Source: Tuwongella immobilis
GTDB taxonomy: Bacteria > Planctomycetota > Planctomycetia > Gemmatales > Gemmataceae
Direction: 5' to 3'
Length of the DNA: 64,000 nt
Assembly (NCBI RefSeq): GCF_901538355.1
Contig: NZ_LR593887.1
Location: 6,610,920-6,674,919, forward strand
Positions 1-64,000 of the stretch are shown one piece after another. The notes under the pieces were generated by a model. That model did not search any database. It was not told the origin of the DNA and saw only the letters and a list, made by a program, of their open reading frames with translations. Each line of letters begins with the position of its first letter. The first letter of the stretch is position 1. Position numbers and translations under genes: made by a program.

Positions 1-1
1 G

Positions 2-442
2 GTCTATCATGCGGAGAGCAAACGGGTGTTCTACTTGCCCATTCGACCTGGCCCACAAGTGCCCCAAGAATGGGTCAATCTTGTCTGCGTGGGTGGCGAA
101 TTATGCAGTGGTCCCGAATCGGGATACCACACCACGCACACCGCCGGCATGACACCGCCCATCACCCCAATTTCGAGTGATGGAACGCGATTGTACGTTG
201 ACACCAAGCAAATCGAACCGCATCAGCCCGACAAGAAGGATCTGTTCTTCCCCGAACCGATCGTCGCCGCATCTCGCGATCTCGCCTTTTCCCGCAGCGG
301 ATATTGGGACGTGACTACCGGCAAACCACTCGGCAACTGGTCCGGCCGCATGCCCGATCGATCCATTGGCACCGATGGCAAATTTGTCTGGGTGCTGGAT
401 GTGATGCAGGGCAAAATGGTGATTCGTGAAATTGGCGAATGA
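2..442 (+). CDS. C-terminal part of a beta-propeller-like protein (5' end outside window)
   Basis: The reading frame is open from the first bases of the window and stops at 442, so only the last 146 residues are seen. The C-terminus aligns by eye with the end of the next gene (515-2692): both have a 'DG/DAS-R-(L/V)-Y' segment, then an 'RD(L/I)A' segment, 'G-YW/YY', 'TG(K/N)-LG-W' and a final hydrophobic repeat. These are blade-like repeats typical of WD40/YVTN-type propellers. The pair therefore looks like a tandem duplication. The N-terminus may carry the zinc ribbon and membrane anchor seen in the neighbour, but this cannot be checked here. Function is unknown. Confidence 0.75.
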   Translation, partial: VYHAESKRVFYLPIRPGPQVPQEWVNLVCVGGELCSGPESGYHTTHTAGMTPPITPISSDGTRLYVDTKQIEPHQPDKKDLFFPEPIVAASRDLAFSRSGYWDVTTGKPLGNWSGRMPDRSIGTDGKFVWVLDVMQGKMVIREIGE

Positions 443-514
443 CCGAAGCGACGGCAGCGAATTCGTCAACGGCAAAATAGGCGGCTGGGGTGAAGCGGAC
501 TTTTTTCGGGGCGG

Positions 515-2692
515 ATGCCCCACGAGGCGATGATGCCGATCACGATTGTTTGTCCCAAATGCGAATGGTCGGCCCCGATGCCCGACTCCATTCTCGGCCG
601 GAAATTGCGCTGCCCATCCTGTCACCATGCGTTTCGCGCGGCGGCAACGCTGGACTCCGTGGAAGATGTCCCCGATGCCCCGCCCAAGCCGGGACATGCG
701 CCGCGTCCCGTCTCGCCGCCGGTTGAATCACCCGCGCCCATCGCTCCCGCTCCCACGGTATCGGTGGCCCCCCCTGCGCCTGTCGCTCCACCGAAGCAAG
801 TGATTCAGCCGCAACCACCCGCCCCCAAATCGGTTGCGTCTGCGAATCCTTCGCCGAGTCGCCCACCGATTGCGCCGCCAGTCGCTCCGCCAGCCGCGCC
901 ACCGAGTCAGCCGCCGATTGCTCAGGCACCCGCACCGATGCCATTGGAATTGGACCTGGATTTGGACCTGCCACCCCCGACAGCCAAATCCGCGCCCGCA
1001 TCGCCCCCCAGTTCATCGCCCGCGCGGACGAAATCGCCTGGATCTCGCAGCGAATCGCCCGAACCCACGCACGAAACCGCACCAGTCAAATCCAAAGGCA
1101 TTGATTGGAACGCACTGCCAAAGCCAGGCCAAACCGACGCGAAATCGGCGAAATCAACCGGCAATTCCACCCAGGTGGAAGCCGACCCATTTACCGATGA
1201 CGACTTGGAATTGGACGATACCCCATCGGCCAATCGCCGGAATCCTTCCGCGAAACGGACCGCCTCCCGCGCTACATCCCAATCGCGAGCCGGCACCGCA
1301 AGCGACGACGATGCCGACGATTTTGATGCGGACAAACTCACCAAACGACGATCGAACCGGAAGTTGGGCATGGCGTTGACTCTCATGATCGGCATCATGT
1401 TTGCAGTCATCATCGGCGGCGGGTTGTTCCTGGGCAGTCTGATTCCGCGGAGCGGTGGTCAGACTGCGGTGCCTTACGCTGGCAATTCGTCACCACGGCC
1501 TGTCCCCACAACAGCCGTTGAAGCCCGCGAGCCGATGCCAGCAGGTCAGCCCGGGATTCAACCCGGAATTCCGCCAGCTCAGCCGAGATTTCCAGCGAAT
1601 CAACCAGTCACGCCGCAGCCAGTCACGCCGCAGCCAGTCACGCCGCAGCCAGTCCCGATGCCAGTGATGCCGCCAGTGGGGATTCCCAATCCGTTCGCCG
1701 CGAATGGTCAGCCGGGCAATGCGCCACAGGCGGATGCGGGTGAGCCCGATGCCTCGATTGCGCCGTGGGCCGGGGTGCTGCAAGGTGATGGCGAACTGAG
1801 CAAATTGGTGCCTGCCCGGACGGTGAAAGCCAACGGAAACGCAGAGCAGCTGTTGATTTCAAAAAAGCACAACCGCTTAATCGCACGAAATTCCGGCAGC
1901 GCAATTTCGGTGATTGATCTCGCAAGCGGCAAATTGATGGGGATTCAGCGGGCCCAGCATCGCTTTCTGGATATGGGCCTATCGCCAGACGAATCGGTAC
2001 TGTTTGCCAGCGATTATAGCGGCGAAAATACGGGAGATGGTAATCCGCTGGGCAAGGATCAGATTCATCGGCTGGATGTGGCGGCAGGCACCTGGACAGT
2101 GGGGGCGGCTCCCAAAGTGGCGGCCCGCTTGGAAGTCGTGGACAACGACCGATTCCTCCTGTTGGAACAAGATCAATGGGTAGACGTGTCGCTCAATCGC
2201 TGGGATCGCGGAACGGTAACGGAGATCCACCGAGTCTCTTGTGGATATTCGGGTGATATTCAGTATGATCCCACAACGCGACGGTTATATCACGGCAATC
2301 GCGGAAGTTCCTCATCTGAAGTGATGGTGCTGCAACTGAATCGCAATCGGCTCACCAACACCCGCACCGGCAGCGGCACCATCCAGATTGTAGGCTATGA
2401 CAGTGGCATCGTCCTATCGAGTGATGCCAGCCGTGTCTATTATGGTCGCTCGCAATTGGAAGCGTTGGATGTGAAGCGGACGATCCGTTGGTTTCCCGAT
2501 GCGATTTTGGGCGGGACGCGCGACATCGCTCTGGGGGAAATGGGATATTATCACGCACATACGGGCAACAAATTGGGAGCCTGGCCCAATCCGGTGAAAG
2601 TGCTGGCGGTTTCTGGGGATGGTCTTTCCGTGTGGATCTTTGATTCGGCTGCGTCGGTGTTTCGGGAATATCGCGTGGAATTGGCGAAGTGA
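515..2692 (+). CDS. Zinc-ribbon, proline-rich, membrane-anchored protein with C-terminal beta-propeller
   Basis: 725 residues. Domains in order: an N-terminal MJ0042-type zinc ribbon with two CxxC pairs (CPKC and CPSC, about residues 13-40); a very Pro/Ala/Ser-rich linker (about 50-270); one transmembrane helix (about 286-310, rich in G, I, M, V and L); a second Pro/Gln-rich stretch including a QPVTP tandem repeat; and a C-terminal half (about 420-725) with WD40/YVTN-like blades. The likely topology is a cytoplasmic zinc ribbon with an extracytoplasmic propeller. An internal ATG at 533 places the zinc ribbon closer to the N-terminus and is an equally good start. It is a tandem paralogue of the truncated gene upstream. 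No catalytic motif is seen. The architecture recurs in planctomycetes but has no assigned role that I know of. Confidence 0.85.
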   Translation: MPHEAMMPITIVCPKCEWSAPMPDSILGRKLRCPSCHHAFRAAATLDSVEDVPDAPPKPGHAPRPVSPPVESPAPIAPAPTVSVAPPAPVAPPKQVIQPQPPAPKSVASANPSPSRPPIAPPVAPPAAPPSQPPIAQAPAPMPLELDLDLDLPPPTAKSAPASPPSSSPARTKSPGSRSESPEPTHETAPVKSKGIDWNALPKPGQTDAKSAKSTGNSTQVEADPFTDDDLELDDTPSANRRNPSAKRTASRATSQSRAGTASDDDADDFDADKLTKRRSNRKLGMALTLMIGIMFAVIIGGGLFLGSLIPRSGGQTAVPYAGNSSPRPVPTTAVEAREPMPAGQPGIQPGIPPAQPRFPANQPVTPQPVTPQPVTPQPVPMPVMPPVGIPNPFAANGQPGNAPQADAGEPDASIAPWAGVLQGDGELSKLVPARTVKANGNAEQLLISKKHNRLIARNSGSAISVIDLASGKLMGIQRAQHRFLDMGLSPDESVLFASDYSGENTGDGNPLGKDQIHRLDVAAGTWTVGAAPKVAARLEVVDNDRFLLLEQDQWVDVSLNRWDRGTVTEIHRVSCGYSGDIQYDPTTRRLYHGNRGSSSSEVMVLQLNRNRLTNTRTGSGTIQIVGYDSGIVLSSDASRVYYGRSQLEALDVKRTIRWFPDAILGGTRDIALGEMGYYHAHTGNKLGAWPNPVKVLAVSGDGLSVWIFDSAASVFREYRVELAK
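1604..1654 (+). repeat. 15-bp tandem repeat coding for QPVTP
   Basis: The 15-bp unit ccagtcacgccgcag occurs three times head to tail (1604-1618, 1619-1633, 1634-1648), followed by a partial fourth copy. It lies in frame within the Pro-rich linker of the propeller protein. Copy number could vary by slippage without breaking the frame. Confidence 0.9.
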
Positions 2693-2775
2693 CGGCCACT
2701 GCTCGCCGCCGATGCAACTCGTTGCTACAATGCGCCCCGACGCAGTGAACGGAGACCAGCGGGAGGCGCAGCGGC

Positions 2776-3525
2776 ATGAGCGAGACGGCAAACGGCGACG
2801 GATTGAAGCCGAAGTATAAACGGGTATTACTGAAGCTAAGCGGCGAGGCATTTGGTCAAGGGTCCAAGTCGGGCATTAGCATCGACGAAACTCTGAACAT
2901 TGCCCAGCAAGTGAAGCGCGTGGTGGATCGCGGTGTGCAGCTTGCGATCGTTGTGGGTGGCGGCAACATCCTGCGGGGCGCGCAGTTCTCCGCCGGCGGG
3001 AGCCTCATCAACGAAGTGACCGCCGACTACATGGGCATGCTGGCCACCATCCTGAACGGATTGGCGCTGCAAGAAGCCATGGAAAGTCTGAATTATCAGA
3101 CGCGGTTGCTGTCGGCGATTCCGATGCAATCGGTGTCGGAACCGTACATCCGCCGCCGAGCCATTCGCCATCTGGAAAAAAATCGCGTGGTGGTGTTGGC
3201 GGCAGGCACGGGCAATCCCGGCGTGACGACCGATAGCGCAGCGGCACTGCGGGCCTGGGAATTGGGCTGCGAAGTGCTGCTGAAGGCGACACGCGTGGAT
3301 GGCGTCTACAGCGATGACCCGGAGCGAAATCCGCATGCCGTGCGGTACGAAAAGTTGACCTACGCCCAAGTGGTGCGCGATAATCTGCGTGTAATGGATA
3401 TTCCGGCCATCGATCGCTGTCGAGAAGCGAAGATGCCGATTTTGGTGTTTGATTACAAGCGGGAAGGATCGATCGAGCGGGCCATTGCCGGGCACCCCAT
3501 CGGGACCTGGGTTTGTGATAGCTGA
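2776..3525 (+). CDS. pyrH: UMP kinase
   Basis: 249 residues, a normal length for bacterial UMP kinase. The enzyme phosphorylates UMP to UDP with ATP in pyrimidine nucleotide synthesis and belongs to the amino acid kinase fold. Visible signatures are 'LKLSGEAFG' near residue 16, '[10 protein letters not shown]' near 60, the '[17 protein letters not shown]' nucleotide-binding loop near 145, and '[12 protein letters not shown]' near 175. A good Shine-Dalgarno (GGGAGG) precedes the ATG. It sits 62 bp upstream of frr, the common bacterial arrangement, so the two are probably cotranscribed. The assignment is secure. Confidence 0.97.
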
Positions 3526-3587
3526 TTGCCCCGCTTGCTTGTCGAGCCAATCTCCCGAATCGACCACCGGACAGAAGGATCACCCCC

Positions 3588-4148
3588 ATGACCAGCGACG
3601 AAATTTTGATGGATTGCGAAGAGCGGATGGAAAAGGCGACCAACCACTTCCGCGATGAATTGCGCGGTCTGCGCACCGGCCGTGCCACCCCGGCACTGCT
3701 GGACAACATTCGCGTGGAATACTACGGCTCGCCCACCCCGGTGAAGCAAATCGCCACCATTTCCACGCCCGACCCGCAACAATTGATGATCAAACCGTTC
3801 AACGCGGAAGATCTCAAGGAAATCGAAAAAGCGATTCGCTCCAGCGATCTGGGATTGGCTCCAAATAACGACGGCAAAGTCATTCGCTTGAAGATTCCCC
3901 CCATGTCGGGCGATCAACGCAAGAAGATGGTCACCCGCATGAGCAAGCTGGCCGAAGATGCTCGCGTCTCCTGCCGCAACATCCGCCGCGATGGCAACAA
4001 GCACTTCGACCAGGCCGAAAAAGACAAAACCATGACCGAAGACGATCGCGACAGCGGCAAGGAAGAAGTGCAAAATCTGCTGAAAACCTACGAAGCCAAG
4101 ATCGACGACATGCTCGAAAAAAAGACCAAAGAGATTATGGAGTCTTGA
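3588..4148 (+). CDS. frr: Ribosome recycling factor
   Basis: 186 residues, matching the family length. RRF works with EF-G to split post-termination ribosomes in the cytoplasm. It shows the family landmarks: 'LRTGRATPALLD' near residue 30, 'ISTPDPQQLMIKPF' near 60, 'NDGKVIRLKIPP' near 90, and a charged C-terminal helix ('EDDRDSGKEEVQ'). An AAGGA ribosome binding site lies just before the ATG. It follows pyrH, supporting a pyrH-frr operon. A hairpin between 4256 and 4289 could end the transcript. Confidence 0.97.
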   Translation: MTSDEILMDCEERMEKATNHFRDELRGLRTGRATPALLDNIRVEYYGSPTPVKQIATISTPDPQQLMIKPFNAEDLKEIEKAIRSSDLGLAPNNDGKVIRLKIPPMSGDQRKKMVTRMSKLAEDARVSCRNIRRDGNKHFDQAEKDKTMTEDDRDSGKEEVQNLLKTYEAKIDDMLEKKTKEIMES

Positions 4149-4255
4149 TTTCTGGCAAGATCCGGTGAACCATCTGAAAGAACCGCGCGCGTGGGGCGAA
4201 TACCCCATCCGCGAGTGGTGCGGTGGATGGTTCGCCCGCTGCGATTGCACATCGT

Positions 4256-4289
4256 CGGCCTTCTCGGGGGTAACTCCCTGGGAAGGCCG
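4256..4289 (+). terminator. Hairpin after frr, before the P-type ATPase
   Basis: Inverted repeat cggcctt (4256-4262) and aaggccg (4283-4289), with further G/C pairing possible inside (cggggg against tccctg). There is no T-tract, so it could be a Rho-assisted terminator or an mRNA leader structure of the ATPase gene. The 207-bp gap from 4149 to 4355 holds no gene. Confidence 0.35.
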
Positions 4290-4355
4290 ATCGTGCACAT
4301 CATCCCCCGCGTTTCAACAAACGATTCCCCCCCTGTGGGATAAGGATGTGTCCCG

Positions 4356-7300
4356 ATGCGTAGTTTGGCTGACATCGTTCAATCCATCTCCATTTCGCGT
4401 GAGAATGGATTGACGGCTGCTCAGGTGCAGGAAAGTCGTTCGCGGTTTGGTGCGAATGAACTCACTCCGCTGCCCCGTGAGCCACTCTGGAAGAAATTCC
4501 TCGAAAAATTTGATGATCCCATTATCAAAATCCTGCTGGCAGCCACCCTGCTAAGCATGGTTGTTGATCTGTTCAAATTTGATACGACGTATGCCGGGAT
4601 CAGCCTGGGGCTGATTGTCACCACGTTGGTGGCCCTGTTTGCGACCAAGAAAACCGAATGGTTGCCCTCGGGCATGTTCGTGTTGGCGGTGGTGATTCTC
4701 GGCATCGGCCTGATTAGTGGGCATCCGCCGATCGAAGGCATCGCCGTCATGGTGGCCGTCATGCTCGCCACCGGAGTCGCATTTTATAGCGAACTCAAGA
4801 GCGACCGCGAATTTGAAGTGCTCAACGCCCAGAAAGATGCCCTGCAAGTCAAGGTGCAGCGCGATGGCGTGGTGCAGACGATTCCGCTGCCCGAAGTCGT
4901 CGTCGGCGATCTGGTGATTCTGGAAATGGGCGACGAAGTGCCCGCCGATGGTCGGTTGATTAAAGCGACGGAATTGATGATCGACCAGTCGCTGATGACC
5001 GGCGAATCCGAAGCGGTGAAAAAATCGGTGCGGCCCGACGATGACACCGCCGAAGGTCCGGACCAACCCGCGTGCTTGTATCGGGGCACGCAGGTGGTGG
5101 ATGGCGCGGGGCAGATGATTGTCGCCGAGGTGGGCGATCGCACGATGATCGGCGAAATCGCGCGGCGGCTCTCCGGCGATGCCGAACCGGAAGAAGGCGA
5201 AGGCGACGAAACGCCTGCGACCGCCGAAAGCCGCGTGCAGCAAAAGCTGACCATCTCCAAAGCTCAAACACCGCTGCAAGAAAAGCTGACCGCGCTAGCG
5301 GAACTCATCAGCAAAGTGGGCTACATTGCCGCCGTTGCCATCTTCATCGCGCTGGTGGGGTTGGGCATCTTCCGCGGGCAGATTGGCCTGTCGGTTGGCT
5401 TTGTGGATAACCTCAAGGCCGTGCTGGATGCCTTTGTGTACATGGTCATCATCATCGTGGTGGCGGTGCCGGAAGGGCTGCCGATGAGCGTGACGGTATC
5501 GCTGGCCATGGCGATGCGGAAGATGACACGGGCCAACAGTTTAGTGCGCCAATTGGTGGCGTGCGAAACCATCGGCTCGGCGACGGTGATCTGCTCGGAC
5601 AAGACCGGCACCCTCACGCAAAATAAGATGGTGGTTGACCGCATTGGCGTGGAAGGCAAGGTCATCAATCGGGGTGGTGCCGGGTGGCCGAGCATCGTCC
5701 CGGAAAAGCTCGGGCCGGAGACGCCGAACACGCCCGCGGAGTGGATTGGCTTGAATGCCGGGGCCAACTCGACGGCCAATCTCGAAGAAAAAGACGGCAA
5801 GATTCTGACGGTCGGCAATTCGACCGAAGGCTCGTTGCTGAACTGGCTTCGGGAAAATGGCGCGAGCTACGCCAAACTGCGAAGCGATTTCCCCGTGACG
5901 TATCAAATCCACTTCTCGTCGGATCGGAAGCGGATGACAACGGTGGTTCCCTACGGCTCCAAAATGCTGGTGCTGGTCAAGGGTGCCCCGGAAGTGCTGC
6001 TGGAACAGTGCAAATTGGCTGCGAACGCGGATGGCAGCATTCAGGAATTGAATTCCGATCTGCGAGGCGTGATTCAGCAGCAATTGCGCGATGCTGCGGG
6101 CGATGCGATGCGGACGCTGGCATTCGCACACGCGGAATTGGATGCGACTTTCCCGACCGACGAAGAATCGATTCACGAACGTCGGCACGAACTGGAAACC
6201 CGACTGGTGTTTGATGGCTTCGTGGCGATTCGTGACCCGCTGCGGCCCGATGTCAAAGACGCGGTCGATCGCTGTCGGCAGGCCGGCATCGAAGTGAAGA
6301 TGATTACCGGCGACAACATCGAAACCGCCCGCGCCATCGGTCGAGATATTGGCCTGATGGATTCGCCCAACGCGATTGCATTGACCAGCGCGGAATTCAA
6401 CGCACTGACCGACGATCAAGTCAAAGAGCAACTGCCGAACCTGCGAATTCTGGCACGCGCCCGACCGTTGGACAAATTCCGGATGGTGCGGCTGCTGCAA
6501 GAACAATCGCAAGTGGTTGCCATGACGGGAGATGGCACCAACGATGCCCCATCGCTGAAGAAAGCCGATGTCGGGCTGTCGATGGGCATTGCCGGCACCG
6601 AAGTGGCCAAGGAAGCCTCGAAGATTGTGCTGCTGGACGATTCGTTTTCGACGATCGTGAAAGCCGTCCAATGGGGCCGATCGCTGTACGAAAACATTCA
6701 ACGATTCATTCAGTTCCAACTCACGATTAACGTGAGTGCGTTGTTGATTGCCTTCCTCGCCCCGTTAATCGGTGCGCTGTTCGGCTTCAGCGATGTCAAG
6801 CCGCCGTTTACGGTGCTGCAACTGCTGTGGATCAACATCATCATGGACACCTTCGCCGCAATCGCGTTGTGCAGCGAACCGCCGCGCGAAGAACTGATGC
6901 GGGCCAAGCCGAAGCGCCGCGATGAAAACATCGTGTCGCCGAGCATGCAGTCGAACATTCTCATCACGGGTGCGTTCTACGTGGTGGCCATGTTGACGCT
7001 GCTGTTTGGCATGGCGGCGGGTGGGTGGTTTGCCGCCGATCCAAACTGGTCCGCCGGGCAAGTCGATGGTCGCCAGGCGAGTATCTTCTTCTCGGTGTAT
7101 GTGTTGTTCCAAGTGTGGAACCAGATCAATTGCCGATCGCTCACCCCGGCCAGCAGCGGCTTGTGGGGGCTGAATCAGAACCCGACATTGTTGGCAATTC
7201 AGGCGATTATTCTGGCAGTGCAGATTCTGATTATGAGCGTACCGTTCCTGGCCGCCATCTTCTTGAATCTGAAGCCCGGCAGCGAAGAGGCCGCCCGAGC

Positions 7301-7409
7301 GACGCTCAGCGTGGTCGATTGGCTGGTGATTTTCGTGGCGACCTCGTCGGTGTTGCTGTTTGGCGAAATCGTGCGGCGGATTCGCAATTCCTCGGCCAAG
7401 CCCGTGTAA
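4356..7409 (+). CDS. Calcium-type (P2B/PMCA-like) cation-transporting P-type ATPase
   Basis: 1017 residues. A P-type ATPase that most likely exports Ca2+ across the inner membrane. Motifs seen in order: an N-terminal cation-ATPase domain; paired transmembrane helices near residues 60-150; the actuator TGES loop ('SLMTGESEAV', about 215); a 'VPEGLPMSVT' ion-binding helix (about 370); the phosphorylation site 'CSDKTGTLTQNKM' (about 415); 'KGAPE' in the nucleotide-binding domain; 'MITGDN' and 'MTGDGTNDAP' hinge motifs; and a C-terminal cluster of hydrophobic helices. The PEGLP motif and overall order fit the PMCA/PMR1-like group rather than K+ or heavy-metal pumps. An AAGGA site precedes the ATG. 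The substrate is inferred from family resemblance only. Confidence 0.93.
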   Translation: MRSLADIVQSISISRENGLTAAQVQESRSRFGANELTPLPREPLWKKFLEKFDDPIIKILLAATLLSMVVDLFKFDTTYAGISLGLIVTTLVALFATKKTEWLPSGMFVLAVVILGIGLISGHPPIEGIAVMVAVMLATGVAFYSELKSDREFEVLNAQKDALQVKVQRDGVVQTIPLPEVVVGDLVILEMGDEVPADGRLIKATELMIDQSLMTGESEAVKKSVRPDDDTAEGPDQPACLYRGTQVVDGAGQMIVAEVGDRTMIGEIARRLSGDAEPEEGEGDETPATAESRVQQKLTISKAQTPLQEKLTALAELISKVGYIAAVAIFIALVGLGIFRGQIGLSVGFVDNLKAVLDAFVYMVIIIVVAVPEGLPMSVTVSLAMAMRKMTRANSLVRQLVACETIGSATVICSDKTGTLTQNKMVVDRIGVEGKVINRGGAGWPSIVPEKLGPETPNTPAEWIGLNAGANSTANLEEKDGKILTVGNSTEGSLLNWLRENGASYAKLRSDFPVTYQIHFSSDRKRMTTVVPYGSKMLVLVKGAPEVLLEQCKLAANADGSIQELNSDLRGVIQQQLRDAAGDAMRTLAFAHAELDATFPTDEESIHERRHELETRLVFDGFVAIRDPLRPDVKDAVDRCRQAGIEVKMITGDNIETARAIGRDIGLMDSPNAIALTSAEFNALTDDQVKEQLPNLRILARARPLDKFRMVRLLQEQSQVVAMTGDGTNDAPSLKKADVGLSMGIAGTEVAKEASKIVLLDDSFSTIVKAVQWGRSLYENIQRFIQFQLTINVSALLIAFLAPLIGALFGFSDVKPPFTVLQLLWINIIMDTFAAIALCSEPPREELMRAKPKRRDENIVSPSMQSNILITGAFYVVAMLTLLFGMAAGGWFAADPNWSAGQVDGRQASIFFSVYVLFQVWNQINCRSLTPASSGLWGLNQNPTLLAIQAIILAVQILIMSVPFLAAIFLNLKPGSEEAARATLSVVDWLVIFVATSSVLLFGEIVRRIRNSSAKPV

Positions 7410-7456
7410 TTGACGAAAATTCGTCGCCCCCCTTGCCAAAATCTGCGGAACTTCTC

Positions 7457-7492
7457 CACCCCCGAATTTTCCATTGCGAGAATTCGGGGGTG
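7457..7492 (+). terminator. Perfect 12-bp hairpin after the P-type ATPase
   Basis: cacccccgaatt (7457-7468) is the exact reverse complement of aattcgggggtg (7481-7492), with a 12-nt loop. It lies about 50 bp after the ATPase stop. No T-run follows, so termination is likely but not proven. The rest of the gap to hisD (7493-7695) holds no gene that I can see. Confidence 0.55.
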
Positions 7493-7695
7493 CTTGCTTG
7501 AAGTGATTGCCCACCAAGAATTTCGGTGAACCCACAACGGATGAATACGGTCTGGAAAATAACGAAAAATGACGGAGTTTTTCGGTGCGATTTTGCCGGA
7601 TGGACGAATCGCACGCGGTGGTTCCTTGCATTCTGGCCACTGGCCCCTTATAGTTCAGAGGTGGATCTGGTTCCCGGCATCGAAGACAGCAATCG

Positions 7696-7725
7696 TTGAC
7701 CGTGCGGGCGGTGCCTGTCTATTGT
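7696..7725 (+). promoter_or_regulatory. Candidate sigma-70 promoter for hisD
   Basis: A TTGACC -35 element (7696-7701) and TATTGT -10 element (7720-7725) are separated by 18 bp. Transcription would start near 7732, leaving about 40 nt of leader before the ATG at 7774. This is a match by eye only. Confidence 0.4.
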
Positions 7726-7773
7726 CCCGTCTCCATCCGTCGGGGAGCCTTGCGATTCGCCAGGGAAGTGTTG

Positions 7774-9273
7774 ATGGACTCGTCCCTCGCTGTGGAAACA
7801 CGCACTATGCCACCGCTGAAGATGCGGCGCATCGATTGCTCAACTTCAAACGCTGTGGCCCAACTCAAAGCCCTGCGCGACCAGTTTAGCAGCGATGGCG
7901 ACGTGGTTTCGGCCCGCGATCGAAAGCTGACCCAAGCGGTCTTCGGCGAGGCTCTCTCGCCGGTGCAGTCGGTCGATCGCATTCTGGCCGATGTTCGCTC
8001 TCAGGGTCTTGAGGCGGTGCTTCGCTACACCGAGGCGTTTGACAAAGTCAAGCTCACCGCAAAAACGATCCGGGTTCCGGCAAGCGAAATGGCGGATGCT
8101 TACGCCAGCGCGGCCCCCGAATTCCTCGAAACCATCCGCCGAATTCGGGAAAATATCCTCGCATTCCAGATGGGGCTGGTTCACACCTCGGCCATTCTTC
8201 CGGTTACCGGAATGTACGAGCTGGAACTCCGCTATCGACCCATGCGACGGGTGGGCATCTGCTGCCCCGGCGGCGCGGCGGCCTATCCGTCCACGCTGCT
8301 GATGACCGTCTGCCCGGCCATTGCCGCCGGAGTCAAGGAACTCGTGGTGGTCATGCCGCCACGCGATTCCGGGGCGTATAACAAAGACATGCTCGCCGTT
8401 TGCCATATGCTCGGCGTCAAAGAAGTCTACCGCATCGGCGGCGCTCAAGCCGTGGGTGCCATGGCCTATGGCGTCCAAGGAATCGAGCCGGTGGATATGA
8501 TCGTCGGACCGGGCAACCTGTTCGTCGCTCTGGCCAAGAAGAAAGTCTTCGGCCAAGTCGCCATCGATTGCATCGCTGGCCCCAGCGAAGTCGTCGTGCT
8601 GGCGGATAGCACCTCCAACCCGGCATTCCTGGCCGCCGATTTGATCGCCCAGGCCGAACATTCGCCCGGTGTGCCGATTCTCGTCAGCAAGCACGCGCCG
8701 CTGTTCGATGCCGTCGATGAGGCATTGGAACACCAACTTGGCGAACTGAGCCGCTCCGAATTGACCCGCGATTGCCTCGAACGCTTCGGATCATACGTGC
8801 TCGTCAAAGACGATGACGAGATGATTCGGATCACGAATGAACTCGCACCTGAGCATTTGCACATTCAGACTCGCGACCCGGAAGCGATGAGCGACCAGAT
8901 TGATAACGCGGGTGCGATCTTTCTGGGCACCTACACGCCCGTGGCATTGGGCGATTATGCCGCCGGGCCATCGCACGTTCTGCCGACCGGCGGAACTTCG
9001 CGGTTCACCAGCGGACTCAACGCCAATGATTTCATGAAGCGAACGAGCATTATCTCGTTTACCCGCAGCGGGTTACGCGAGATTGCCGATGATGTGGTGC
9101 GCATCGCGGAAAAGGAAGGACTCACCGGCCACGCCGCCAGTGTGACCATCCGCTTGCAGGAAATCGGGGCACCCGCCAAGCCGAAGAAGCCCGAAAAGCC
9201 CGCCGTGACGCCCAAACCGGTGCTCGACAAAGTCCCTGTCCCCGAGAAGCCCAGCGAAAAAAGCCGCCGATAA
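7774..9273 (+). CDS. hisD: Histidinol dehydrogenase
   Basis: 499 residues from the chosen ATG. It catalyses the last two steps of histidine synthesis, L-histidinol to L-histidine, using NAD+ and Zn2+. Family marks are 'CCPGGAAAYPS', 'GGAQAVGAMAYG', 'VGPGN', 'IAGPSEVVVLAD', the catalytic 'NELAPEHLHIQT' (Glu-His pair) and 'AGPSHVLPTGGTSRF' with a zinc-ligand His. I chose 7774 because AGGGAAG lies 6-7 nt upstream and the frame further upstream overlaps the candidate promoter; ATGs at 7807 and 7822 are possible. An unusual Lys/Pro-rich tail of about 35 residues follows the normal C-terminus. hisC follows. Confidence 0.95.
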   Translation: MDSSLAVETRTMPPLKMRRIDCSTSNAVAQLKALRDQFSSDGDVVSARDRKLTQAVFGEALSPVQSVDRILADVRSQGLEAVLRYTEAFDKVKLTAKTIRVPASEMADAYASAAPEFLETIRRIRENILAFQMGLVHTSAILPVTGMYELELRYRPMRRVGICCPGGAAAYPSTLLMTVCPAIAAGVKELVVVMPPRDSGAYNKDMLAVCHMLGVKEVYRIGGAQAVGAMAYGVQGIEPVDMIVGPGNLFVALAKKKVFGQVAIDCIAGPSEVVVLADSTSNPAFLAADLIAQAEHSPGVPILVSKHAPLFDAVDEALEHQLGELSRSELTRDCLERFGSYVLVKDDDEMIRITNELAPEHLHIQTRDPEAMSDQIDNAGAIFLGTYTPVALGDYAAGPSHVLPTGGTSRFTSGLNANDFMKRTSIISFTRSGLREIADDVVRIAEKEGLTGHAASVTIRLQEIGAPAKPKKPEKPAVTPKPVLDKVPVPEKPSEKSRR

Positions 9274-9289
9274 TCCCGACGGATTTCGT

Positions 9290-9351
9290 ACCGATTCCCA
9301 TGCGCCAGCGGGGCATTCCCCCGCGGGGTGTCGGAATCGGTTCCTTTTTTT
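9290..9351 (+). terminator. Nested hairpin with T-tract between hisD and hisC, possible attenuator
   Basis: Outer stem accgattcc (9290-9298) pairs perfectly with ggaatcggt (9333-9341). Inside it gcgggg (9308-9313) pairs with ccccgc (9319-9324). Seven T residues follow at 9345-9351. It has the form of an intrinsic terminator, yet the hisC ATG begins only 13 nt after the T-tract. Confidence 0.65.
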
Positions 9352-9364
9352 GAGAATTGCGACT

Positions 9365-10414
9365 ATGGCCTCCGTTCGACCGAATGTCCGCGCCATGACT
9401 GGCTATGTGCCCGGTGAACAGCCGCGCGGCGATCAGATCATCAAACTCAACACCAACGAAAGCCCGTATCCCCCGTCGCCAAGCGTGTTTGCGGCGATTC
9501 AGGCGCATCTCACCGGCGACCGACTCCGGAAATATCCCGATCCGACCGGCCGCGCCTTCCGAGAAGTCGCCGCGCGCGTGCTCGGGGTCGATCCCGATGG
9601 CATCGTCATTGGCAATGGATCTGATGATATTCTCACGATTCTCACTCGAACATTCGTGCCCGATCAGGGGCTGATGGTCTCCGCCACGCCCAGCTACATT
9701 CTGTATCGCAATCTCGCCGAGATTCAGAACGCTCGGTTCCAATTGGTACCGTTTGCCGACGATTGGACATTGCCGCAATCGTGGCCGGTGCCCAAGGCGG
9801 ATCTCACGTTTTTGGCCAATCCCAACTCGCCATCCGGAACCCGAATCGACAGCCACGGCATCCAACAATTGCTGGGCCAACTCGACAGCCCGCTGGTACT
9901 GGATGAGGCCTATGTCGATTTCGCGCCCGAAAATGGGGTGCGATTCTCGCAATCGAGCGATCATTCGGTGATTGTGACGCGCACGCTGAGCAAGTCGTAT
10001 GCCCTTGCTGGCATTCGCTTTGGGTACGCGGTCACTCGGCCCGACATCGCTTACGAGATGAACAAAGTTCGAGATTCGTATAATTGTGATGTGCTGGCAT
10101 TGGCGGCAGCGACGGCTGCGCTCGACGATCAAGCGTATCTGCGCGACATCGTCGGCAAGATGATCGCCACGCGGGAGCGAATGACGCAAGCCGTTCGTGA
10201 GCTTGGCTTTACGGTCACTCCCAGCCAGGCGAATTTCATCTGGTGCCGCCGTCCGCCGGAGCAGCCAGTCAAGCCATTGTACGAAGCCCTGAAAGCCAAG
10301 GGGATTCTGGTTCGCTACATGAACTACCCCGGTAGCGGGGATGGCCTGCGGATGAGCGTCGGGACCGACACCGAGATTGATCGGCTGCTGGAAGAACTGC
10401 GGCGATTGGTATAA
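9365..10414 (+). CDS. hisC: Histidinol-phosphate aminotransferase
   Basis: 349 residues, the usual size. A PLP-dependent fold-type I transaminase converting imidazole-acetol phosphate and glutamate to histidinol phosphate. It has the N-terminal 'KLNTNESPYPPSP' segment, 'YPDPTG', 'GNGSDDIL', 'ANPNSPSG', 'LDEAYVDF' and the PLP-lysine region 'TLSKSYALAGIRFGYAV'. A TTG at 9350 is in frame, but it falls inside the terminator T-tract, so the ATG at 9365 is preferred. The ribosome binding site is weak. Its neighbour hisD lies immediately upstream, separated by the terminator-like hairpin. Confidence 0.95.
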   Translation: MASVRPNVRAMTGYVPGEQPRGDQIIKLNTNESPYPPSPSVFAAIQAHLTGDRLRKYPDPTGRAFREVAARVLGVDPDGIVIGNGSDDILTILTRTFVPDQGLMVSATPSYILYRNLAEIQNARFQLVPFADDWTLPQSWPVPKADLTFLANPNSPSGTRIDSHGIQQLLGQLDSPLVLDEAYVDFAPENGVRFSQSSDHSVIVTRTLSKSYALAGIRFGYAVTRPDIAYEMNKVRDSYNCDVLALAAATAALDDQAYLRDIVGKMIATRERMTQAVRELGFTVTPSQANFIWCRRPPEQPVKPLYEALKAKGILVRYMNYPGSGDGLRMSVGTDTEIDRLLEELRRLV

Positions 10415-10442
10415 CCACGTATTGGCAATCGGAGACGACCGG

Positions 10443-11804
10443 ATGCGACAACTGCTGCGAAGGGTGCTGGTGCTGGGGGCGATGCTGGGCATCACCGCCA
10501 CGATTCAGGCGGAAGATTGGCCACAATGGCTTGGTACGAAACGAGATGCGATCTGGCGTGAAACCGGAATCGTGGACCAATTTCCTGCCAGTGGCCTGAA
10601 GCCCACATGGAAGGTGTCCATTGGTCAAGGCTATGCCGGGCCAGCGGTTGCGGCGGGCAAGGTATTCGTCACCGATCGCGTGCTCAATCGCGGCTCCGCG
10701 AATCCGGCCAACCCCTTTGACAGCAAAACCCCCGTGGGTGGCGTCGAGCGCGTCCTGTGCCTGAACGAACAAACTGGCGAGATTATTTGGAAGCACGAAT
10801 ATCCGTGTACCTATCGGATTAGCTACGCCTCGGGGCCGCGCTGCACGCCCACGGTCGATGGCGATTTCGTCTACACGCTCGGGGCGATGGGCGATCTGTT
10901 CTGTCTGGAAACTGCGACAGGCAAAGTGGTTTGGTCGAAAAACTTCATCAAGGATTTCGGTGCAGAGCCGCCGGTTTGGGGCTTCTCGTCGCATCCGCTC
11001 GTGGATGGCAACAAGCTCATCTGCTTGGTCGGTGGTTCGCAAGGTCGGCTGGTCATGGCCTTCGACAAACGCACGGGCGAAACCATCTGGAAGGGGCATT
11101 CCTGCATCGGCGATTTCGGCTATGCCCCGCCGGTGATTTATCAAGTCGGCCAAACGCGCCAGCTCATCATTTGGCATCCGCAAGCCGTGATGGGGCTTGA
11201 CCCCGAGACAGGCAAGAAATTCTGGCAGGTGCCATTTGAATCGAAGTTCGCGCTCACCGCTCCCATGGCCCGATACGACGATGGCCGCTTATTTGTCACC
11301 GCGTTCTACAATGGACCGCTGATGCTGAAGCTGGACACGGACAAGCCCGGAGCATCGATTCTCTGGAAGGGCAAAAGCAATAGCGAACGTCCGGATAAAA
11401 CCGACGGCCTGCACAGCATCATGCCGACGCCGCTGTTCCATGGCGATACCATTTACGGCATCTGCAGTTATGGCGAATTGCGCGGCCTGGACGCCAACAC
11501 GGGCAAGCGCTTGTGGGCCGACATGCGAGCCGCTTCCCCCGATGGCGAACCTCTGCGTTGGGGCAACGCCTTTCTGGTGGAAAACGGCGATCGCGTCTTC
11601 CTGTTCAACGAGCGCGGCGAACTCATCATCGCCAAGTTGAGCCGCGAAGGGTACACCGAATTGAGCCGCACCAAACTGCTGGAGCCAACCAATAAGATGG
11701 CCCCCGGTCGGCCTGCGGTGGTGTGGATGCACCCCGCATTCGCCAACAAAGCCGTCATCGCCCGAAACGATCAAGAAATCGTGCGATATTCGTTGGCGAA
11801 ATAA
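10443..11804 (+). CDS. Exported PQQ-like beta-propeller protein
   Basis: 453 residues beginning with a clear Sec signal peptide: positively charged 'MRQLLRR', a hydrophobic core, and a cleavage-type end after 'TATIQA' near residue 23. The mature part has repeated 'G-V-W/IIW-K' and 'D-TGK-W' motifs typical of PQQ-binding-like (quinoprotein-type) propeller blades, for example 'LNEQTGEIIWKHEYP', 'LETATGKVVWSK', 'FDKRTGETIWKG' and 'LDANTGKRLWAD'. Such proteins are numerous in planctomycetes and often lack PQQ itself. GGAGA precedes the ATG. No dehydrogenase active site was recognised, so function is unknown and scaffolding or ligand binding is possible. Confidence 0.88.
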   Translation: MRQLLRRVLVLGAMLGITATIQAEDWPQWLGTKRDAIWRETGIVDQFPASGLKPTWKVSIGQGYAGPAVAAGKVFVTDRVLNRGSANPANPFDSKTPVGGVERVLCLNEQTGEIIWKHEYPCTYRISYASGPRCTPTVDGDFVYTLGAMGDLFCLETATGKVVWSKNFIKDFGAEPPVWGFSSHPLVDGNKLICLVGGSQGRLVMAFDKRTGETIWKGHSCIGDFGYAPPVIYQVGQTRQLIIWHPQAVMGLDPETGKKFWQVPFESKFALTAPMARYDDGRLFVTAFYNGPLMLKLDTDKPGASILWKGKSNSERPDKTDGLHSIMPTPLFHGDTIYGICSYGELRGLDANTGKRLWADMRAASPDGEPLRWGNAFLVENGDRVFLFNERGELIIAKLSREGYTELSRTKLLEPTNKMAPGRPAVVWMHPAFANKAVIARNDQEIVRYSLAK

Positions 11805-11805
11805 T

Positions 11806-11827
11806 CGTGGGATGGAATCCCATCACG
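11806..11827. terminator. Short hairpin between convergent genes
   Basis: TGGGAT (11808-11813) and ATCCCA (11817-11822) form a 6-bp stem with a 3-nt loop, extendable by further pairs. It lies exactly between the stops of the converging propeller and zinc-ribbon genes. Confidence 0.35.
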
Positions 11828-12671
11828 GATTCACTTTCAGCGATGCCATGAGGCGAACCACCGTCGGATGCTCGGCGGTGAGATTCGCCCCCTGAATGGC
11901 GATTCGGACGATGGCCGGTGCCGGGTGACTCGGAATCGGCGGAATCGCCAGAATGCGTTCCACCCAAATGCCTTCCGGCGACTGGATCACAAATTCTGTT
12001 CCAGAATAATTCCCCAACCGAACCGATCCATGTTGCAATTCCTGACCGCCGAGTTCGCCCGGTCGGGACTGCATCTCGCGGCGCGTGTACACATCAAAAT
12101 CAAACGCCCCTTCATCGCCGGGTGCCAACGTCAGCAAGGTGATTTGCACGCGCAGCCCGGCAAACCACGACTCCACCTGCCAACTTTGCTGCGTGGCAAT
12201 TCGCGGATCGCTTGGCGCTGGCAATGGCTTCGGGCTGGCGGTGCCCGGCACTTCGACACGGATACGATCGTTGAGTGCGAGCGACTCCCACGCGGAATCC
12301 GACACCGTCCCCGATCCAAAGCGATAGACAACAATCACGGCCCCAACGGCAATCGCGGTCAGAATCGCGGTCAGTAGCAATTGGCCGAGAATCGACGGAG
12401 GTGCCGATGCTGCAACAGGTTGCGTCGCCGATGTTGGCGAAGTCGAAATACCGGGTTGCGGGCCTGTCACGGCCTGCGGCGCAGGCAATGGCGGCGGCGG
12501 AGTCGAGGGAATTCGCGTGGGAGCATTGGCACCAGGAAGATCGCCCAACAATTGGGCAATCCCCACCACTTTGCATGCCGGACATTCTACCGGACGCCCG
12601 ACCGATTCCGGCAGCAGTTGAAACGGTTTCCCACAGGCGGCACAGCGACCGAGTAGCGGCATGCGGATCAT
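11823..12671 (-). CDS. Zinc-ribbon single-pass membrane protein of unknown function
   Basis: 282 residues. The N-terminus carries a zinc ribbon with two CxxC pairs (CAAC and CPAC, residues 9-34), followed by a Pro-rich linker (about 50-100), one transmembrane helix (about 108-130) and an extracytoplasmic domain of about 150 residues that I do not recognise. The plan matches the larger propeller protein at 515-2692 (zinc ribbon, Pro linker, TM, outer domain), which suggests a shared way of linking cytoplasm and envelope. A second ATG at 12662 would start directly at the ribbon. Its 5' end faces the FHA kinase gene on the same strand. Confidence 0.8.
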   Translation of the reverse strand: MIRMPLLGRCAACGKPFQLLPESVGRPVECPACKVVGIAQLLGDLPGANAPTRIPSTPPPPLPAPQAVTGPQPGISTSPTSATQPVAASAPPSILGQLLLTAILTAIAVGAVIVVYRFGSGTVSDSAWESLALNDRIRVEVPGTASPKPLPAPSDPRIATQQSWQVESWFAGLRVQITLLTLAPGDEGAFDFDVYTRREMQSRPGELGGQELQHGSVRLGNYSGTEFVIQSPEGIWVERILAIPPIPSHPAPAIVRIAIQGANLTAEHPTVVRLMASLKVNP

Positions 12672-12723
12672 CTCCCGAAAGCGTTGCCTAACATGGGGTT
12701 GCGTGATTTTCCGCCCGTGTGGA

Positions 12724-14463
12724 TCAATCCGGTTCCGGCGGAGTCATCGCGCCGGTATTCGGATAGACACCTGAAGGATATTCATTCGCCAAGGGGGATT
12801 TCATCGGCAATCGCAAGATGAACTTGCTGCCAACCCCGATTTGGCTTTCCACCAGAATATCCCCGCCATGCTCCAGGAAAATCTTGCGGCTGACGGCCAG
12901 CCCCAACCCAGTGCCGCGTGCCCCTTTGGTGCTGACAAACGGTCGAAAGATCACCTCAATCTGATCGGGCGGAATGCCCGGTCCATTATCCACCACGACA
13001 ATTCGTGCCCATTCGCCGTCGCTTTCCAGCTTCGTCTGAATCACAACGCTCGCTTGATCGCGTTCTTCGACGGCATCGAGTGCGTTGCTGACGATGTTCA
13101 GCACCGAGCGATGCACCCCCTCCGGATCGGCGGGCACCTTCGGCAGGCTGCTCGACGGCTTCACTTCCAGACGAATATTTTTCTCTTGAGCGCGACCGGC
13201 GACCACCTCCGCGACATCTTCGATGATCTGATTCAGATCGGTCGATTGAATGCTCGGCTCACGGTCTTTGCTGAAGCTGAGCATGTCCAGCATTAAGTCG
13301 TGAATCCGTCCCTGGTTGCGCTGCACCATTGCCCAGCCTTTGCGAAGCAGAGCATCGTTCGATTCATCCAGCGCAGTGTTGACCAGGTTGCTGCCAAAAA
13401 TCACGCCCTGCATGATATTTTTGATGTGATGCGACAACGCCGCGACGGTCTGCCCCACAGCGGCGAGTCGCTCAGCCTGCACCAGGGCATGGTGGTAGCG
13501 GGTTTCTTCGATGGCCAATGCCGCTTGGTGCGCAATCGCAATGGCAAGGGCGATATGGTCTTCCGTAAATTTGCCATGCTCGGACCCAGCGGCGACCATA
13601 TCCCGCACGGTGCTGGTGGTATCCAGAAACAGCACACCGAGCGTCTCGTGTCGGCCTCGCATTGGCACGCAAATGACTTCTCGCAGATTAAAGCGGACGA
13701 TACTTTGCCCAGCGCTGAATCGTTCGTCTTTCGAGGCATCTGAAACCAGAATCCCCTGCTTCTCCCGCAGGACGTATTCCATGATGGTGCGGCTGATGAC
13801 GATTTTTTCGGTCATCTGCTCGGGAAATCGCACGCGCACCGCCTTCGGCTCGAATTCGCCCGAATCGGGGCTGCGGAGCATGATGCAGCCGTGATCCGCT
13901 TCGATGGAGCCAAAGATCAGTTCCATGATGCGATCCAGCAGCACATCGACATCCAGAATGTGGCTGACGGCCTGGATGGTTTCGTACATGATGCTGAGAT
14001 TGGCCAGCCGCGTTTTCAGCCAGGTGGTATTCCCCGCCTGGTCGGGTCGGGCGAGGATTTGGCTGCCCGCGGTTTCGCTGATGGTTTTGACAATCGCGGA
14101 GGGAATTTCCAAGTCGTGTCGGCTGACCATGGAAATTCGACTGGCGAGATCCTCGTTGGCAGCCTTCTCCGGACGCGATGTGGAGTAAACCAGAATCGTT
14201 TGCCCCAATTGGATGTGGTCGCCCGATTGCAGCAAATGATCTTTGACGGGGCGCGTGTTGACCAGCGTGCCGTTGATGCTCCCCAGATCGATGAGGCGAT
14301 ATTGGCCATTGTCGGCGGCGCGCAGCTCCAGATGCCGACGCGAAATTTCGGTATCGTGCAAATGAATGCCGTTGGTGCGTTCCCGGCCGATGCCGATGAT
14401 ATTGGCGGTTAAGTCGAACGACTTCCCTTCATCGGTGCCTTTAATGACAATCAGGCGTGGCAC
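12724..14463 (-). CDS. FHA-GAF sensor histidine kinase
   Basis: 579 residues from a GTG start preceded by GGAGGGG. Domains in order: FHA (about residues 1-90, with 'GIGRERTNGIHLHDTEISRRHLEL' phosphothreonine-binding features), GAF (about 160-330), a phosphoacceptor helix with 'LSHHIKN' (about 355), and a HATPase domain with N-box 'NIVSNALDAV', 'VDNGPGIP' and 'GTGLGLAVSRKI'. There is no transmembrane segment, so it is a cytoplasmic kinase. FHA fusion implies input from Ser/Thr kinase signalling, and GAF implies small-ligand binding. No response regulator lies beside it, so it is an orphan here. It is the family often annotated as NtrB/ZraS-like. Confidence 0.9.
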   Translation of the reverse strand: MPRLIVIKGTDEGKSFDLTANIIGIGRERTNGIHLHDTEISRRHLELRAADNGQYRLIDLGSINGTLVNTRPVKDHLLQSGDHIQLGQTILVYSTSRPEKAANEDLASRISMVSRHDLEIPSAIVKTISETAGSQILARPDQAGNTTWLKTRLANLSIMYETIQAVSHILDVDVLLDRIMELIFGSIEADHGCIMLRSPDSGEFEPKAVRVRFPEQMTEKIVISRTIMEYVLREKQGILVSDASKDERFSAGQSIVRFNLREVICVPMRGRHETLGVLFLDTTSTVRDMVAAGSEHGKFTEDHIALAIAIAHQAALAIEETRYHHALVQAERLAAVGQTVAALSHHIKNIMQGVIFGSNLVNTALDESNDALLRKGWAMVQRNQGRIHDLMLDMLSFSKDREPSIQSTDLNQIIEDVAEVVAGRAQEKNIRLEVKPSSSLPKVPADPEGVHRSVLNIVSNALDAVEERDQASVVIQTKLESDGEWARIVVVDNGPGIPPDQIEVIFRPFVSTKGARGTGLGLAVSRKIFLEHGGDILVESQIGVGSKFILRLPMKSPLANEYPSGVYPNTGAMTPPEPD

Positions 14464-14566
14464 GGAGGCCCCTCCACGGCCAGGGAAAATCCGATGCGAT
14501 CTCCCGCCCGCGTGGCCAGAGAATCGCTCCCTCGTTTCAACAGTTTTGGCGGAAGTTTCGCACTTT

Positions 14567-15232
14567 TCAAGGGGCAACTGCCAGCAATCGGAGCATTGGT
14601 ACCAATTCGTTCATGCTTTCCAGAATTCGATCGGGTCGATACTTGCTCAGCGTCTCCGCCGTTTGCAGGCCGCTGGGCACCACCCAGACGGGAATTCCCG
14701 CCGCCCGGCACGTGTCAATATCCACGTTCATATCGCCCACGTAAATCGTCTCGCTGGGCCGCACATTCAGCCGCTTCATTGCCTCCAGCACCATCGCCGG
14801 ATCGGGTTTTGCCCGATTATTCACATCGTCTGGCCCCAGGACTGCATCAAAGAAGGGGGCGATCTCCAAGACGCGAATGAGCTCTTGGGTGAATCGCACC
14901 AATTTGTTGCTGCAAATGGCGAGTTTTTTGCCCTGTTTGTGGAGCGTTTCCACCGTGGTGCGGACTCCCGGCAGCAATCGTGTATGGGTGCCCATCACGG
15001 TTTTATGATGGTCTCGGTAAATCGCCATGGCTTCTTCCGGATTCACACTGGGCACCACGACTTCCATCAGTTGGCGCAGGCCCCAACCGACCTGCGCCCG
15101 AATTTCGTCGATGCTCAGTTCTTCAAACCCGAAAGCGGTGCGGGTATGATTCACACTGGCAATGATCGCGTCGAAGCTGTCCGCAAGGGTGCCATCGAAA
15201 TCAAAGAGCACGGCTCGAATGGGATCGCGCAT
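14567..15232 (-). CDS. HAD-family phosphatase, phosphoglycolate phosphatase-like
   Basis: 221 residues starting at the ATG directly before 'RAVLFDFDGTLADSFD', which carries the HAD motif I nucleophile DxDGT. Motif II is 'LAICSNK', the motif III lysine is in 'RAKPDP', and motif IV is 'YVGDMNVDIDTC'. A helical cap (about residues 20-85) fits the Gph/PGP subgroup that hydrolyses 2-phosphoglycolate, but other small phosphates are possible. It diverges from the ECF sigma gene, with 84 bp between the starts that must hold both promoters. The frame stays open farther upstream, but that stretch overlaps the sigma gene on the other strand and is unlikely to be used. Confidence 0.9.
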   Translation of the reverse strand: MRDPIRAVLFDFDGTLADSFDAIIASVNHTRTAFGFEELSIDEIRAQVGWGLRQLMEVVVPSVNPEEAMAIYRDHHKTVMGTHTRLLPGVRTTVETLHKQGKKLAICSNKLVRFTQELIRVLEIAPFFDAVLGPDDVNNRAKPDPAMVLEAMKRLNVRPSETIYVGDMNVDIDTCRAAGIPVWVVPSGLQTAETLSKYRPDRILESMNELVPMLRLLAVAP

Positions 15233-15316
15233 AATCGCTCCGAACAGAATGACGCCACGGGGGCTGTTGGTTGCTATCTTACAAACAGGCCCATGCGACT
15301 GGCAGGAGTGAATCGG

Positions 15317-15877
15317 ATGTCCGAACCGAGCGAATTGCTCACCCCGGAGCGCATCTTCCGCGACCATGCCCCGCGCATCTTCCATTTAGCGCGGCGCATG
15401 CTTGGCAGTGAAAGCGATGCCGAGGATGTGTTACAAGAAGTATTACTGACGGTCATCCGCAAGTTGAAAGACTTTCGCGGGGATTCGTCCTTAACCACCT
15501 GGCTGCATCGCGTGACGGTCAACACCGCATTGATGCACCGCCGCAAACAAGCCAGCCGCGAGCTGCGCGAACGCTCCGATCCTATGGAGCAATTTTCCGA
15601 TGAAGGCATTCACACCCAACCGATCCATGGTTGGGCCAACGCCCCGGATCAACCGCTGCTGCAAGCCGAACGGCGAAGTTTGTTGGAACAAGCAATCACC
15701 CGCATGCCGGAAATTCTCCGCGATGTGCTGATTTTGGCCGATATTGAAGAATTACCCAATGCCGAGGTAGCGGACGTGCTGCAACTCAGTGTCCCGGCAG
15801 TCAAAACGCGACTGCATCGCGCCCGCCAATGGCTACGCAACGAACTGGCCCCCCATTTCGAGGAGCCGAGCCGATGA
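15317..15877 (+). CDS. ECF-type RNA polymerase sigma factor
   Basis: 186 residues. Region sigma2 ('LARRMLGSESDAEDVLQEVLLTVIRKL...TTWLHRVTVN', about 22-75) and region sigma4 ('MPEILRDVLILADIEELPNAEVADVLQLSVPAVKTRLHRAR', about 130-172) are both clear, as in group 4 (ECF) sigma factors that drive stress or envelope regulons. AGGAG stands 8 nt before the ATG. The stop overlaps the start of the zinc anti-sigma-like gene by 4 nt (ATGA), implying translational coupling. The cognate signal is unknown. Confidence 0.93.
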   Translation: MSEPSELLTPERIFRDHAPRIFHLARRMLGSESDAEDVLQEVLLTVIRKLKDFRGDSSLTTWLHRVTVNTALMHRRKQASRELRERSDPMEQFSDEGIHTQPIHGWANAPDQPLLQAERRSLLEQAITRMPEILRDVLILADIEELPNAEVADVLQLSVPAVKTRLHRARQWLRNELAPHFEEPSR

Positions 15878-16224
15878 ACCTAACCTGCCGCGAACTCTGC
15901 GGGCTGCTCATGGATTTCCTGGATGGAACCATGGCTCCCGAACTGCGAACCCAATTTGAGCAGCACCTGTGTGCTTGCCCACCCTGCCGTACCTACTTGG
16001 ATACCTACAAGCAGACCATCCGCATGACCCGGATGCTCCCCCGCGAGCCGCTCCCCACCGAGTTGGTGGCCCGGCTGCAAGTGCTGCTCGAAAAGGAAAT
16101 GCGCTGCCAGAAAATTCCCAAACCCGAAGATACCAAACCCTCGGACGAGCCGCCCAAACTCGATCCCGAATGTCGGGGCAACCGCCAACATCCCCCCCAC
16201 AGCGGCGATTCCCCACCAACCTGA
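15874..16224 (+). CDS. Zinc-finger (zf-HC2-type) anti-sigma factor-like protein
   Basis: 116 residues. An H-x3-C-x2-C zinc motif (H, then C and C in 'EQHLCACPPC', about residues 30-37) follows a helix with 'CRELCGLLMDFLDG', the pattern of ZAS-type anti-sigma domains. AGGAG precedes the start, which overlaps the sigma gene by 4 nt. There is no transmembrane helix, unlike the many ZAS proteins that are membrane anchored, so this may be a soluble, RsrA-like redox or metal sensor. The C-terminal third is Pro-rich and probably disordered. Confidence 0.85.
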   Translation: MNLTCRELCGLLMDFLDGTMAPELRTQFEQHLCACPPCRTYLDTYKQTIRMTRMLPREPLPTELVARLQVLLEKEMRCQKIPKPEDTKPSDEPPKLDPECRGNRQHPPHSGDSPPT

Positions 16225-16285
16225 GCCACCCATCGCACAGGACTCGGCAGGGTAAATCGCGGCTAAGCTGATTTGCATGAATCCA

Positions 16286-16318
16286 AATCGCGCGACAAAC
16301 GGGACAAGTCGCGCGATT
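16286..16318. terminator. Perfect 11-bp hairpin between convergent genes
   Basis: aatcgcgcgac (16286-16296) pairs exactly with gtcgcgcgatt (16308-16318) around an 11-nt loop. It lies between the anti-sigma gene (+) and the histidine phosphatase gene (-), and probably serves both transcripts. Confidence 0.6.
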
Positions 16319-16384
16319 AATCCAATCCGCCGATCTCGGACTGCACCAAATCCCCTGAAGCCGATTTCAGCGCGACTTCGCAAC

Positions 16385-16981
16385 TTATCCCGCCAAATGA
16401 TGGGCATCATTCCAAAGCAACAGCGATGGCTCATCCAAGCCGTGGTTGTATCCCAAAATGGATACCGCCGCCGTCCCCAACAGCATCCGACCCGCATATT
16501 CCAACGGCAGCCCCATCCATCGCGCCGCCAACAAGCGAATGTAATGGCCATGCGAAAAGACCAGCACATTCTCCCGCGCTGCCCGCAAGGTCGCCACTAC
16601 CCGATCCGCCCGCTCCACCGCCTGCGGCACCAACTCGCCACCCGCCACCCCATCCCGAAAGACCACCCACCCCGGATTCCGCTCCCGAATCTCCGCAGCC
16701 GTTAACCCCTCATACGGCCCGTAATCCCACTCCATCAGATCCGGAACCAATTCGACCCGATCCCCATACCCGGCAATCTCCGCCGTCACCCGCGCCCGCT
16801 GCAACGGACTACTCATCACCCGACCAAATTCCATCCGCCGCAATCGCTCCCCCAACCGCACCGCATCCGACCGCCCCCGCTCCGTCAACACAATATCCGT
16901 GCGCCCCGTGTGCCGCCCCAAGACCGACCACTCCGTCGCCCCGTGCCGCGCCAACACAATCTGCGGAAATCCACTCGCCAT
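16385..16981 (-). CDS. Histidine phosphatase (phosphoglycerate mutase-like) family protein
   Basis: 198 residues from the ATG at 16981, which is preceded by a GGAGGG-like site. The catalytic RHG motif appears in 'VLARHGATEWS' near residue 12, the acidic catalytic region in 'LMEWDYGPYEG' near 85, and the second catalytic histidine in 'VFSHGHYIRLLAARW' near 152. These identify the branch 1 histidine phosphatase superfamily (GpmB/CobC-like). The substrate cannot be told. The frame is open upstream into cassette A, but that extension is low-complexity, crosses the inverted repeat and is rejected. Confidence 0.9.
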   Translation of the reverse strand: MASGFPQIVLARHGATEWSVLGRHTGRTDIVLTERGRSDAVRLGERLRRMEFGRVMSSPLQRARVTAEIAGYGDRVELVPDLMEWDYGPYEGLTAAEIRERNPGWVVFRDGVAGGELVPQAVERADRVVATLRAARENVLVFSHGHYIRLLAARWMGLPLEYAGRMLLGTAAVSILGYNHGLDEPSLLLWNDAHHLAG

Positions 16982-17206
16982 CCCAACACCCCCCTCCCCA
17001 AATTCCACCATTATCCCCACTCCCCACTCAATATACCCACCCCTCCAACCCCCATCGAAAAATCCTGCCAATGGATGGAAATGGAAAGAGGAAGTCAGTG
17101 CGAGTGCGGGGCGGGGATGTGAGTGTGGGACGCTGTAGGTGGGAGTGTGGGATGTTGGGGGATGGCAGGGGCTCTGCCCCTGGACCCCGGCCAAGGGACT
17201 TGGAAG

Positions 17207-17344
17207 CCCCTTGGCGAACCCCGTCTTCGCTCCGGTCATTGATCGGGGCGATCGGTTGACTGCGTCACCCCGCTCACCCCGAAAAATGCTCGTCGCGGGG
17301 GCCACTTCTGGGGCTTGCTGGCGGGGATCTGTCGCTGGCTGACG
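17207..17344 (+). repeat. Left inverted-repeat arm of cassette A
   Basis: 138 bp, beginning CCCCTTGGCGAACCCCGTC and ending CGCTGGCTGACG. It matches the reverse complement of 18573-18710 and both arms of cassette B. It holds a 52-nt palindromic segment at 17237-17288, slightly degenerate here (cattgatcgggg against ccccgaaaaatg). Confidence 0.9.
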
Positions 17345-17510
17345 TTCCCTTTTTGGGGACTTCTCAGCTGACTTTGGCGAGGTCGCGGATTGAGTGCTGC
17401 CAACTTCGTTCGTCGGCAGCTTTCGCTCAATTTTGTTATACATATCAGCATGCGTCAACTTACATAACAACTCGTCGAATGAAACACTCAAAAAAAAAGC
17501 ACTTTAACGA

Positions 17511-17539
17511 TTGCAATCGCAGGTCATCTGGATTATTCT
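17511..17539 (+). promoter_or_regulatory. Candidate promoter in the cassette A leader
   Basis: TTGCAA (17511-17516) and TATTCT (17534-17539) lie 17 bp apart in the AT-rich leader. The same pair with the same spacing recurs in cassette B at 48436-48464. Consensus match is modest (4 of 6 at each box). The leader at 17345-17642 is nearly identical to 48273-48567 and holds no gene. Confidence 0.35.
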
Positions 17540-17654
17540 CGAATCTCGCGTTGATCGGGCTATTTGTGATTTCAAATTGAATTTTAGATGTGAGATGGGA
17601 CATATCCATTTGAATTGAATTGATAAGCTCCATCGATTTCCAATGGAGATGGAA

Positions 17655-18518
17655 ATGAATCGGCGAAATGGACTCACGCTCATCGAGCTTCTCGTCGTCT
17701 TGGCGATATTGGCCCTGTTGATTGGTCTGCTATTGCCTTCCGTTCAGAAAGTGCGAGAGGCAGCCGCGCGGATGCACTCCATGAACAATCTCAAGCAAAT
17801 CAACCTCGGTTTGCAACATTATCTCGCTTCACATTCCGGCAAAATTCCTGCGATCTATGCACAAACAGAACCGAACAAATTGAGTTCTCTCTGGTTTACA
17901 TTGATGCCGTATATTAACAATGGATCGATTTATCAGAGCTATCAGAACGATCCGGATCAGCTGGTGAAAGAATTCATTAGCCCGGCCGATCCAACGGTGC
18001 GACGCGTTTCTTGGAAGACTTATGTCCGTTCCGATGACTACCGCGGTGATTGTTCTTACGCGGCGAACGCCCAATGTTTTGGCTTCAACGTCGCGATCCA
18101 ACAGATAACCGATGGCACCTCACAAACCTTTTCGTTCGGCGAACGATATGCCACCTGTCGAGACATCGCTGTGAGTTGGGGCGTAACTCAAGGGGAAATG
18201 ATTTACGGCAGAATGCGGCGTGCAACGTTCGCTGATAATATGCTGTTCTTTCCGGACGGTTCCCCCGCAGGTGGTCAGGGAGATGCCTTTCCGAAGTTTA
18301 TGGGCACACCTCCGCGGCTTGGGTGCAGTCATGGCCCGTACACTTATCAACTGGCCCCAAGGCCAAGCGATTGCGAATTGTATTTGGCCCAAACTCCGCA
18401 CCCCGCCGGGATGCTCACGGCTATGTTTGATGGAAGTGTGCGAACCACCGCTCCGAACGTCTCGGAATTCGTCTTCTGGGCCACCGTCACTCCCGCCGGC
18501 GGCGAGATTTTGGAATAA
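17655..18518 (+). CDS. DUF1559 prepilin-like protein (cassette A)
   Basis: 287 residues from the ATG at 17655, which has GGAG 5 nt upstream; in-frame ATGs at 17643 and 17649 add only Met-Glu repeats. A type IV prepilin leader '[12 protein letters not shown]' with the conserved Glu at +5 precedes a hydrophobic helix, then '[11 protein letters not shown]...[13 protein letters not shown]', the planctomycete DUF1559 signature. The C-terminal part has a 'FDGSVRT' motif as in the SBP_bac_10/H-X9-DG segment. It is probably processed by prepilin peptidase and surface-displayed. Compared with the cassette B protein it is nearly identical except at residues about 72-81, 95-99 and 178-233 (numbered from 17643). 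The role is unknown. Confidence 0.9.
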
Positions 18519-18572
18519 CCCACCGCATCCCAATCAAATCCCTCATCCCCGCGTACAAGCCCAGTGCTGGGG

Positions 18573-18710
18573 CGTCAGCCAGCGACAGATCCCCGCCAGC
18601 AAGCCCCAGAAGTGGCCCCCGCGACGAGCATTTTTCGGGGTGAGCGGATTGACGCAGTCAACCGATCGCCCCGATAAATGACCGGAGCGAAGACGGGGTT
18701 CGCCAAGGGG
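18573..18710 (-). repeat. Right inverted-repeat arm of cassette A
   Basis: 138 bp, the reverse complement of 17207-17344 with three mismatches noted. It contains a 52-nt palindromic segment at 18629-18680. It lies between the DUF1559 stop and the 3' end of the HemW-like gene. Confidence 0.9.
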
Positions 18711-18835
18711 ACCACGTTCCCTTGGCCAGGGCGTGGGACAGCGTCCCACACCACCCAACATCCCACACCACTCACCCAGACAGCGTCCCACCCACACTCC
18801 CATCCAAACCGCCCAAACCACCTAAACCAGACCAA

Positions 18836-20032
18836 TCACAGCAATCGTTCGACGAGCCAGTCGGCGAGGCGGCGGCCTTGGCGGGTGATGGCGAAATGGG
18901 TGGGGGTATGGGCGAGGAAGCCGGCGTCGACGAGGGGCTGGTGGGATTCGGGGAGGAGTGAATCGAGTGGGACGCCGGTTTGGGCGTGGAATGATTCGCG
19001 ATGAATGCCTTCGCAGCGGCGCAGTTGCACGGCAAGGGTTTCGCGGGCGCGTTCATCTGGGCTGAGTTCTTCGGATTGAAACGTGGGTGATTCTCCGGCG
19101 AGGCATTTGCGGAGATAGTCGGCCAGGCTTCGGGTGTTGAGTTCGCGTTTGCCGGCGACGTATCGAGCGGCACCGACACCGAAGCCGAAGTAGGCATGGT
19201 TGGCCCAATAGACTTCGTTATGTCGGCAGCGCTGGCCGGGCTGAGCGAAGTTGGACATCTCGTAATGGTCCCAGCCGTGCGCGGTCAAGAAATCGATTGC
19301 CCATTCGTATTGCGCCAGTTCGGTATCTTCATCCAGGGGTTGGACTTGGCCGCGTTCGCGTTGTTTCCAAAGTGGCGTTCCTTTTTCGTAGGTCAAACCG
19401 TATGTGGACAGATGCGAGACGCCCAAATCGAGGGCAGTTTGGACATCGGTTTGCCAGTCGGCGAGGGATTGGCCTGGAATGCCGTAGATGAGATCGATGG
19501 ATAATCGCGGGATGCGGGCTTGGACTCGGGCGATTGCTGGGGCGATGCTGGCGGCATCGTGTCGGCGATCGAGCGCAGCCAGGGCGGCGGCATGGAACGA
19601 CTGCACCCCCATGCTGACGCGGGTGACGCCGATGTCGGCCAACGCCGCGACGCGATCGGCGTCCAAGGTGTCGGGTGTGGATTCGATGGAAAATTCAACG
19701 GATTGATGATCGGGGCGTAATGGCAGCCAGCGATCGAGAATTTGGCCAAGCTGGAGAAGTTGGGCAGGCTCCAAGAGTGTGGGTGTTCCCCCGCCGAGAA
19801 ATCGCATGGCAACTGGGGTAGGCTGGCGAAGCGAGGCCGATAGTTCGGCTTCGAGTGCCTCCAGGTATAATGCTTGGCGATGGGCTTGGCCGGTGACAAC
19901 GGCAAAGTCACAGTAACCGCAGTGATGCGCACAGAACGGAATGTGAACGTAAGCGGTACGCGGTGTCTGCCAGGGGGGATCAACCTGCACAATTTTCTCA
20001 CTTTTTCTGTTCGGCCACGCGGGCAAATGCAT
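18836..20032 (-). CDS. hemW: HemW-like radical SAM protein
   Basis: 398 residues from the ATG at 20032. The CxxxCxxC cluster motif is in 'CAHHCGYCDF' near residue 34. 'FLGGGTPTLL', 'ESTPDTLDADR', 'SMGVQSF' and 'IDLIYGIPGQ' follow, as in the HemN/HemW family. HemW is a heme chaperone rather than an active coproporphyrinogen oxidase, and old annotations call it oxygen-independent coproporphyrinogen III oxidase-like. The C-terminal winged-helix 'HemN_C' region is present. Its 3' end abuts cassette A and its start diverges from the envelope operon at 20316. Confidence 0.92.
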   Translation of the reverse strand: MHLPAWPNRKSEKIVQVDPPWQTPRTAYVHIPFCAHHCGYCDFAVVTGQAHRQALYLEALEAELSASLRQPTPVAMRFLGGGTPTLLEPAQLLQLGQILDRWLPLRPDHQSVEFSIESTPDTLDADRVAALADIGVTRVSMGVQSFHAAALAALDRRHDAASIAPAIARVQARIPRLSIDLIYGIPGQSLADWQTDVQTALDLGVSHLSTYGLTYEKGTPLWKQRERGQVQPLDEDTELAQYEWAIDFLTAHGWDHYEMSNFAQPGQRCRHNEVYWANHAYFGFGVGAARYVAGKRELNTRSLADYLRKCLAGESPTFQSEELSPDERARETLAVQLRRCEGIHRESFHAQTGVPLDSLLPESHQPLVDAGFLAHTPTHFAITRQGRRLADWLVERLL

Positions 20033-20315
20033 TGAATAGTATAGCGGATTTGAAACGGGATTGTTTGGCGGACGTCGGCAGAAGCGGCAGAATCGGAAAA
20101 ATCGATCACGTCGCTCGAATGAATGTGCCGATGAACTCGTTGTCCGTGATGTGGAACGATTCTGCATCTCTCTACCGGAGGGGTTCGCTGGCCAAAATGG
20201 CCAAACGGACGTGCAATCCGGGTCGTGCTTGCACCCAGCATATGGGGAAGTTATGCTGGTTGTGTTGGGATGATCTTCCCGATTTGTCTGATATTACCGA
20301 GATTGAGGGCTTCCG

Positions 20316-22448
20316 GTGAACAAGACGCCTCCCGACGTAGCCATGAAACGGCTGTCTCGCCAGATCGACGAAGCGTTCGAGGAAGTCGCCCGGTTGTCCG
20401 GGAAGAACTTGCCCCCGACCGACTTCTATCAGGAATTCCTGAGCCGGGTTCTGGCCGGTGTCGAAGCCCAAGCGGGGGCCGTCTGGATTCGTACCCCCCA
20501 GGGGTTTTTGCAACTGCAAACCCAAATTAACCTCGACAAGATCGGCCTGGATACGATCCGGCAAGCTCGTCAGCACCACAATGAGCTGCTCCGAGTGGCC
20601 TTCCAGGGCAAAAAGGAATTGATGGTCGAGCCGCACTCGAGCATCACCCTGGGCGAAGGGCAGAAGGTCGAAAACAAGACCGAATATCTGCTGCTGCTCG
20701 CGCCGATTCTCATCGACGATAAGACCGCCGTTGGTTTGTTGGAAATTTGTCAGGAAGTTGCCTGGGATGCGCGGGTGCATCCTACCTATCTGAATTATGC
20801 AATTCAGATGGCCGGCTACGCATCCAACTATCAACGGCAAATCCAAGCCCGGCAATCGAATACGCAAGAACAAGTCTGGGCGCAGTTGGAAGCGTTCAGC
20901 CGCTCGATTCACTCCAGCCTGAATCCGACCGAAGTGGCCTACCAGATTGCCAACGATGGCCGCCGATTGGTTGGGTGTGATCGCATCTCGGTTGCAGTGC
21001 GACACAAGAAGGCGAAATCGACGATCGAAGCCGTTTCGGGGGCAGATGTCGTCGAGAAGGCATCGAATGCGGTTCAAGTGATGCGGCGATTGTTCGATGC
21101 CGTCATCGATTGGAACGAAAAACTCGTCTATCGCGGCGAAAAAGACGAAACGCTGCCGCCGAAGGTGCTGCAAGCGCTGGACGATCACCTGGCGGAATCG
21201 AACGCCAAGTTGCTGGTCGTGCAGCCGATGCGGGACGAGCGCGAAAAGCCGACCAAAGACAAGCCCACGGTCAAGCCAGTGCGCTCGGCGCTGATGCTGG
21301 AATGCTATGAAACTCCAGCCGACGTTGAACCGATGATCGCCCGGTTGGATGTGGTTTGCAATCACGCGGCCCCGGCACTCTACAACGCGGCGGAAATGAA
21401 GCGCATCCCCATGCGGATGCTGTGGATGCCGCTGGCGAAGCTGCAAGAAGGGCTGGGTGGCAAGGCGCGGTTTTGGACGCTGTTTATCTCCGCGTTGCTG
21501 ATCGCCATCACCGCGGCGATGATTCTGGTGCCGTACCCGCTCAAACTCGACGCCAACGGGCAGCTTGTGCCGTCCGAACGAACGTACATCTATTCCACGC
21601 GGCCCGGTCGCATTGAGCAATTCAAGGTGGCTCCGGGTGATGTCGTGGTGCCGGATGCCCCGTTGGTGACAATGTTCGACAGCGAATTGCAGATGAAGCT
21701 CGATTCGCTGAAGAAGGAAATTGACATGGTTGGCCGCACCATCAATTTCTTGACGAATCAAATGACCGTTCCGAATAGCGATCCGGTCCAGCAAAAGCGG
21801 CTGGAGAAGGAACTCGCCAGCGAACGGGTGAAACTCGGTGCGTTGGGGTCGGAATTGGCCAAGATGGAGGCCATCCACAACTGCGATCGTCGGAATTCCG
21901 GCTACTTCGCGGTGGTGGCTCCAAAGTTTGCTCCGAATCGACTCGCCGCTGGGGATGCACCCCGTTGGACGATTTTGAGTGCGGACTTCCGGGAAAATCT
22001 CACGGGTAAGACGGTGAACCCCACCGACCCCGTTTTGCGACTGGGCAACAAGTACGGCCCCTGGGAAATCGAACTGAAGATTCCGCAGAAGCACATTGGC
22101 CAAGCGCTGCGAGCGTTCTCCACCAATGATCCGAATGAATACCTCGATGTCGACCTGATCGTGACCAGTGTGCCCACGGCGACCTATCGCGGGCGACTGT
22201 ATCGCAAGTACATCGGTGGTGAAGCGGTGCCGAATCGAGACGACCACAACGAATCGGAACCCATTGTGTATGCGTATGTTCGGATCAATGAGCCGGATAT
22301 GCCGGACGCGGAGAAGATTCCTGCGGATCTACTGGTGACCGGGGTGGAAGTTCACACGAAGATTCGTTGCGGCGATCACGCCATGGGCTACTCGCTGTTC
22401 TACGGACTGTGGGAATTCTTGTACCGAAATGTGGTGTTCTTCTTTTGA
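20316..22448 (+). CDS. GAF-domain HlyD-type adaptor, first gene of an envelope operon
   Basis: 710 residues from a GTG with GAGGG upstream; an ATG at 20343 is the alternative. The N-terminal 370 residues hold two GAF-like regions ('AGAVWIRTPQGFLQLQTQ', 'NDGRRLVGCDRISVAV'). A single transmembrane helix follows ('FWTLFISALLIAITAAMILVPY', about residue 390). The C-terminal part resembles an HlyD/membrane-fusion adaptor: 'LDANGQLVPSERTYIYSTRPGRIEQFKVAPGDVVVPDAPLVTMFDSEL' (barrel-sandwich or lipoyl-like), a coiled coil and a beta-barrel. Input sensing in the cytoplasm would thus be joined to an outer adaptor. Two genes with HlyD parts follow on the same strand. Confidence 0.85.
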   Translation: MNKTPPDVAMKRLSRQIDEAFEEVARLSGKNLPPTDFYQEFLSRVLAGVEAQAGAVWIRTPQGFLQLQTQINLDKIGLDTIRQARQHHNELLRVAFQGKKELMVEPHSSITLGEGQKVENKTEYLLLLAPILIDDKTAVGLLEICQEVAWDARVHPTYLNYAIQMAGYASNYQRQIQARQSNTQEQVWAQLEAFSRSIHSSLNPTEVAYQIANDGRRLVGCDRISVAVRHKKAKSTIEAVSGADVVEKASNAVQVMRRLFDAVIDWNEKLVYRGEKDETLPPKVLQALDDHLAESNAKLLVVQPMRDEREKPTKDKPTVKPVRSALMLECYETPADVEPMIARLDVVCNHAAPALYNAAEMKRIPMRMLWMPLAKLQEGLGGKARFWTLFISALLIAITAAMILVPYPLKLDANGQLVPSERTYIYSTRPGRIEQFKVAPGDVVVPDAPLVTMFDSELQMKLDSLKKEIDMVGRTINFLTNQMTVPNSDPVQQKRLEKELASERVKLGALGSELAKMEAIHNCDRRNSGYFAVVAPKFAPNRLAAGDAPRWTILSADFRENLTGKTVNPTDPVLRLGNKYGPWEIELKIPQKHIGQALRAFSTNDPNEYLDVDLIVTSVPTATYRGRLYRKYIGGEAVPNRDDHNESEPIVYAYVRINEPDMPDAEKIPADLLVTGVEVHTKIRCGDHAMGYSLFYGLWEFLYRNVVFFF

Positions 22449-22517
22449 GCCGATGTTGGCATAACAGCGGCCATGAATTGAATCGCACGTGCGTCGAAGG
22501 AATCGCGTCGGCGGGTT

Positions 22518-22559
22518 CGAGGGTGTCCCTCGTCCCCCAGACGCGATGCTCGTCTGGGG
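22518..22559 (+). terminator. Two adjacent hairpins between the first two envelope genes
   Basis: cgaggg/ccctcg (22518-22523 and 22527-22532) forms a 6-bp stem with a 3-nt loop. It is followed at once by ccccagacg/cgtctgggg (22535-22543 and 22551-22559), a perfect 9-bp stem with a 7-nt loop. No T-run follows, so this may be an mRNA processing or partial termination site setting the ratio of the two proteins. Confidence 0.4.
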
Positions 22560-22589
22560 ATCAGACTGCGTTCCGATCGAGGATGTGAA

Positions 22590-24617
22590 ATGCTGCGTCG
22601 AGTGATTTTTGCAATGGGATTGGGGGGGCTGTGTACCCTCGTAGCGGCGTGCGATGGCCCGTTCACCAAAGGGGGCCACACCTCGACCGTCAACCCCACC
22701 GCCAGCGAAGCCCCATCGGCGGGAGTCGCCCCGGAAACCAACATCGACATCGGCGAGCCGCTCTACACGCGCACCGAATGGGCACCCGCCAGTGACCAAG
22801 AACGCATCGCCGCCGAGCCGGTCGTGATTCCGCTCGCCAACCTGTCGCTGACTCAGCGGCAAGAAGTCTCCGCGCAAACCGATGGCTTCATTAAGTTTGT
22901 GGGCCGAGAACTCCAGTCCGGCGAGGCCGACCCGATCAACCCGGACGATCTGTATGTTCACGAACGCACGAAGAAGAAATTTGTGCGACTCAAGGAAGGC
23001 GACCCCGTCAACAAGAACTCGGTGCTGGTGCTGTTGGACGATCGGCAAGCCTCGGCAGAATACGAAGCCCTGGTGGCCGCCCACATCGCCGCCCTCAAAG
23101 ACGTGGACGCCGGCGGAGAAATGGTCAAGTTCGCCCGCAACCTGCTGACCATTCAAGAAGAACTGATCCGCACCAAGGCGACCCCCAAGACGGAATTGTA
23201 CAACGCTCAGGCGACTGAGATTAAGTATATCGCCGAGTTGGACAGCAAAAAGGCGCTGGTGACGAAGGCCAAGGCCGACATGGACAAGGCCAACGTCCGC
23301 CTGCAAATGCACGAAGTGCGCTCCGAAATCAATGGCCGAGTGGATCGCATCTTGCGGCATCGCGGCTTCTCCGTGAAGGCGACCGAGCCGATCATGCACT
23401 TGCTCAATCTCGATGAGTTGCGTGTGGAAGGCTATGTGCCGCTGGAGAATGTCGGTCGGCTGAAAGTTGGCATGCCCGCGCTGATCGAACCGACCATCGT
23501 AGAAGCTCCCACGGTGTCGAATATCGATCACCGCCAAGCGATTACGTCGATGGCGTACACGATCCGCCAAGGCGAGCCGATGATTCTGACCGCCAGCGAA
23601 GATCGAACCGTCAACGTCTGGAATTCCAAGAAACTGCTCGGCACCTGGACGCTGCCGGTGCCCGTGCGATCGGTGGCTTGCACGCCGCCAACGGTGGATA
23701 ACGCCCTGGCGCTGACCGGGTCGGATGATGGCAAGGGGCGACTGTGGAACCTGGTGGAACTCGCCGCCACCCCGGTGCGGGAACTCAAGGGTACCCATCG
23801 CGGGCCCATCCAATGCACGGCGTTTTCTCCCGATGGCAGCACCTGCATCACGGCGGATGACCGCGATATCTTCCTGTGGGATGTCAACACGGGCGAGAAG
23901 CTCTACACCTTCCCCAACGGTCACCGCGGCCCGATTACCGATGCCCGCTTCATTCCGCAGGGGCGACTCGTCTCGGCGGGACGCGACAACGCGCTCATCG
24001 TTTGGGAACTGGGCAAGAAAGCGGCCCGCATCGAACGCATCATCGATCACCGCGCTGGTGAAGTTGGCCAACTCGGTGTCAGCAGCGATGGCAACCGCGT
24101 GCTGTTCGATCAAGGCAAATCGCAGATGCACATCGTCAACCTGGCCGATGGTCAAACCGACGACGTGATTACCAACGTGCTGGAACAAGCGAAGTTCACC
24201 ACCACGGCGCTGTTCTCGCCCGATGATCGGCTGGTGCTGACCGCTTCGAGCGCGGAAGGCATTCTGCAATTGTGGCGTACCCCGACCAAGCCCGGCGAGC
24301 GCATCCCGGAACTGCGTCGGCTGATCTGCCCCGGATATTCTCCCGTGTCGTGTGCCATGTTTGTGCCGTTCCGCGATACCTCGCTGGTGGTGGTAGGCAC
24401 GCAAACCGGCCACCTGCACATTTGGCCCGCTCCCACCAAGGCGGAAAGCGATCAGCGCTTCGTCGGCGAAGTCACCTTCATCGATGGCGCGGTGGACACT
24501 GGCGGTCGCCAACTGCGTGTCTGGGCGAAGCTGAACAACACCGGCCCGTTCCGGCTGCGTCCGGGCACCACGGCTACCATGGTCATGATTCCGCCTTTGA
24601 CGCGAGACAGCAAGTAA
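22590..24617 (+). CDS. Lipoprotein with HlyD-type adaptor core fused to WD40 propeller
   Basis: 675 residues. The start has GAGGAT upstream. A lipoprotein signal ends in 'LVAAC' (Cys about residue 21). The next part resembles an adaptor: a barrel-sandwich half ('GFIKFVGRELQ...LKEGDPVNKNSVLVLLDD'), a coiled-coil (about 150-235), and the second half ('EINGRVDRILRHRGFSVKATEPIMHLLNLDELRVEGYV'). From about residue 310 to 625 there are WD40 repeats ('ILTASEDRTVNVWNSKK', 'LTGSDDGKGRLWNL', 'DDRDIFLWDVNTGEKLYTF', 'SAGRDNALIVWEL'). A final beta-strand stretch completes the adaptor barrel, so the propeller looks inserted in it. It is probably an envelope scaffold working with its neighbours. Confidence 0.85.
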   Translation: MLRRVIFAMGLGGLCTLVAACDGPFTKGGHTSTVNPTASEAPSAGVAPETNIDIGEPLYTRTEWAPASDQERIAAEPVVIPLANLSLTQRQEVSAQTDGFIKFVGRELQSGEADPINPDDLYVHERTKKKFVRLKEGDPVNKNSVLVLLDDRQASAEYEALVAAHIAALKDVDAGGEMVKFARNLLTIQEELIRTKATPKTELYNAQATEIKYIAELDSKKALVTKAKADMDKANVRLQMHEVRSEINGRVDRILRHRGFSVKATEPIMHLLNLDELRVEGYVPLENVGRLKVGMPALIEPTIVEAPTVSNIDHRQAITSMAYTIRQGEPMILTASEDRTVNVWNSKKLLGTWTLPVPVRSVACTPPTVDNALALTGSDDGKGRLWNLVELAATPVRELKGTHRGPIQCTAFSPDGSTCITADDRDIFLWDVNTGEKLYTFPNGHRGPITDARFIPQGRLVSAGRDNALIVWELGKKAARIERIIDHRAGEVGQLGVSSDGNRVLFDQGKSQMHIVNLADGQTDDVITNVLEQAKFTTTALFSPDDRLVLTASSAEGILQLWRTPTKPGERIPELRRLICPGYSPVSCAMFVPFRDTSLVVVGTQTGHLHIWPAPTKAESDQRFVGEVTFIDGAVDTGGRQLRVWAKLNNTGPFRLRPGTTATMVMIPPLTRDSK

Positions 24618-24746
24618 GGTAATCCATCGCTTCGTGGTGGGTGCAGATCATCCGCCACGAAGTCCCGCTACAACGGCTCCACTCGGTCATGGCCGACCGA
24701 GCATTGGCAGGGATGCTCTGGAAACTTTCCAAGGATCGAACGACTC

Positions 24747-26990
24747 ATGGAAGCCACGCTCCAACAGAATGCGGAACGCCGAAAGTCGGTGCGGCTTCGC
24801 CTTCGCAGCGACTTAAACGTCACCAAGCAAAAATATGAAGGCAAGACCTGCCATGTGGTCAAAGATCCGATCAGTCTGAAATACTATCGATTCAACGAGC
24901 GCGAATACTATGTGCTGACGCTGCTCGACGGCAAGCACACCATGGAAGAGGTTCAGAAGAAGTTCGAAGCGAATTTCCGCCCGGATCGGCTCACGCTCGA
25001 AGATCTGGAAAACTTCGCGCGGCAACTCGTCACCAGCGGGTTGGTGCAGCACGAATCGCCGAATGCCGCTCGACACCTGTTCCAACAACAACAGAAACAA
25101 CGCAATCTCAAGCGGATGGCGACGCTGTCGAACATCCTGTATCTGAAGATTCCCATCTTCGACCCCGATCGTCTGCTGAACTGGATGATCGGCTACACCC
25201 GATGGATGTTCACCACTTGGTTTCTGTTTGTCTCGGTGGCGTTCATGCTCGCCGCCGTTGCCCTGGTGACCATGCACTTCCAGGTCTTTTGGGACAAACT
25301 GCCCACGTACAACGAATTCTTCCAGTTTCACACCCTGTTGTACATGTGGCTGGCGCTGGGCGTGGTGAAGGTGATTCACGAATTCGGCCACGGGTTGAGT
25401 TGTAAAGCCTTCGGCGGGGAATGTCACGAGATGGGGGCGCTCTTGCTCTGCTTCTCGCCGGCGCTTTATTGTAACGTCACCGATAGCTGGACGGTGGCCG
25501 ACAAATGGAAGCGAATTCTCATTAGCTTTGCTGGCATCTACGTGGAATTGATGATCGCGGCGGCGGCCACCTTTGTCTGGTGGTACACTCCGCATCTGCC
25601 CTATGTCAACAATATCGCGCTCTGCTTGATGACGCTCTGTTCGGTGAGCACCTTCGTCTTCAATGCCAATCCGCTGATGCGATTCGACGGCTACTACATG
25701 ATGGCCGACTGGTTGGAAATCCCCAACTTGCGCGATCGCAGCAACCGCTACCTGGGCAACCTGACCAAGGAATATGCTCTGGGCATTGAGACGCAACCCG
25801 AACCGTACATGAAGCCGAGCCGCAAGGTGCTGTTTCTGTCGTATGCCATCGTCAGCTACATCTACCGCTGGGTGGTGACGTTCAGCATTCTGTACTTCCT
25901 TTCCGGCTGGCTGAAGCCGTACAAGCTGGAAACGCTGAGCCTGCTGCTGATGATGCTGGCGCTCGGCTCGATGGTCTTTTGGCCGATGTATCGCTTGCGA
26001 CGCTCGATTAATCAACGCGGACGGTTACCCGACATGAAGATGCAACGTGTGGCGATTTCCGGGGTCGTTCTCGCCTCCCTCATTGCGGTGTTCCTATTTG
26101 TGCCGCTGCCGGTGAGCCGAATTCTCGAATCCGGCCTGGTGCAAGTGAAAAGTGACAACGTCGCCAAGGTCTACCTCCCCGAGGCAGGATTCTTGGAAAT
26201 GCTGTATGTGCGTGATGGAGAATGGGTCTCCAACGATCAACTCATCGCCACGTTCAAGAATCCGAAGCTGGAAGCGGATCTGGCCGAAGCCACCGCCAAG
26301 ATGCAAATTCACGCCGGTGAAGTGCAATCGATCCGCACCGCCATCAGCGGCCTGACCAGCGAGCAGCTCCGCCAGGGGAATGTCGATTGGAAGAGCGACT
26401 TGCTCACCGCCGAGGGGAACTTCCGCAAATATCAGATGGAATCCGATCGGCTCAAGGAGCAACTCCAACGCATCACCAGCATCAAAGCCCCGCGGGAAGG
26501 TGTGGTCATGTCGCCGCCCCGCCGCGAAGAAGTGGGCAAATACTGGGAACGCCAAACCGAACAACCGTTCTGTAGCGTGGGCGACCGCGAACAGATTCGG
26601 ATCCAAGTGCCGGTCAAGCCAACCGATTACCGACTTCTCAAGGACGATCTGGCGAAGTTTGGCGAACTGCAAGTGACCGTGTTGATTCCCGGTCGGCTCG
26701 ATCGATTGTACCACGGTCGAATTGTCAAGCTGCCCGAAACCGATGCCAAGAATGTGCCGGTGCAGTTGACGCATCGCGGCGGCGGTCCGCTGGCGGTCAA
26801 GCACAATGCCGACCCGAAGATTCTCGCGCCGTTGGCCCAGCATTATCTCGTTACCGTCGAATTGCTCGATGGCGATGATGCCGTGCATCCCGGTGTGCTG
26901 GCCCAAGTCAAGATTCACTGCGAATGGCGCTCTGCCGCCTGGTGGGTCTGGCGGGCCATCGCTTCGACACTGGACATTGGCCTGATTTAA
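24747..26990 (+). CDS. PqqD-like / M50 site-2-protease-like membrane protein with HlyD C-terminus
   Basis: 747 residues. The N-terminal region (about 30-105, 'YYRFNEREYYVLTLLDGKHTMEEV...LVTSGLV') resembles a PqqD-type peptide-binding winged helix. The next part is a polytopic membrane domain with the zinc protease motif HEFGH (about residue 212) and the partner 'NPLMRFDGYY' (about 310), as in M50 site-2 proteases. The C-terminal 300 residues (about 440-730) carry an HlyD-like barrel-sandwich and coiled coil. Both zinc motifs look intact. Similar M50/HlyD hybrids are annotated as efflux adaptors or peptidases in planctomycetes. The PqqD-like part hints at handling of a peptide substrate, but no precursor gene was seen. 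Confidence 0.85.
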   Translation: MEATLQQNAERRKSVRLRLRSDLNVTKQKYEGKTCHVVKDPISLKYYRFNEREYYVLTLLDGKHTMEEVQKKFEANFRPDRLTLEDLENFARQLVTSGLVQHESPNAARHLFQQQQKQRNLKRMATLSNILYLKIPIFDPDRLLNWMIGYTRWMFTTWFLFVSVAFMLAAVALVTMHFQVFWDKLPTYNEFFQFHTLLYMWLALGVVKVIHEFGHGLSCKAFGGECHEMGALLLCFSPALYCNVTDSWTVADKWKRILISFAGIYVELMIAAAATFVWWYTPHLPYVNNIALCLMTLCSVSTFVFNANPLMRFDGYYMMADWLEIPNLRDRSNRYLGNLTKEYALGIETQPEPYMKPSRKVLFLSYAIVSYIYRWVVTFSILYFLSGWLKPYKLETLSLLLMMLALGSMVFWPMYRLRRSINQRGRLPDMKMQRVAISGVVLASLIAVFLFVPLPVSRILESGLVQVKSDNVAKVYLPEAGFLEMLYVRDGEWVSNDQLIATFKNPKLEADLAEATAKMQIHAGEVQSIRTAISGLTSEQLRQGNVDWKSDLLTAEGNFRKYQMESDRLKEQLQRITSIKAPREGVVMSPPRREEVGKYWERQTEQPFCSVGDREQIRIQVPVKPTDYRLLKDDLAKFGELQVTVLIPGRLDRLYHGRIVKLPETDAKNVPVQLTHRGGGPLAVKHNADPKILAPLAQHYLVTVELLDGDDAVHPGVLAQVKIHCEWRSAAWWVWRAIASTLDIGLI

Positions 26991-27314
26991 CCGCTTGTCC
27001 GAAGCCAACTTCGGATGATTCGCACACGCCGCCGAATGCCGCAATTCCCATCGGGATTGCCCATTCCGCGGCGTGTCGGCATTTCACGATCCCGCCGACA
27101 TTCTCGGCCACGTTATCGGGCACGGCCCCACCCGCCAAGCGCCGCGACCACACTCACGCTCGCAACTCGCCCAGAATGACCACTCCCGGAAGTTCCCAGA
27201 AATCGGATGAACCCATCTGGAGTTTACCGCGTAATACTGGGTATCATGGTAAAATCTCGTATCATGTGGACTGACGAAATGCTTCCCAAGTGATGCACCC
27301 GCTGGAGTGGATTC
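26991..27314 (+). promoter_or_regulatory. 324-bp gap: terminator-like hairpin, then possible promoter of the DUF58 operon
   Basis: acacgccgc (27024-27032) pairs with gcggcgtgt (27068-27076) to form a 9-bp stem that could end the M50 transcript. Nearer the next gene, TGGTAAAAT ending at 27255 resembles an extended -10 box, but no -35 at normal spacing is evident. No gene was seen in the gap. Confidence 0.35.
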
Positions 27315-28700
27315 GTGAGTACCCCAACGACCTCAACGCGCTCCCGGCGTTGGCTACAGGCACTCGCCGAATTTGATTGCTTCCCGGAATTCTCCGCCAA
27401 GGTGCGGCGGTTCGTCTACCATCCCTTGGGGGTCTTGCTGCTCGCGGCACTCGCGGCACTTCTATGCGGCTTCTTCTTGCATTCGCAAGGCTTTATCCTC
27501 TTCGGCGGCGTGGTGACGGTGATTGCTCTGGGCATCATCTGGCCTTGGGCGACCCTTCGCGGCTTGCATGGCTCGCTGGAGTGGGATCGCGCTCGCGCTA
27601 CCGAAGGCGACTCGGTCCCGGTCACGCTGCATCTGGCCAATTCGCTGCCATGGGCCGCCTGGGGGCTTGCGGTGCGTCAAGGATTTGGCGGGGATGGCCA
27701 GGAACCCGTCGCCGGAATCGCCAGCGTCCCACCCCGACGCCAAGCCCGCTGCCAATGGCAATTTCTCCCCACGCAACGCGGCGTCTACCCGCAATCGCCG
27801 CCGCAACTGACCACCGGATTCCCATTCGGATTATGGGATAATCGACGCACAATCACCGTCACTGGGCAGTTGACCGTTTGGCCGAAAACCTTTCCCGTTG
27901 GCCCGATTCCTCCCGTCAGCGGCGACCGTCAAGTGGAAGGCAATGTCGCCCGCAACAAAGTCGGCACCTCCGGCGATGTGCTAGGCGTGCGACCGTATCG
28001 ACGCGGCGATTCGCCCCGACGCATTCATTGGGGACAATCCGCCAAGCACGATCGGCTCATCGTCTGCGAATTGCAATCGAACACCCGCCCAATCATCCAA
28101 TTGGTGCTCGACCTCGACCCGCGAATTCATGTCGGCACTGGCGCGAATTCCTCACGGGAATGGGCCATTCGCGTGGCCGCCAGTTTGGGACAAGGTTGGC
28201 TCGACGATGGCGCACAAATCGGCTTCGTCTGGGCGAACGGCGAACTCCCCCCCGCATCCGGCCAAGCCCAACGCACGAAATTGCTGGATGCACTCGCCGC
28301 TCTACCGAGTGATGGACGCTCGAACGCGGCACTCTCCGGCGATGTCGCGGCGGCAATCCCACCCGTTGGCGAACTGCTGCATTGCCCGCAATGTCGGGGG
28401 TTCCGCGATGGCCTTCAGGTGATTATTACCACCGATCGCGCGGAGATCATTGGCGGATGCCATCGCTGCGAATCCGAAGATCAACGCTGGATCATTTTGC
28501 GAACGGATGCGTTCCTCACACCGGGAAATCCACCCGCCGCTGAATCGACTTTGGGAGCAAATTCAGGAGCGGATTCGGGAGCGGACTCGGGGCCGCACGC
28601 GCACGGCCTGGGGGTGACGCCGTGGCTGGATTTGGACGCGATTGACCGGATTCCCACGTTGCTGCGTGGTGGTTGGCGGGAGGCGCAGCATGGATCGTGA
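27315..28700 (+). CDS. DUF58-domain membrane protein
   Basis: 461 residues from a GTG with GGAG 7 nt upstream. Two transmembrane helices lie near residues 37-80. The DUF58 signature 'GVRPYRRGDSPRRIHWGQSAKHDRLIVCELQ' appears about residues 220-255. It is the first gene of a set in which a transglutaminase-like gene (overlapping 11 nt) and a MoxR ATPase follow, the classic MoxR-DUF58-transglutaminase association. These systems are thought to remodel envelope or metalloprotein complexes, but the precise role here is unknown. A cluster of Cys residues (CPQC, C..C, about 355-390) may bind zinc and is not part of the common DUF58 core. Confidence 0.88.
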   Translation: MSTPTTSTRSRRWLQALAEFDCFPEFSAKVRRFVYHPLGVLLLAALAALLCGFFLHSQGFILFGGVVTVIALGIIWPWATLRGLHGSLEWDRARATEGDSVPVTLHLANSLPWAAWGLAVRQGFGGDGQEPVAGIASVPPRRQARCQWQFLPTQRGVYPQSPPQLTTGFPFGLWDNRRTITVTGQLTVWPKTFPVGPIPPVSGDRQVEGNVARNKVGTSGDVLGVRPYRRGDSPRRIHWGQSAKHDRLIVCELQSNTRPIIQLVLDLDPRIHVGTGANSSREWAIRVAASLGQGWLDDGAQIGFVWANGELPPASGQAQRTKLLDALAALPSDGRSNAALSGDVAAAIPPVGELLHCPQCRGFRDGLQVIITTDRAEIIGGCHRCESEDQRWIILRTDAFLTPGNPPAAESTLGANSGADSGADSGPHAHGLGVTPWLDLDAIDRIPTLLRGGWREAQHGS

Positions 28701-31113
28701 TCGCATGCCGGATCGCTCGCGGCTGATTCGTCGGGCGACGATGTTCCTGCTGGTGCTGGCATCGATTGCCGTGGAAGTCGCTGCTGCGGATACGCGCCCC
28801 TGGGGCACCAGCGTGGCAAATGCCGCCGGCTGGGTGATTGCCGCGGTGGTGGCATCGGCGCTCCTGCCCTTGCCGCGCAACCTCACCGCCCGCCCGCCGC
28901 GCTGGTTGGCGTTGCCAATGCTCGCACTTGGGGCCGCACCGTTCGTCCTGGAACCACTCCGACGGCAGATCACCGGCGATGGCTACGCCTTGGAATTGCA
29001 GATGGTTTTCGGCCTGCGAAATGTCGGGCTTGCGCTCGCCGCCTGCGGGGGGTGGCTGCTGTGCATGCGGCTGGCGTGTGTCGTTAGCCTTTTTCTGGTG
29101 CTGTTTTCCATCGCCATGACCAACCATCCCGCCGTGCTGACGCTGTTGGGATTGTACACGGCAGTGGGCAGCGTCTGGCTGATGCTGGTGTATTGGTCGA
29201 ATCTCAATGCCGTGCTGGTGCCGCCGGAGCGAGCGGTGTCGGTGGAGGTGAATGATCGCCCGGAGCGGCTGCCATGGGTGGCGGTTGGCCTCGCCATCAC
29301 ATTGGTGGTCAGCGTTATCGGACTCGTCGCCGCTGGCCCGCAGCGCATGGCCAACACCCTGGGCGAATGGTTCGCAACCTCCGGCGGAACAGGTGGATAC
29401 GACCCGTTTGCACGCGGCGGCGTCAACGATGGAGACGATGAAACCTCGGGGAGTAATCCCAATTCCACGGGGATGACCCAGACGGATCAATTTTTGGAAT
29501 CGCCGCTGCCGAGTCTGTACGACCTCATCAGCGAGCAATTCGGCAAGCCGTTCAAACCGAAATCGAACGAACGCGCCATCGCACTCGATCCCAATCAGGT
29601 GAAAGCGCGGGAGACCAAGAAAAAACCGGCAGACAATCTTCGGCCCAATCGGGAATTTCCGACGACTCGCCGCAGTCCGCAGGCACCACGCGAACCGTTC
29701 AGCCGCTCCGCTCGGGCCATCTTCGAAATTCGCGGTCGCACGCCCTTGCATATTCGCGCCACGGCTTACGATCGCTTCGATGGCGTTTCGTGGAGCGAAG
29801 CGCCCGTGCAACCCCGACAATCGCTGTTGGAAAAAGAAGAATCCAGCAATTGGATGCACCTCAACGAGCGCACTCCGCCGGAAATTTTCGCCATCAATGA
29901 TGTTCACGAATTCAAAATGACCAAGCCAAGCGGCTCGCTGATTCCCACGCCGCCGCATCTGGTGCGGTTTCGCGTGGGCCGAGTCGATCAGGCGAATTTC
30001 TTTTCGTGGGGCCAAGAGCGCGTGCTGCGATTCGCCGAGCGCGATGCCCCCAGCGGCATCATCGTCGAAACGGAATGTCGCACGGTGGATCCGCGATTGC
30101 TCCCGGCAATCTCCTTCCCGGATCAGTATTTGGGAAATCGGTTCGATTACATGGAATTGCCGGAATCGCTCGCGCCGGAAGTTCGCCAATTGGCCCAGGA
30201 TTGGACGGCGGGGCAGCCGCGCGGTTGGGCACAATTGCAAGCGATTCATCAGCATTTGCAGTCGGAATATACGCTGGATGCCCAAGCGGAAGTGCCCGAC
30301 GATTGTGCCGATCCGCTGCGGTACTTTCTGCTGGAATCCCGCCGTGGTCCCGCGTATCAATTTGCGACTGCGACCGCGATTTTGGCCCGCTCGTTGGGGT
30401 ATCCCACCCGCGTGGTGACGGGGTTTTACGCGCATCCCGACCATTACGACCCGGAAACCAAACATACGCCAATTGTGCGTGAAGACCTGCATTTCTGGGC
30501 GGAAGTGCTACTGCCCGGCGGAGATTGGCTGATTCTGGAGAATGCGCCGGGATATTCGGTGCTGGGTCCGAATCTGCCACTTTCGGAACGTCTCGCGTTG
30601 GCATTCTGGGCGGCGGTCCAAATGCTGCAACAGCATGCCGTGGCGGTGAGTGTGGTGCTGCTCACGTTGGCGATTGTGATTTGGCGGCGGCGGCAGATGA
30701 TCGATTGGCTGGCGGTGCAACGCTGGCAGCGCGGCCAAAGCGGGGGATGGTGGGGCTGGCGGACCATGCCGACTTGGCAGCAGCGCGTGCGGAGTGCGGT
30801 TCGCATTCTGGAACGCCGCGCGACCTGGGCGGGACATCCGCGACAGCCCGGGCAGACCATCGCAACCTGGGTGGCCGCATGCAGTATCTGCTCGGGCAAA
30901 GCCGCGGAATCCGCGTTGGAATCGCCCGCTGCGGTGGCCTCGCTCCGCCGATTGGCCCAACTCGCCGAGTGGGCCGCCTACGCACCTGATGGCGCGGCCC
31001 CCGTCTCCGCCAGCGATGTGCAGCAGATCTGCATGACCGCCTTCCGCGATTGGCCCACGACCCAATTTGAACACAACATTCATTCGGATTCCTGGATGGG
31101 AGCTTCCCGGTAA
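28690..31113 (+). CDS. Transglutaminase-like membrane protein lacking the catalytic cysteine
   Basis: 807 residues, starting 11 nt inside the DUF58 gene. Six or so hydrophobic helices lie in residues 10-220, followed by a periplasmic domain and a last helix near 640. The transglutaminase-core region is at about 550-620: 'RRGPAYQFATATAILARSLGYPTRVVTGFY' then 'LHFWAEVLLPGGDWLILENAPGY'. In active members the first block reads G-x-C-x-x-F-A; here the Cys position is Ala (codons near 30343-30366), and the usual Asp after the His block is Glu. The fold is recognisable, but the Cys-His-Asp triad is not intact, so it may be a binding module. It belongs with the DUF58 and MoxR genes. Confidence 0.87.
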   Translation: MDRDRMPDRSRLIRRATMFLLVLASIAVEVAAADTRPWGTSVANAAGWVIAAVVASALLPLPRNLTARPPRWLALPMLALGAAPFVLEPLRRQITGDGYALELQMVFGLRNVGLALAACGGWLLCMRLACVVSLFLVLFSIAMTNHPAVLTLLGLYTAVGSVWLMLVYWSNLNAVLVPPERAVSVEVNDRPERLPWVAVGLAITLVVSVIGLVAAGPQRMANTLGEWFATSGGTGGYDPFARGGVNDGDDETSGSNPNSTGMTQTDQFLESPLPSLYDLISEQFGKPFKPKSNERAIALDPNQVKARETKKKPADNLRPNREFPTTRRSPQAPREPFSRSARAIFEIRGRTPLHIRATAYDRFDGVSWSEAPVQPRQSLLEKEESSNWMHLNERTPPEIFAINDVHEFKMTKPSGSLIPTPPHLVRFRVGRVDQANFFSWGQERVLRFAERDAPSGIIVETECRTVDPRLLPAISFPDQYLGNRFDYMELPESLAPEVRQLAQDWTAGQPRGWAQLQAIHQHLQSEYTLDAQAEVPDDCADPLRYFLLESRRGPAYQFATATAILARSLGYPTRVVTGFYAHPDHYDPETKHTPIVREDLHFWAEVLLPGGDWLILENAPGYSVLGPNLPLSERLALAFWAAVQMLQQHAVAVSVVLLTLAIVIWRRRQMIDWLAVQRWQRGQSGGWWGWRTMPTWQQRVRSAVRILERRATWAGHPRQPGQTIATWVAACSICSGKAAESALESPAAVASLRRLAQLAEWAAYAPDGAAPVSASDVQQICMTAFRDWPTTQFEHNIHSDSWMGASR

Positions 31114-32066
31114 TGGCACTCGCCTCCCCCGATTCTGCGACAGAATTTGCCCCCGCGACGGACACGCTCAATCGCCTGCGAGCGGTGCTGAATCAGGCAT
31201 TGAAGGGGAAGCCCGCCGTGATCGAGCGCGTGCTGGCCTGCCTCCTCGCACGGGGCCACCTGCTGATGGAAGATCTCCCCGGCTTGGGCAAAACCACGTT
31301 GGCGAAATCGCTGGCCACCGCAGTCGGCGGCCAATTTGCGCGCGTGCAATGCACCCCCGACTTGCTCCCCGGCGACATCACCGGCTTCAGCGTGTTCAAT
31401 CAGAAGAACCGCGAGTTCGAATTTCAAGCCGGCCCCGTGTTTGCCGATGTGCTGCTGGCCGACGAAATCAACCGCACCACGCCCCGAACGCAATCGGCAC
31501 TGCTGGAAGCGATGGCCGAACGTCAAGTGACCGTGGACAATCGCCGACATTCGCTTTCCAAGACGTTCTTTGTGATTGCCACGCAGAATCCCGTGGAGCA
31601 TCACGGCACCTATCCCTTGCCCGAAGCGCAACTCGATCGCTTTGCCATGAAATGTTCCGTGGGTTATCCGGATCGCGATGACGAAATGAACTTGTTGCTG
31701 GCCGCCATGGGACACGTCGATGATCCGACACCGGCGGAACCGATTCTCGCCCCCGGCGAATTGGCGCATCTGCAATCCGCGGTCGCTCGCATTGCCATTC
31801 AGCCGAATGTGCGTGGATATTTGGTGGATCTCGGCCGCGCGACGCGCAATCACCCGAAAATTTCGCTGGGGGTCAGCCCGCGTGGCATGCTGATCTGGCA
31901 GCGGGTCGCCCAAGCGTGGGCATTCTTGAAACAGCGGCCGTTTGTCACCCCGGATGATGTGCAGGAAATGGCGCTGCCGGTGCTGCAAGTGCGGCTGGGC
32001 GTGGCCGGTGACGCCGCTTCGAGCGTGATCCACGAGTTGTTGCGAACCGTTCCCGTTCCGGTCTGA
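31113..32066 (+). CDS. MoxR-family AAA+ ATPase
   Basis: 317 residues. The start overlaps the previous stop by 1 nt, so the gene is translationally coupled. Walker A 'DLPGLGKTTLAKSL' (about residue 52), Walker B 'VLLADEINR' (about 113), sensor 1 'FFVIATQNPVEHHGTYPLPEAQLDRF' (about 150) and the arginine region that follows are all present. MoxR ATPases act as chaperones in assembly of metal- or envelope-associated complexes together with DUF58/vWA proteins such as those encoded upstream. Confidence 0.94.
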   Translation: MALASPDSATEFAPATDTLNRLRAVLNQALKGKPAVIERVLACLLARGHLLMEDLPGLGKTTLAKSLATAVGGQFARVQCTPDLLPGDITGFSVFNQKNREFEFQAGPVFADVLLADEINRTTPRTQSALLEAMAERQVTVDNRRHSLSKTFFVIATQNPVEHHGTYPLPEAQLDRFAMKCSVGYPDRDDEMNLLLAAMGHVDDPTPAEPILAPGELAHLQSAVARIAIQPNVRGYLVDLGRATRNHPKISLGVSPRGMLIWQRVAQAWAFLKQRPFVTPDDVQEMALPVLQVRLGVAGDAASSVIHELLRTVPVPV

Positions 32067-32093
32067 TTTTTGTTCTTTTTCGGATGATCTCCC

Positions 32094-33686
32094 ATGGTGG
32101 AAAGCATTCTCTGGAGTGTCGGGCTGCGGACCACCCAGGTGGCCGTCGAAGCCTCGATGACGTTGCTATGCGGACTCATCATTGCCGGGGTGATGCGTCG
32201 CATGCTCGGCGTCGAGGGGATTCGCAACCTGTTTGGGGCCAACGGCTCCAACGGCCTGTTCCGCGCCTGGGCGGTGGGGCTGGTGCTGCCCGTCTGCTCC
32301 GTTGGCGTGATTCCGATTGCCTACGAGATGCGCCGCGCCGGCGTTCGCAGCGGCACCATCCTAGCGTATGTGTTGGCCGCCCCGCACGTCAATCCGCTAT
32401 CGTTGTTGTACGGTCTGACACTTTCCGAACCGCAAGTCATTATCTGCTATGCGATTGCGTCGCTCTTGTTGGCGCTGGGGGCGGGATACTTGTGGGATCG
32501 CTACTTTGATCGCAGTAGCGACTATCCCGCCACGCTGCAAGAACCGATGCCCGCGCCCGGCCCCAAGCGATTGCTGGCGGTGCTGACGACGGCTGGCCAG
32601 CAAGCCATCCATCCGATGATGGGATTTGCGATCATTGGCGTACTCTTCACCGGGTTGCTCTCGGGATTGCTTCCGCACGGCTGCCTGAGCCTTACGATGC
32701 GGCACGATGACCCGATTTCCCCCACCCTGATGACGCTGATTAGCATGCCGTTGTACTCCGGTCCACTCCAGGGAATGATGCGCATTGGCCTGATGTTCGA
32801 GCATGGCAACTCCGTCGGCGCAGGATTCTCTCTGTTTGAATTGGGCATCGGCGTCAACATTGGCCTCATCTGCTGGTTGGCGATGATGTTCGGCTGGAAA
32901 CGGGTGCTCATCTGGTTTGCGATTCTCGCCATCGCCACGCTGGGCATCGGCTACGCCATGGAGAATCCGCTCTATTTCGCCCACGAAGAGGCCACGCATA
33001 CGCACGCATTCGACGATTGGACCAGTCCGTTCGACACGTCGTTTGTCCCCAATTGGGAATTCATTCGCGGCAAACTCAAAGACAAAGCCGGTGCCCTGGA
33101 ATTGGTCTCACTCGCGGTCATGGGCAGTCTGATGCTGCTGGGCGGATTGTTGCGATTGGTCGATCCGCAACGTCGTCTGGATGCGTGGCTGACGAAGGCT
33201 CCGCCAGCCGGTGAAGTGATTGCCAGCAAGTACGATCTGATTCTGCCGAAATCGGTGCTGATCGCCGTCAGCATTGCCGGGCTGCTGATTTTCAGCGCCA
33301 TCGCCACCTACACCTTCTACCCGGCGGTGAACGAGGCGTTCGAGCAAATCGCCATGGTCCGCACCGAGGCCATTAGCGCGGTCCGCACGGGCAACCGCGA
33401 AGAAGGCATCCGCCAGTTGGAACATTGGGATCTGCTCACCCGCAAGTTGCAAGTGGGGCAGATGATCCGCACATTCCGCTACGATGCCGAAGCGGCGAAG
33501 ATCACCAACGATCTCCGGGAGCTGATCGAAGAAGTCCGCGATGAATTGCGTGCGGACAAACTCGACGAGGCCCGCAAACTCCTGCCCCAAGTCGAAGCGG
33601 CGCACCGCGCTGTGCGTGCGGTGTATCTCGGCGACGCCGGCACACCACCCGCCCCCGTGTTACCGACAACTCCCGCATCCGAGTAA
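32094..33686 (+). CDS. Multi-pass permease, ArsP/YraQ (UPF0718, DUF318)-like
   Basis: 530 residues with about ten hydrophobic helices. The helix-loop 'LPVCSVGVIPIAYEMRRAGVRSGTILAYVLAAPHVNPLSL' (about residues 63-105) matches the conserved 'CS-G-(V/I)-P' motif of the ArsP_1/YraQ permease family. Some family members export organoarsenicals, but most have no known substrate. The last 140 residues contain another TM helix (about 390-412) and a charged helical tail. It lies 27 bp after moxR. Strong hairpins follow the stop. Confidence 0.82.
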   Translation: MVESILWSVGLRTTQVAVEASMTLLCGLIIAGVMRRMLGVEGIRNLFGANGSNGLFRAWAVGLVLPVCSVGVIPIAYEMRRAGVRSGTILAYVLAAPHVNPLSLLYGLTLSEPQVIICYAIASLLLALGAGYLWDRYFDRSSDYPATLQEPMPAPGPKRLLAVLTTAGQQAIHPMMGFAIIGVLFTGLLSGLLPHGCLSLTMRHDDPISPTLMTLISMPLYSGPLQGMMRIGLMFEHGNSVGAGFSLFELGIGVNIGLICWLAMMFGWKRVLIWFAILAIATLGIGYAMENPLYFAHEEATHTHAFDDWTSPFDTSFVPNWEFIRGKLKDKAGALELVSLAVMGSLMLLGGLLRLVDPQRRLDAWLTKAPPAGEVIASKYDLILPKSVLIAVSIAGLLIFSAIATYTFYPAVNEAFEQIAMVRTEAISAVRTGNREEGIRQLEHWDLLTRKLQVGQMIRTFRYDAEAAKITNDLRELIEEVRDELRADKLDEARKLLPQVEAAHRAVRAVYLGDAGTPPAPVLPTTPASE

Positions 33687-33707
33687 TTTCGATTGCGCCA
33701 AAACACG

Positions 33708-33745
33708 ACCCGCCGCTGGAAGGGGATGCCTTTCCAGCGGCGGGT
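33708..33745. terminator. Perfect 14-bp hairpin between convergent genes
   Basis: acccgccgctggaa (33708-33721) and ttccagcggcgggt (33732-33745) are exact complements around a 10-nt loop. They lie just after the permease stop and opposite the end of the RND gene. Confidence 0.65.
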
Positions 33746-33767
33746 GCGTTTCGGGGGGAACCGGAGG

Positions 33768-33790
33768 CTCGGGAAGGAGCACTTCCCGAG
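33768..33790. terminator. Second hairpin, 9-bp stem, toward the RND gene end
   Basis: ctcgggaag (33768-33776) and cttcccgag (33782-33790) pair perfectly around 5 nt. It lies 14 bp from the RND stop on the minus strand and probably ends that operon. Confidence 0.5.
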
Positions 33791-33803
33791 ACCGGGGGAT
33801 GGC

Positions 33804-36800
33804 TTACGACGGCGGCGGTGCGGATGGGGGATTCCCACCGGTTGCGGTGCTTCCACCGAATCCGGCACTTCCAACCGAGGCGGGACTTCCATTCGTGGCG
33901 GAAGCCCAGGTCGGCGGGGTGGCGGCGGGTCCGGGATTCATGCCTGCGGAATGCGCGGGCGCGGAATCGGGCGTCGCTGCCTTGGGTTTGCCGCGAAATT
34001 GACGGGCGAACCATTGGCCCCAGCCATCGAGAATCGAGTATGCCACCGGCGTGACAATCAGCGTCAGCAGCAGCGAGAACGTCTGGCCGCCCAAAATCAC
34101 CTTGGCCATGCTGGCACGGCTGGCGGCACCTGGCCCTTCGGCGATCGCCATCGGCACCATCGCGGCGATCAGCATGACCGTCGTCATGAGAATCGGCCGC
34201 AAGCGCATGCGGTTGGCTTCCATGATGGCCGGCTCACGAGCCATGCCCGCCGCCCGCAATTGGTTCGCCGTGTCCACCTGCAAAATGCCGTTCTTTTTCA
34301 CGATGCCAAACAGCATGAACAGCCCCAACATGGCGTACAAATCCAGCATGGTTTGCATGGCCAATAGCGACAACAACGCACAGGGGATGGTCAGCGGCAG
34401 GGCGGACAGAATGCTCACCGGGTGCGAGAAACTCTCGAACTGCGCGGCAAGAATCATGTACATGAAGATGAACGCCAGCATGAAGCCCAACAGGAAGTTA
34501 TCGTTGGATTCCTGCATCATTTTGGCGTCGCCCAGGAATTCCGCTCGATACGCCGGGGGCAGATTGAGCGTCTTCACAAAGGCTTGCAGTTCCACGACGG
34601 CTTCGCTAAGCCCCTTGCCTTGCAGGTTGGCGTTGACGACGATTTGCCGTTGGCGGCGGAAGCGGTTGATGCTGCTGGGGCCGATCGCCTCGGTCAGCGT
34701 GGCGATGCTGTCCAATCGCACGGCGTGATCCGGGGCAGTGGAAGCGGGCACCCCCATGCGGCCGATCACGTCCGTTTCGCCCCGCGCCCATTCTTCGGCT
34801 CGCAGCCAAATGTCGATTTGCTCGTCGCCGTCTTTGTATTTGCTCACCGGTTCGCCGCCGACGAGAATGCTCGTGGTGGTGGCGAGGCTGGCCAGCGAGA
34901 CGCCGAGATCCGACAGCCGCTCCCGATCGGGAATCACCCGCAATTCCGGCTTGCGCTGCGACAAGCTCGTATCAATATCGATGTAGCCCGGCGTTTGCTT
35001 CATATACTCGACAATCTTCTGACTGACGACTTCGAGTTCCTTCATATCCGGGCCGCTGAGATTCAGATCGATATCGACTTGTTTGAACCCCGCCGCTTGA
35101 ATGGCTTCCGCGGCTTGCACGGTGGAGCGCAAATCGGGGTAATCCGCCATAATCACGCGGGCCTGTTCCATCACGTCGAACTGACTGTAATTGCGTCGGT
35201 CCAGCGGCAGAATTCGGCAATAGATGGTCAGCTTGGTCACTTCGCCGCGTGCTTTGGTGACATTCGCCGTCGTATCGCCGATGATGGCATACGTGAGCTG
35301 CAATCCGGGTAGCATGCGCAATCGCCGCTCGATGTCTGCGGTAATGGCGTCTGCGCGCTGCAGCGAGGTATCTTCCGGCAGGGTCGCCACGATTTCGAAT
35401 TCGTTCTGATCGTCCTTGGGCACGAAGTTGCTGCCAACCAGCCCCGCAATCATCGGCGTGGAGAACAGAAACAGCACACTGCCCAGCACGACCAGCCAGC
35501 GATGCCGCAGCGACCAGCCGAGAATCGCCAGATACGAATTTTCGATCGTTCGCCAAATGAAGCTATCTTTGGTATTGTGCCCCTCGATTGGCTTGAGAAA
35601 CCGCGAACAGAGCATCGGCGTGAGCGTGAATGACACCGCCAAGGACAGCATGACCGCGAAGCCCACCACCCAACCGAAGCACGAAAGGAACCGGCCCACC
35701 GTTCCGCCCATGAAGGCGATTGGCGCGAAAATCACCACCAGCGACAACGTGGTTGCCGTCACCGCCAGGGCGATTTCTCGGGTGGCGCTGGCAGCGGCCT
35801 CCCATGCGGAAAGCCCCTTTTCTTCCATGTGACGGAAGATATTCTCGTGAACCACGACCGCGTCATCGACCACGATTCCGACTGCGAGAATCAGGCCGAG
35901 CATGGTCATGCTGTTGATGCTGAACCCCATGCCGTACATCAGCGCGAAGGTGCCGACAATCGATGTGGGAATCGACAGCGTCGCAATGATGGTGGTGCGC
36001 CAATCACGCAGAAACAGCAGAATCGACAGGCTCACCAGCACGGCCGCCAGCAACAGGTGCGTTTTCACTTCGTCCAAGCTGGCTTCCACGAAGCGGGCCT
36101 GATCGCGAATCACTTCCGCACGCAGGTCCGGCGGCAATCCCGGCAGCAATCGCTCGAGCTCTGCTTTGATCGCATGCGACACCGCGACGGTATTCGCTCC
36201 CGATTGCTTCTGAATAATCAGGCTGATCGCATTTTCGCCGGGTTCTTCCAGATTGGTATCATCGGCGTTGCGGACCCAAAGTCGGCTGACGCTGCGCGGT
36301 TCTTCGACCGTGTCTTCGACGCGGCCAATTTCCTCCAGGCGAATCGGCGTGTTATTGCGATTGCAGACAATCAGCTTTTCCAACTCGCGGGGTTCTTCCA
36401 CTCGGCCCAGGGTGCGCAGGCCGCGCTCCGAGATGCCGCGTGTCACCCGCCCACCGGGAAGTTCCTGATTCTCCCGCACCAGCGCCATGCGGATATCTTC
36501 CACGGTCAGATCGGGATATTTGAACATGCGCTCGGGGTCGAGATAGATCTGCACCGCGCGCTGTCGGCCACCCACCATGGCTACGGTGCCAACGCCGGGC
36601 AGCGTCTCAATCACTTCTTTGATCTGCTTTTTGGTGATTTCCGTCATTTCGCGGAAATCGCGTTTTCCGGAGATGGCCACCGTCATCACCGGAATCGCAT
36701 CCATGGCGATCTTGTTGATGATCGGCGTATCCACCCCTTCGGGTAATTGATTCAAAATCGTGCGGATTTTGGAATCAATTTCCTGGGCACCCACGTCTCC

Positions 36801-37100
36801 GTTTTTGGAAATTTTGAACTGCACGACAATTTCGGACACCCCTTCTCGGGTGGTCGATCGCAGTTCGTCAATGCCCGAAACGGTGTTGATGACATCTTCC
36901 AGCGGCTTGGTGACGGAGAATTCCATCTCCTCCACGCTCGCTCCGCGCAGGGTGGTGGTGACCACCGCCACGGGCACATCCGCATTGGGGAATAATTCCA
37001 GCCCCAATCGGGAATAGGCGACCAATCCGAGAATAATCGGCGCGCTCACCAGCATGACGGTGAACACGGGCCGCCGAATGCAGATATCCCAAATGGACAT
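33804..37100 (-). CDS. RND-family multidrug efflux transporter (AcrB/MexB-like, HAE1)
   Basis: 1098 residues, slightly longer than the usual 1030-1050 because of a Gly/Pro-rich C-terminal tail of about 60 residues. The start 'MSIWDICIRRPVFTVML' is typical. TM4 carries 'GIVVDDAVVVHENI' with the paired Asp of the proton relay. Other helices and two large periplasmic loops fit the HAE family. It exports hydrophobic compounds in exchange for protons, working with the adaptor encoded immediately upstream, whose stop codon directly abuts this ATG. An outer-membrane TolC-like partner is not in the window. Confidence 0.95.
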   Translation of the reverse strand: MSIWDICIRRPVFTVMLVSAPIILGLVAYSRLGLELFPNADVPVAVVTTTLRGASVEEMEFSVTKPLEDVINTVSGIDELRSTTREGVSEIVVQFKISKNGDVGAQEIDSKIRTILNQLPEGVDTPIINKIAMDAIPVMTVAISGKRDFREMTEITKKQIKEVIETLPGVGTVAMVGGRQRAVQIYLDPERMFKYPDLTVEDIRMALVRENQELPGGRVTRGISERGLRTLGRVEEPRELEKLIVCNRNNTPIRLEEIGRVEDTVEEPRSVSRLWVRNADDTNLEEPGENAISLIIQKQSGANTVAVSHAIKAELERLLPGLPPDLRAEVIRDQARFVEASLDEVKTHLLLAAVLVSLSILLFLRDWRTTIIATLSIPTSIVGTFALMYGMGFSINSMTMLGLILAVGIVVDDAVVVHENIFRHMEEKGLSAWEAAASATREIALAVTATTLSLVVIFAPIAFMGGTVGRFLSCFGWVVGFAVMLSLAVSFTLTPMLCSRFLKPIEGHNTKDSFIWRTIENSYLAILGWSLRHRWLVVLGSVLFLFSTPMIAGLVGSNFVPKDDQNEFEIVATLPEDTSLQRADAITADIERRLRMLPGLQLTYAIIGDTTANVTKARGEVTKLTIYCRILPLDRRNYSQFDVMEQARVIMADYPDLRSTVQAAEAIQAAGFKQVDIDLNLSGPDMKELEVVSQKIVEYMKQTPGYIDIDTSLSQRKPELRVIPDRERLSDLGVSLASLATTTSILVGGEPVSKYKDGDEQIDIWLRAEEWARGETDVIGRMGVPASTAPDHAVRLDSIATLTEAIGPSSINRFRRQRQIVVNANLQGKGLSEAVVELQAFVKTLNLPPAYRAEFLGDAKMMQESNDNFLLGFMLAFIFMYMILAAQFESFSHPVSILSALPLTIPCALLSLLAMQTMLDLYAMLGLFMLFGIVKKNGILQVDTANQLRAAGMAREPAIMEANRMRLRPILMTTVMLIAAMVPMAIAEGPGAASRASMAKVILGGQTFSLLLTLIVTPVAYSILDGWGQWFARQFRGKPKAATPDSAPAHSAGMNPGPAATPPTWASATNGSPASVGSAGFGGSTATGGNPPSAPPPS

Positions 37101-38489
37101 TTAGCGGCCTCCCGTGGTCGTGGGCATCACCGCAGCCGTGCCGGGGAGACGCTCGGATTTTTGGGCCACCGTGCTGGGGCCATCCATCACCCGCAATCGC
37201 ACGGGGACGCCTTCCGCAAGCGCGGCTTGCCCGGTGCGAACCACCGAGTCGCCCGGCTTCAATTTGCCGGAAACTTCCACCCAAACCGGGGCATTCGTCG
37301 CCCGCGATTCCGTCAAGCTATCGCCCACCACAACGGGAACTTCGTGCGCGACGTCGTTGCGAATCACAAACACTTTCGACACCCCCGCGAAGCGAATCAC
37401 CGATTCGGCAGGCACGGTCATCACGGCAGCGGTCTTCAACGTCACTTCGGCCTTGGCGAAACTACCGGGGAACAGCCGCCGATCGTCATTCGGGACATGC
37501 ACTTCGATCTGGAATGTCCGCGCAGAACGGTCAATCAGCGGACTCACCCGCGCCACCTGCCCAAAGACGGTCTCACCCGGCAGCGAATCGACTCGCAATT
37601 CGACCTGCAAGCCCGGCTTGATGTCTCGACTGTAGCGTTCCGGCAACGACGCCATCAGTTTCAATTTGCGATCGAGAATGAGCTGAAACAGCGTGGAACT
37701 TTCGCCGGGCATGGAGCGGAGATATTCGCCGGGCGACACTTTGCGGGCCGCCACTGCGAAATCGACGGGATGATTGTCCGAGGTGGTCACGGTCGGGGCG
37801 ACAATCTGCAAATCCTTGAGTCGCTGTTGGGCGGCCATCAATGTCGCTTTGCGCTGCCGGGCGGCGGCCAAATGCACTTCCGCTTCCAGCTTTGCTTGCA
37901 ACAGCGCGGTGCGGGCGACTTCGACTTCGGTTTCCCGCTCTTGCTTTTCTTCCTGCGAAATCGCTTTGCGAAGCAGTTGCACGCGCTCCAATTTCCCCAA
38001 TGCGTTCGCTTCCTCGGCAATCGCCTTGGCGACCGATGGCAATTCGTTGAGGTTGATTTGCTTGCCCGGTGGGGGGAGTTCCTTCAATCCCAGACGGGCC
38101 AATTCCAACTCGTAGGCGCGTTGCGATTCTTCGACGGCGAGTTGGGCGTCGGTCGGTTCCATTTCCACGAGCAATTCGCCGGGCTTGACTCGGTCGCCGT
38201 TGTCGTGCAGCACGCGCATCACCCGCCCATCGACTTTGGCGCTGATGGGGATTTCTTCAAATCCGTACAGCGTGCCAACGGTCGATGCCTTGCGGACAAT
38301 CTCGCGGGTGGTGACGGGCACCACCGTCACGGCGACTCGCTTGGTATCGACTTCGGGGACGGTCGTCAGTTCGGCTCGCGGCTCACCCGGAAAATAGACA
38401 CGACCGGCCGCCAATCCAGACACCGCAACGACCAGCAGCAACCATCCCCAAGGGATTCGCCGCTTGGGAACTGTTTCAGGTGGGGTCAT
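37101..38489 (-). CDS. RND efflux periplasmic adaptor (membrane fusion protein)
   Basis: 462 residues from the ATG at 38489, preceded by AAGGAGAGG. An N-terminal signal anchor lies at about residues 12-30. The barrel-sandwich halves are 'VGTLYGFEEIPISAKVDGRVMRVLHDNGDRVKPGELLVEME' and 'APTVTTSDNHPVDFAVAARKVSPGEYL', with an alpha-helical coiled coil between them and beta-barrel and membrane-proximal domains after. It links the RND pump to an outer-membrane channel. It lies in one minus-strand operon with tetR, a small exported protein and the RND gene. The open frame upstream of 38489 overlaps those genes and is not used. Confidence 0.92.
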   Translation of the reverse strand: MTPPETVPKRRIPWGWLLLVVAVSGLAAGRVYFPGEPRAELTTVPEVDTKRVAVTVVPVTTREIVRKASTVGTLYGFEEIPISAKVDGRVMRVLHDNGDRVKPGELLVEMEPTDAQLAVEESQRAYELELARLGLKELPPPGKQINLNELPSVAKAIAEEANALGKLERVQLLRKAISQEEKQERETEVEVARTALLQAKLEAEVHLAAARQRKATLMAAQQRLKDLQIVAPTVTTSDNHPVDFAVAARKVSPGEYLRSMPGESSTLFQLILDRKLKLMASLPERYSRDIKPGLQVELRVDSLPGETVFGQVARVSPLIDRSARTFQIEVHVPNDDRRLFPGSFAKAEVTLKTAAVMTVPAESVIRFAGVSKVFVIRNDVAHEVPVVVGDSLTESRATNAPVWVEVSGKLKPGDSVVRTGQAALAEGVPVRLRVMDGPSTVAQKSERLPGTAAVMPTTTGGR

Positions 38490-38515
38490 TCCCGCCTCTC
38501 CTTGTATCGTGGGAA

Positions 38516-38908
38516 TTAATCCAAGGTGTAGCCGACGATGGGAACCGGAATTCGATCCACGGGAATCGTGAATCGAGACAGCGCATCTCGCCACATGCGC
38601 AGCGAGAACTGCCGCCGAAGTTGATCTTCCAACGTGAACCAAGCTCCGCGCAGCGATCGCTTGGTCAACTCGCACAGCCATTGCCGAACTGGTTCTGGCT
38701 GCCGCAACCGATCCAAATCGAGGGGGGATTCGGAGGCTTCGATTGCCGCGATTGCCGCGATTGAGGGAGAGGCAATCGCGTTCGACGCCTGGCATGATTT
38801 GGCCCAGCATCCGCCGGTTGCGCCAAAATTGGCGAGCACCACGCACGCGCTGAATGCCGCAGTCACCAGCCCGACTTTCCATCCCGATCGACACGATCCA
38901 TCCGTCAT
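38516..38908 (-). CDS. Small exported protein of unknown function in the efflux operon
   Basis: 130 residues. The start overlaps the tetR stop by 4 nt and the end is 27 bp from the adaptor start, so it is clearly within the operon. A hydrophobic stretch at residues 12-30 looks like a signal peptide or anchor. The run 'AIAAIEA' comes from a 9-bp DNA repeat (gattgccgc) near 38740-38765. The remainder is a helical, basic 70-residue domain I do not recognise. Confidence 0.7.
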   Translation of the reverse strand: MTDGSCRSGWKVGLVTAAFSACVVLANFGATGGCWAKSCQASNAIASPSIAAIAAIEASESPLDLDRLRQPEPVRQWLCELTKRSLRGAWFTLEDQLRRQFSLRMWRDALSRFTIPVDRIPVPIVGYTLD

Positions 38909-39570
38909 GACTCGCGCTCCGGCGACGATTCCGAATTCGATCTGGGTTCCGCAGGGGCATCGGCAGGTGCATCCGATGGTGGCATCGGAAATTGGCGCGT
39001 GCGGTGTTCCAATCGCCGAATGATGGCATCGTAGAGATGCTCCGGCGGGCGGAACCCCAACATTTGCCCCATCATTAGCCCGTCGATGGCGAGCATGGTG
39101 ATGGAATGCTCGACCGGGTCAACCCCGTCCTGCTCCACGCGTTCGCGTTGTTTTTTGTCGTGTTCGAGAATCACCTGCATCAACTGCGGGGAGTTCACAA
39201 TCGCGGCAAACAACGCCGAACAAAGCCGTTCCAAATCCGAAACCAACAATCCCGCCGGGGCATCTTCGGGCTTGCCCGGCCACGATTTGAACAAATACGC
39301 TGCCAGATACGACCGCATCCAGCGCCCCACGGGTTCGGGGTCACTCGCCTGAAATGCCGTCATCTGCTGAAACGCTTGATCTTGCAGGTATTCCACCAGG
39401 GCTTGCAGAAGTTCGTCCTTGGTTTTGAACGAATACAGCACGCCCCCTTTGCTCACACCCGCTTCTTTGGCCACGGCGTCCAGTGTCAGCGCGGAGATTC
39501 CTTGATTCAGGATCACCCGCGTGGCGGCTGTGAGCAGCGTTTCCGGTTGGATCGATTTCGTTCGGCTCAT
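38905..39570 (-). CDS. TetR/AcrR-family transcriptional repressor
   Basis: 221 residues. The N-terminal helix-turn-helix 'TLLTAATRVILNQGISALTLDAVAKEAGVSKGGVLYSFKTKDELL' (about residues 10-55) is a standard TetR DNA-binding domain. The C-terminal ligand domain is variable, as expected, and ends in a Pro/Ala/Ser-rich tail. It is the first gene of the RND operon and probably represses it, released by a pump substrate. Candidate operators lie just upstream at 39580-39626. Confidence 0.93.
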   Translation of the reverse strand: MSRTKSIQPETLLTAATRVILNQGISALTLDAVAKEAGVSKGGVLYSFKTKDELLQALVEYLQDQAFQQMTAFQASDPEPVGRWMRSYLAAYLFKSWPGKPEDAPAGLLVSDLERLCSALFAAIVNSPQLMQVILEHDKKQRERVEQDGVDPVEHSITMLAIDGLMMGQMLGFRPPEHLYDAIIRRLEHRTRQFPMPPSDAPADAPAEPRSNSESSPERES

Positions 39571-39579
39571 ATCTCATTC

Positions 39580-39626
39580 ATACCGTCTGGTCGGATTCGA
39601 GTCAAGCAATTCCGTCTGGTCGGTAT
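39580..39626. promoter_or_regulatory. Candidate TetR operator pair upstream of the efflux operon
   Basis: The 12-mer ccgtctggtcgg occurs twice, at 39583-39594 and 39612-39623. It is flanked by ATA on the left of the first copy and TAT on the right of the second, so the whole reads as outward inverted ATACCG/CGGTAT ends. The ACCGnC...GGTCGGT character resembles operators of other TetR repressors. It begins 10 bp before the tetR start codon. Confidence 0.5.
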
Positions 39627-39811
39627 GATAAATTATCTGGATGGCAATTCCCATGCCTTCTCTGGCCGTCTTGGTCGGATTTTTCGGATTCTGCCGCTTT
39701 TTCCAGGTTCGCTCTCGACTTCGCCCCGATCGCTCGCCGACAATCAGAACAGAGACTCCGCATCGGGTGCGACGAGTCCGCAACCACAGACCGGTGCCAG
39801 CCGAGGAATCC

Positions 39812-40876
39812 ATGGCATCTCCGCCGCCGATTCATGGTCGTGGCAGTGCGGATAACCCCGCCACCCGCTTCATCCCGCTGCACTATGTTCGGGATGATTC
39901 CCCGTTGGATGACGACGATCCTGCACCCAGCACTCGTTTCTATCACGATGCGTCGCGCTCGATTCTTTCCGCAAATGATAGCCCGGATATTCCCTTTACC
40001 TTCAGTGTGAATCCCTACCGTGGCTGCGAACATGGCTGCATCTATTGCTATGCCAGACCAACTCATGAATATCTGAGTTTCTCCGCCGGACTCGACTTCG
40101 AGACGCGCATTTTGGTCAAAGACGATGCGCCGGAATTGCTCCGCCGAGAACTCGATTCCCCGAAATGGGAACCGCAGCCCATCTCATTCAGCGGTGTCAC
40201 CGATTGTTACCAGCCCGTGGAACGTCGTCTGCAACTCACGCGGCGCTGCCTGGAGGTGTTTCGCGACTTTCGCAACCCCGTCGGCATCGTCACCAAGAAT
40301 CATCTGGTCACCCGCGATGTGGATGTGCTGCGGCCGTTGGCGGAGGTGCAAGCGGCGGTGGTGCTGATTTCGATTACCACGCTGGATCTGGAGTTGGCCC
40401 GCGTGATGGAGCCACGGGCGAGCATCCCTACGGCACGACTGCGGGCGATCGAGCAACTGACGGCGGCGGGCATTCCCACGGGGGTGATGGTGGCCCCGGT
40501 GATTCCCGGCCTGACCGATCACGAGATGCCCAACATTCTCAAGGCGGCTCGGGATGCGGGGGCGGTCGCGGCGGCGTATGTCATGCTGCGCTTGCCGTCG
40601 GTGGTGGCCCAATTATTCGAGCAATGGCTGGAGCAACATTTCCCCGAACGCAAGGAAAAGGTGTTGGGCCGCATCCGGGAGCTTCGCGGCGGAGAGCTGA
40701 ACGACAGCAACTTTGGCACCCGCATGACCGGCGTGGGGATGTGGGCCGATCTGTTCCGCAATCTCTTCCGCGTGAGCAAGAAGAAGCACGGCTACCCCGA
40801 AGGATTTCCACCGCTCAATTGCGGCGCATTTCAACGGCGGCGGCCCGTGCAGCGATTCCTCTTCGACACCGAATGA
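39812..40876 (+). CDS. Radical SAM protein, PA0069/SplB-like
   Basis: 354 residues from the ATG at 39812 with GAGGAA upstream. The cluster motif CxxxCxxC is in 'RGCEHGCIYCYARPTHEYL' (about residue 77). 'GLDFETRILVK', 'SGVTDCYQPVERRLQLTR' and 'TKNHLVTRDVDVLR' follow, as in the PA0069 family related to spore photoproduct lyase-like enzymes. The reaction is not known. The gene diverges from tetR, and upstream in-frame ATGs overlap the operator region and are unlikely starts. Confidence 0.9.
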   Translation: MASPPPIHGRGSADNPATRFIPLHYVRDDSPLDDDDPAPSTRFYHDASRSILSANDSPDIPFTFSVNPYRGCEHGCIYCYARPTHEYLSFSAGLDFETRILVKDDAPELLRRELDSPKWEPQPISFSGVTDCYQPVERRLQLTRRCLEVFRDFRNPVGIVTKNHLVTRDVDVLRPLAEVQAAVVLISITTLDLELARVMEPRASIPTARLRAIEQLTAAGIPTGVMVAPVIPGLTDHEMPNILKAARDAGAVAAAYVMLRLPSVVAQLFEQWLEQHFPERKEKVLGRIRELRGGELNDSNFGTRMTGVGMWADLFRNLFRVSKKKHGYPEGFPPLNCGAFQRRRPVQRFLFDTE

Positions 40877-41000
40877 CGCTTCCCTCGCCGACGAATCCCG
40901 ACTCGGCTGCCAGGGCACGATTCCATGCCACGACATGAGCGAATCCGACAAGCCAACGAGGGACGAACGAATTTTTGCGGATCGATTCCGCCCGTCGAAA

Positions 41001-41462
41001 TCAGCGAGTCAGTTCGAGTTTGTACTCGGTTTGTCCCTTCTTGATTTCCAATTCCAACTTGCCTTGCACGACGTTGCCGTATCGGGGCGGGATGGGTCGA
41101 TTCTTCAGCTTGGCCATGAATTGAGCGGCTTTCAATTGCTCGTCGGGGTTTTCGCTGCGGGCTTCTTCGGGGACCGGCCCCTCGTTCACGGTAACGCGAT
41201 TCAGACCGATGGCGGCCCCGTTTTGTGCGCCGGCTCCGAGTTTGGCCACGCCCTTGTCATCGGTGACGCCTTGAGAAATGGCATCGGTCGCCAAATTCGG
41301 GTCAGCCGGGGTCAGAATCACGGTGGCGTTGGGCAGGGGTTGTCCGCCCAGGAACACCGTGATGGTGGCGGGAGTGAATTCCGCTTGGGACTTGCCGCCG
41401 CCGCAGCCAGTTGCCGTTCCCATCATCGCCAACAGGAACAACCCGATCACCATTCGCCGCAT
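41001..41462 (-). CDS. Small lipoprotein, carboxypeptidase-regulatory-like fold (copy 1)
   Basis: 153 residues from the ATG at 41462 with GAAGGA upstream. A lipoprotein signal ends at 'ATGC' (Cys about residue 20). The mature part has a transthyretin/CarboxypepD_reg-like start ('ITVFLGGQPLPNATVILTP', '...TDDKGVAKL') and the C-terminal block 'VTVNEGPVPEEAR ... LKNRPIPPRYGN', which is conserved in the next gene. It forms a set with that paralogue and a DUF1559 gene upstream, an arrangement common in planctomycetes. Function is unknown. Confidence 0.85.
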   Translation of the reverse strand: MRRMVIGLFLLAMMGTATGCGGGKSQAEFTPATITVFLGGQPLPNATVILTPADPNLATDAISQGVTDDKGVAKLGAGAQNGAAIGLNRVTVNEGPVPEEARSENPDEQLKAAQFMAKLKNRPIPPRYGNVVQGKLELEIKKGQTEYKLELTR

Positions 41463-41542
41463 GGGGATTCCTTCGTGAGAAAATCCCCGGCATCTCGGCA
41501 TGGCCATTCGTGGGCCACCCACCGGATTCCGGGGGATCATCA

Positions 41543-42001
41543 TTATCGCATTAATTCCAACGGATACTCCGACTGTCCCAGCTTGACTTCCACCTTGAGC
41601 GGGGATTGGGCCAAGTTGGTGTACTTGTCGGGGATTGGCCGATTTTTGAGCGCTGCGAGAAATCGGGTGGCCCGCATTTGAGACGCCGCCGATTGCCCGC
41701 GAGCGTCTTCCGGCAATGGTCCTTCGGAGACAGTTACCCGATTTTCACAGGCACAGGCACCGGATTTGCCCAGGACTTTCAATTCGTATCGTCCTTGATC
41801 GTCGGTCAACGCAGTGGCGATATATTCCCCACCGAAGCCTTGGATCATGGGCACAAATTGCACCTCGGCTCCGGGGAGCGGCTTGCCGTTGAGCGTCACC
41901 GTTCCGCGGACCGAAACAATCTCGGGAGGAGTCGGGGCACACCCGGGCAGCAGCATGCCCAAACCGATCAATCCCAAGAGCATCACAACAACAAACCGCA
42001 T
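41543..42001 (-). CDS. Small lipoprotein, carboxypeptidase-regulatory-like fold (copy 2)
   Basis: 152 residues from the ATG at 42001 with GGAAGG upstream. A lipobox 'LLPGC' gives the lipidated Cys near residue 21. 'VRGTVTLNGKPLPGAEVQFVP ... TDDQGRYEL' is a CarboxypepD_reg/transthyretin-like module, and 'VTVSEGPLPEDAR' and 'LKNRPIPDKYTN' match copy 1. A short 'CACE' Cys pair in the middle is unique to this copy. It is a tandem duplicate, 80 bp from copy 1. Confidence 0.85.
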   Translation of the reverse strand: MRFVVVMLLGLIGLGMLLPGCAPTPPEIVSVRGTVTLNGKPLPGAEVQFVPMIQGFGGEYIATALTDDQGRYELKVLGKSGACACENRVTVSEGPLPEDARGQSAASQMRATRFLAALKNRPIPDKYTNLAQSPLKVEVKLGQSEYPLELMR

Positions 42002-42055
42002 AGAAACCTTCCCGCCAGTTTGGATCGGTCCACGACATTCTGCGACGCGAATCAC

Positions 42056-43018
42056 TTACGGCAAAGTCACCACTTGGCCATCGCTGGGGCGAGCCAGCAG
42101 TTGCAGGGTCGGCAGATCGCCCGTGCTGGTCAGGGTGACAAACCGCACCGAACCATCGCAGAACACAAAGTTGGCCCCACCCGTGTGACCGCTGCCAAAC
42201 ACGCTGAGGCGATTGTCTCGAAGGGCGAGGTCGGGATTGGCAGGCAGGACGTAATTGATCGGGAGCACCGTTCCGGCCAAGCAGTCTTGCGGGGCATTGT
42301 AGTTGGACCATGCCCAGCCACGCCGGTTCGGCAGATCCGCCCATTCGTTGTCTTTGCTGTAGCGCTCGCCGATCATGAACGTATTGGAGGTGCCGTCGGT
42401 AATGCCAGTGATACGGGTCCGGCTATTGATTTGGAACACCCCGTCGAACGTCGCAGATGAAATGAACCACGATCGCACACCCGCATTGGCGAAGTAGCTG
42501 TTGACGCCAAAGTGGTAGGTATTTCCACCCGTGGTGTACTGAATGACGTTCTGCGGCACGAAATCGGAGGGGCAAATGAACGTCTTCACCACTTGAGCAC
42601 CGATGCTGGTCGGGCCGTTGGTGTTGCCATATTCGCGGACATCAAAGTTGTAGTTCTTTTGGACGTTGTCTTGTTCGATGTAGGGGAGAATCCACGCCAG
42701 CCAAGAACCGTATTTGCCAGGGAACGGGGGTTGCCCAACCTTGCCGCTGGTCACCAATTCGTTGCCGGGGAACACCGCACCGGAGGTCGATGCGATCGGC
42801 AGATTCAAACCAGGGGCAAAGAATTGGTTGGTCAGCTCGAAATTGTGCATCGCCAGGCCGAGCTGTTTGAGGTTGTTTTGGCATTGCATGCGAGCGGCTG
42901 CCTCGCGCACCTTTTGTACGGCGGGCAACAGCAAACCAATCAGGATTGCAATGATCGCAATCACCACAAGCAGTTCGATCAGCGTAAATGCAGTACGAGC
43001 CGACGAACGACGCATCAT
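42056..43018 (-). CDS. DUF1559 prepilin-like protein (non-cassette)
   Basis: 320 residues from the ATG at 43018 (or 43015) with GGGAG upstream. The leader '[20 protein letters not shown]' is a type IV prepilin signal (cleavage after Ala is possible, since the usual Gly is absent). The DUF1559 core '[28 protein letters not shown]' and the C-terminal '[14 protein letters not shown]' motif are present. It is diverged from the two cassette proteins and has no flanking inverted repeats. It precedes the twin lipoproteins on the same strand, likely as one operon. Confidence 0.92.
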
Positions 43019-43315
43019 GAGCAACTCCCAAGGAGAAAAGTTCCCGGTTGTGTGAACCAACACTGGGCTTCTACTGGGATCAACGACAGCCACGATTCTC
43101 CCCGGACGCCAATTTTTCCAACTTCGCATACTTCATTGGACCTTCATATTCTCCCAATCTCCCCCTCACATGGACCGCAACAGTTCCGCAGCCCGAAAAC
43201 TCCGCGATTGCGATCCCAATGTCATCCGCCTTCCAGAAAAAATTGGAATTGGCTGTTGTCGTTTGGAATGCGAAGCAGTAAGATACTTTCCGTCCGACAA
43301 CTGAATTTGGTGAGT
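43019..43315. other. Divergent intergenic region with no gene seen
   Basis: About 300 bp between the DUF1559 start (-) and the SAM riboswitch (+). It should hold the promoters of both, but I recognise no clear -10/-35 pair. Confidence 0.4.
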
Positions 43316-43454
43316 ATCTTATCCAGAGTGGTCGAGGGCTTGGGCCCGATGAAGCCACAGCAACCGGTTCGCCGGGATGGATTCCCAATCCGTTCCTCGA
43401 ATGCAGGTGCTAATTCCCTCCGATCGGGTGACAACCCCATCGGGAAGATAAGAT
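43316..43454 (+). ncRNA. SAM-I (S-box) riboswitch
   Basis: The P1 stem is atcttatc (43316-43323) with gataagat (43447-43454). Inside are the hallmark S-box segments in order: ccagagtgg with gagggc, gggcccgatgaagcc (43342-43355), gcaacc (43360-43365), then aggtgctaattcc (43405-43417). These match the SAM-I consensus core that binds S-adenosylmethionine. It lies on the strand of the threonine-synthase-like gene, 158 nt before its start. High SAM would be expected to lower expression. Confidence 0.9.
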
Positions 43455-43483
43455 TTGTGCCGCAATGCACTTTTTTCTTATCT
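43446..43483 (+). promoter_or_regulatory. Expression platform of the SAM riboswitch
   Basis: agataaga (43446-43453), which is most of the P1 3' strand, can instead pair with tcttatct (43476-43483). Between them gtgc/gcac (43457-43460, 43467-43470) makes a small stem followed by a T-tract (43471-43476). The mutually exclusive pairing is the expected switch, though the short stem alone would be a weak terminator. Confidence 0.55.
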
Positions 43484-43612
43484 CGCATTCAATCCACACG
43501 AATCTCGTCACGGGAACACCGTGCAAAGAATCGTTTTCGAATGCGCTGCTCTCTGGACGGTATTCACCCCAAACATCGCGGAACCACGAGTTCCCACAAT
43601 GGAGGGGTGTAC

Positions 43613-44887
43613 GTGTCAGCTTGCGATTTTGTTCTCGGCTTGAAGTGTAAAGTCTGCGGCAAACTCTATCCCAAGCAGCCGCTCAACTTCTGCACCGATG
43701 ATTTCGGGCCCCTCGAAGTCGTTTACGATTACGAGGCCATTCGTCCCGCCATCAGCCGGGCCAAAATTGAAATGCGCCCCTTCAACATGTGGCGCTATCG
43801 CGAACTGCTCCCCCTCGACGGCGAACCCACTGTCGGGCCGCAAGTCGGTGGTACGCCGCTGATTAAGGCCGATCGTCTCGCCGAAGCCCTCGGCGTCAAG
43901 CGCGTCTGGATCAAGAACGACGCTGTCAATTTCCCGACGCTTTCCTTCAAAGACCGAGTCGTCTCCGTGGCGCTGTCCAAGGCCCGCGAGTTCGGCTTTA
44001 AGACGGTCGGTTGCGCCAGCACCGGCAACTTGGCCAATTCCGTCGCCGCCAATGCCGCCAGCGTTGGATTGGACACCTACATCTTCGTCCCCGCCGATCT
44101 CGAGCGAGCCAAGATCCTCGGCACCAGCGTGTATGGGGCCAAGGTCATCGGTGTGACCGGCACCTACGACGAAGTCAACCGCCTCTGCACGCAGGTTGCC
44201 TTCAAATACGGTTGGGGCTTCGTCAACATCAACCTGCGCCCGTTCTACGCTGAAGGCTCCAAAACCATGGGCTACGAAATCGCCGAAGAACTCGGCTGGC
44301 GTGTGCCCCAACATGTCATCGCCCCCATGGCCGGCGGTAGCCTGATCGGCAAAGTGCACAAAGCCTTCTGGGAATTGGAACAAGTCGGACTCATCGCCGA
44401 AGGGTCGATTGGCAAGGTGAAGATGTACGGCGCGCAAGCCAGCGGCTGCAACCCGATTACCGACGCCGTCAAAACCAGCCGCGAACGCCATCGCCCGGTC
44501 CGCAAGCCCAACACCATTTGCAAGTCGCTCTCCATCGGCGACCCCGCGGATGGCTACTTCGCCGCCAAGCTGATGCGGGATACCGGCGGCTGGGGCGACG
44601 ATGCCACCGATCCGGAAATCGTCGAAGGCATGCTGCTGCTGGCCCGCACTGAAGGCGTGTTCGCCGAAACCGCAGGCGGGGTCACTGTCGCCGTCGCTCG
44701 CAAACTCATCGAATCAGGCCGAATCCCCCGCGATGAAGAAATCGTGCTCTGCATCACCGGCAACGGGCTGAAGACGCAAGATTGCATCGCCGAGGCCGTC
44801 CAAGAAACACCGATCATTCGTCCGAATATCGATGATTTCGTACCGATGATGGAAGGCGAAGCCGCCGCCCAACCCGCAATGGCCTGA
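43613..44887 (+). CDS. Threonine-synthase-like PLP enzyme under a SAM riboswitch
   Basis: 424 residues from a GTG with GGAGG 8-9 nt upstream; a GTG at 43607 is the alternative. An N-terminal zinc-ribbon-like segment ('LKCKVCGKLY ... C..DFGPLEVVYDYE', residues about 10-40) is typical of archaeal-type threonine synthases. The PLP lysine is in 'PTLSFKDRVV' (about 115). 'ASTGNLANSVAANAA' (about 145) binds the cofactor phosphate, and 'PMAGGSLIGK' follows (about 243). The default call is ThrC, making threonine from O-phosphohomoserine. SAM control and the downstream sulfur-carrier genes raise the alternative of a thiocarboxylate-using homocysteine or cysteine synthase. Confidence 0.88.
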   Translation: MSACDFVLGLKCKVCGKLYPKQPLNFCTDDFGPLEVVYDYEAIRPAISRAKIEMRPFNMWRYRELLPLDGEPTVGPQVGGTPLIKADRLAEALGVKRVWIKNDAVNFPTLSFKDRVVSVALSKAREFGFKTVGCASTGNLANSVAANAASVGLDTYIFVPADLERAKILGTSVYGAKVIGVTGTYDEVNRLCTQVAFKYGWGFVNINLRPFYAEGSKTMGYEIAEELGWRVPQHVIAPMAGGSLIGKVHKAFWELEQVGLIAEGSIGKVKMYGAQASGCNPITDAVKTSRERHRPVRKPNTICKSLSIGDPADGYFAAKLMRDTGGWGDDATDPEIVEGMLLLARTEGVFAETAGGVTVAVARKLIESGRIPRDEEIVLCITGNGLKTQDCIAEAVQETPIIRPNIDDFVPMMEGEAAAQPAMA

Positions 44888-44926
44888 CCGCCCACCGGCT
44901 TGCTGATTGCCCTGTCTCACGAAACC

Positions 44927-44966
44927 GCAGGCGAAGGATTCGCCGATCGCTTGCGGTTCTCGTAAA
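44927..44966 (+). other. Hairpins between the PLP enzyme and sulfur-carrier genes
   Basis: accgcaggcg (from about 44927) can pair with cgcttgcggt (to about 44958). Inside it ggcgaa/ttcgcc (6 bp) forms a competing small stem. No T-run follows. The 252-bp gap from 44888 to 45139 holds no gene; a second GC-rich stem (cggggc/gccccg) lies near 45082-45110. Confidence 0.35.
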
Positions 44967-45139
44967 CCACCTCCCGATGGTTCGCAACGATCTCGACACG
45001 GGAGGCCATGCCGCAAGACCGGCTTCCGCCTCACGGATCGTGCCCCCAGGTGGCCCGATTGCCGTGTCGGGTCAGGATTTCCGGGGCGAGAGATTTCTCG
45101 ACAGCCCCGACTCTCCGATACTTGTTTGTAAGGACTCCC

Positions 45140-45412
45140 ATGCCGATTAAAATTGAAATCCCCACCCCGATGCGCGAAATCACCGCGGGGGCCAGCCACG
45201 TCACCGTCACCGGCAGCACCGTCAAGGAAGCGCTGGCCGACCTGGTGCGGCAATACCCCGCCATCGAGGTGAAGCTGTTCAACGATGGCAAACTGCGCCA
45301 ATACATCAATATCTTCCTGAACGACGAAGATATTCGCTATCTGGATGATCTGGATACGCAAGTCAAGGATGGCGAACTGGTTGCGCTGATTCCTGCCGTG
45401 TCTGGGGGCTGA
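45140..45412 (+). CDS. CysO/MoaD/ThiS-like sulfur-carrier protein
   Basis: 90 residues, beta-grasp ubiquitin-like, ending in the Gly-Gly needed for adenylation and thiocarboxylation. 'IPTPMREITAG', 'DLVRQYPAIEVKLFNDGKLRQYINIFLNDEDIR' and the end 'ALIPAVSGG' closely recall mycobacterial CysO as I remember it, more than MoaD of molybdopterin synthase. AAGGA precedes the ATG. It is followed by a small unknown gene, an E1-like activator and a cysteine desulfurase, all on the same strand, forming a complete sulfur-relay set. The gene is preferred as CysO-like rather than ThiS because no thi or moa genes are nearby. Confidence 0.88.
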   Translation: MPIKIEIPTPMREITAGASHVTVTGSTVKEALADLVRQYPAIEVKLFNDGKLRQYINIFLNDEDIRYLDDLDTQVKDGELVALIPAVSGG

Positions 45413-45417
45413 TTCTC

Positions 45418-45774
45418 ATGAGCGATCACTCGAACCTGCCGCCCTCGGAATCCGACGATGAAGCACCCGATGGCGCTGCGGTGTTCCCGCTGATCCCGGA
45501 AGAACTCGGCGTGCATCCGCTGTTTTTGGCCGCGCTGCACGCTCTGATTTTTTTCGAAGGGTCGGATGAAACCGTCGTCCACCCGGCCGCCGCTCAGGAA
45601 GCCGCCGAGTATCTCACGAGCTATTTGCAACGCCTTTCCGGACGCGATCTGCAACGCCTCCGCGAAGATCTGGATACGATCATTGGACTGGGCAAAGACG
45701 AACAGTGGCCCCGCCAATCGCTCCAATATCTGAAGACATTCTTGGCCGATCACGGAATCGGCGTCAAAGGTTGA
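45418..45774 (+). CDS. Small acidic helical protein in the sulfur-carrier operon
   Basis: 118 residues, starting 5 nt after the sulfur-carrier stop and ending 2 nt before the E1-like start, so certainly in the same operon. The first 25 residues are acidic and Pro/Ser-rich; the rest appears all-helical with 'LFLAALHALIFFEGSDE' and 'YLQRLSGRDLQRLREDLDTIIGLG'. There is no Cys and no JAMM metalloprotease motif, so it is not a Mec-type peptidase. I do not recognise the family. It may be an adaptor or chaperone of the sulfur relay. Confidence 0.8.
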   Translation: MSDHSNLPPSESDDEAPDGAAVFPLIPEELGVHPLFLAALHALIFFEGSDETVVHPAAAQEAAEYLTSYLQRLSGRDLQRLREDLDTIIGLGKDEQWPRQSLQYLKTFLADHGIGVKG

Positions 45775-45776
45775 TC

Positions 45777-46820
45777 ATGAGCAGCGATGTTTCTCCGCTG
45801 GACCGCTACAGCCGACAAATGCGAGTCCCCGGTATCGGCAAAACCGGCCAGGAGCGTATCCTCAATAGCCGAGTCACCCTCTGCGGCGTTGGTGCGTTAG
45901 GCACCGTGCTTGCCAACACCCTGGTTCGCGCCGGTGTCGGCCACATCCGCATCATCGACCGCGACTTCATCGAGCCCAGCAACTTGCAACGCCAAGTGCT
46001 GTTCGACGAATCCGATGTCGCCGCCAACCTGCCCAAAGCCGAAGCCGCCGCCAACAAGCTGCGACTCATCAACAGCAACGTCAAAATCGAATCGGTCGTC
46101 GCCGATATTGATCGCACCAATATCGAAGAATTATGCAAAGACGCCGATCTGATTCTCGACGGAACGGACAACTTCGAAGTCCGTTACCTCATCAACGACG
46201 TCGCGGTCAAACTGAATAAGCCGTGGGTCTACGGCGGCGCGGTCGGCACGGCAGGCATGACAATGACGATTCTGCCTCACGAAACGCCGTGCCTGCGCTG
46301 CGTGTTCGAGGCATCCCCCGGCCCCGGCGAAGTCGGCACCTGCGAAACCGCCGGCGTGCTGGGACCTGCCGTGGCGGTGATCGCCAGCATGCAAGCCGCC
46401 GAGGCGATCAAGATCCTCGCCGGCAAACGCGACGCCATCAACCGGGAATTGTTCCAAATCGATCTGTGGGACAACACCTCGCGTCGCGTCAAAATTGCTC
46501 GTTTGCTGGGCAAAGTCGATTGTCCCTGCTGCCAACGGAAGCAATTCCAATGGCTGGATGGCCAATTCGGTGCCCAAACCACGAGCCTGTGCGGTCGAAA
46601 CGCCGTGCAAGTCTCCCATCGAAACAATCAGAAGCTCGATTTCGCTGCATTGGCTGCCCAGCTTTCGACATCCGGCACCGTGTCGCACAATCGCTTCTTG
46701 CTCAAATTCGATGTGGATGAATACCAATTTACCGTCTTCCCCGATGGTCGCGCGATCATCAAAGGAACCGACGATGTCGAAAAAGCTCGCGTGCTGTACG
46801 CCAAATATATTGGCTACTAA
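45777..46820 (+). CDS. MoeB/ThiF-family E1-like adenylyltransferase
   Basis: 347 residues. It activates the C-terminal Gly of a ubiquitin-like sulfur carrier as an acyl-adenylate. Seen are 'RYSRQMRVPGIGKTGQERI' (N-terminal arginine finger region), nucleotide-binding 'LCGVGALGTVLANTLVRAG' (about 35-54), 'LILDGTDNFEVRYLINDV' (about 120), zinc CxxC pairs in 'PCLRC' and 'CPCC', and the catalytic-type Cys in 'VGTCETAGVLGP'. The last 100 residues form a small extra domain ('LCGRNAVQV') instead of the rhodanese domain of MoeZ. The start lies 2 nt after the previous stop. Its partner is presumably the CysO-like protein. Confidence 0.92.
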   Translation: MSSDVSPLDRYSRQMRVPGIGKTGQERILNSRVTLCGVGALGTVLANTLVRAGVGHIRIIDRDFIEPSNLQRQVLFDESDVAANLPKAEAAANKLRLINSNVKIESVVADIDRTNIEELCKDADLILDGTDNFEVRYLINDVAVKLNKPWVYGGAVGTAGMTMTILPHETPCLRCVFEASPGPGEVGTCETAGVLGPAVAVIASMQAAEAIKILAGKRDAINRELFQIDLWDNTSRRVKIARLLGKVDCPCCQRKQFQWLDGQFGAQTTSLCGRNAVQVSHRNNQKLDFAALAAQLSTSGTVSHNRFLLKFDVDEYQFTVFPDGRAIIKGTDDVEKARVLYAKYIGY

Positions 46821-46874
46821 TTCGAGCGAATTCGGACGGAAACTCTTGCGTGTAGCCGGGTTGAGACACCAACG

Positions 46875-48017
46875 ATGACGATTTACTTGGATAACGCCGC
46901 CACCAGTTTCCCCAAACCGGAGAGTGTCTACCGGGCGATGGACCAATTCGCCCGGACCAGCCTCGCCAACCCCGGACGCTCGGGGCACAAAATGGCATTG
47001 GCGTCCGAACATGCGTTGGATAACGCCCGGCACCGCCTCAACCAGCACTTTCACGGCAAAGGCCCCGATCGGTTTATCTTCACGCTCAACGGGACCGATG
47101 CCCTGAATCTCGCCATCAAAGGGCTGCTCAACCCCGGCGATCATGTCATCACCAGCGAATTGGAGCATAACTCCGTCAGCCGCCCCCTGCGCGGCCTCGA
47201 AAAAGCGGGTGTCATTTCGCTCACCAAAGTCACCGCCGATGACACCGGCACCATCTCGCCCGATGATGTCCGCGACGCCATCACCCCCAAAACTCGACTG
47301 ATCGCGCTCACCCACGCCAGCAACGTCCTGGGCACCGTTCAGCCGATCGAAGAAATCGGGAAAATCGCCCGCGAACACAACATTGTCTTCCTCGTCGATG
47401 CTGCCCAAACTGCCGGCGTGCTCCCCATCGATGTGCAAGCACTCCACATCGACCTACTCGCCTTCCCCGGACATAAATCGCTCATGGGCCCCACCGGCAC
47501 CGGTGCGCTCTACGTCGCCCCCGGAATCACGCTCCGCCCCTGGCGCGAAGGCGGCACCGGCGGCGATTCCGTCAGCGAAGTCAACCCCACCGAAATGCCC
47601 TTCCACCTCGAAGGCGGAACCCCCAACGTCGTCGGTCTCGTTGGACTCACCGCCGGCATCGACTACGTCGAACAACGCGGACTCCACACCATCCACCAAC
47701 ACGAAGTCGATCTCGTCGAACGACTCTGGAAAGCACTCGACCAAATCCCCGCCATCCAAGTCTTCGGACACCGCAACCACGCCAAACGCGTCGGTACCCT
47801 CAGCTTCCGAAGCGAACTCCTTCCCGCCAACGAACTCGGCGGCGTCCTCGACGAAGCCTTCACCATCGCCATCCGGCCCGGACTCCATTGCGCCCCCTTC
47901 GTCCATCGCGGCCAAGGCTCCTTCCCCGAAGGCACCATCCGAGTCAGCCCCGGCGCATTCAATACCGAAGCCGATATCGATACCCTCGCCCAAGCCCTCA
48001 CCGAAATCCATAGCTAA
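46875..48017 (+). CDS. Cysteine desulfurase (NifS/SufS-like, class V aminotransferase)
   Basis: 380 residues. A PLP enzyme that releases sulfur from cysteine as a persulfide. It begins 'IYLDNAATSFPKP' and has 'ELEHNS' (about 96), 'THASNVLGTVQPIEEI' (about 146), 'VDAAQTAGVLPIDV' and the PLP lysine in 'FPGHKSLMGPTGTG' (Lys 201). A likely persulfide-bearing Cys is in 'RPGLHCAPFVHRGQG'. It lies 54 bp after the E1-like gene and closes the sulfur-carrier set, supplying the sulfur. Cassette B begins about 30 bp after its stop. Confidence 0.93.
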   Translation: MTIYLDNAATSFPKPESVYRAMDQFARTSLANPGRSGHKMALASEHALDNARHRLNQHFHGKGPDRFIFTLNGTDALNLAIKGLLNPGDHVITSELEHNSVSRPLRGLEKAGVISLTKVTADDTGTISPDDVRDAITPKTRLIALTHASNVLGTVQPIEEIGKIAREHNIVFLVDAAQTAGVLPIDVQALHIDLLAFPGHKSLMGPTGTGALYVAPGITLRPWREGGTGGDSVSEVNPTEMPFHLEGGTPNVVGLVGLTAGIDYVEQRGLHTIHQHEVDLVERLWKALDQIPAIQVFGHRNHAKRVGTLSFRSELLPANELGGVLDEAFTIAIRPGLHCAPFVHRGQGSFPEGTIRVSPGAFNTEADIDTLAQALTEIHS

Positions 48018-48048
48018 CCCCCTCTTTTCAGGAGTGTGGCTTGGGTGG

Positions 48049-48272
48049 GAGTGAGTGTGGGACGCTGGGTGGTAGGGGACGCTGTTGGTGGAGTGTGGGA
48101 CGCTGTCCCACGCCCTGTCCAAGGGACTTGGAAGCCCCTTGGCGAACCCCGTCTTCGCTCCGGTCATTTATCGGGGCGATCGGTTGACTGCGTCAATCCG
48201 CTCACCCCGATAAATGCTCGTCGCGGGGGCCACGTCTGGGGCTTGCTGGTGGGGATCTGTCGCTGGCTGACG
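48049..48272 (+). repeat. Left inverted-repeat arm of cassette B
   Basis: About 224 bp; the conserved 138-bp core is 48135-48272. It contains a perfect 12-bp palindrome, CATTTATCGGGG (48165-48176) with CCCCGATAAATG (48205-48216), and inside it a second stem CGGTTGAC/GTCAATCCG (48181-48188, 48192-48200). The outer part includes GGGACGCTGTCCC-like self-complementary motifs. Confidence 0.9.
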
Positions 48273-48579
48273 CCCCTTTTTGGGGACTTCTCAGCCGACT
48301 TGGCGAGGTCGCGGATTGAGTGCTGCCAACTTCGTTCGTCGGCAGCTTTCGCTCGATTTTGTTATACATATCAGCATGCGTCAACTTACATAACAACTCG
48401 TCGAATGAAACACTCAAAAAAAAGCACTTTAACGATTGCAATCGCAGGTCATCTGGATTATTCTCGAATCTCGCGTTGATCGGGCTATTTGTGATTTCAA
48501 ATTGAATTTTAGATGTGAGATGGGACATATCCATTTGAATTGAATTGATAAGCTCCATCGATTTCCAATGGAGATGGAA

Positions 48580-49443
48580 ATGAATCGGCGAAATGGACTC
48601 ACCCTCATCGAGCTTCTCGTCGTCTTGGCGATCTTGGCCCTCTTGATTGGCCTGCTATTGCCATCCGTTCAGAAAGTGCGAGAAGCAGCCGCGCGAATGC
48701 ACTCCATGAACAATCTCAAGCAAATCAACCTCGGTTTGCAGCATTATCTCACCTCACATTCTGGCAAAATCCCTGCGATCTTTGAACAAACTGCTCCATT
48801 TACCGCCCATTCCCTTTGGTTCACATTGATGCCGTATATTAACAATGGAACGACTTATCATGTCTATCAGAATGATCCGGATCAGCTGGTGAAAGAATTC
48901 ATTAGCCCGGCCGATCCAACGGTGCGACGCGTTTCTTGGAAGACTTATGTCCGTTCCGATGACTATCGCGGTGATTGTTCCTACGCGGCGAATGCCCAAT
49001 GTTTTGGCTTCAACGTCGCGATCCAACAGATGACCGATGGCACATCACAAACCTTTTCGTTCGGCGAACGATATGCCACCTGTCGAGACATCGCCGTATA
49101 TTGGGGCATTCATCGAGGAAGCATCATTCTTTCAAACGATCGCAGTGCAACATTTGCAGATAACAAAATTCGTTATCCCGATGGTTCCATCACCGGTGGC
49201 CAGGGCGACGCCTATCCGATGATGAAAGGCACGCCTCCGCGACTTGGGTGCAGCCACGGCGCGCACACCTATCAACTGGCCCCAAGGCCGAGCGATTGCG
49301 AATATTACTTGGCCCAAACTCCGCACCCCGCCGGGATGCTCACGGCTATGTTTGATGGAAGTGTGCGAACTACCGCGCCCAACGTCTCGGAATTCGTCTT
49401 CTGGGCCACTGTCACTCCCGCCGGCGGCGAAATTTTGGAATAA
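48580..49443 (+). CDS. DUF1559 prepilin-like protein (cassette B)
   Basis: 287 residues from the ATG at 48580, chosen as in copy A (GGAG 5 nt upstream). The prepilin leader '[12 protein letters not shown]', long helix and '[16 protein letters not shown]' are the same as in copy A. Over residues 100-177 I count a single difference from copy A, but over 178-233 about 23 of 56 differ, and a smaller patch lies at 72-81. Several changes are physicochemically radical (Met/Asp, Phe/Arg, Met/Lys). It is probably a surface or pseudopilus-like protein with a variable exposed face. Confidence 0.9.
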
Positions 49444-49498
49444 CCCACCGCATCCCAATCAACACCCGCATCCCCGCGCAGAAGCCCAGCGCAGGGAG

Positions 49499-49723
49499 CG
49501 TCAGCCAGCGATAGTCCGCCGCGAGCAACCCCAGAAGTGGCCCCCGCGACGAGCATTTATCGGGGTGAGCGGATTGACGCAGTCAGCCGATCGCCCCGAT
49601 AAATGACCGGAGCGAAGACGGGGTTCGCCAAGGGGACGCCGTTCCCTTGGCCAGGGCGTGGGACAGCGTCCCACACTCACACCCAGACAGCGTCCCCTAC
49701 CACCCAGCGTCCCACACTCACTC
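49499..49723 (-). repeat. Right inverted-repeat arm of cassette B
   Basis: Reverse complement of 48049-48272. Its 52-nt palindrome lies at 49554-49605 (catttatcgggg with ccccgataaatg). The outermost bases, cagcgtcccctaccacccagc and on, mirror 48049-48085 exactly over about 36 bp. Confidence 0.88.
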
Positions 49724-49779
49724 ACCGACCGCACTCACTCACCGAGTCCTGCACAGTCACCGCCACAGTCGCAAGATCA

Positions 49780-51063
49780 TCACATTGACGACTGGGGTTC
49801 GGTTGGGTGGGGTGGGTTTTGGAGGAGGAAGCGGCGGAGGGTGGGGTCTTGGGTGAGTCCGAGGGCGGTTTTGTGGGCGGCGAGGGCAGCATCGGGTTGG
49901 CCGAGTTGGTGAAGCCAGTGGGCGGCGGTGACCCAGTAGGGTTGATAATCGCGGACGGAGTCTGGGGGGATGGATTGCCAGGCGAGCCACCAGGCTTGCG
50001 GTCCGTAGGCTTTGCCGATGGCAGCAGCGCGATTGACCAGTGCGCCGAGAGTTGGTGAGAAGCGGACGAGTCCTTCATAGAGGAGGACGATGGCAGGCCA
50101 GTTGGGGATTCCGAGTTGGAGTCGTTGGATGTGGGCGGATTGGATCGCGGCTTCGATTTGGAAGCGACCGGGTTGGTTGGCGGTGCTGGCGGTGAAGAGA
50201 TGCTGCTCGGCGGCGGCAATTTGTGCGGTGTCCCACTGGTGACAATTTTGCGAATCGAGTGGAACGTAATTGCCGTTGGCATCTCGGCGGGCGGATCGGC
50301 GAGCGTGGCTGAACTGCATGAGTGCGAGCAGCCCGCGGGATTCAGGCTGATTGGGGAGCAGGTCCACGACGGTTTGTCCCAGCCAGATTGCCTCCTCGGC
50401 GAGACTTGCGGACTGGGGGTCGGCACCGTCGATGGCATCCCAGCCGGTTCCATACGCGGCATAGATGGCATCGAGTACCGATTCGAGTCGATTGGGCAAT
50501 TCGTCGGGTTCGGGCAATTCGAAGGAGATGCCCGTGTCGCGGATTTTCGTTTTGGCTCGAACGAGTCGTTGCGACATGGTCGCGGGGCTAACGAGGAACG
50601 CGGAGGCGATTCGCTCGGCATCCAATCCCAGGACGGTTTGCAACAACAGCGGTGTACGAGCGAGGGGATCAATGGCGGGGTGAGAGCAGGTGAACAGCAG
50701 TTGCAAGCGTTCATCGGCAAGGAATGTCGTTTCGGGGGTTTCGCGCTGCGGAATCGACTCATCCAGATAGGACGTGAGGGATTCCAATCGGGCGGCCCGA
50801 CGGGTCAGATCGATCAATCGGCGGCGTGCCGTGGTCAGCAACCATGCTTCGGGAGAGCGGGGAATTCCGTGGATGGGCCAGGATTCCAGGGCCGCCAAGA
50901 ATGCCTCGGAGAGGGCATCCTCAGCGGCCATTAGATCATGCGTGCGGTTGGCGACGAACGCAATCAGACGACCGTAGGAGAATCGAGCCATTTGCTCGGC
51001 GATTCGCCGCGCTTCCAGGTCGCTGGTTGGTGACGTGGCCATCTCTCCACACGCCTCACGCAT
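49780..51063 (-). CDS. ECF42-like RNA polymerase sigma factor with C-terminal TPR-like domain
   Basis: 427 residues (an ATG at 51042 would give 420). The sigma2 region is at about 25-90 ('RLIAFVANRTHDLMAAEDALSEAFLAALESWP...PEAWLLTTARRRLIDLTRR') and the sigma4 region at about 125-180 ('LLLQTVLGLDAERIASAFLVSPATMSQRLVRAK'). A long helical C-terminal extension ('AIYAAYGTGWDAIDG...LGLLALMQFSHARRSAR') is characteristic of the ECF42/DUF6596 group, which has no classic anti-sigma factor. The gene lies 16 bp after a DGPF/YCII protein gene, the standard partner of this group. Family members control oxidative or antibiotic stress genes in some bacteria. Confidence 0.9.
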   Translation of the reverse strand: MREACGEMATSPTSDLEARRIAEQMARFSYGRLIAFVANRTHDLMAAEDALSEAFLAALESWPIHGIPRSPEAWLLTTARRRLIDLTRRAARLESLTSYLDESIPQRETPETTFLADERLQLLFTCSHPAIDPLARTPLLLQTVLGLDAERIASAFLVSPATMSQRLVRAKTKIRDTGISFELPEPDELPNRLESVLDAIYAAYGTGWDAIDGADPQSASLAEEAIWLGQTVVDLLPNQPESRGLLALMQFSHARRSARRDANGNYVPLDSQNCHQWDTAQIAAAEQHLFTASTANQPGRFQIEAAIQSAHIQRLQLGIPNWPAIVLLYEGLVRFSPTLGALVNRAAAIGKAYGPQAWWLAWQSIPPDSVRDYQPYWVTAAHWLHQLGQPDAALAAHKTALGLTQDPTLRRFLLQNPPHPTEPQSSM

Positions 51064-51078
51064 TCGGATGGATTCGGA

Positions 51079-51447
51079 TTACTGAGCAGAATCGTTCATG
51101 GGTGGCAGGAGCGGGCGAACTTCAGTGCTCCCGAACGGTGCATTGGGGGAGCGGGCGGCCCAACTCAGGGCGGCGTCCAGATCCGGGACATCGATCACGC
51201 AGAAGCCGCCAAGTTGTTCTTTGGTATCGGCGTATGGCCCATCTTGCACTCGGCGTTTGTCATCGCGAATGCTCACGGTGGTGGCCAAATCCGGCGGCAT
51301 CAGCCCGGCCCCTTGCACGAAGACGCCGGATTGATGCAACGCGGCAATGTATGCCGACCAAGCCCCCCAGTATGCCGACTGTTCAGCCGCGTCACTCCGC
51401 TTGGCGAATTCGCTGGCCGGTTCGTAAAACAGGATGGTGTATTGCAT
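51079..51447 (-). CDS. YCII-related (DGPF-domain) protein
   Basis: 122 residues from the ATG at 51447 with GAGGA upstream. It starts 'MQYTILFYEP', as in the YCII-related family, and has the signature 'VQDGPYADTKEQLGGFCVIDVPDLDAALSWA' (about 60-92). DGPF proteins are small ferredoxin-like-fold proteins almost always paired with ECF42-type sigma factors, as here. Their biochemical role is not established. Confidence 0.92.
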   Translation of the reverse strand: MQYTILFYEPASEFAKRSDAAEQSAYWGAWSAYIAALHQSGVFVQGAGLMPPDLATTVSIRDDKRRVQDGPYADTKEQLGGFCVIDVPDLDAALSWAARSPNAPFGSTEVRPLLPPMNDSAQ

Positions 51448-51572
51448 CGCTCGATCCTCGTGAGATGCGACATCGGAGCGATTCGAACTCCGAATCACAA
51501 ATGCCGTTGCCGCGTCATCTCACCAGCAAGTCGATTGAGCTGGGCCGATTTCGACAGGCTCTTGGAAATTTT

Positions 51573-52559
51573 TCAGGAAATCGGTTTCGTCGATGTCGAC
51601 AATCGCTCGGTCGGCTGACGGTCCAGGCCAGCGAGTGCCTGAAACTGCGGCGCGCAACTCGCAGCATCCGCTCGTTTGCGCGCTGTGGCCACGAGCATAT
51701 GTCCGTGACTGCGGCCGTAACGGGTGCCGCGAAGCAGCGGCTCCAAGCGACGGGAGACCGGCGACAGCCCCCAGTAATAGGGCAACGGCAGACCCGCCCC
51801 GACCACCGATTCCACCTCGCAGAACGGAGTCAACTGTTCGATCAGTTCATCGGCCAAATAGCGATAGATATATTGCACATCGCCGGTGGGACTGCCTGCC
51901 CGCGAGTTTTCTTGCTGCCAGCCCGCGCGCTGTTTCGGCACCGAAAAATGATGCACGCTGATGACGACTCGTCCACCCGGAGCCGTGACGCGGCACAACT
52001 CGGCGATACACTGCCGACGAAGCGAATCGCTGGGGAGTTGCTGGATCGCGTTGGCGCAGAGCGTGCGATCGAAGGTGCCCGAGGCGAACGGCAATTGCGT
52101 CAAATCACCGCGAACGGGCAGTTGAATCGTGATTGGTGACCGCTCTTGGCACAATCGCAGCGATGCGGCGGAAAGATCGAACGGGACAATTTCCATGCCC
52201 GCTTGCGCATATTGTCGCAGGGTCATCCCCGTGCCACAGCCGGCATCCAAAATGCGCTCGCCGGGCTGCGGATCGAGAGCGACAGCGGCCGCCTCCAGGC
52301 AGGCCCGATAGATCGGATCGCGCTGGCGTTCCGTCTCATATTCGCTGGCGTGGGCGTCCCACAAATCGGATTCACGCTCGCGGAATTCCCCGGCAAGCGG
52401 CGAATCGGGCGGGAGAAAATCGGCGACCCGTTGCGTGATTGCGTATCCATGGCCGCAAATCGGACACTTCCATCCGAATTCCGAGGCATGCCAATCGAGT
52501 GTGGCATCCCGATGGTCCGGACAACGGAGCCATTCCGTAGGTTGAAACACAGGCATCAT
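51573..52559 (-). CDS. SAM-dependent methyltransferase with N-terminal zinc-binding segment
   Basis: 328 residues from the ATG at 52559. The N-terminus has Cys residues in 'LRCPDH' and 'WKCPICGHGYAITQRVADFLPP', a Trm112-like/zinc-ribbon segment found before some methyltransferases. The class I methyltransferase domain follows: motif I 'ERILDAGCGTGMTLRQYA' (about 103), 'FDLSAASLRLCQERS', 'LPFASGTFDRTLCANAIQQLP' and 'PGGRVVISVHH'. The substrate is unknown; UbiE/Coq5-type and 23S rRNA RlmA-like enzymes share this layout. It stands alone between the sigma operon and the ABC exporter. Confidence 0.88.
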   Translation of the reverse strand: MMPVFQPTEWLRCPDHRDATLDWHASEFGWKCPICGHGYAITQRVADFLPPDSPLAGEFRERESDLWDAHASEYETERQRDPIYRACLEAAAVALDPQPGERILDAGCGTGMTLRQYAQAGMEIVPFDLSAASLRLCQERSPITIQLPVRGDLTQLPFASGTFDRTLCANAIQQLPSDSLRRQCIAELCRVTAPGGRVVISVHHFSVPKQRAGWQQENSRAGSPTGDVQYIYRYLADELIEQLTPFCEVESVVGAGLPLPYYWGLSPVSRRLEPLLRGTRYGRSHGHMLVATARKRADAASCAPQFQALAGLDRQPTERLSTSTKPIS

Positions 52560-52827
52560 CGGTAGTCGTCCTGACACGAGGATTGCGGCCAACCATGCCG
52601 ATGGACGGATCGGCGCAAACGCACGGGGAGGGGCGACCCGTTGGGAACGGACGTTAGCGATTCGAAATAACGCTGTCAAGCCAAATATCAGGCATTCATT
52701 TTCACATTGGTTGATTTAGAGAAGTGACGCGGACTCAACCAATGCGATCAATTGGGCATTGTGGTGAGGCGGGGCAGACCACCCGCTCGCCACAATGCCG
52801 GATCCGAACGTGTTTCGTGGTCAATCC

Positions 52828-53751
52828 TTAGGTCGGATCGATCAGATTCTGGCGAAAGATCGACCGATGCCCTGCCCCATCATTTCGATGCGAGGGAGTC
52901 GGGTGCGAATGGCCATGGGAATCGCAATGAGAATCGGTCAACTGACCATCTGCCAAATGAAAAATCGTATTGGAGTATGGCAGCAACCGCTCATCGTGCG
53001 TGACCACCATGACCGTGGTGCCATCTTCCTCGGCCGCTTGTCGCAACAATTGAATGACTTGTTGGCCGTTTTCCCAGTCCAGCGCGCTGGTCGGCTCATC
53101 GGCGAAGAGGAAATCGGGCTTCTTGACCAAGGCCCGACCAATGGCGACCCGTTGCTTTTCGCCGCCGGAGAGTTGCATCGGGCGAAGGGTCATCTTGCGG
53201 CTTAGCCCGAGTCGGCTGAGGACCATTTCCGCGCGGCGGCGGGCTTCTTTGCGGGTCGAATTTTCGCCCCAGCGGAGCACGACTTCGAGTTGTTGTCGGG
53301 CGGTCAACGCAGGGAACAAATTGTACCCTTGGAAGATGTAGCTGCAATGCCGACGACGGAACAGCTCCATCTGTTGTTCCGACAATCGCCAAATATCGTG
53401 TCCCAGTGCCCGAACGGTGCCCCCATCGGGTCGCAAGAGTCCCGAGATGACGGCGAGTAGGGTCGATTTGCCGCTACCAGAGGGGCCCATGAGCAAGTTC
53501 AATTGGCCGGGATAGACGCGGAGCGACACCGAACGCAACGCCAGAGTGCGGGTTTCCCCTTCTCCAAAGCCCCGAACGAGCGATTCGCATTCCAGCGCGG
53601 GCGTCTCGGGATTTCGCAGCATGTCCATGGGTCCCAAGCGTCGAACGGTGCGGACCGGCATGGGCAGAACGCTGGAAGTCTCCAACGGACTAACGGACGT
53701 GAGCCGACGCGCAGGGGGGCGGCGGAACCATTGAAATAGACGGGATGGCAT
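52828..53751 (-). CDS. ABC transporter ATP-binding protein, DevA/MacB-like
   Basis: 307 residues from the ATG at 53751 with AAGGGGA upstream. Walker A 'GPSGSGKSTLL' (about 90), Q-loop 'YIFQGYNLFPALT', signature 'LSGGEKQRVAIGRALV' (about 190) and Walker B 'FLFADEPTSALD' are all present. About 50 residues precede the usual N-terminus, and the C-terminal tail is His/Ser-rich ('DSHCDSHGHSHPTPSH'), possibly metal binding. It follows an HlyD-like and an FtsX-like gene on the same strand, together forming a DevBCA-type exporter. Confidence 0.93.
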   Translation of the reverse strand: MPSRLFQWFRRPPARRLTSVSPLETSSVLPMPVRTVRRLGPMDMLRNPETPALECESLVRGFGEGETRTLALRSVSLRVYPGQLNLLMGPSGSGKSTLLAVISGLLRPDGGTVRALGHDIWRLSEQQMELFRRRHCSYIFQGYNLFPALTARQQLEVVLRWGENSTRKEARRRAEMVLSRLGLSRKMTLRPMQLSGGEKQRVAIGRALVKKPDFLFADEPTSALDWENGQQVIQLLRQAAEEDGTTVMVVTHDERLLPYSNTIFHLADGQLTDSHCDSHGHSHPTPSHRNDGAGHRSIFRQNLIDPT

Positions 53752-53901
53752 CACATCGTCCCCTTGATAAAGAACTAGAGTTTCGTGAGTGGGGTTCCGT
53801 GGCATCCCGCCACCGGAAGGAGGTGACCCGCACCGGGAAACAGGGCTTTCCGATATTCTCCCGAAAAGGCCATTATCCGACTTTCATTCAACATTTGCAA
53901 A

Positions 53902-55038
53902 TCAATTGATTCCCGGTGTGCGATTCCCCGCAGGCGGTTGAGCATGAATTTTCACGCGAACCCGTTGCCCCAGGCGAAGCGGTTCGGAATCCGGTTCGAT
54001 GGTCACGATGCACTCCAACGTTCGCACATCGTTCATCATTCCCGGTTCAAAAATCAGCGACCGCCGACGCGCAATCCAATCCGCCAGCGATTCCACGCGG
54101 CCTTTCCACACATGCGGATTCGGCCCTGCATCATCTTGAATGCTGACGGGCATCCCAACTTGCACGCGGCCAATAAATTCTTGCTCGATTTCTGCCCGCA
54201 CAATCAACTGATCGTTGGGGCTAAAGATAATCGCTGGCTGGGGCGAACTCGGACCAGTCAAATCGCCCACATTCACCATTTTACGCAAAATCTTGCCAGC
54301 CTTGGGGGCACGCACAATGCACTCTTCCACGGCTTGCTTCGCCAGCTTCACGCGAACTTCCGCCAATTCGACTTCCAGGTTCGCCTGGCGGAGTTTCAAC
54401 AGCGGATCGATGAGCTTCAATTCCTGACTGCGGCTCGATTCCACTTGCAGCAGTTGTTCCAATTCACGAACGGTCGCCTCGGAAACGGCCAACTCAGCGG
54501 CCGGAATCTGATTCATCGACCGCAATTCTTGTTTGAGCTTGAGCGTCTCGCGGGCCGCTTGCAACCGGCCCAAGATGGCATCACGGGCGGCCGTCTGTTG
54601 CTCTTGTTTCAATCGATGCAGTTCGGGGCCGAGTTTCGCTTGTGTCTGAGTTTGGACAGCCCCTTGGAGCGCAAGCTCGGCTTCTTGCAATCGGCTTTGC
54701 GCGAGTCGGTCATCGACGCGCAGCAATTCTTGCCCTGCCGTAACCTGTTGCCCTGCTTTGACATCGGCTCGCACGACTCGGCCCGACTGCGTGGGCAGCA
54801 GCGAGATCACGCCGTTTTCCAGATCGACATAGCCGATGCTGACCACATCCAACGGCAACGCGAGAGCAGCAGTCGGCGGAATCGGATCGACGGCGGCATT
54901 GGTGGAGGAGAGATGCGGCAACCATCGGGTTCCCATCCCAGCGGCAACAAACAGTGCCACGCCCAGCCACCACATCAACCGCACGCCCCAAGGCCGGGGA
55001 GTTTCGGCGGCAAAATCGGGAATCGGTTCAGATGCCAT
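53902..55038 (-). CDS. HlyD-family periplasmic adaptor, DevB-like
   Basis: 378 residues. One N-terminal TM helix (about 21-40) is followed by a barrel-sandwich half ('YVDLENGVISLLPTQSGRVVRADVKAGQQVTAGQELLRVDD', about 70-110), a long coiled coil (about 110-235) and the second half ('CIVRAPKAGKILRKMVNVGDL'), then a beta-barrel. It couples the ABC permease/ATPase to an outer-membrane channel. It is 18 bp downstream of the permease gene and 150 bp upstream of the ATPase gene; that gap includes a small hairpin (tccgtgg/ccaccgga near 53796-53818) but no gene. Confidence 0.92.
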   Translation of the reverse strand: MASEPIPDFAAETPRPWGVRLMWWLGVALFVAAGMGTRWLPHLSSTNAAVDPIPPTAALALPLDVVSIGYVDLENGVISLLPTQSGRVVRADVKAGQQVTAGQELLRVDDRLAQSRLQEAELALQGAVQTQTQAKLGPELHRLKQEQQTAARDAILGRLQAARETLKLKQELRSMNQIPAAELAVSEATVRELEQLLQVESSRSQELKLIDPLLKLRQANLEVELAEVRVKLAKQAVEECIVRAPKAGKILRKMVNVGDLTGPSSPQPAIIFSPNDQLIVRAEIEQEFIGRVQVGMPVSIQDDAGPNPHVWKGRVESLADWIARRRSLIFEPGMMNDVRTLECIVTIEPDSEPLRLGQRVRVKIHAQPPAGNRTPGIN

Positions 55039-55056
55039 GATGTTGTGCTCCCACGA

Positions 55057-56193
55057 TCATCGGATGTTGTGCGCGGGATCCACACCGCTGAATGAACGCA
55101 ACGCTGCCAATCCTGACAGAAGTGCCATCGCCATGGTAATCACCGAGCCTGCGAGAATAATCATCGCTGGTAAGCGAATTTGGGTTCCCAACAATTGGGC
55201 AATCTCGGTTAGCAGCCAAGTAATCGGAATCGCGAGCAACAGCCCAGCAAATCCGACCCAGAATGATTGGGCGAGTACCGATGCTTTCAAACGCCAGCGG
55301 GGAATCCCCATCGCTCGCAAGGTCGCATATTCACGCTGTGATGCCGATGTTGCCGAATATAAGGTCTGACTGGTAACCACTGCCCCAACGAGCAGCCCGA
55401 GCAATGCCGTAAACCCAAGCGCCAGACCGGCTTTCGTTGTGGTGAGCCAGTGCATTCGGGAGCGCATCGAGAAATCGGGTGCCGAGAATGCTTGCATCTT
55501 GGGGATCGTTTGCAATTGCTCGATCACACCGGGCACCTGCTCCGGCGATTGGCAACGTGCCACTAAATAGGTGGTGTCTTCCGGGCGAATTCGCAGCAAC
55601 GGACGGGCGGTTTCCAACGAGCAAAACACATACGGACCACTCAGGCTCTTGTAGCCGTCCACCACGCCGACCACTTTCACACGATGGCCGAAAATTTCGG
55701 CCTGATCGCCGACCTGACGAATGCCCAATCGATGGAATTCGGAGCGATCAACGACCACCGCCCCCGGTTCGGAAAGGTTGGCGAGCAGATCCCGATTCTT
55801 GCGAACCGCTTCCACTGCTCCCAGTGACTCCGAATCGAGCCGCGTCCCAACAATCGTGCAAACTTCGGGTGGACTGGGGGCTTCTTCTCGAATCGGGCGG
55901 GTCCACAGTGCGAAACCGATCATCATCGGCTCAGCTCGCACCACTTCAGGCTGAGCAAGCACGCGGCTAATCCAGCGATCGGGAATCGGGCGGCCCAAAT
56001 CGACGCTTCGGACACCGGGGTAGCCCACCCAAATATCCGCTTGAGCCTTATCCACGGGTACCGACATCATCGCCAGCAGACTTACGAGGAGGCCCGTTTG
56101 CAGCACGATCAGCATCGCACTAAACGCCACCGCCAAAATGGCAGGGAGAAAGCGATTGCGTTCGTACCAAATGGTAGCGAGCGAATAACTCAT
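55057..56193 (-). CDS. ABC transporter permease, FtsX/DevC-like
   Basis: 378 residues from the ATG at 56193 with GAGGG upstream. It has four transmembrane helices, one at about 15-40 and three at about 255-375, around a periplasmic MacB-like domain. This is the topology of the FtsX/MacB/DevC permeases that extrude lipids, peptides or glycolipids by a mechanotransmission mechanism. It is the first gene of a permease-adaptor-ATPase operon. 'SATSASQREYATLRAMGIPRWRLKASVLAQ' is a typical FtsX cytoplasmic coupling helix. Confidence 0.92.
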   Translation of the reverse strand: MSYSLATIWYERNRFLPAILAVAFSAMLIVLQTGLLVSLLAMMSVPVDKAQADIWVGYPGVRSVDLGRPIPDRWISRVLAQPEVVRAEPMMIGFALWTRPIREEAPSPPEVCTIVGTRLDSESLGAVEAVRKNRDLLANLSEPGAVVVDRSEFHRLGIRQVGDQAEIFGHRVKVVGVVDGYKSLSGPYVFCSLETARPLLRIRPEDTTYLVARCQSPEQVPGVIEQLQTIPKMQAFSAPDFSMRSRMHWLTTTKAGLALGFTALLGLLVGAVVTSQTLYSATSASQREYATLRAMGIPRWRLKASVLAQSFWVGFAGLLLAIPITWLLTEIAQLLGTQIRLPAMIILAGSVITMAMALLSGLAALRSFSGVDPAHNIR

Positions 56194-56628
56194 AGCCCTC
56201 GTCCGTGGTGGTGCCCGCCGGGGAATGACGCAAACCCCGTGATCTACCCAGTTTGCCAGATCCAACCAGCAACGCAATTCAACTTCATCAATTCCTTCAT
56301 GAAAAGGAACGCCCGGAGGTGATGCGGTTTGCGCGATTGTTACAAAAGTTGGTTTGGGGGGAATCAGCAGAATTGGTGTGTCGAACTCTGCAGAGAATCC
56401 TTCCAGATTACCCCGAATTGGTGGGTTCTTCAAATCCACCTTGGGGGATTGTAGGGGTTTTATGGTAGAAGTAAAAGCAAAATCATTCCTGGGTTCGAGA
56501 AATTAACCCAGGAACGATCGCATCTCTTGAATGGATCAGCAGTTCGGATTCTGCAGAAAATGAGGTCGCCATTCGCCGATTCCGACAGGCGAAACAACGA
56601 TCCGGCGGAATCCATCAACGCGTCGTCA
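56194..56628. other. 435-bp gap with a perfect 10-bp hairpin, no gene seen
   Basis: ttcctgggtt (56486-56495) and aacccaggaa (56505-56514) are exact complements around 9 nt. It lies about 290 bp upstream of the permease start and 115 bp after the TIM-barrel stop, so it may end the latter's transcript. It could instead be an operator. Nothing else in the gap is recognisable. Confidence 0.45.
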
Positions 56629-57540
56629 TCACGCTTTGCCAAGCACCTTGGCCATGCGCTTGTAGATGTCGGTGAGACGGGCTTCGCCGCCGCCGCCGAC
56701 TTCGCTCGTGGCCCAACCGTCGTAGCCGAGTTCACCCAAGGCAGTGAGGATTTCCGGCCAGTTTTCGCTGCCGTCACCAATCTCGACCTTGAAGCCGGCC
56801 CACTCGTTGTTTTCGCTCTTGGCCTTGTCGGTGTTGTAGGCTTTGAAATCGAACTTGAACAAGCGCTTGCCGAGTTTACGGATCCAGGTTTCCGCCGGAA
56901 CTCCATACTTCAGCATATTGCTACAATCGAAGTATGCTCCCACAGCGGGCGACTTGAGATCGTCCACATACTGAATCAATTGTTCCGGCTTGGTGATGAA
57001 GTTATTCCAAACCGTTTCGATTGCGATTTTCACGCCGAGTTCTTCAGCGAGCGGAATCGCTTTGCGGACTTCAACTTGCGACCGCTCGTAGCACTGCTCG
57101 TAGGTGGCGTCTTTGTTCACGACGCCGGGCACCAGCAACACGGTATCTGCACCCACGACTTTGGCATCGCGGATGGCACCGAGCAGCGCCTTCAGCCCTT
57201 CGGCACGCACGGCAGCATCCGGCGAGCTGAGCGGCTTGCCCCAGTGAACGCTATCGACGACGCCGTGAATCTTCACGCCCGTCGCTTGCGAGGCGGCCAC
57301 CGCTTCCTTGAGATTCAACCCGCTGGGGCTATCGATTTCGACGCCTTCGTAGCCGATCTTTTTGACCAGATCAAATTTTTCACGAACGCTGCCCGAACCA
57401 CCGATCATGCCATACTTTACGGCAATGCGAATGATCGGCTTTTTGGGCGAATCGGCGAGCGCAGCCAACGGCGAGACGACCGCTGCGCCGGCAATCGCGG
57501 CACCGGCGGCAAGAAACTGACGACGATTGGTGTGAGTCAT
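56629..57540 (-). CDS. Tat-exported xylose-isomerase-like TIM-barrel protein
   Basis: 303 residues from the ATG at 57540. The twin-arginine signal 'TNRRQFLAAGAAIAGAAVV' occupies residues 4-30. The mature part resembles the AP endonuclease family 2/xylose isomerase-like TIM barrel: 'KKIGYEGVEIDSPSGLN', 'VGADTVLLVPG', 'IAIETVWNNF' (metal-ligand Glu), 'AYFDCSNML' and 'GYDGWATSEVGGG'. It probably isomerises or epimerises a sugar derivative in the periplasm. Two exported Gfo/Idh/MocA genes precede it on the same strand. Confidence 0.9.
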   Translation of the reverse strand: MTHTNRRQFLAAGAAIAGAAVVSPLAALADSPKKPIIRIAVKYGMIGGSGSVREKFDLVKKIGYEGVEIDSPSGLNLKEAVAASQATGVKIHGVVDSVHWGKPLSSPDAAVRAEGLKALLGAIRDAKVVGADTVLLVPGVVNKDATYEQCYERSQVEVRKAIPLAEELGVKIAIETVWNNFITKPEQLIQYVDDLKSPAVGAYFDCSNMLKYGVPAETWIRKLGKRLFKFDFKAYNTDKAKSENNEWAGFKVEIGDGSENWPEILTALGELGYDGWATSEVGGGGEARLTDIYKRMAKVLGKA

Positions 57541-57643
57541 GATGCGTGCTCCGTAAGAATATTCGATCCCAATGCAAAGCGCGCTCGCGGCCGGGTGACA
57601 ATCCCCAACAACGAGCGCGACCGATGAGCCGAGCGCGGCACGA

Positions 57644-58924
57644 TCATGCAAACTTGGTCTTGCCCGGAATCGCAATCGGCGGCACCGGGTTGGCACCCCA
57701 CGCGAAGGTGCTGGGCACCAGCGATTCCTTCGAGTTCAGCGCTTCTTCCCAGGTGATCTTCTTGCCGGTGTAGGCAGCCATGCGGCCCATGATGCCCATC
57801 AGCGTGCTGGCGGTCATGGTTTCGCCGTCATTGATGGTCGTTCCCTTGCGAATGGCTTGGAACAGTTCGACATGTTCGTAGTCGTACATATTCGGAGCAT
57901 CGCCCGAATAATTCCACTTCGAACCGCCGAAGACGTCGATCTTGTGCGACATCAGTTCCGCAATGCCCTTGGTGCCATAGACATAATCGGTCACTTCGTT
58001 GTAGCAACCGGCTTGTTGGCGAGTGTTGGTGAACACCTTGGCACCGTTGGCGTATTCAAAGATCACCGAGAAGTGATCCCAGATGTTGCCATACTTTTCG
58101 TCGGTGCGTTGTTGCCGACCACCGAGCGCGACCGCGCTGACCGGGTGCTGATCTTTCATCACCCACAGCGCCTTGTCGATGCTGTGAATATGTTGCTCCA
58201 CGTAGTGATCACCCGACAACCAGGTGAAGTAATACCAGTTGCGCATCTGGTATTCCATTTCGCTCCACTTCGGATTGGAGCCGCGGTGCCAAATCGTGCC
58301 GGTGTTGTAGCTGGTATGGATGGTCAGCACATCGCCGATGGCACCATCGTGAATCCGCTTGATGGTTTCACGCTTGGGAAGATCGTAGCGATAGCAGAAT
58401 CCACCCACCAGATTGAGCTTCTTTTGCTTGGCGAGCTTCGACGTTTCAATCACCGAACGAACGCCCACCGCATCCACGGCCATCGGCTTTTCGCAGAAAA
58501 TGTGCTTGCCGGCTTCGACAGCGGCCTTCAAATGCTGCGGGCGGAATCCCGGCGGGGTGCACAAGAGCACCACATCGACATCCGTCTTCAGCAGTTGTTG
58601 ATAGGCATCGAAGCCCGAGAATTGGCGATCGGCCGGGACTTCAACACGACCAGGATATTCACGAGCCAACAGATTCAGCGACTTGCCCACTTGTTCGGGG
58701 AACACATCGGCTAACGCGGTGATCTTCACCCCCGGATCGGCATTCAGCGCGTTCGTTGCCGCGCCGGTACCCCGGCCACCGCAGCCCACAAGACCAACCT
58801 TCAGCGTGCCATTGCCAGCCGCGAACACGCCGCCGGGCGACAGCAGCGAAGCAGCAGTCACCGCGCTGGTGGCGGCCAAAAAGTCGCGGCGATTGGTGGA
58901 CGGCGAATTGTTGGGAGTCGTCAT
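57644..58924 (-). CDS. Tat-exported Gfo/Idh/MocA-family oxidoreductase (copy 1)
   Basis: 426 residues from the ATG at 58924 with GGAGA upstream. The Tat signal 'TNRRDFLAATSAVTAASLL' leads into the Rossmann motif 'KVGLVGCGGRGTGAATNAL' (about 42-60). 'CTPPGFRPQHLKAAVEAGKHIFCEKPMAVDA' (about 115-145) contains the EKP lysine of the family, and a C-terminal alpha/beta domain follows. It would oxidise or reduce a sugar or inositol derivative with tightly held NAD(P). It lies 103 bp upstream of the TIM-barrel gene. Confidence 0.93.
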   Translation of the reverse strand: MTTPNNSPSTNRRDFLAATSAVTAASLLSPGGVFAAGNGTLKVGLVGCGGRGTGAATNALNADPGVKITALADVFPEQVGKSLNLLAREYPGRVEVPADRQFSGFDAYQQLLKTDVDVVLLCTPPGFRPQHLKAAVEAGKHIFCEKPMAVDAVGVRSVIETSKLAKQKKLNLVGGFCYRYDLPKRETIKRIHDGAIGDVLTIHTSYNTGTIWHRGSNPKWSEMEYQMRNWYYFTWLSGDHYVEQHIHSIDKALWVMKDQHPVSAVALGGRQQRTDEKYGNIWDHFSVIFEYANGAKVFTNTRQQAGCYNEVTDYVYGTKGIAELMSHKIDVFGGSKWNYSGDAPNMYDYEHVELFQAIRKGTTINDGETMTASTLMGIMGRMAAYTGKKITWEEALNSKESLVPSTFAWGANPVPPIAIPGKTKFA

Positions 58925-59150
58925 CGTGTCGTATCTCCGAAAGTGTCGAAGTCGGTGGGATTGAATACGGTTATTCTCTGGGATCGCATCCGAGAAGTCA
59001 CGCACTTTTCTGCGCAATCTGCCATTTTCTTCAGCGATTTCAACCCAAAATCGCCTTGATCCGACAGTTAGGAACGCAGTCGTTCGATGGTCGTGGCATG
59101 TGTACCACACACGGTCTCCCGAAGCGTTCCAAACTGCTGAATTTGCATGC

Positions 59151-60425
59151 TCAGAATGCCCAACCTTCGCGCATGGCCGGATCGACGAGCGCATTGGCGG
59201 CATCATCGTTGACAAATTGTTCCTTCACCGGATCCCAGGTCAGCTTGCGACGGAGTTGATAGCCAATGTTGCCCAAATGACAGACCGTTGCCGATCGATG
59301 CCCGACCGATGCGGGACAAGCGGGAGTTCCGCCCTTGCGAATGCAATCGATCCAATCGCGTTTATGGTCGGTCGGCGCGGCGGAGACGCCGCGTTTGGCC
59401 AAGAATTGCTCCAACAGTGCTGCCGGAGTGGCTTGAATCACGCCACGATCGACGTACAGTTTTCCGAGCGTCCCTTCAAAGGTGCAACCACTGGGGCCGC
59501 CATGGAACATCTCGATGCCGTTGGCGTAGACGTAACGCAAGCCGCTGTCAGCATTTCCGGCAGGTGATTCGATCGTCACCGGGCCGGAATCGTCCATGCC
59601 GAGTGCCCATTGGGCAATGTCAAAATGGTGGGCCCCCATGTCGGCCAACCCGCCGCCCGCATATTCGCGATAGTTCCGCCACGCGGGAAAATGCCCATGC
59701 ACCCCCTTGGGGCAAAGGATTTCGTTGTACCCACGCTTCGGCGCTGGCCCCAGCCAGCGGTCCCAATCCGTCCCCGCGGGAATCGGCTGTTCGGGGAGAT
59801 CGCACGGCTTGTTCGGCGCTCCCACACCGACGCGAACCGTCTTCACGTCTCCCAATGCCCCCGCGCGAATGAACTCCATGGCAATGCGGAACTTGCCGCC
59901 GAATTCCGTGCGTTGTTGGCTTCCCGTCTGGAAGACGATGCCGGATTTTTTGACCGCATCAATAATCCGCTTCCCTTCGCCAATGGTGCGGGTGAGCGGC
60001 TTTTCGCAGTAAATGTGTTTGCCCGCCTGGGCGAAATGCACGGCCGGTAGTGCATGCCAATGGTCGGGCGTGGCAATCACCACCGCATCGATGTCTTTTC
60101 GGTCCAACAACTTGCGATAATCAACGACGATTTCACAGCCGTGATAGTCGGCCCGATTCCGCTGCGAGGCATAGCGGGCATTCACCGACTTCTGCGCCGC
60201 TTCCGAGCGTTCGTTGACCACATCGCAAACCGCGACGACTTGGACATCGGGCATGCCCAGGAAACCACCCAGATGGCCCCGTCCCATGGTGCCAACACCG
60301 ACAAACGCCAGATTCAAGCGATCATTGGGACCAGCCGCTCGGACGTTGGGCAGCGCCAATGCCAAGCCACCGACAAAAACCGTGCGGGTGAATGTGCGAC
60401 GATTCAGAGAATGGAAAGCAGTCAT
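59151..60425 (-). CDS. Tat-exported Gfo/Idh/MocA-family oxidoreductase (copy 2)
   Basis: 424 residues from the ATG at 60425 with GGAGG upstream. The Tat signal 'LNRRTFTRTVFVGGLALAL', Rossmann 'LNLAFVGVGTMGRGHLGGF' and 'ATPDHWHALPAVHFAQAGKHIYCEKPLTRT' (EKP motif) define the family. The C-terminal part ('GGLADMGAHHFDIAQWALGMD') carries the conserved His residues. It is diverged from copy 1, so the two likely have different substrates in one periplasmic sugar-modifying route with the TIM-barrel protein. Confidence 0.93.
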   Translation of the reverse strand: MTAFHSLNRRTFTRTVFVGGLALALPNVRAAGPNDRLNLAFVGVGTMGRGHLGGFLGMPDVQVVAVCDVVNERSEAAQKSVNARYASQRNRADYHGCEIVVDYRKLLDRKDIDAVVIATPDHWHALPAVHFAQAGKHIYCEKPLTRTIGEGKRIIDAVKKSGIVFQTGSQQRTEFGGKFRIAMEFIRAGALGDVKTVRVGVGAPNKPCDLPEQPIPAGTDWDRWLGPAPKRGYNEILCPKGVHGHFPAWRNYREYAGGGLADMGAHHFDIAQWALGMDDSGPVTIESPAGNADSGLRYVYANGIEMFHGGPSGCTFEGTLGKLYVDRGVIQATPAALLEQFLAKRGVSAAPTDHKRDWIDCIRKGGTPACPASVGHRSATVCHLGNIGYQLRRKLTWDPVKEQFVNDDAANALVDPAMREGWAF

Positions 60426-60564
60426 GCGTGGGCCTCCGGGAGAGTCGGGAAGAATCGCCCGATTGTAAACCGGTCGCATGACGGCCGTAAAGCGGTTGAG
60501 CAAAAAACGTTTGAGAGAACCGCATCGCGTTCCAAACGTCGCTCACCAACGAAGCGCGTTGCGC

Positions 60565-60843
60565 CTACTCGGCGGCCGATGCTCCCTCTGCGGGAGGATC
60601 ATCAACCGGCGACTCCTCGCCGGACGATTCGTCGGGAGACGACTCCCCCGAGGATCGTTTGGGGGGTGGCCAAAGCTGTTCGCGGGCCAAATGAGCCTCC
60701 ACCGCAAGGCGGACTTCTTCGGTCATCGACTTTTGATGCCGCGTTGCCAAAATTCGCAATTGCGTGCGATAAATCTCGGGCAACCGCACCATAAATGACG
60801 ACAAATGACGATCGTGTGATCGATTAATCCGATCCATGGACAT
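60565..60843 (-). CDS. Small ribbon-helix-helix-like protein with acidic tail
   Basis: 92 residues (an ATG at 60837 is equally good). 'FMVRLPEIYRTQLRILATRHQKSMTEEVRLAVEAHLA' (about 17-53) fits a ribbon-helix-helix (Arc/CopG-like) DNA-binding fold: a short strand, then two helices. The last 35 residues are a low-complexity run of Ser, Glu, Asp and Pro. RHH proteins are often antitoxins or autorepressors, but no toxin gene is adjacent. It could regulate the nearby oxidoreductase genes on the same strand. Confidence 0.75.
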   Translation of the reverse strand: MSMDRINRSHDRHLSSFMVRLPEIYRTQLRILATRHQKSMTEEVRLAVEAHLAREQLWPPPKRSSGESSPDESSGEESPVDDPPAEGASAAE

Positions 60844-61214
60844 CTCATGAATCTCCGTAAAACCACTGTGGCGCGAGGTTTGTTCGGACTGAATAAGTTT
60901 TCAAATATCACACGAGCGTTATTCCTAACGTTTCGGGCAATACTTTGGCAGATCGTCGATTCACTAATGTGAGTTTATGTCCAGACGGTGAACGACTGTC
61001 AAGACTGTTCTGCACATTTTGTGCAAATTTACAGGTGGTTATCCGCACAATCATCTCCTCCTTCGGGAGCTTTTGTCCATTTCTCGACGGATTCTTGAAC
61101 CCATCCGCTTGAGATTCTTCTCAGCAGGGACTACCCTGCATGAAGGGATCCTGTGACCGATTGGCAGCGACCCGTGTCGATTGCATTGCCCCATTCCAAG
61201 ACGGAGGCGCGTCC
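60844..61214. other. 371-bp AT-richer intergenic region between divergent genes
   Basis: The region should contain promoters for the RHH gene (-) and the DUF58 gene (+). A palindrome tgcac-attt-tgtgca lies near 61012-61026, and a single TTATCCGCA near 61039 is one base from a DnaA box. No gene or clear promoter was recognised. Confidence 0.4.
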
Positions 61215-62111
61215 ATGACGGCCGAACGCTACCTGCGACCCGAAGTGATTCGGCAAGTCGCCCGCTTGGATCTTCGGGCGAAATTCATCGTCGAGGGGTT
61301 CCTTTCGGGGCTGCATGCCTCGCCATTTCATGGCTTTTCCGTCGAATTCAGCGAACATCGCAAATACAGTCCCGGCGACGATCTGAAGGACATGGATTGG
61401 AACGTCTACGCCAAAACCGACAAGTATTACGTCAAGAAATTTGAAGCCGAAACGAACATGACCGGCTATCTGGTCATGGATCTATCTGCTTCCATGGGTT
61501 ACACCTATCGCCAGGAATTGACCAAATTCGAATATGGAATTTGCCTGGCCGCCGCGCTCGCGTATTTGATGATTTATCAGCAAGACCCGGTGGGGTTGGT
61601 GACCTGCGACGAGAAGATTCGCGCGGTGATTCCGCCGAAATCGAAGCGCTCGCAATTGCCGACCATGCTCAGCGTGCTGGCCAATCTGAAGCCGTCTGGC
61701 CAGACCAATTTAGCCAGTTCCATGATGCAATTGGCCACGCTACTGCGGTCGAAATCGCTGATTATGGTGTTCAGCGATTTGCTCACCGACACCGACGAAT
61801 TGATGAAAAGTCTGTACCGGTTGCGATTTCCGGGCCACGAGATTATTCTGTTTCACATCTTGGACGAGGCCGAGGTTCACTTCCCATTCGATGGCTTAAT
61901 CGAATTTGAGGACGTGGAAGCCAGCGATCGCTTGGTGCTGGATGCCAAGGGAATGCGCTCGGATTATCTCGATGCCGTGGAAGGATTTCGGACCAAACTC
62001 CGCGAAGAATGCGGCCGCGCCAATATCGATTATGTGCCGATGGATACCTCGGTTGGATTCGACAAAGCCCTGTTGGAATATCTGATTCAACGGCAACGTC
62101 GCTTCGGTTAA
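61215..62111 (+). CDS. DUF58-domain protein with vWA-like metal site
   Basis: 298 residues from the ATG at 61215 with GGAGG 7 nt upstream. The DUF58 core 'FSVEFSEHRKYSPGDDLKDMDWNVYAKTDKYYVKKFEAETN' (about 40-85) is followed by 'LVMDLSASMGY' (about 90), a DxSxS MIDAS-like motif, and the rest of a von Willebrand A-like fold ('MVFSDLLTDTDEL', about 195). There is no membrane segment, unlike the other DUF58 protein at 27315. Such proteins usually pair with a MoxR ATPase, but none is adjacent here. DUF1501 follows 28 bp later. Confidence 0.9.
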   Translation: MTAERYLRPEVIRQVARLDLRAKFIVEGFLSGLHASPFHGFSVEFSEHRKYSPGDDLKDMDWNVYAKTDKYYVKKFEAETNMTGYLVMDLSASMGYTYRQELTKFEYGICLAAALAYLMIYQQDPVGLVTCDEKIRAVIPPKSKRSQLPTMLSVLANLKPSGQTNLASSMMQLATLLRSKSLIMVFSDLLTDTDELMKSLYRLRFPGHEIILFHILDEAEVHFPFDGLIEFEDVEASDRLVLDAKGMRSDYLDAVEGFRTKLREECGRANIDYVPMDTSVGFDKALLEYLIQRQRRFG

Positions 62112-62139
62112 TTCTCTCCTCCACAACCGGAACCGCCCC

Positions 62140-63558
62140 ATGCACACCAACTGGAACCGGACCGGCCTCACCTCCCCGATGGGCCGCCGTGAATTTCTTC
62201 GGGCCGGGTCGCTGTCGCTGGCCGGTCTCACCCTGCCGGAATTGCTCGCCGCTCGCCAATCATCGCCACTCCACGCTCGGCCCAGCCGAAAACCCGCGAA
62301 GGCGTGTATCCTTCTGTTCATGTGGGGTGGCCCCGCGCATCAGGATACCTGGGATCTGAAGCCGGATTCCCCGGCGATCTATCGCGGCGAATCCAAACCG
62401 ATGGCCACCCGCGTGCCCGGCATTCAGATCAGCGAACATCTTCCGAAATTGGCACAACGCACCGACAAGTTAGCCATCATTCGCTCGCTGACCCATGACA
62501 ATGTCGATCATATCACCGCGCCGCACTATCTGCTCACGGGTCGGGATATGACCACGCGCAGTCAGCCACGCAGTGATGATTTTCCGAATATCGGTGCGGT
62601 CATGGCCAAACTCGGACGCGGAACCGGGCCACTCCCCCCGAATATCTCGATGATGCCGGTGGTGCCCAATGGTGCGCCGCGGTTTGTGGAATCAACACAT
62701 GGCCAAGACGGGGGTTGGATGGGACCGCTGATGCACCCCATGCGTATCGATGCGGATGGCTCCAAGCCCGACTACCGAGTCGGCGAGTTTGCCCTGCGCG
62801 AAGAGATTAGTCGCAGTCGCATGTTGGAACGGCAAGCCCTTCGCCAATCACTGGATGCGCAAATTCGCCGACTGGAATCCGCTCCCGTGTTGCAAGCCGC
62901 GGGCAGTCATTACGATCGGGCCTTTACACTCTTGTCTCGCCCGGAAGTGACGCGGGCATTCGATCTAACGCAAGAACCAATCTCGGTGCGAGAACGCTAC
63001 GGCATGAACATCCACGGGCAATCCGTGCTGCAAGCGCGGCGATTGGTGGAAGCCGGGGTGCCGCTGGTGACCGTCTTTTGGCCCAATGATGGCATCACGA
63101 ATGTCAGCGTCTATTGGGACACGCACAATCGCAACTTCATCGACCTGAAGACGCGATTATGTCCGGTCACAGATTTGGCATTCTCGGCACTGTTGGATGA
63201 TCTCGAGCAGCGCGGTATGCTGGATGAAACGCTTGTCGTTTGGACTGGCGAGATGGGCCGCACGCCGAAAGTCGGGCAATCGGTGGTGGGGGGAGCCGGT
63301 GCGGGTGCGGATGGACGGGATCATTGGGCGAATGTTTTCTGTTCGGTCTTGGCCGGCGGTGGCATTCGCGGAGGTGTGGTGCATGGCTCCAGCGATCGCT
63401 ATGCCGCTTACCCGGCCACAAATCCGACGCCACCCGCCGATCTGGTCGCCACCATCTATCATTGTTTGGGGGTGCCGCCCGAGACTCAGATTCACGACCG
63501 ACTCGGACGACCGCTAACCCTCTGCGAAGGACGGCCGATTGACGCGATATTGGGCTGA
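62140..63558 (+). CDS. Tat-exported DUF1501 protein
   Basis: 472 residues. The Tat-like signal 'GRREFLRAGSLSLAGLTLPELLAA' lies at about 16-40. 'CILLFMWGGPAHQDTWDLKPD', 'RSLTHDNVDHITAPHYLLTG', 'PNIGAVMAKLG' and 'VVWTGEMGRTPKVG' are the hallmark blocks of DUF1501, an alkaline-phosphatase/sulfatase-like superfamily branch abundant in planctomycetes. In those organisms it usually sits beside a DUF1549/DUF1553 gene, which is not seen within this window. The function is unproven. Confidence 0.93.
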   Translation: MHTNWNRTGLTSPMGRREFLRAGSLSLAGLTLPELLAARQSSPLHARPSRKPAKACILLFMWGGPAHQDTWDLKPDSPAIYRGESKPMATRVPGIQISEHLPKLAQRTDKLAIIRSLTHDNVDHITAPHYLLTGRDMTTRSQPRSDDFPNIGAVMAKLGRGTGPLPPNISMMPVVPNGAPRFVESTHGQDGGWMGPLMHPMRIDADGSKPDYRVGEFALREEISRSRMLERQALRQSLDAQIRRLESAPVLQAAGSHYDRAFTLLSRPEVTRAFDLTQEPISVRERYGMNIHGQSVLQARRLVEAGVPLVTVFWPNDGITNVSVYWDTHNRNFIDLKTRLCPVTDLAFSALLDDLEQRGMLDETLVVWTGEMGRTPKVGQSVVGGAGAGADGRDHWANVFCSVLAGGGIRGGVVHGSSDRYAAYPATNPTPPADLVATIYHCLGVPPETQIHDRLGRPLTLCEGRPIDAILG

Positions 63559-63580
63559 CACCAGCGAATAACCTTCTGAG

Positions 63581-64000
63581 ATGTACCCAAGCATGGCTTC
63601 CGACACCGAACCCATGGAATCTGACCTCACCGACGGCACGACACCCCAATCCTCGTGGGTGTCGTGGCTGACGATGCCGCTGTTGTTGCTCCTGGGCTGG
63701 GTCGTCTACGAAGTCACCATGCTGCCCGGATTGGCCGCACTCTTCATGTGCCTCAAATTCGGCTGGGCAGACTTCCGAACCGCCTTCTGGCTGCGACGAA
63801 CCGACCCGAACAAACCTCGCGGTCGTGCCTGCTTTTGGATGTATCTGACTTCCGGCGTCTGGAAAGTGGCGATCATGGGCTTCGTCATGGCCATGCTGGT
63901 GGCGATTTTGTACGCCGTTCAACAGAAGAATCGGCCACTCGGCCAACCGATCCAGCGCGAACAATCGGCAGAACAACTAGCAATCGGCGCCACGTTAACG
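63581..64000 (+). CDS. Membrane protein, truncated by the window end
   Basis: The frame is open from the ATG at 63581 (or 63593) to the last base, giving at least 140 residues without a stop. After a polar N-terminus of about 28 residues there is one hydrophobic segment ('WVSWLTMPLLLLLGWVVYEVTMLPGLAALFMCLKFG') and, after a basic loop, a second ('VWKVAIMGFVMAMLVAILYAV'). It lies 22 bp after DUF1501, so it is probably cotranscribed. I do not recognise the family. Confidence 0.7.
   Translation, partial: MYPSMASDTEPMESDLTDGTTPQSSWVSWLTMPLLLLLGWVVYEVTMLPGLAALFMCLKFGWADFRTAFWLRRTDPNKPRGRACFWMYLTSGVWKVAIMGFVMAMLVAILYAVQQKNRPLGQPIQREQSAEQLAIGATLT

Follow-up and report, generated by a model that had tools for sequence, protein, structure and literature searches.

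A family of REP/BIME-like foldback elements with four-hairpin arms in the Tuwongella immobilis genome

Results

Two elements with inverted arms around related DUF1559 genes

The window, a stretch of 64,000 nt of the Tuwongella immobilis genome, contains two elements in which a pair of inverted arms encloses a gene for a DUF1559 protein. In the element at 48 kb, the left arm (+ strand) begins with a tail of degenerate tandem H1-like units (48049..48091), the first 37 nt of which (48049-48085) are 100% complementary to 49687-49723. The tail is followed by hairpin H1 (48095..48111; GTGGGAC-GCT-GTCCCAC, with the exact motif at 48095), by H2 (48119..48142; CCAAGGG...CCCCTTGG) and by a 52-nt hairpin, H3 of type A (48165..48216), the latter two recognized from sequence and fold. 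An H4 region together with the inner end of the arm (48260..48318; GGCTGACGCCCC...CTCAGCC ... CGCGGATTG) was placed by alignment, with limits set by eye. The enclosed gene (48568..49443, + strand) encodes a DUF1559 (SBP_bac_10) protein with an N-terminal methylation motif (Pfam PF07596 and PF07963) and is one of three close copies. On the - strand, the right arm comprises H3 of type A (49554..49605), H2 (49628..49650) and H1 with the exact motif (49658..49674), all located from the sequence, and a tail (49675..49723) identified by its complementarity to the left tail.

The element at 17 kb was mapped from its sequence. Its left arm (+ strand) consists of a tail with an H1 of the CAGGGGCTCTGCCCCTG type (17121..17180, limits approximate), H2 (17191..17214) and an H3 of type A with two mismatches in the outer stem (17237..17288). 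The second DUF1559 copy follows (17643..18518, + strand; PF07596 and PF07963), 87% identical to the copy at 48 kb, and then the right arm (- strand) with an H3 of type A containing one mismatch (18629..18680), H2 (18703..18725) and H1 with the exact motif (18733..18749). An Rfam scan of the window at gathering scores reported only a SAM riboswitch (43316-43454, + strand, 71 bits), which lies outside the elements. Four element loci searched down to E 1 gave mir-5615 over an H3 (26 bits, gathering score 82) and a trypanosomatid snoRNA outside the element (24 bits, gathering score 50); with no Rfam match at gathering scores, a known RNA family was rejected as the identity of the repeat. An odd tRNA-like ARAGORN match with a two-base anticodon at 34613-34703 is probably spurious.

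The 52-nt hairpin is the third of a four-hairpin arm

The original prediction had placed a nested 52-nt palindrome at four positions of the window, and we found the hairpin at all four of them (17237-17288, 18629-18680, 48165-48216 and 49554-49605). Its outer 12-bp stem, CATTTATCGGGG/CCCCGATAAATG, has no mismatch in either arm at 48 kb, one at 18629 and two at 17237, and on re-reading the sequence the inner second stem was as described. The proposed folding as single-stranded DNA was carried out on 48165-48216 alone and gave -17.8 kcal/mol (z -6.3), a value that none of 200 shuffles equaled. A plain mirror count of the four 52-mers yields 16, 18, 19 and 19 of 26 pairs, compared with a best count of 16-18 in ten first-order Markov sequences, each of the length of the window; this count is weak evidence because a bulged stem differs from a plain mirror palindrome. 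What had been overlooked are the further arm hairpins H1, H2 and H4, about 40 places in the genome where such arms occur and the fact that two arms make up one foldback element. Among the four hairpins of an arm, the 52-mer is the third (H3).

The arms form a dispersed family in this genome

A 321-nt arm query gave 45 blastn matches in the 6.69-Mb single-contig genome. A covariance model, R1, was built from 33 arms (34 rows minus two second readings of known places, plus the left arm at 17 kb) and reported 70 genome places at E 0.01, about 40 of which (41 by count) are arms in the sense orientation, some of them truncated; the remaining places are the same hairpins read on the opposite strand. 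In total, 22 loci were distinguished, comprising 14 loci with inverted pairs and eight places with solo or truncated arms, besides a few tandem extra arms; the weak places 5536719 and 675161 were left out. Two very similar truncated type B-like arms that share an unusual flank lie 1.7 kb apart (locus L068, 2001-2201 and 3681-3831) and perhaps reflect a local duplication. The exact sequence GTGGGACGCTGTC occurs 35 times in the genome, always at arms and always pointing inward, and a reversed control pattern is absent; we take this confinement as support for defined element ends.

No relatives were detected elsewhere. Model R1 had no match in the 94 other genomes of the family, compared with 40 here (strict filters, 40 candidates scored per genome), and blastn had none in the same genomes (at most seven candidates scored per genome). 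An exact 21-mer from the arm was absent from genome_contigs (84,980 species) and from viral_contigs, and an H2-based pattern was absent from genome_contigs, with the proviso that exact patterns miss diverged copies. One whole element searched by blastn had no match among plasmids and phages. Database-wide repeat searches of this kind may exclude the record of the genome itself. Within the open-licence literature, we found no published account of this repeat family.

Element architecture and cargo

From its outer end, an arm consists of a tail, usually of tandem H1-like units, followed by H1, H2, H3, H4 and an inner end near CGCGGATTG. H1 takes the form GTGGGAC-GCT-GTCCCAC or CAGGGGC-TCT-GCCCCTG, and H4 and the inner end vary among copies. 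H1 is on the outer side in the inverted pairs of all 14 loci. Nine of these pairs are simple elements (E15, E49, E163, E174, E247, E357, E964, E5244 and E6539, named by genome position in kb) of 552-624 nt from H1 to H1, in which an arm, a core and an inverted arm follow one another. The cores are held in common: among the matches listed, at least 28 of 36 pairs of simple elements align collinearly over 592-853 nt, with 71-82% identity. The fold of E49 (-450.6 kcal/mol; z -27.9 against 20 shuffles) is a single giant hairpin from which the two H3s branch off as side hairpins at a four-way junction. When the nine simple elements were aligned, 200 consensus pairs emerged, 35 of them changed on both sides, with a covariation term of only -0.81 kcal/mol. 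The long arm-to-arm duplex thus has little net covariation, and the signal sits in the local hairpins.

The other five pairs hold extra inner sequence. Three carry the DUF1559 copies, at 17 kb and 48 kb of the window and at 6457 kb of the genome; these composites share 89-92% identity over about 1.6-1.7 kb, and their outer flanks do not match one another. The DUF1559 protein has 102 matches in the genome, of which the top three (87-100% identity) are the foldback copies and the others reach 72% or less. Given that copies elsewhere are 71-82% identical, the DUF1559 composites are perhaps a sign of recent activity. The locus at 6190 kb contains a WG-repeat ORF between its arms (L077, 2939-3973) with a third-position GC of 0.39, compared with 0.67-0.70 in the flanking genes, and this ORF was possibly acquired from elsewhere. 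In the fifth locus, at 4273 kb, an inner, partly truncated pair is nested in an outer pair, both arms of which align as identical.

The cargo might have moved without a transposase, DUF1559 having been copied into existing elements by homologous recombination or gene conversion between resident arms. The H1 type and the tail of the left arm vary among the three composites, whose inner parts are close, as such an exchange would predict. In addition, the two arms of one simple element resemble each other in their outer parts slightly more than arms of different simple elements do (0.867 vs 0.823, permutation P 0.03), and the core side and the H3 type appear by eye to be swapped in two simple elements, E15 and E6539, compared with the remaining seven. 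The outer-arm test on the five composites shows nothing, however (P 0.63), and the tails do not differ significantly within and between elements (P 0.10), so that concerted evolution between the tails of an element was rejected. The scenario of recombination between arms also leaves the first dispersal of the nine simple elements unexplained, and we consider it quite unlikely.

Most elements reside at gene 3' ends and near the contig start

Neighboring genes were assigned by ORF and Pfam match, relative to approximate element limits drawn by hand. A Pfam match above the cut-off supports 25 of the 28 flanks of the 14 pairs, the exceptions being the left of E163, the right of E357 and the right of E4273. 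Among these 25 flanking genes, 23 have their 3' end on the side of the element; the other two, at E15 and E17k, face it with their start, and these two loci do not lie between convergent genes. Where both sides have Pfam support, neighbors are convergent at 9 of 11 loci (P 1.3e-4 for an expected proportion of one quarter, which was assumed for this genome). To the left of the 6190-kb locus, the gene with Pfam support ends at a distance of 380 nt, and an ORF of 101 amino acids that lacks such support lies in between. A gene 3' end is also found at the H1 side of all four Pfam-supported arms (4397, 1683, 900 and 6049 kb) among the eight solo or truncated places. A phage portal protein gene (L063, 2912-4285) ends towards the 163-kb element and may belong to a prophage remnant.

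Genes dnaA and dnaN are at the contig start, and 17 of the 22 loci lie within 1.05 Mb of it, where 6.9 would be expected. As a control, 33 of 95 other DUF1559 matches are within the same distance (29.8 expected). These 95 are 98 of the 102 matches less the three composites; the four rows dropped were weak, and three of them were further stretches of genes already listed.

Hairpin types, pairing and strand

H3 occurs as type A (52-53 nt, 20 arms), type B (49 nt, nine arms) and type C (48 nt, four arms), whose stems differ between the same flanks. Type A is paired with B or C in ten of ten cases formed by the nine simple elements and the WG locus; pairs of A with A are those of the three DUF1559 composites and the outer pair at 4273 kb. 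If types were dealt at random, the probability of all ten pairs being mixed would be 0.0055, a value that is only indicative because the arms share descent.

Pairing in H3 is maintained through sequence change. Percentage paired, cells changed on both sides and covariation score all exceeded those of all 500 shuffles and of slid controls; cells changed on both sides numbered 57, where shuffles gave 17.4 and slid controls no more than 8. Two of the five covariation measures stayed at about the level of the shuffles or below (pairs with two-sided change, 6 vs 5.7; further pair types, 10 vs 11.2), and one named H3 pair is unpaired in 29 of 30 rows. In H2, all nine loop variants retain both end pairs, one of them via a T-G pair.

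Read inward, most mismatches in H2 and H3 are A-C; read outward from the core, they are hence G-T. At the outward H3 stem positions, 11 have G-T, one has A-C and seven have other mismatches. With RNA parameters, the outward strand gives the more stable H3 in 32 of 33 arms, and with DNA parameters in 33 of 33; for H2 it does so in 32 of 33. This is a clear trend rather than a measured probability because the arms are related and the outward reference structure favors this result. Type C hairpins have one or two G-U pairs on the inward strand too. The better fold and the G-T pairs of the outward strand point to folding by a single strand, RNA or DNA alike, so that the active form of the hairpins is probably RNA or single-stranded DNA. 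Elements at gene 3' ends may thus act as strand-specific hairpins.

The flanks of H3 are of the ordinary kind in 31 of the 33 arms; both exceptions are in the copy at 6457 kb. In one of its arms, the left flank is the reverse complement of the right flank at 9 of 9 bases. In the other arm, the right flank matches the reverse complement of the left at 7 of 9, a weaker case because two ordinary arms reach 6 of 9. Hairpin-templated repair predicts flank copying of this kind, as well as multi-base changes that restore perfect stems, according to PMC8794818. Two template-switching events at H3 are likely from these flanks, and such repair can yield compensated stems without selection.

Location at 3' ends, strand-specific stability with G-U pairs and maintained pairing are also what would be expected if the arms were mainly bidirectional 3'-end RNA hairpins of the host (terminator, transcription insulator or mRNA stabilizer) under selection for RNA structure, with duplication as a by-product. 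We consider this explanation unlikely, though it deserves consideration. In a paired locus, readthrough from a flanking gene reads the outward strand in the far arm only, and the unrelated flanks favor dispersal. A consensus terminator scan of 47900-49900 gave three sites, compared with 2.4 in shuffles, and none at H1-H3, so that a classic intrinsic terminator was rejected for these hairpins of the 48-kb element. Moreover, no relative was found outside this genome that would show conservation over time.

Search for a mover

The original prediction had named an HUH/Y1 enzyme as a possible mobilizer, by which a RAYT-like single-strand transposase would recognize the hairpins and move the unit in trans. 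Strand-specific hairpins, inverted dimers and residence at 3' ends are REP-like features that would suit it, and PMC3733652 describes families with long terminal inverted repeats and tyrosine transposases. In this genome, however, neither the Y1 model PF01797 (which matches 5 of 14 control genomes) nor the RAYT model NF047646 (6 of 14 controls, one over the cut-off) has a match, whereas 79 of the 95 family genomes contain PF01797. A Y1/RAYT enzyme was rejected as the resident mover on these grounds. The repeat itself was detected in none of the other 94 family genomes, and neither GTAG nor CTAC occurs in the one arm checked, the 248-nt left arm at 48 kb. No Y1 gene was found in the genome for the repeats to flank, and the absence of an encoded Y1 enzyme, named in the prediction itself as evidence against it, is what the Y1 and RAYT models returned for a resident enzyme. 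The genome is given as 96.35% complete, so that a gene could have been missed, though it is a single contig. A resident enzyme of this kind is largely refuted, and mobilization by Y1/HUH is very improbable overall.

PF04986 (Y2, IS91-type) had no match here, its control being silent as well, and no transposase was identified among the cargo ORFs examined in paired loci. Loss of SbcCD as the reason for tolerance of long palindromes was rejected as to SbcD, since two SbcD-like genes are present. Flanks were read by eye for target-site duplications and none was established. The tails are tandem arrays and blur the element ends, and for this reason we infer transposition from the unrelated flanks.

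Discussion

We regard it as moderately probable that the 52-mer is H3 of a non-autonomous foldback family, detected in this genome alone, whose members behave like REP/BIME elements of unusual size. A unit of 0.55-0.62 kb, with arms of H1-H4 and usually an H1-like tandem tail, would have been copied to many places. The copies now lie mainly at the 3' ends of genes, as a rule where two convergent genes meet, and some enclose a gene (DUF1559 in three cases, a WG-repeat ORF in one). As no Y1/RAYT enzyme was found, the mover would be another enzyme acting in trans, an enzyme that the genome no longer has, or else arm-to-arm recombination. The stems would be kept paired during sequence change with the help of template switching at the hairpins.

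A further reading treats the elements as large, symmetric, strand-specific RNA 3'-end devices, in which the arms would be selected to fold when transcribed outward and the two arms would deliver different hairpins. Recombination between arms, together with template switching, would have spread such devices among convergent gene junctions around the replication origin, with no transposase involved and with genes such as DUF1559 taken along. We hold this to be decidedly unlikely.

Among known elements, MITEs and foldback transposons are non-autonomous and have long inverted repeats, a variable center, cargo and tandem subrepeats at their ends. The family described here has that architecture, with long terminal inverted repeats, dispersed copies and, in the cargo ORFs examined, no transposase. 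It differs in its marked 3'-end position, and the flanks read by eye did not establish a target duplication.

RAYT/TIRYT elements (REPtrons and TIRtrons) likewise have long inverted repeats, some of them self-complementary, around a gene (PMC3733652). By the models we used, there is no tyrosine transposase between the arms or genome-wide in T. immobilis, and the foldback family is not a member of the RAYT systems. The RNA hairpins attributed to template switching in PMC8794818 share multi-base changes that restore perfect stems; here we have a dispersed repeat, no known RNA gene and two likely events only.

The likeness to REPs and BIMEs that had been proposed stands as a resemblance (inverted dimers, hetero-dimers, 3'-end location and G-T stem pairs) and fails as membership. 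According to PMC3733652, REPs are 20-40 bp long with a terminal unpaired GTAG or CGTC tag, occur as inverted pairs, often hetero-dimers, in intergenic positions next to gene 3' ends and often between convergent genes, and have stems that vary with pairing kept and include G-T pairs. The 14 inverted pairs and the 3'-end orientation of nearly all supported flanks fit this description. REPs of the CGTC type have a terminal CGTC (or TGTC/CCTC), an 8-9 bp stem starting with AT pairs and a loop of 4-5, and they are likewise without a known transposase (PMC3733652). In the arms studied here, CGTC is present in 23 of 33 and CCTC in 9 of 33, two bases off the stem and on the 3' side of H3 only, and the stem length, the first pairs and the mostly 3-nt loop are unlike those of CGTC REPs. 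The H3 hairpins measure 48-53 nt within a four-hairpin arm of about 235 nt, and the unit is a 0.6-kb foldback; on size and on the GTAG tag, the family is not a member of the REPs.

For the prevalence of hetero-dimers among REPs, PMC3733652 sees no obvious explanation. The origin-centered distribution provides a further handle on the family, and its elements make it possible to test whether a hairpin at the ends of convergent genes works on a single strand, and whether in the form of RNA or of DNA. A host without a detectable Y1 enzyme amid relatives that mostly have one also allows a test of the need for a tyrosine transposase in REP-like spread. The REP-type repeats known so far are very small, at 20-40 bp, and the arms of this family, at about 235 nt, come with three hairpin types and carry genes.
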